From: Deltaproteobacteria bacterium
GTDB taxonomy: Bacteria; Myxococcota_A; UBA9160; SZUA-336
DNA: 15,097 bases
Direction of reading: 5' to 3'
Assembly: GCA_030665705.1 (NCBI GenBank)
Contig: DAOUZG010000012.1
Span: 1 to 15,097, forward strand
This document shows, piece by piece, positions 1 to 15,097 of the stretch. The position numbers were made by a program, and so were the translations under genes. Position 1 is the stretch's first letter; each line of letters begins with the position of its first letter. The notes under the pieces were generated by a model. That model ran no database searches. It saw only the letters and a program-made list of their open reading frames with translations, and was not told the DNA's origin.

Positions 1-180
1 AATCGGTCCGCCTGGTGCTTTCGCCTCTGCATTCCAGACCTAGAGGGAAATGGTGATTGCGGTCGAATCGCCCCGCATAGCCTCAAGAGCAGAATCCAGC
101 TGGGCATTGAAGCCCACAACAAGAAGCTGTTCGAAGAACACGCGCGATTCAGCCCTCTTCGCGGTCAGCTCTATCGTTAA
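1..180 (+). CDS. C-terminal fragment of an unrecognised protein, cut by the left edge
   Basis: Frame 1 is open from the first base and ends at TAA 178-180, giving 59 residues of a protein whose start lies outside the window. The fragment has three cysteines (fragment residues 6, 10 and 20, spaced C-x3-C-x9-C) and a basic tail ending GQLYR. The cysteines could bind a metal or iron-sulfur cluster, but I do not recognise the family and the spacing alone is weak evidence. About 60% of third codon positions are G or C, clearly below what I see at the start of the ArgD-like gene, though still biased as in coding DNA. The next gene starts 29 nt downstream on the same strand, so the two may be co-transcribed. 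An overlapping 76-codon frame (50-280) has no coding character. Confidence 0.5.
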   Translation, partial: NRSAWCFRLCIPDLEGNGDCGRIAPHSLKSRIQLGIEAHNKKLFEEHARFSPLRGQLYR

Positions 181-209
181 GAGTGTTGTTCTCTCGACGG
201 TGAGCTTTC

Positions 210-851
210 ATGGGCGCGACGTCTCACAAGACCGAAGTCGAGGAACTGCTGAGACGCAGAGATCACGCCGCACTCCTTAGCTGGGCGGATTCGGTCCGAA
301 GCCCTCAGCGAGTCTTGATGTCGTTCACATTCGACAGGAGTGAGCTTCTTCGATGGCGCGCGATCGAGGCATTCGGACGTGTTGCAGCAGCTCAGGCCGA
401 ACGAGACCTGGAGAGGGTCAGGGACACCATTCGGCGGTTGCTCTGGCTCATGAACGACGAATCGGGAGGCCTCGGATGGCACGCACCGGAGATGATCGCT
501 GAGATTCTGGTAAACGTACCTGCCTTGATTCCCGAATACGCCGGCCTCTTGCCTTCGTACCTGCGTGAGGAGCCTTTCGAACGCGGAGCTCATTTTGCGG
601 TCTACCGTGTAGCGCAGATCGATCCCGGAGCGTTCGTCGAACATATACCCGCGTTGATCGCCTCGCTCAACGACCCCGACCCCGCCATCAGAGCTTATTC
701 GGCGTTGGCGCTGAAGACGATCGCGGAAAGCTCCGGCGGGGATCCGACCGATGAACGCCGAGAAGACAACGCAACATTCATGTGGTTTGACTTCGACTCC
801 GGCGAGCTTCGTGAGACCACGGTGGAGGGTGTGCTGAAGGAGACGGGTTAG
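210..851 (+). CDS. HEAT-repeat-like protein (DVU0298-like)
   Basis: This is a soluble, all-helical 213-residue protein with no signal peptide or membrane segment. Helical pairs typical of HEAT repeats are visible; the clearest is around residues 148-172, where the pattern DPDPAIRAYSALALKTIAES is a standard HEAT signature. Another is around residues 40-80. Such proteins are scaffolds or protein-binding surfaces. The general look recalls the DVU0298 family of sulfate-reducing bacteria; that comparison is from memory. The ATG at 210 has a GGTGAG Shine-Dalgarno-like sequence at 199-204. The gene follows the partial gene by 29 nt and its TAG (849-851) overlaps the stop of convergent folB by 3 nt. 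Third-position GC is lower than in most of the window. A long antisense frame (177-1109) is a GC-driven shadow. Confidence 0.75.
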   Translation: MGATSHKTEVEELLRRRDHAALLSWADSVRSPQRVLMSFTFDRSELLRWRAIEAFGRVAAAQAERDLERVRDTIRRLLWLMNDESGGLGWHAPEMIAEILVNVPALIPEYAGLLPSYLREEPFERGAHFAVYRVAQIDPGAFVEHIPALIASLNDPDPAIRAYSALALKTIAESSGGDPTDERREDNATFMWFDFDSGELRETTVEGVLKETG

Positions 852-1216
852 AACCCATCTCCCTTTCTCCGACGGATGCGGACGCCGGCAAACCGGAGAC
901 TCCCCGCGACCGGGGTCGGCTTTCGCACGGTCACGGTGCATCCCTCCAGCGGAAAGCGGGTGAGCAACGCCTGGGCGATTCGCTCGGCGAGCGCCTCGAC
1001 GAGTCGGTGCTCCTGGCCGGAAGCAACCTCCTCGACCGTCCGGTAGATCTCGCCGTAGTCGGTTGTGTGTGCGAGACGGTCGGTACGGCCCGCTGGGCCG
1101 AGAGCGCACTCCAGCTCGAGGTCGATTCGAACCGGCCGCCGCATCTTGCGCTCGGCGCGTGAGACGCCGAGCGCCGCAGGAACCTCGATCCCTTCGAGTA
1201 GGATCAGGTCAGACAA
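848..1216 (-). CDS. folB: dihydroneopterin aldolase (FolB family)
   Basis: The family converts 7,8-dihydroneopterin to 6-hydroxymethyl-7,8-dihydropterin and glycolaldehyde in folate synthesis; some relatives epimerise or oxidise the same pterins. The predicted 122 residues match the usual length of about 120. Family active-site residues are visible: E22 (in VSRAER), Y54 (in TTDYGEIY), E74 (in RLVEALAE) and K99 (in VRKPTPV). The start is a TTG at 1216; no in-frame ATG or GTG lies nearby, and GGTAGGTG precedes it. It follows moaA by 8 nt, so the two pterin-related genes are almost certainly one operon. The extra tail GDGF at the C-terminus is encoded by sequence matching the end of the MITE at 7928. 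FolX-type epimerase activity cannot be excluded by sequence alone. Confidence 0.88.
   Translation of the reverse strand: MSDLILLEGIEVPAALGVSRAERKMRRPVRIDLELECALGPAGRTDRLAHTTDYGEIYRTVEEVASGQEHRLVEALAERIAQALLTRFPLEGCTVTVRKPTPVAGSLRFAGVRIRRRKGDGF
849..861. repeat. solo MITE-end-like 13-mer at the folB/HEAT gene junction
   Basis: TAGAACCCATCTC here is identical to positions 7929-7941, the outer part of the left inverted repeat of the MITE at 7928-8094. It is preceded by T, giving TTAG where the MITE has CTAG; both fit the YTAR target preference of some IS5-family elements. No partner end is visible within folB or beyond, other than the MITE itself. It may be a decayed insertion or a chance match. 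Confidence 0.3.
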
Positions 1217-1224
1217 GGGAACAC

Positions 1225-2211
1225 CTACCCGCCGATCTGGCTCATCGTTCGCGTGGGCTTCACAAAAAGCCCATCGGTGATGTGGTGCTTCTTCTCCTTG
1301 GTATGGACGGCTCCGACGAAAATGGCCGCCAGATCCTCGTCGCCCGCTCCGGCACGTAGCGGACCGAGAAGGTCGATCTCGTCGAGTGCGAAGAGGCAGG
1401 TCCGGAGCTTCCCATCGGCGGTCAGGCGGATCCGGTTGCACCGCTCGCAGAAGGGCTGCGTAACCGTGTTGATGAAGCCGACCTTGCCGGGCGCGCCGTC
1501 CGCGAAGAGGTAGTCGCGGGCCGGCTGGCTCGGGTGGGTCGTCGGATCCAGCTCGAGGGGGTAGACGGCGTGGATCTGCTCACGCACCTCTTCGCCCGGG
1601 ACGAGGCGTTCCGGGCCCCACACCTGACCCGCTTCCAGTGGCATGAACTCGATGAAGCGCCACTCGTACCCGCGTTCCCGCGCGATGCGTACCAAGTCGA
1701 GAATCTCTCCGTCGTTCACGCCCCGGATCGGTACCGTGTTGACGCGAATGGGACGCATGCCGACCTTCTGGGCCGTCTCGAGACCCTCGAGGACCGCTTC
1801 GAGGCGCTTGCGCTGGGCCATCCGGAAGAAGGTCTCCGGGTCGAGCGTATCGAGGCTGACGTTGACCCGGTGCAGCCCTGCCTCGTAGAGAGCCTCAGCC
1901 TTGCGTGCGAGTTGCGTCCCGTTCGTGGTGAGCGAGACATCGCGGAGCTCGGGGATGGCCCTCAGATAGGTGATGAGGGTCTCCAGGTCCCTTCGGAGGA
2001 GCGGCTCCCCACCGGTGATCCTGATCTTGCGGACCCCCTGTCCAACCGCCACCCGGCTGATCCGTGCGACCTCCTCCAACGTGAGGATCTCCCGCCGCGG
2101 AACCCACTCGATGTCTTCGTCCGGGAGGCAGTAGACGCACCGCAGGTCGCACCGGTCCGTGACGGAGATCCGCAGGTTCTCGATCACCCGGTCGAACCGG
2201 TCGACCAGCAT
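1225..2211 (-). CDS. moaA: GTP 3',8-cyclase MoaA (molybdenum cofactor biosynthesis)
   Basis: This radical-SAM enzyme carries out the first step of molybdopterin synthesis, rearranging GTP to 3',8-cyclo-GTP, which MoaC then converts to cPMP. All hallmarks are present: the N-terminal cluster C21-x3-C25-x2-C28 (CDLRCVYC), the SAM motif GGEP at 68-71, the second 4Fe-4S site C255-x2-C258-x13-C272, and the invariant C-terminal Gly-Gly (327-328). Its 328 residues fit the family. I chose the ATG at 2211, which gives the usual MLVDRFDRVI start; in-frame ATG codons at 2229 and 2265 would add 6 or 18 unusual residues. No other moa or mob gene is in the window. It heads the moaA-folB operon and is divergent from the hydrolase, with a 238-nt gap that I could not assign a clear minus-strand promoter. 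Confidence 0.96.
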   Translation of the reverse strand: MLVDRFDRVIENLRISVTDRCDLRCVYCLPDEDIEWVPRREILTLEEVARISRVAVGQGVRKIRITGGEPLLRRDLETLITYLRAIPELRDVSLTTNGTQLARKAEALYEAGLHRVNVSLDTLDPETFFRMAQRKRLEAVLEGLETAQKVGMRPIRVNTVPIRGVNDGEILDLVRIARERGYEWRFIEFMPLEAGQVWGPERLVPGEEVREQIHAVYPLELDPTTHPSQPARDYLFADGAPGKVGFINTVTQPFCERCNRIRLTADGKLRTCLFALDEIDLLGPLRAGAGDEDLAAIFVGAVHTKEKKHHITDGLFVKPTRTMSQIGG

Positions 2212-2258
2212 CCTGCAAGGGTACCGCATCCGGGCTGGAGCAGGGCCGACGCGGCGCT

Positions 2259-2287
2259 TTGACAAGAGCTGGCCCGCTCCTTATGCT
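2259..2287 (+). promoter_or_regulatory. sigma70-type promoter for the hydrolase-aminotransferase operon
   Basis: A perfect -35 TTGACA (2259-2264) lies exactly 17 nt from a good -10 TATGCT (2282-2287). This is the strongest promoter-like match I found in the window. Transcription would start near 2294, about 155 nt before the hydrolase ATG and only a few nt before the ATG of the possible arginine-rich leader. Confidence 0.6.
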
Positions 2288-2297
2288 CCGCGCGCCC

Positions 2298-2357
2298 ATG
2301 ATTCAGCCGTTGCGACCTCGCGCCCGCATCCGTACCCGGTCCCGGCACCGCTCCTAG
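2298..2357 (+). CDS. possible arginine-rich leader peptide (attenuator ORF)
   Basis: An ATG at 2298 opens a 19-codon frame, MIQPLRPRARIRTRSRHRS, ending at TAG 2355-2357. Seven of the 19 codons are arginine (CGA, CGC, CGC, CGT, CGG, CGG, CGC), and every second residue from 6 to 18 is Arg. The same stretch can be read as seven degenerate CGNNCC hexamers. It sits right behind the predicted promoter and upstream of an operon containing an ArgD-like aminotransferase, and its last codons form the 5' arm of a hairpin. By analogy with amino-acid leader peptides, ribosome stalling on Arg codons could control that hairpin. Weak points are the lack of a Shine-Dalgarno sequence (the transcript would be nearly leaderless) and the possibility that GC-rich low complexity gives the pattern. 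Confidence 0.35.
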   Translation: MIQPLRPRARIRTRSRHRS

Positions 2358-2373
2358 CGACCGGAGCCGGGAC
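2339..2373 (+). promoter_or_regulatory. leader hairpin 1, overlapping the end of the Arg mini-ORF
   Basis: GTCCCGGC (2339-2346) is the exact reverse complement of GCCGGGAC (2366-2373), so an 8-bp stem encloses the mini-ORF stop codon. An alternative fold pairs GCTCC (2350-2354) with GGAGC (2363-2367) and GTCCC with GGGAC. A ribosome stalled on the arginine codons would occupy the 5' arm. No U-tract follows, so this is not an ordinary intrinsic terminator. Confidence 0.35.
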
Positions 2374-2413
2374 TCCATCCGCTCCAATCCCGAACGCTTG
2401 TTCTCGTAACGCA

Positions 2414-2444
2414 CGCCTCGTAGCTCTGCCGCGAGGCGCAGAGG
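2414..2444 (+). promoter_or_regulatory. two mutually exclusive hairpins at the hydrolase ribosome-binding site
   Basis: Structure A pairs CGCCTCG (2414-2420) with CGAGGCG (2432-2438), leaving the Shine-Dalgarno GAGG (2441-2444) free. Structure B pairs CTCTGC (2424-2429), from the loop of A, with GCAGAG (2438-2443), covering most of the Shine-Dalgarno. The two cannot form together. The ATG of the hydrolase is at 2450. This arrangement could act as a translational switch, but GC-rich sequence makes chance hairpins common. Confidence 0.35.
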
Positions 2445-2449
2445 TCGTG

Positions 2450-3304
2450 ATGGACCGCATCCCTTTCGGGGAGGCTCCTCTCCCCTACCGATGGCTCGGC
2501 GAGGGCGCAGACCCGCTGGTGTTGATCCCGGGTTTAGGCGGCAAAGGAACGAGTTGGGAGCCGTTCCTATCCGCAGCCTGCGCTCGCTTTCGAACTCTTG
2601 CCTTCGACCCCCCCGGGTCGGGAGCCGCCCCCGCGCTCCGCGGCCCCGTCACGATCCGTCAGCTGGCACGCGCCACGCTCGCGCTTCTGGATCATGTCGG
2701 AATCGAACGCACCGCCGTCATCGGGCGGAGCATGGGGGGAATGATCGCCCAGGAACTCGCACTGCTCGCGCCTGAACGGGTGAGCCGACTCGTGCTGGTG
2801 TCGACGACGGCGCAGACGGACCCTCATCTCGCCGAGGTCTTCGAGCTGTGGGCACGTATGGCGGAGCTCGGCGTGCCGGCAGAGGTTCGACACCGCACAA
2901 CGATGCTCTGGTGTCTGGGGGCTCGGGCCGTCGCCGACAGCGACCGCGCCAGAGCCTACCTGCGCGGGAAGACGAGCACCGATCGACCGGCGGACTACGC
3001 GCTTCAGGCCCGGGCCTGCGCGAAGCACGATGCTCTGGGGCGGCTTCCGGGCCTGCGGGTCCCCACCCTCGTGGTTGCCGGCACGGATGACCGCCTGACG
3101 CCGACCCGGCACGCGGACGGGCTGGCCCGCGCGATCCCGAGCGCCCGCCTCCTGTACATTGCAGATGTCGGCCACTTCCCGTATGTGGAGGCACCGCAGG
3201 AGTTCCAGAAGGGAGTGCTGGAGTTCCTGCACGAGAAGTCGAACGGAACGTCCCCCGAGCCGGAGGAAGACCCATCATGTCCAGACGTTTCGATGCTCTC
3301 GTGA
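2450..3304 (+). CDS. alpha/beta-hydrolase family protein
   Basis: This is a 284-residue alpha/beta-hydrolase, probably an esterase, lactonase or C-C hydrolase acting in the cytoplasm. The oxyanion-hole loop PGLGG lies at 27-31, the nucleophile elbow GRSMGG puts Ser94 at the centre, the acid is D214 in GTDDRLTP, and the histidine is H242 in DVGHFPY. The order and spacing resemble 3-oxoadipate enol-lactonase-type hydrolases, but no substrate can be assigned. The ATG at 2450 is supported by GAGG at 2441-2444 with 5-nt spacing; a GTG at 2447 is also possible. The frame runs open further upstream, but that extension is Pro/Ala/Arg-rich and overlaps the promoter. The last 28 nt overlap the aminotransferase gene, indicating translational coupling. 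The final 20 residues are polar and likely disordered. Confidence 0.88.
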   Translation: MDRIPFGEAPLPYRWLGEGADPLVLIPGLGGKGTSWEPFLSAACARFRTLAFDPPGSGAAPALRGPVTIRQLARATLALLDHVGIERTAVIGRSMGGMIAQELALLAPERVSRLVLVSTTAQTDPHLAEVFELWARMAELGVPAEVRHRTTMLWCLGARAVADSDRARAYLRGKTSTDRPADYALQARACAKHDALGRLPGLRVPTLVVAGTDDRLTPTRHADGLARAIPSARLLYIADVGHFPYVEAPQEFQKGVLEFLHEKSNGTSPEPEEDPSCPDVSMLS

Positions 3305-4488
3305 ACCGGGAGTCGAAGGTCTACGTCCAGAGCGCGCGACGATGGCCGCTGGCACTCGTGCGGGGTGAGGGCTCGCGCGTGTGGGACGTCGACGAAAAGG
3401 AATACATCGACCTCACCTCGGGCTGGGGCGTCACCTGCCTCGGCCATGGACATCCCGCCTTGGTCGAGGCGATCTGCGACCAGGCCCGGACGCTCATGCA
3501 GACGACGAATATCGTCTACAGCGAGCCACAGCTGGAACTGGCGGAGCGGCTCGACCGGATCACCCCGGACCCGATCCATCGATCCTTCTTCGTGTCGAGC
3601 GGTGCCGAGGCAAACGAGGGTGCCCTCAAGCTCGCGCACGGCGCGACCGGACGCCCGCGGTTCGTCGCGACTCACGGAAGCTTCCACGGCCGCACCCTCG
3701 GGGCGATGGGAGCACTCGGCCAGGAGAAGCACCGCGGTCGGTGGAACGCGATCATCCGCGAGGCGACGTTGGTGCCGTACGGGGACCTCGAGGCGGCACG
3801 AGGGGCCCTGGGGCCCGACGTCGCGGGTTTCCTCGTCGAGCCCATTCAGGGGGAAGGGGGCGTTAACGTACCCGCCGCCGACTACCTCCCGGGGCTCCGG
3901 AAGGCGTGCCACGAGGCAGGGGCGCTTCTGATTCTGGACGAGATCCAGACCGGGATCGGACGGACCGGCCGATGGTTCGCCCTCGAGCACTCCGGGGTCG
4001 TCCCAGACATCCTGACCGTGGGGAAGGGACTCGGAGGTGGCGTTCCGATCGCCGCGTTCCTCGGAACGGAGGCGGTCATGGCGACCGTCCAGCTCGGCGA
4101 CCACGGGGGGACCTACGCGGGGAATCTGCTCTGCTGCCGTGCGGCGGCGACCGTGCTGCGCGTGATCGAGGAAGAAGGGCTGGTCCAGCGCGCGGATGCG
4201 CTCGGAGAACGCATCCGGGATCGCCTGCGCGAGCTGGCCGGACGGTTCGGCGACCGAGTGGAGGAGGTCCGAGGGCTCGGTCTCCTGATCGGATTCCTGC
4301 TCCGAAACCCCGAAGACGCCGCCCAGCTCCACACGCGTCTACGCGAGAGGGGCGTGCTCACGAACCTGACCGCCGAGCGGGTGATCCGAATCTTCCCCGC
4401 GCTCAACGTTCCGGAAGCCGACCTCGACAAGGGGCTCGACACGCTCGAATCGGTCCTCGCGGAAGGGGCGTCGAGGGGCAAGGGCTGA
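3277..4488 (+). CDS. argD: class-III PLP aminotransferase, acetylornithine aminotransferase-like
   Basis: It is a 403-residue fold-type I, class-III aminotransferase. The family's ArgD branch moves an amino group between glutamate and N-acetylglutamate semialdehyde in arginine synthesis. Visible elements are the SSGAEANEGALK phosphate-binding segment (107-118), the GSFHGRT loop, D221 and Q224 of LDEIQTGIGRTG, and the PLP lysine K250 in VGKGLGGGVPI. The N-terminal pattern LGHGHPALVEAI followed by NIVYSEPQ is typical of ArgD. Other omega-aminotransferases, such as ornithine, 4-aminobutyrate or LysW-aminoadipate types, are possible, and no other arg gene is in view. The ATG at 3277 has GGAGGAAG at 3262-3269 with 7-nt spacing and lies inside the 3' end of the hydrolase gene. 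A possible Arg leader upstream would support a role in arginine metabolism. Confidence 0.85.
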   Translation: MSRRFDALVNRESKVYVQSARRWPLALVRGEGSRVWDVDEKEYIDLTSGWGVTCLGHGHPALVEAICDQARTLMQTTNIVYSEPQLELAERLDRITPDPIHRSFFVSSGAEANEGALKLAHGATGRPRFVATHGSFHGRTLGAMGALGQEKHRGRWNAIIREATLVPYGDLEAARGALGPDVAGFLVEPIQGEGGVNVPAADYLPGLRKACHEAGALLILDEIQTGIGRTGRWFALEHSGVVPDILTVGKGLGGGVPIAAFLGTEAVMATVQLGDHGGTYAGNLLCCRAAATVLRVIEEEGLVQRADALGERIRDRLRELAGRFGDRVEEVRGLGLLIGFLLRNPEDAAQLHTRLRERGVLTNLTAERVIRIFPALNVPEADLDKGLDTLESVLAEGASRGKG

Positions 4489-4500
4489 TCTCGGGAACGG

Positions 4501-4526
4501 GACTCGCACCCGAAGCTCGAGTCTTT
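4501..4526. terminator. possible shared terminator between convergent genes
   Basis: GACTCG (4501-4506) and CGAGTC (4518-4523) can form a 6-bp stem with an 11-nt loop, followed by TTT on the plus strand. It lies in the 36-nt gap between the aminotransferase and cytochrome stop codons, where a terminator is expected. The U-tract is short and overlaps the cytochrome stop codon, so support is modest. Confidence 0.3.
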
Positions 4527-6432
4527 ACCTACCGATCAGCAGCTCGATCGCGGCTACGCCCATCTCGACGGGGGGCCCCATGCCCGACTTCTTCCACAGA
4601 TCGTAGAAGGCCTTGCCCCAGGTGGGGTAGCGATCGCACTTCCCGCCGTACGGACCCGTCGCCGGGAGGTTCCGGGCTCGACCTCCACAGGCTTGTGTCT
4701 TCTCCCGATCGTGCTGATTCAGAAACTCGACGTATTCTCGGCTGAAGGTCTGGTACAGGAGGTGAGCTTCCACACGAACCGGCCCCTTGGCCGATTTCGG
4801 GATCGCGAACCGGTAGGGCGTGACGTCCCAGTGCTGCCCGTCCGCGTAGTCGTTGTCCTTTGGATCGCGCGGAACGATGAAAGCGCCATCCGCCTGGTAG
4901 GCCGCTTTGTTGTATCCCTTGGGCGGAATCCGATTGTCTTTCCTCACGTCGTTCATCAACACGAAGTGGAAGTGGCTCTCCTTCTCGTCGACCTGTCCAT
5001 CCCGGTTCTCATCGAGGAACGGATACCCCGTTGCGAGGGCGACCTGCTCGTAGACCTTGGTCTCGGGTGTGCGGACGAGATAGCCGTCCTTCAGCATGCC
5101 ATCTTCGAACAGGACCTGGCCGGATGCGTCGACGGCCCGGATCTGAATCCACATCTGCCGTCCCTCGGAGAACCCGGTCGGAAGCTTGTGGCCCGTGTTG
5201 TTCGTGACTTTGACCTTGACCGTGACGTCCTTGCCCTTTTTCACCTCGACCGGTTTATCTACGAAGGCGACCTCGGCCGCCTCTCTCATGAAGGCACGAT
5301 TCCCCTCCGCAGCAGTTCGGTAGGACTCGACGCGGTCCGGAACCGTGTACCCGTAGGGATCACCTCTCCACACCCGATCCACGTCTCCCCAGAGGGCCGG
5401 GAGCACCGGCTCGAGCATCCACGTCTGGGCACCCTCGAAGACCATCGGTTCGTGGCAGTCCTGGCAGGTCTTCTCGTCACGGTAACCGCTCCAGTACCAC
5501 TCGGTGTAGGTCCGTTCGATCGGATGGTTCATATCGGGGATCTCGCCGTCGACCCGGGTCTTGGTCTTGAGCAGCGGATTGGTGACGTCGTGGCAGGTCC
5601 CGCAGAAGTTCGCTTCGGAGAGGAAGTCGTGTACGACATCCACGGATTCCGCCACACAGCTCCCGTCCTCTTCCGTTTCGCTACAGAAGGGACGATTGGG
5701 ATCGACGAAGAAGCCCCCGTTTCCGTTGACCATCACGCTTCCGTTGTACCGTGATTTTCGCTTGGAGGCACCGGTCGCGCGGTGGCAGAAGCCGCAGTCG
5801 ATTCCCTCCATCTCGGCTTCGGACTCCGTCGCGAGGTCGACCTTCCGGGGGTTGCCGGACGGATCGACGGGGTGGCCCCGAAAGGCGGCTCCCCAGAACT
5901 GCCCCTTCAGGAACGGTGCGCTCCGCGTCGGCGGTTCGGAATGGGCCTCCATCCACCCGACCGGGGAGTGGCACCGCAGGCAGAGGTCCGCCGCGATCGG
6001 GAGGATTTCCTCCGGTTGGAGGCTTCCGTCCTGGGCGCGTCGGATGTCCGCATCCAGCTTGTTGGCCTTAAGAAACGCGCCGAGCGGCGAAGAGGGATCC
6101 CCGGGTTCACCCGGCAGAGACGCGATGAGGTTGATCAAGTCCTGGTTCGCAACAGATAGGGTGGCAAAGAAGGCAGGGTCTCGCGTGGCGTTCGCCATGA
6201 TCGTTCCGACCCAGTCCGCGTACTCGCTCTCCTGCTCGTTCGCCCAGTAGGCCGGGGCGCGGAAGCCTCGGGTCACGGGGCGAAGCGACGGACCCTTCTC
6301 CGGGTCGTGCGCCGGAGACGCTCCTCGTGGCTGCGTGGAGTCCGACTCGGTGACGGCCGCCGCGTTCACGTTCGCTGAAGGCCCGAGCAGAAGTAGAACC
6401 CACAGAGCGGTCCATACGAGCTTCGTCCTCAT
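4525..6432 (-). CDS. secreted tetraheme cytochrome c
   Basis: This 635-residue protein has a Sec signal peptide (residues 1-24, cleavage likely after NVNA) and four CXXCH heme sites: C151-H155, C213-H217, C277-H281 and C323-H327. It should therefore be a periplasmic or surface multiheme c-type cytochrome moving electrons. After the heme region comes a beta-rich domain starting near residue 395 with the motif NNTGHKLPTG (411-420), common in large multiheme cytochromes. A textbook 12-residue EF-hand-type calcium loop follows (D474, N476, D478, Q480, D482, E485). The ATG at 6432 has GGAGGGAG at 6438-6445. An open frame continues upstream to 7014 but overlaps another gene out of frame and would bury the signal peptide. 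The redox partner is unknown. It follows the exported protein gene by 50 nt, probably in the same operon. Confidence 0.9.
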   Translation of the reverse strand: MRTKLVWTALWVLLLLGPSANVNAAAVTESDSTQPRGASPAHDPEKGPSLRPVTRGFRAPAYWANEQESEYADWVGTIMANATRDPAFFATLSVANQDLINLIASLPGEPGDPSSPLGAFLKANKLDADIRRAQDGSLQPEEILPIAADLCLRCHSPVGWMEAHSEPPTRSAPFLKGQFWGAAFRGHPVDPSGNPRKVDLATESEAEMEGIDCGFCHRATGASKRKSRYNGSVMVNGNGGFFVDPNRPFCSETEEDGSCVAESVDVVHDFLSEANFCGTCHDVTNPLLKTKTRVDGEIPDMNHPIERTYTEWYWSGYRDEKTCQDCHEPMVFEGAQTWMLEPVLPALWGDVDRVWRGDPYGYTVPDRVESYRTAAEGNRAFMREAAEVAFVDKPVEVKKGKDVTVKVKVTNNTGHKLPTGFSEGRQMWIQIRAVDASGQVLFEDGMLKDGYLVRTPETKVYEQVALATGYPFLDENRDGQVDEKESHFHFVLMNDVRKDNRIPPKGYNKAAYQADGAFIVPRDPKDNDYADGQHWDVTPYRFAIPKSAKGPVRVEAHLLYQTFSREYVEFLNQHDREKTQACGGRARNLPATGPYGGKCDRYPTWGKAFYDLWKKSGMGPPVEMGVAAIELLIGR

Positions 6433-6482
6433 CCACACTCCCTCCGTCGCCTCGCCATCCGTCTCCGTTACGAGATGCAACG

Positions 6483-7157
6483 CTACTCGACGGGAACCCC
6501 GTGCCAGGGGCAGTAGGCCCAACTCGCCTCCAGGTCCTCTCCCCCCTCGGGACAACGTCGGGCACCAACGACCGCCGTGAGAGGAGCGACCCAGGTGAAC
6601 GAGACCGGCGGCGTGTCTTCGGGCGTGTACCGAGCCTGGACCTCGCCGCGTCTCGATGCGCTGATCACCGGCTGCCCCGCTTTGTCGATATTCGCAAAGA
6701 GCACCAGCCTCAGGCCGCTCGACATGACCCCGAGTCCCGAGGTCATGAAGTAGGCGAGCTCGGGGAGAAGACGTCGGACCTCCGGGTCGAGACGCCCCGC
6801 CGGTCGGAACTCGCGGCCGCCTCCGAGCAGAACCAGGCTCTCGTTGGCCTTCTCGAGGCTCCGGAAGTTGAGCTTTCCTTCCCTGGAGACCTGGGCATCG
6901 ACGAGCCCGAGGATCAGGTAGGTGTTGAGCACCGTCCGAACCCGCTCGATTTCCTCCTCGGGTTTGCCGAGCTCGCGCGCGGCCGCCTCCCAGTACTCCA
7001 CGGGAAGCCACCACAGGCTCAGCACATGACTCCCCGCCTTTGCCGTGCGATGGGTCTCCTGGCTAATGGCAGATGACTTCGGCATCGACGAACGATCGCC
7101 CGCGGCCAGCAGTAGCGGGGCCAACAAGAGGAACGCCCAGAGTCGTGCGGTACCCAC
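6483..7157 (-). CDS. exported protein of unknown function
   Basis: I do not recognise the family. The 224 residues begin with a short basic n-region and hydrophobic core (about residues 5-19, WAFLLLAPLLLAAG), a Sec signal peptide without a lipobox. The mature part is mostly helical and ends in RRCPEGGEDLEASWAYCPWHG, whose two cysteines in CP-x-G and CPWHG contexts look like a zinc-ribbon half or a metal/disulfide site. I chose the GTG at 7157, preceded by GGGG three nt upstream; a TTG at 7166 adds three residues. The gene lies 50 nt upstream of the tetraheme cytochrome on the same strand, so it may be an accessory protein or partner of that cytochrome. The upstream gene ends 34 nt before it. 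Confidence 0.75.
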   Translation of the reverse strand: MGTARLWAFLLLAPLLLAAGDRSSMPKSSAISQETHRTAKAGSHVLSLWWLPVEYWEAAARELGKPEEEIERVRTVLNTYLILGLVDAQVSREGKLNFRSLEKANESLVLLGGGREFRPAGRLDPEVRRLLPELAYFMTSGLGVMSSGLRLVLFANIDKAGQPVISASRRGEVQARYTPEDTPPVSFTWVAPLTAVVGARRCPEGGEDLEASWAYCPWHGVPVE

Positions 7158-7191
7158 GTGCCCCAATGTAGCGACCCGCTCGCGCGGACGC

Positions 7192-7938
7192 CTAAGAGGA
7201 CCCGGGACAATCGGTAGACTCGATCGCGCGGCGATAGGCCTCGACGGCGTCGGGTCCGGAGCCGAGACGCTCCTGCCAGAGCCGGACGACGCCTTCGAGG
7301 GCCTCGCCGACCTCTCCGCGCCAGGCGCGGACGAGAGGGGCTGCCGACTCCCCCGGAGGGGGGGCGGCGTAGGCGAAGCTGAGCTCCCGAATCGACCGAG
7401 GAGGCAGAACGATCGTGAGATCGAGCGCTAGCCCCCGTGACGGTGGCGGCTCGGGCACGCGGGTCCGGAGAACGACGCCCGCCTCGGCCAGGGCGCGGAC
7501 CCCTTCGTCCGTCTCTCTCTCACAGGCCCCCTCGAGCCCCCGAAAGGTGCCTTCCGCAACATCCCACAACTCTGTGTACCGGACGAGCAGCGGGGTATCG
7601 GCGGTGTTGGAAAGACGAACCAGCCCCAGCAGGAGCGGTCGCGGCTCCCTCGGAGCGAAAAGGACGTGGACGAACCGAAGCCGTGCGACAGTGCACACCC
7701 TCCGGACCTGCGCGAGCCCGAAGCGGACCTCCTTCGGCTGGGCGGTCCTGCCCACCTCGCCCTCGCACAGGACCAGGGCGTCGATCCTCCCCCGGGCGAA
7801 GCTCGCCCGACGGGCGCTGGCCACACCGCCGCGGGGGCCCACTCCGAGCACGTGACCCTCGGAAGAGACACTCGAAAGCGTCGGACCCCATCGGGGATCC
7901 TCGAGCCGCTCCGCGCCCGGCCTGCGTCTAGAACCCAT
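7192..7938 (-). CDS. unrecognised protein, possibly a glycosidase beta-sandwich remnant
   Basis: From the ATG at 7938 the frame gives 248 residues; from the GTG at 7851, which has GAGGG just upstream, it gives 219. The ATG lies inside the inverted repeat of the adjoining MITE, so it cannot be the ancestral start. The protein is beta-rich with a central stretch PLLLGLVRLSNTADTPLLV followed by RYTELWDV, then a polar C-terminal helix. This recalls the N-terminal beta-sandwich found before the helical barrel of GH94/GH15-type enzymes, without any barrel following. It may be a truncated or decayed gene; that comparison is only from general pattern. There is no signal peptide. It sits between the ThDP enzyme gene and the exported-protein gene on the same strand. 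Confidence 0.55.
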   Translation of the reverse strand: MGSRRRPGAERLEDPRWGPTLSSVSSEGHVLGVGPRGGVASARRASFARGRIDALVLCEGEVGRTAQPKEVRFGLAQVRRVCTVARLRFVHVLFAPREPRPLLLGLVRLSNTADTPLLVRYTELWDVAEGTFRGLEGACERETDEGVRALAEAGVVLRTRVPEPPPSRGLALDLTIVLPPRSIRELSFAYAAPPPGESAAPLVRAWRGEVGEALEGVVRLWQERLGSGPDAVEAYRRAIESTDCPGSS

Positions 7939-8094
7939 CTCAGAAACCCGCTCCCGTCGCCAGGCGGCCCTAGCAGGCCGATCTCTGCGTTGCGCTCGCT
8001 CGGAATAACGAGGGATATGCCTCGCTCGCGACGCCTTGAGCTCGGCCCGCCAGGGTTGCCTGGCTCGGTCCGGGGTTTCTGAGATGGGTTCTAG
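7928..8094. mobile_element. 167-bp MITE with 22-bp perfect inverted repeats
   Basis: Positions 7928-7949 and 8073-8094 are exact reverse complements (22 bp), each ending in CTAG. CTAG is its own reverse complement and fits the YTAR target duplication of some IS5-family elements, so the element proper may be 7932-8090 flanked by a 4-bp duplication. Inside, further imperfect complementarity (GCCAGGC 7959-7965 with GCCTGGC 8058-8064; GGCCG 7976-7980 with CGGCC 8043-8047) makes nearly the whole element one long hairpin. It has no transposase gene, so it is non-autonomous. It lies exactly at the stop codon of the ThDP enzyme gene and supplies an ATG to the next gene. Confidence 0.8.
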
Positions 8095-9734
8095 CCGTAG
8101 CTTCCGCCTTTGTAGCCCTCGACGTCCTGCTTGATCTTCACGTTCACGCACGCGGGCTTGCCAGAGGCAAACGCGCGCTCCAGCGCCGGCCGGATCTCCT
8201 CGGGGCGCTCTACGTACTCTCCGTGCCCCCCGAGCGCCTCGACCACTCGATCGTACCGCGTGTAGCCGAGGAACGTCGCCACCGCGCGCTCCTGTCCGAA
8301 CAGAGACACCTGCGGCCGCATCATCTGCCCCCAGGCGGCATCGTTTCCGACGACTCCGACGATCGGGAGGTTGAAACGGACCGCGGTGTCGTACTCGAAG
8401 CCGTTCAACCCGAACGAGCCGTCTCCGTAGATGATCAGAACCCGCCGGTCCGGGTGGGCGACCTGAGCCGCGAGGGCAAACGGCATCCCGACTCCGAGGG
8501 TGCCGAGCGGACCGGGGTCCATCCAGGCGCCCTCTCGTAGGACGGGTACGATCTTGGCCGCCGTGGCGACGATGTCACCGCCATCGCCGATGACGATCGT
8601 ATTCTCATCGACGAAGTCGCGGATCTCCCGGCAGAGACGCATCGGATCGATCGGAACTTCGTCGGAGTTCAGGTTGCGCTCAACCTGCGCCTCCAGCTCG
8701 CGCTCGCGGACGCGAAGCTCGTCCCGCCAGGACGAGAAGTCGAGCTGAACCGACTCGTCCTTCATGAGCTGGAGCATGAGCTCGAACGTGCACGCCAGGT
8801 TTCCGACCAGCCCGACGTCCGAGTCCCGGTTCTGGCCGATCAGCACGTTGTCCATTTCGAGCTGGATGATCGCGGCATCCTTCGGAATCGACCGACCGAA
8901 GTTGAGCCGGAAGTCGAGGGTCGAACCCGCGAGGATCACCGCATCGGTCTTGTCGAAGGCCTCCCGGCGCACGCGCATGAAGAACTGCGGCGAGTCATAG
9001 GGAATCGTGCCGCGTCCCATGCCGTTCGCGAACGACGGAATCCGAGTCTCATCGATGAACTCACGAAGCTCACGCGAGGCATTCGACCACTTGACGCTCG
9101 TCCCCGACATCAGGATGGGGCGCCGCGCCTCCCGCAGGATCTGCAGTGCTCGCAGCACCTCCCTCCGATCGGGAGAGACGTGCTGTGCCTCGGTCCGGAC
9201 TCGTGGGAACCACGCGTCGCTCCACTCCTCTTGTCCCATCAGTACGTCCATCGGAATCTCGAGGAACGACGGTCCCGGGATCCCGGAAACGGCGTGGCGG
9301 ACCGCCATCCCGATGTACTCGGGAATTCGGCGGGTGGCGTAACAGGAATCGGCCCACTTCGTGATCGGACGCATCACCGCAACGTGGTCCATCTCCTGCA
9401 ACGAACCACAGCGGATCCTCGAAAGCGGGCCCTGGCCGCCGATCACCAGGATGGGGCTGTTCGCGCGCCAGGCGTTAGCGACGCCCGTCGCCCCGTCGGT
9501 GACGCCGGGACCAGCCGTCAGCACGGCGCACCCGATCTTGCCGGGATGTAGTCGACTCCAGGCGTCGGCGGCGTGCACCGCGGCCTGCTCGTGGCGCACG
9601 TCGATCACGCGGATCCCCTCGTCCAGGCACCCGTCGTAGATCGGCATGACGTGCCCCCCGCAGAGGGTGAAGACGCAATCGACACCCGCGTTTTTCAGAG
9701 CGCGGGCCGCGAGCTTCCCACCATGAACCGGCAT
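8091..9734 (-). CDS. thiamine-diphosphate-dependent enzyme (acetolactate synthase / 2-hydroxyacyl-CoA lyase-like)
   Basis: This is a 547-residue full-length member of the ThDP decarboxylase/synthase superfamily. The N-terminal pyrimidine-binding domain holds the activating glutamate E49 in DVRHEQAAVHAADA and the AGPGVTDG loop (74-81). The middle domain covers about 190-325. The C-terminal domain has the Mg-ThDP motif starting GDGS (437-440) and ending in N464-D465. The family makes or breaks C-C bonds next to a carbonyl: acetolactate synthase, oxalyl-CoA decarboxylase and 2-hydroxyacyl-CoA lyase are members. No small regulatory subunit or other ilv gene is present, which argues mildly against a biosynthetic acetolactate synthase; the nearby CoA-transferase operon favours a CoA-thioester lyase. 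The ATG at 9734 has GAGGAGGG at 9741-9748. The stop codon is the TAG of the CTAG at the MITE boundary. Confidence 0.85.
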   Translation of the reverse strand: MPVHGGKLAARALKNAGVDCVFTLCGGHVMPIYDGCLDEGIRVIDVRHEQAAVHAADAWSRLHPGKIGCAVLTAGPGVTDGATGVANAWRANSPILVIGGQGPLSRIRCGSLQEMDHVAVMRPITKWADSCYATRRIPEYIGMAVRHAVSGIPGPSFLEIPMDVLMGQEEWSDAWFPRVRTEAQHVSPDRREVLRALQILREARRPILMSGTSVKWSNASRELREFIDETRIPSFANGMGRGTIPYDSPQFFMRVRREAFDKTDAVILAGSTLDFRLNFGRSIPKDAAIIQLEMDNVLIGQNRDSDVGLVGNLACTFELMLQLMKDESVQLDFSSWRDELRVRERELEAQVERNLNSDEVPIDPMRLCREIRDFVDENTIVIGDGGDIVATAAKIVPVLREGAWMDPGPLGTLGVGMPFALAAQVAHPDRRVLIIYGDGSFGLNGFEYDTAVRFNLPIVGVVGNDAAWGQMMRPQVSLFGQERAVATFLGYTRYDRVVEALGGHGEYVERPEEIRPALERAFASGKPACVNVKIKQDVEGYKGGSYG

Positions 9735-9805
9735 CCTGTTCCCTCCTCAGGCTGCACGAACACCGCGCAAGGGTACCAGAAGCCCGCCGGGCCGGAACCA
9801 GCACT

Positions 9806-10744
9806 TCAGCGGGTGTGGAAGGTCGACGCTCCGACGGCGCGCGCGAGCTCCGGGAATCGGAAGCCGGCTCGCTCGGCCTCGTTGAGCGCCCGTCGTGCGT
9901 TCTCGGGTCGGGCTGCGTTGAGCCACGCGACGATCCGACTGCGGTGCACGACGCGCAGCTCGTCGCGGAGTTCGGAGGGCGTAGCGGAATCGGACGGATC
10001 GACCTCGAGCTCCGCGTAGACGTCGACCGCCCGGTCGAGCAGGGCGCCGGCCTCCGCGTGCCGTCCCCTCTCTGCGCGGAGGAGCGCCTTCCGGACGAGC
10101 GACTGCCCGAGGAGACGGGTCGCGGCGGGGTCATCGGGGTAGTCGGCGTGAATCGCCTCGAGACGCTCGATCCCCGCGTCGATCTGGCCGCGCTCCACGA
10201 GCTCGAAGGCGAGATCGAGTCGTCGCTCCAGCCTGGGACGGTAGTCCTCGCCGGCGCGCGAAATCCCCGGATCCAGCCCTTCCGCCTCTTCGCGAAGCGC
10301 CTGAGCCCGCTCTGGAGACATCTCGCGGACCGCACGATCCACGAGGATGGCGGCGAGGCTGTGGCGGATCGCGGGGTCCTCGGGCTCCAAGCGCCACGCC
10401 TCCCGCAGATCGCGCTCGGCAGCCTCGAGACCGAAGACCCCCTTTTCGGCGCGCACCTGACGCGCGCGCTCCACGTAGGTGGCGGCCAGCGTGCGCCGCA
10501 GACGGTCGTTCGCCGGGTCCCGCTCCCACGCCCGGCGGTAGTAGGCGATCGCGGTGTCGAGATCTCCCCGTGCCTGCGCCTGTTCGGCCTCGCCCACCAG
10601 CTCGAAGGGCGTGACCGGCTCAGGAGGGGGCATTTCTGGAGGCCCGGTCGACCCAACACACGCCAAGAGCGCCAGGAGCGCCACTCCCGCGGCCCTCGAC
10701 CCGCAGCTCCTGCCCAGCCGACGCGAACCGCGCGGATGCGTCAT
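9806..10744 (-). CDS. TPR-repeat lipoprotein
   Basis: The 312 residues begin with a basic region and hydrophobic core ending ALLALLAC, with a lipobox cysteine at position 29, so the protein should be lipid-anchored in the periplasm or outer membrane. After a proline-rich linker, helical TPR-like pairs follow: the clearest are around 50-85 (ARGDLDTAIAYYRRAWERDPAN), 95-125 (AERDLREAWRLEPEDPAIR) and 185-215. TPR lipoproteins usually assist assembly of envelope or secretion complexes; no partner can be named. The ATG at 10744 follows AGGGG/GGGTGGG. A longer frame reaches 10828 but places an unusual segment before the signal peptide. The gene is divergent from the YbjQ-like gene and ends 71 nt upstream of the ThDP enzyme gene on the same strand. 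Confidence 0.82.
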   Translation of the reverse strand: MTHPRGSRRLGRSCGSRAAGVALLALLACVGSTGPPEMPPPEPVTPFELVGEAEQAQARGDLDTAIAYYRRAWERDPANDRLRRTLAATYVERARQVRAEKGVFGLEAAERDLREAWRLEPEDPAIRHSLAAILVDRAVREMSPERAQALREEAEGLDPGISRAGEDYRPRLERRLDLAFELVERGQIDAGIERLEAIHADYPDDPAATRLLGQSLVRKALLRAERGRHAEAGALLDRAVDVYAELEVDPSDSATPSELRDELRVVHRSRIVAWLNAARPENARRALNEAERAGFRFPELARAVGASTFHTR

Positions 10745-10856
10745 CCCACCCCTAACCGACCAGCATAACGGCCTCCCGGACGGGCAACCAGCACATAACT
10801 CACCCCGATTCAGCTGCGGTTCAACCACTGGAGCCCTTATCCCGATAGGAAGGGGG

Positions 10857-11183
10857 ATGAGTGGCTCGAGCGAGGCCCCGGGCGAGGACGTAGAGCTCTA
10901 CACGTCCCCCTGGGTAAGCGGGACGCGCGCAGCCGCGTACTTCGGACCGATCAGCACCGAGCTCTTCCTCGAGGACGAGACGGTGGGCGATCGGTCCGAG
11001 GCGTGGTCCAAGGCGGAGCGCGAGCTCCTCGAGTCGCTTCGCGACAAGGCTCGCGGCCTCGGAGCCAACGCGGTCGTCGGATTAGAGGTGACTCTCGACC
11101 CCTTTGCCCTCTCTGAGAAGGGGACGACCGGCTTGCGACTTCACGCAGTCGGCACAGCCGCCAAGCTCGAACCGCTTTTCTAA
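10857..11183 (+). CDS. YbjQ/UPF0145-type putative heavy-metal-binding protein
   Basis: This is a 108-residue cytoplasmic protein. The pattern from YFGPIS (28-33), through a helical middle (47-67), to ARGLGANAVVGLEVTL (65-80) and a closing strand TTGLRLHAVGTAAKLE matches the small pentamer-forming YbjQ family annotated as a heavy-metal-binding domain. The biochemical role of that family is not established, and this copy has no cysteine or other obvious metal ligands. The ATG at 10857 follows AGGAAGGGGG, a strong purine-rich Shine-Dalgarno. A longer frame from 10554 is antisense to the lipoprotein gene and not credible. The gene stands alone on the plus strand between two minus-strand units. 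Confidence 0.75.
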   Translation: MSGSSEAPGEDVELYTSPWVSGTRAAAYFGPISTELFLEDETVGDRSEAWSKAERELLESLRDKARGLGANAVVGLEVTLDPFALSEKGTTGLRLHAVGTAAKLEPLF

Positions 11184-11317
11184 CACCGCTCCCGACCGCC
11201 ACACGAAGACGACGGACAGCCGATTCATGTCTGGCTGCCCTGCGACTCGGCTCGTTCCCTTCTCGGAGCACCCCTACACCCGTCATCCTGCCCTGCGCCC
11301 GAGCTCAGGCCAATCCG

Positions 11318-12502
11318 TTAGCGGATGAGCTTTTTGTCCCGGAGGGTGGAGAGATCGGGCTCGGAGAGGCCGAGCTCCTCGAGAACCTCGTCCGTGTGCT
11401 CGCCCAGCAGGGGCGGCCTGCGCTCGATCCGCGTGGGGGTCCGGCTGAACTTGACGGGAAGTCCGGTCGTCTGGAACGTCCCCAGGACGGGGTGGGGCAG
11501 CTCGACCCGCATCTCGCGCGCGATGACCTGGGGGTCCGCAAAGACCTGATCGAGCGTGTGGACCGGCCCGCAGGGGACACCGGCCGCGTTCAGTCGGTCC
11601 ACCCACTCTGTCACCGTGGCCCGGGCGAGCTCCCCCTCGAGCTCTCGGCTCAGCGCCTCGCGGTTGCGAAGCCGCGCGAGCGGATCGGCGAAGCGCTCAT
11701 CCTCGTTCCAATCTTCGCGGCCGACGGCCTGACAGAGTCGCTCCCAGATCCGCTGACTTCCCGCCGCGATGTTGAGGTACGCGTCCGCGGCCCGGAACCG
11801 CCCATAGGGACTGGACAGCGGGTGGTGGTGGCCCGCCGGGCCCGGAGCCTCTCCCGCGTCGAAGTACATGCCGGCTCCCCATGTCAGGATTCCGATCAGA
11901 CCCTCGAGCAGCGACGTTTCGACGTGCTGACCCAGGCCGGTGCGGTCGCGCGTTCGCAGCGCAGCGAGCGCCCCCTGGGCCGCGAACATCCCCGCTACGA
12001 GGTCACCGATGGCGAGCCCGTGCCGAAGGGGTCCGGTCTCCGGAGTTCCGGTCAACGACATCACACCGCTCATTCCCTGGGCGATCTGGTCGAAGCCCGG
12101 ACGATCCCGGTAGGGGCCCGTAGAACCGAACCCGGAGATCGAGACGTAGACCAGGCGAGGATGACGCTCGATCAGGGCGTCCGCCCCGAGCCCGCGACGC
12201 TCCATCACGCCGGGACGGAAGTTCTCGACGAGCACGTCGAAGCGCGGGAGGAGGCGCAGGAGCAGATCCCGTCCCTCGGGTTGCTCGACTTCGAGGGCGA
12301 GCGACCGCTTACCGCGGTTCGACGAAAGAAAGAAGTAGGTGTCGCGCCCGTCCGGCATCGAGAATTCCCGTCCGTGGGCGGGGGACTCCACCTTTACGAC
12401 GTCGGCGCCGAGATCCGCGAGCTGCTGCGTGCAGAACGGACCCGCCAGAAAGCGGGTGAAGTCGAGCACCCGTACTCCCGAGAGGGGCGCCGCCTCGCTC
12501 AT
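11318..12502 (-). CDS. class-III (CaiB/BaiF family) CoA-transferase
   Basis: This 394-residue protein belongs to the formyl-CoA/carnitine/bile-acid CoA-transferase family, which moves CoA between carboxylic acids through an anhydride on an aspartate. The signature N-terminus LSGVRVLDFTRFLAGPFCTQ (7-26) and ADVVKVESP (33-41) are present, and D138 in RPGFDQIAQGMSG is the expected catalytic Asp. The C-terminal part contains AGVPCGPVHTLDQVFADPQV, the usual second signature. It is the last gene of a three-gene operon: its ATG overlaps the dehydrogenase stop by 4 nt and is preceded by GAGGAG. The acyl substrate cannot be read from the sequence; with a 2-hydroxyacid dehydrogenase next to it, activation of a 2-hydroxy or 2-keto acid is a reasonable guess. 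Confidence 0.92.
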   Translation of the reverse strand: MSEAAPLSGVRVLDFTRFLAGPFCTQQLADLGADVVKVESPAHGREFSMPDGRDTYFFLSSNRGKRSLALEVEQPEGRDLLLRLLPRFDVLVENFRPGVMERRGLGADALIERHPRLVYVSISGFGSTGPYRDRPGFDQIAQGMSGVMSLTGTPETGPLRHGLAIGDLVAGMFAAQGALAALRTRDRTGLGQHVETSLLEGLIGILTWGAGMYFDAGEAPGPAGHHHPLSSPYGRFRAADAYLNIAAGSQRIWERLCQAVGREDWNEDERFADPLARLRNREALSRELEGELARATVTEWVDRLNAAGVPCGPVHTLDQVFADPQVIAREMRVELPHPVLGTFQTTGLPVKFSRTPTRIERRPPLLGEHTDEVLEELGLSEPDLSTLRDKKLIR

Positions 12503-13419
12503 GGGCTCCTCGTCCCCTGCACGACCGCATTCGGAACACGCTTTCCTCGGAGCGCCGCAACCACGTTTCGTGCGGCGATCTCGGCCATGCGGCCGCGCGT
12601 GGTGAACGTGGCGCTACCGACGTGAGGGGTGAGCACGACGTTGGGCAGATCGACGAGGCCCGGTGCCAAGCGAGGCTCCTCCTCGAAGACGTCTAGACCC
12701 GCGGCCCCGATCCATCCCTCGCGCAGAGCTCGGACGAGGGTGCGCTCATCGACGATCGGACCCCGGGCGGTGTTCACCAGCACCGCGTGCGTCCGCATGC
12801 GCCGAAGCTCTTCCTCCCCGATCAGGTGGCGGGTCTCCGGCGTGAGTGGGCAGTGGAGCGAGACGAAGTCGGATCGCTCGAGCAGATCGGCAAGCGGCAC
12901 TCCGAAGCCGAGGTCACAGAGGAGCACGTCCATCCGGAACCCGCGCGCCCGCTCCGCGACGGCAGTTCCGATCCGCCCCGCCCCCACAATGCCGAGGGTT
13001 CCTCCCGTCACCTCGAATCCCAGGCCGAGCAGCGGCTCCCACCCCCGAAACCCACCGGAGCGCACGAGCCGATCCCCCCAGCTCACGCGGCGGGCCGCGG
13101 CGAGCATCAGCGCGAATGCGAGATCGGCGGTCGCGTCGGTCAGCACATCCGGGGTGTTCGTAACGGTGATTCCGAGGTGCGCCGCCGCTTCGAGATCGAC
13201 GTTATCCACACCTACCGCCATGTTCGCCACGACCTTGAGGCGGTCCCCACGCTCGAGGAGCGGTGCATCGATTCGATCCGTGAGGAGACACAGAAGAGCG
13301 TCGATTCCCTCGACGTCCACCCCCCCCATCTCGATCCGGAAGCCCGCCTCGCGCAAGACCTCGATCCCCTCTTCGGGGATGGCAGCGGTCACGCGCACCG
13401 TGGGAACGGGCGGGCTCAT
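12499..13419 (-). CDS. D-isomer-specific 2-hydroxyacid dehydrogenase
   Basis: It is a 306-residue NAD(P)-dependent oxidoreductase interconverting a 2-keto acid and its D-2-hydroxy acid. Visible parts are the substrate-domain segment VANMAVGVDNVDLEAA (64-79), the nucleotide motif GAGRIG (146-151), catalytic R219 in NTARGPIVDE, E248 in DVFEEEP and H266 in LTPHVGS. Closest in pattern are glyoxylate/hydroxypyruvate reductases. The Rossmann region is odd: after LLCD169 only a few residues precede VPLADLLERSDFVSLH, whereas relatives usually have about 14 more there. The reading frame and downstream motifs remain intact. It overlaps both neighbours by 4 nt (ATGA), so it is the middle gene of the operon. 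It lacks a strong Shine-Dalgarno and is probably translationally coupled. Confidence 0.9.
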   Translation of the reverse strand: MSPPVPTVRVTAAIPEEGIEVLREAGFRIEMGGVDVEGIDALLCLLTDRIDAPLLERGDRLKVVANMAVGVDNVDLEAAAHLGITVTNTPDVLTDATADLAFALMLAAARRVSWGDRLVRSGGFRGWEPLLGLGFEVTGGTLGIVGAGRIGTAVAERARGFRMDVLLCDLGFGVPLADLLERSDFVSLHCPLTPETRHLIGEEELRRMRTHAVLVNTARGPIVDERTLVRALREGWIGAAGLDVFEEEPRLAPGLVDLPNVVLTPHVGSATFTTRGRMAEIAARNVVAALRGKRVPNAVVQGTRSP

Positions 13420-14222
13420 CGACCGCGAAACTGGGGGCGGCGCTTTTCCAGAAACGCGCGCACCCCCTCGCCGTAGTCCTCGCTCTCGAAACAGGCCTCG
13501 ACAGCCTCGCGCACCGTTTCGAGATCACGCTGCCCGGACTCGCGGTACGCCTCGCGCACCGCGAGCTTTACGGCCCGAATCGTGAGCGGCGCATTGTCCG
13601 CGATCCTCCGCGCGGCGCTCATCACCTCCCCTTCGAGCTCCGACTTCGGGAAGACGCCATCCACGAGACCCATCTCTCGGGCCTCCCGCGCGTCGTAGCG
13701 GCGGGCGGTGAAGAAGATCTCCTTGGCGCGTGAAGGGCCCACCAGGTGGAGGAGGGCCTGGATCCCCTCCAGCCGGTAGCCGAGACCGAGGCGCGCAGCC
13801 GGAATCGCGAAGACCGCGTCCTCCGAGGCGTACCGAAGGTCGCAGGAGAGGGCGAGCGCCACCCCGCCGCCGATGCAGAACCCGTGGATCAGGGCGATGG
13901 TCGGCACCTCCAGACCGGCCAGAGCCACGATGGCCTGGCCCGTCGTCGCCCCGTAGTTCCGCTCTGCCGAGGCGGAGGCCCGCACCTCGGCGAACTCCGA
14001 GATATCGGCACCCGCGACAAACGCCTCCTCCCCGGCACCTCGGACGACCAGGCAACGCACATCCGGGTCGGCGCCAAGCTTCTGGCAGGCGGCCTCGAGC
14101 TCCTGCCACATTCGGACCGAGATGGCGTTTCGCCGCTCGGGGTGGTCCAGCACCACGGTGGCAAGCGGCCCCTCCCGCTCCAGGTGGATCCGTCCTTCGC
14201 TTTCCGGGCTCGCCTTCGGCAC
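13416..14222 (-). CDS. crotonase-fold protein without hydratase glutamates (decarboxylase-like)
   Basis: This 268-residue protein has the crotonase fold that binds acyl-CoA and stabilises an enolate. Oxyanion-hole elements are FVAGADISEF (68-77) and CIGGGVALALSCDLRYA (116-132). The two glutamates of true enoyl-CoA hydratases are replaced by A122 (GGGVA) and A142 (IPAARLG), so simple hydration is unlikely. Instead RLGLGYRLEGIQ places Y149 where E. coli methylmalonyl-CoA decarboxylase (YgfG/ScpB) has its catalytic Tyr, and the following VGPSRAKEIFFTARRYDAREA also fits that branch. Decarboxylation or another enolate reaction is inferred. The start is a GTG at 14222 with no clear Shine-Dalgarno. 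It is the first gene of the operon with the dehydrogenase and CoA-transferase, overlapping the former by 4 nt. Confidence 0.88.
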   Translation of the reverse strand: MPKASPESEGRIHLEREGPLATVVLDHPERRNAISVRMWQELEAACQKLGADPDVRCLVVRGAGEEAFVAGADISEFAEVRASASAERNYGATTGQAIVALAGLEVPTIALIHGFCIGGGVALALSCDLRYASEDAVFAIPAARLGLGYRLEGIQALLHLVGPSRAKEIFFTARRYDAREAREMGLVDGVFPKSELEGEVMSAARRIADNAPLTIRAVKLAVREAYRESGQRDLETVREAVEACFESEDYGEGVRAFLEKRRPQFRGR

Positions 14223-14267
14223 GCCGGGATCTTACCCCGGACCCCCCCCCACGGGTGCCGAGCCCGT

Positions 14268-14297
14268 TTGACTCGGGCGCGCGATTGCTCCTAGTCT
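14268..14297 (+). promoter_or_regulatory. likely promoter of the YkvA-like gene
   Basis: TTGACT (14268-14273, five of six -35 consensus bases) is followed after 18 nt by TAGTCT (14292-14297), which keeps the key first, second and last bases of the -10. The predicted start near 14304 leaves about 27 nt before the ATG at 14331. A run of nine C (14242-14250) lies just upstream. Confidence 0.4.
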
Positions 14298-14330
14298 CGC
14301 CTAATCCGAGTGTAGGAACGGGAGGGTCCC

Positions 14331-14903
14331 ATGGCCGATCTTAAGATCACGTTCACGCTCAGCAGTAAGGACGTCGTGCACCTTCGTCGTCTGATCCGGA
14401 ACGCGACGAACGCAGCCGCAAAGGAGGACCCATCGTCGATTCTGGGAGCGGCCGAGACCCTGGCGAAGCAGGTGCGCGGAGCCCAGCCGCCGGGCTACGT
14501 CCTCGAGCGCGTACAGAAGCTCGAGGCGCTAGTCGGGATGGTCCAGGACGAGGAGTACGGGATCCTTCCGGCCGTCCAAAAGAAGGTCCTCGGGGCGCTT
14601 GCTTACTTCGCTCACCCGACCGACCTGATTCCCGATGCGATACCCGGCCTGGGCTTCCTGGACGACGCCATCATGGTGGAGCTGATCGCACAGGACCTGC
14701 GCCACGAACTCGCGGGCTACCACAAGTTCTGCGACTACCGGGAGTCGGCGGTGCAGCGCCCGTGGACCGACGTGGGAAAGAAGCGCCTGAAGCTGCTGCT
14801 GACCGAGAAGCGGAAGCAGATCCGGGAGGAGATCCGCAGGAAGCAGGCCCGGGACGCCGAGCGCTCCAAGTCGGGCGGCAGCTTCCTCAAAGCCCTCTGG
14901 TAA
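14331..14903 (+). CDS. YkvA/DUF1232 family protein
   Basis: The 190-residue protein contains a clear DUF1232 (YkvA) domain at about 85-122: VLGALAYFAHPTDLIPDA followed by IPGLGFLDDAIMVELIAQDL. This short helical hairpin is thought to be membrane-associated; its function is unknown. The N-terminal 80 residues are helical and polar. The C-terminal 40 residues are very rich in Lys, Arg and Glu (for example 150-180), likely a charged helix or coiled coil. The ATG at 14331 has GGGAGGG at 14320-14326. The gene is divergent from the crotonase operon. A minus-strand frame over its 3' half is a shadow. Confidence 0.85.
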   Translation: MADLKITFTLSSKDVVHLRRLIRNATNAAAKEDPSSILGAAETLAKQVRGAQPPGYVLERVQKLEALVGMVQDEEYGILPAVQKKVLGALAYFAHPTDLIPDAIPGLGFLDDAIMVELIAQDLRHELAGYHKFCDYRESAVQRPWTDVGKKRLKLLLTEKRKQIREEIRRKQARDAERSKSGGSFLKALW

Positions 14904-14986
14904 CTCCAAGACCCCCCGCTCTCAAGACCCCCCCGCCTGGAACAGCTCGCAACGACCTTGCGCGGCGAGGTTCGATTCGAGTCTTT

Positions 14987-15044
14987 CCGGGTTATCGGCG
15001 AGCGAAGCTCGCCTTCCCGGACGGCACCCGACTTCGTGGGTGCC
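14987..15044. repeat. tandem pair of stable hairpins downstream of the YkvA-like gene
   Basis: Hairpin 1: GGCGAGC (14997-15003) pairs with GCTCGCC (15007-15013) around a GAA loop, extended outside by CCGGG (14987-14991) with CCCGG (15016-15020). Hairpin 2: GGCACCC (15023-15029) pairs with GGGTGCC (15038-15044). There is no T-tract, so this is not a classical terminator. It may be a dispersed intergenic repeat or an RNA 3' end. The rest of 14904-15097 shows only a short direct repeat, CAAGACCCCCC (14907-14917 and 14923-14933), and no convincing gene. Confidence 0.5.
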
Positions 15045-15097
15045 TTGCAAGTGCTCTGTTTCAGGCTCGGATGACTGTTCAACGTAATACCAAGAAG

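Follow-up and report, generated by a model that had tools for sequence, protein, structure and literature searches.

A candidate arginine-sensing leader peptide upstream of a probable acetylornithine aminotransferase gene in a deltaproteobacterial family

Control of biosynthetic operons by leader peptides that respond to the end product is textbook knowledge for tryptophan, histidine and the branched-chain amino acids. In E. coli trpL, the stop codon lies between the arms of the first hairpin. The leader described here, from a window comprising the whole 15,097-nt stretch of DNA analysed (contig DAOUZG010000012.1), shares with trp-, his- and leu-type attenuators an ORF containing end-product codons and a stop inside the first hairpin. 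It differs from them in that a U-tract terminator is lacking and antiterminator pairing does not rise above chance, in that arginine is the amino acid concerned, and in being near-leaderless.

Leaders that sense arginine have been described for other targets; these and the other sources identified by PMC number are cited from excerpts. The orf34 leader of Salmonella speF senses arginine through its Arg codons, with outputs through Rho, ribosome-binding site (RBS) sequestration and RNA decay (PMC6386406). It is the leader of an ornithine decarboxylase and carries an Arg pair at codons 12 and 13 (PMC6386406), whereas the gene here probably belongs to arginine synthesis, and four of the present leader peptides do not match the orf34/DUF2618 peptide family. 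The rbfL leader of S. aureus senses arginine shortage, likewise through Arg codons; unlike the leader described here, it uses AGA/AGG codons, its stalling covers the RBS and lowers expression, and its target is a biofilm regulator (PMC13009471). Among the literature matches listed, in a search whose coverage excludes most subscription journals, the arginine-sensing leaders were those of speF and rbfL, and none was noticed upstream of an arginine-synthesis gene.

Several further systems share single features with this locus. In the actinobacterial LEU element, control codons are proposed to pair with the Shine-Dalgarno box, and leader-peptide attenuation was judged unlikely (excerpt of PMC1262725); that element concerns leucine, involves a pseudoknot and belongs to another phylum, and the codon:RBS pairing of the window is not kept in relatives (none of six below 0.05). 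Mycobacterial cys leader peptides are conserved, with end-product codons near the stop and no terminator; conserved terminator hairpins were sought there and not found (PMC1262725), whereas a conserved stop-in-loop hairpin is present here. The same survey of Actinobacteria, as excerpted, describes T-box control of arginine elsewhere and reports that no conserved RNA structure was detected upstream of arginine operons in that group (PMC1262725). In P. aeruginosa, carA is preceded by a leader peptide and is described as controlled by pyrimidine attenuation (PMC4997734); upstream of hflX, a uORF motif containing a conserved Arg-Leu-Arg has been reported (PMC8632094).

The leader locus and its genes

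The window comes from a genome of 1.99 Mb that is 76% complete. A divergent moaA gene lies upstream of the leader, and the features downstream of it are collected in Table 1. The promoter is the sole sigma-70-type consensus site found on either strand of positions 1800-4800 (shuffle mean 0.2). The ATG of the mini-ORF begins 10 nt past the -10 box, a spacing that would place the transcript start at about 2294-2295. Within MIQPLRPRARIRTRSRHRS, codons 6, 8, 10, 12, 14, 16 and 18 encode arginine. Direct reading thus agreed with a preliminary description of this DNA, which had correctly placed the promoter and had noted 19 codons with seven arginines at every second position.

That description had also cautioned that GC-rich DNA readily yields Arg codons and hairpins. 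The caution holds for arginine content: an ATG-initiated ORF with at least seven Arg codons arose in 408 of 5000 shuffles of positions 2230-2449, so richness alone is unremarkable. It does not hold for the alternating run of seven, which arose in none of the same 5000 shuffles. This strict alternation is peculiar to the window and absent from the mini-ORFs of relatives.

The first gene past the leader encodes an alpha/beta hydrolase, for which PcaD was the best NCBIfam equivalog, at a score far below its cut-off (150.5 against 255.85). The hydrolase is tied to argD in four of the seven leader loci. The second gene encodes a class-III aminotransferase that scores 394.8 against the ArgD model TIGR00707, just under the cut-off of 410.05. 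This protein or its counterpart was the top TIGR00707 match in seven of the eight family genomes searched, with 394-417 bits around the same cut-off, and in each of the seven the runner-up trailed by 97 bits or more. This search covered six of the seven leader-bearing genomes (all except G001), and the leader-linked aminotransferase was best in five of them. The closest solved structures are acetylornithine aminotransferases, so that the earlier assignment of an ArgD-like gene to the operon stands. In G010, a second ArgD (G010:C81:48053-49192, L156) scores 487 bits, better than the leader-linked protein.

The Arg_repressor_C domain was detected in none of the 11 family genomes by a single domain model that was positive in 8 of 14 controls. 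Since no more than 5 of the 11 genomes combine a completeness of 90% or higher with contamination of 5% or lower, the absence of ArgR is uncertain.

Table 1. Positions of the leader and neighbouring features in the window
Feature	Position	Strand	Description
Promoter TTGACA-17-TATGCT	2259..2287	+	TTGACA 2259-2264, 17-nt spacer, TATGCT 2282-2287
Leader mini-ORF, MIQPLRPRARIRTRSRHRS-stop	2298..2357	+	ATG 2298 to TAG 2355-2357; counterparts in G001, G003, G006, G008, G009 and G010
Leader codons 3 (end) to 10	2306..2327	+	Complementary to hydrolase RBS and start codon, in the window only
Codon 12 CGT	2331..2333	+	Sole Arg codon invariant in 7/7 leaders; distance in the window from its first base to the hairpin arm, 7 nt
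Conserved hairpin	2338..2374	+	Arms 2338-2346 / 2366-2374; stop codon 2355-2357 in loop
Two exclusive local hairpins of the preliminary description	2415..2443	+	2415-2420/2432-2437; 2424-2429/2438-2443
Hydrolase Shine-Dalgarno and AUG region	2431..2453	+	Partner of 2306-2327
Alpha/beta hydrolase (Abhydrolase_1)	2450..3304	+	First gene past leader
Class-III aminotransferase, probable ArgD (acetylornithine aminotransferase)	3277..4488	+	TIGR00707 score, structure match

Distribution and conservation of the leader

Of 11 family genomes, 7 have the same element upstream of the same class-III aminotransferase gene; counting just those with readable upstream DNA, the figure is seven of eight. The element comprises a TTGACA promoter, an AUG 9-10 nt past the -10 box, a mini-ORF of 19-34 codons, and a GC-rich hairpin whose loop holds the stop codon. 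We regard the leader as very probably real and conserved. TTGACA precedes the mini-ORF in all seven, with a spacer of 17 nt in six and 18 nt in G001.

Three of the relatives (G001, G008 and G010) carry close homologs of the hydrolase with the same aminotransferase behind. Upstream, they share TTGACA, a spacer of 17 or 18 nt, the -10 sequence (T/C)ATNNT and an ATG 9-10 nt past it, followed by the Arg-rich mini-ORFs MKFLAPSHHECLPGRALRSRSRSHRRG, MIPSQRQTAALLLAIPSTPIRRTRTGSPRRG and MFTAQARAPRRSRTGPPRRRGSVRLD, respectively. A promoter-to-ATG pattern derived from these three leaders and that of the window gave 14 sites in 12 of 90 class genomes: the four source leaders, two new ones (G006 and G009), and eight unrelated sites without a leader. 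The mini-ORFs of G006 and G009, MPAAIVICVSARRARTGSHRRG and MLVPLAECVRDFAPAPMPAAAVVRRARTGSLRHG, lie directly upstream of the aminotransferase gene, with no hydrolase between; their promoters belonged to the search pattern and were therefore selected, whereas peptide and hairpin were not. The seventh leader, in G003, has a different -10 box and was spotted by eye (MLRLRVPIAHRSLRTESHRCGDGSL). The hydrolase gene lies between leader and aminotransferase gene in four of the seven loci and is missing from this position in G003, G006 and G009; therefore, the leader goes with the aminotransferase.

As for the remaining family members, G005 has the aminotransferase and lacks the leader, with a shortened hydrolase-like frame (L126:1101-1520) directly upstream. 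A genomic deletion or an assembly fault could explain both peculiarities of this locus. The contigs of G004 and G002 end at or inside the aminotransferase gene, and G007 gave no aminotransferase match at 1e-110.

The reading frame from ATG to the invariant CGT is open in all seven leaders despite lengths of 19-34 codons. The chance of six relatives all keeping the frame is roughly (1/3)^6, or about 0.0014, a figure to be taken as a guide only, with the ATG picked by script and G003 found by eye. G006 and G009, which belong to the same genus, differ in their leaders by 36 bases, equal to 12 whole codons, while three blocks are kept: the promoter with the start, the core, and the gene start. An open frame at varying lengths, together with this 36-base difference between kept blocks, is the pattern of a translated leader.

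The mini-ORFs have only their C-terminal end in common, approximately R-x-R-T-G-S-x-R-R-G-stop, with the codon consensus CGC-xCC-CGT-AC(C/G)-GGG-TCC-CxC-CGG-CGC-GGA-TAG. An alignment of the seven cores contains no gap between CGT and the hairpin arm in any row and has 15 invariant columns, which include CGTA, beginning with the Arg codon CGT, and much of the lower stem. In four genomes, the arginine preceding CGC varies synonymously, being encoded by CGT, CGC or CGA. No synonymous variant of CGT itself occurs, and the constraint must therefore lie in part on the nucleotides of the RNA or DNA and not on arginine as such. Each leader has three to five Arg codons within the ten codons around CGT; other Arg positions vary, and in the window, in G003 and in G009 some are occupied by His, Ser, Leu or Cys. 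Conservation of the Arg codons in relatives had been put forward as a check on the preliminary description. The mini-ORF, Arg codons and 3' hairpin are indeed kept in six other genomes, but only one of the Arg codons is invariant.

A covariance model (R1) was built from the seven leader cores. The scores of the leaders themselves (39-85 bits) are circular, and only the lack of other matches is informative. Among the other 83 class genomes, scanned with strict filters, nothing exceeded 33 bits; 21 further genomes had matches at E up to 1, and no genome contained a second comparable copy. A second match in G006 (E 0.035) corresponds to the same hairpin read on the opposite strand. A scan of a 377-genome phylum sample, also with strict filters and at E up to 0.01, gave nothing new. 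Its sole extra match, in G058 (33 bits, E 0.0065), lies where both strands are occupied by long open frames and was taken as chance.

Hairpin, termination signals and the ribosome-binding site

The hairpin seen earlier at the 3' end of the mini-ORF is borne out by folding: its arms, picked by eye, give z -4.0, with 1 of 300 shuffles as good; for the longer segment 2320-2380, z is -2.4 (3 of 200 shuffles). In all seven leaders the stop codon lies in the loop, even in G003 and G010, whose ORFs continue for 4 and 6 more codons. With arms again picked by eye, z-scores across the seven range from -1.7 to -4.6. The weakest hairpin is that of G010 (z -1.7, 18 of 300 shuffles as good), where the fold of the entire leader does not surpass that of shuffles (z -0.18). 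The two arms pair in 92.9% of alignment cells, against 35-55% with the partner slid. Across only seven sequences, both partners change in 2 of 13 pairs, a level of covariation that is not significant, since 131 of 500 shuffles reach it.

A scan of positions 1800-4800 found no intrinsic terminator, as the preliminary description had stated, and reading past the hairpin in relatives revealed no U-tract save TTTT in G008. Antiterminator (2:3) pairing of the 3' arm with downstream sequence was tried and rejected; it exceeded shuffles at 0.05 in none of the seven leaders (fractions 0.16-0.96). Because these terminator and antiterminator features were looked for and not found, we do not class the element as a classical attenuator; it would work like a leader-peptide regulator. 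Rfam, T-box models included, gave no match at the gathering score over the whole window. Pfam, searched at E up to 10, had no match for the four longest of the seven peptides (all but the 19-aa window peptide and those of G006 and G003); against NCBIfam, the same four drew a single model, at chance level (E 0.27) and below its cut-off.

In the window, the stretch from the end of codon 3 to codon 10 is predicted to pair with the hydrolase RBS at -39.5 kcal/mol. This energy was reached by none of 20000 dinucleotide shuffles, the best of which gave -39.2; among 20000 codon-order shuffles, 6 were as good. When a ribosome footprint, necessarily a crude model, was blocked codon by codon, the predicted openness of the RBS rose from 0.07 in the free RNA to 0.31-0.50 with the ribosome at codons 2-12, peaked at codon 12, and fell from 0.19 to 0.07 between codon 13 and the stop codon. 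The preliminary description had instead proposed a two-state hairpin at 2414-2443, one form of which would sequester the Shine-Dalgarno sequence. Both local hairpins exist, but the region 2396-2475 folds at chance (z -0.57, 55 of 200 shuffles), and the local sequestration is replaced by the stronger pairing with codons 3-10, which is confined to the window.

Pairing of the leader with the RBS was above shuffles in none of the six relatives (fractions 0.148-0.850). RBS sequestration as a mechanism common to the seven leaders was accordingly rejected: in ribosome-blocking folds, opening at the conserved CGT occurred in the window only. The G008 RBS is predicted to open mildly at codons 2-9, and that of G009 from codon 30 to the stop. 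Minimum-energy folds of G008 and G001 tie the leader start to the gene start, with duplexes not above shuffles (0.626 and 0.149); these candidates were also set aside. The RBS pairing of the window may be a species-level read-out added to a shared sensor. In G001, the spacer between leader and hydrolase gene (L032:1345-1445) is the longest of the seven and has several strong predicted hairpins.

Proposed control and alternative explanations

On balance, we propose that the element is a cis-acting leader-peptide regulator of the probable argD operon that couples the supply of Arg-tRNA to expression; arginine is likely the signal sensed. As judged from promoter spacing, transcription would start a few bases upstream of the mini-ORF, and ribosomes would load near the 5' end. 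They would translate the 19-34 codons, the last ten or so Arg-rich, up to the stop codon, which lies in the loop of the predicted hairpin. With arginyl-tRNA plentiful, the ribosome would run through and be released at the stop, the hairpin would close, and expression would fall. With arginyl-tRNA scarce, the ribosome would wait at Arg codons and, when held at the invariant CGU, would cover the 5' arm and keep the hairpin open, and expression would rise, provided that closing of the hairpin is inhibitory. The window may have a second, more direct output, in which a ribosome at codons 2-12 would prevent the predicted pairing of codons 3-10 with the hydrolase RBS. In relatives, where the hairpin would act alone, expression could be lowered through release of RNA polymerase, Rho, translation or RNA decay.

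A more specific version, which we advance only tentatively, is that a family lacking ArgR controls arginine synthesis through a near-leaderless peptide whose sole shared switch is a stop-in-loop hairpin held open at a fixed CGU, with neither terminator nor antiterminator, and to which species-specific read-outs, such as pairing of the Arg-codon stretch with the RBS, have been added. If true, a lineage without a detectable arginine repressor could still regulate its arginine pathway, and a minimal attenuator would consist of one hairpin and one fixed codon, portable to a laboratory host and testable codon by codon.

Arrest peptides such as TnaC and SpeFL stall near the stop codon on sensing a small molecule. 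Similarly, the C-terminal motif (~RxRTGSxRRG-stop) might stall the ribosome at or near the stop on sensing ornithine or arginine, holding the hairpin open. Conservation falls on the final ten or so codons, ending with the stop, and the N-terminal part varies in length and sequence, as this explanation would have it. However, the conserved codons coincide in part with a hairpin arm, and this overlap can account for their conservation even if the peptide has no function; G003 and G010 run 4 and 6 codons beyond the motif before stopping; and the database searches placed the four longest peptides in no family. We therefore consider an arrest peptide unlikely.

The conserved core could also be a protein-binding or structured RNA or DNA element in which the open frame is incidental. 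Invariance of CGTA and several flanking bases at the nucleotide level is consistent with such an element, as is the sequence CCCGTACGGG in G008 and G009, which is palindromic. Against it, the frame is kept in all seven leaders at 19-34 codons, with the ATG always 9-10 nt past the -10 box and the stop always in the loop, and positions 2240-2470 of the window gave no Rfam match at E up to 1. This explanation, too, appears improbable.

Rho-dependent attenuation, in which the leader ribosome would govern access of Rho to the untranslated, C-rich spacer of 90-181 nt, is one possible output of the regulator favoured above and not a full alternative to it; as an explanation in its own right it seems quite unlikely. 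The lack of a U-tract terminator would suit it, and C exceeds G in the spacers of all seven leaders, though the excess is mild. Rho (TIGR00767) was found in five of the seven leader-bearing genomes, including that of the window. At 1e-20, however, it had no match in six of the 11 family genomes (G002, G004, G005, G006, G007 and G010; four of them more than 90% complete), among them the leader-bearing G006 and G010, both at least 95% complete.

Chance production of CGN codons and hairpins by GC-rich DNA, to which the Arg-rich ORFs in shuffles and the window's R1 score of 39 bits, close to the best non-leader class match (33 bits, G058), might point, is very unlikely and appears already disfavoured by the comparative data, in that the leader is kept upstream of the same gene across genera and non-leader class matches stay at or below 33 bits against 39-85 for the leaders, the latter scores being partly circular.

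Turning to the wider class, the aminotransferase was found at 1e-110 in 49 genomes; 30 loci were read, 21 of them outside the family, and 19 were left out. Five of the 21 (L135, L136, L137, L140 and L151) have TTGACG, a nearby -10 box and an ATG at leader-like spacing. These ATGs look like the start of the gene itself, so the transcripts would be leaderless. The preliminary description had raised the near-leaderless position of the mini-ORF as an objection. The spacing is real, but the objection is weak, given the similar spacing at these five argD-like loci and the Sinorhizobium meliloti trpL leader, itself leaderless, with a transcript that starts at the trpL ATG (PMC7298713, excerpt). From the five loci, we infer that leaderless starts may be common in the class and that the leader is a family-level addition. 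With promoters so alike, it looks as if the leader had been inserted downstream of an ancestral leaderless start.
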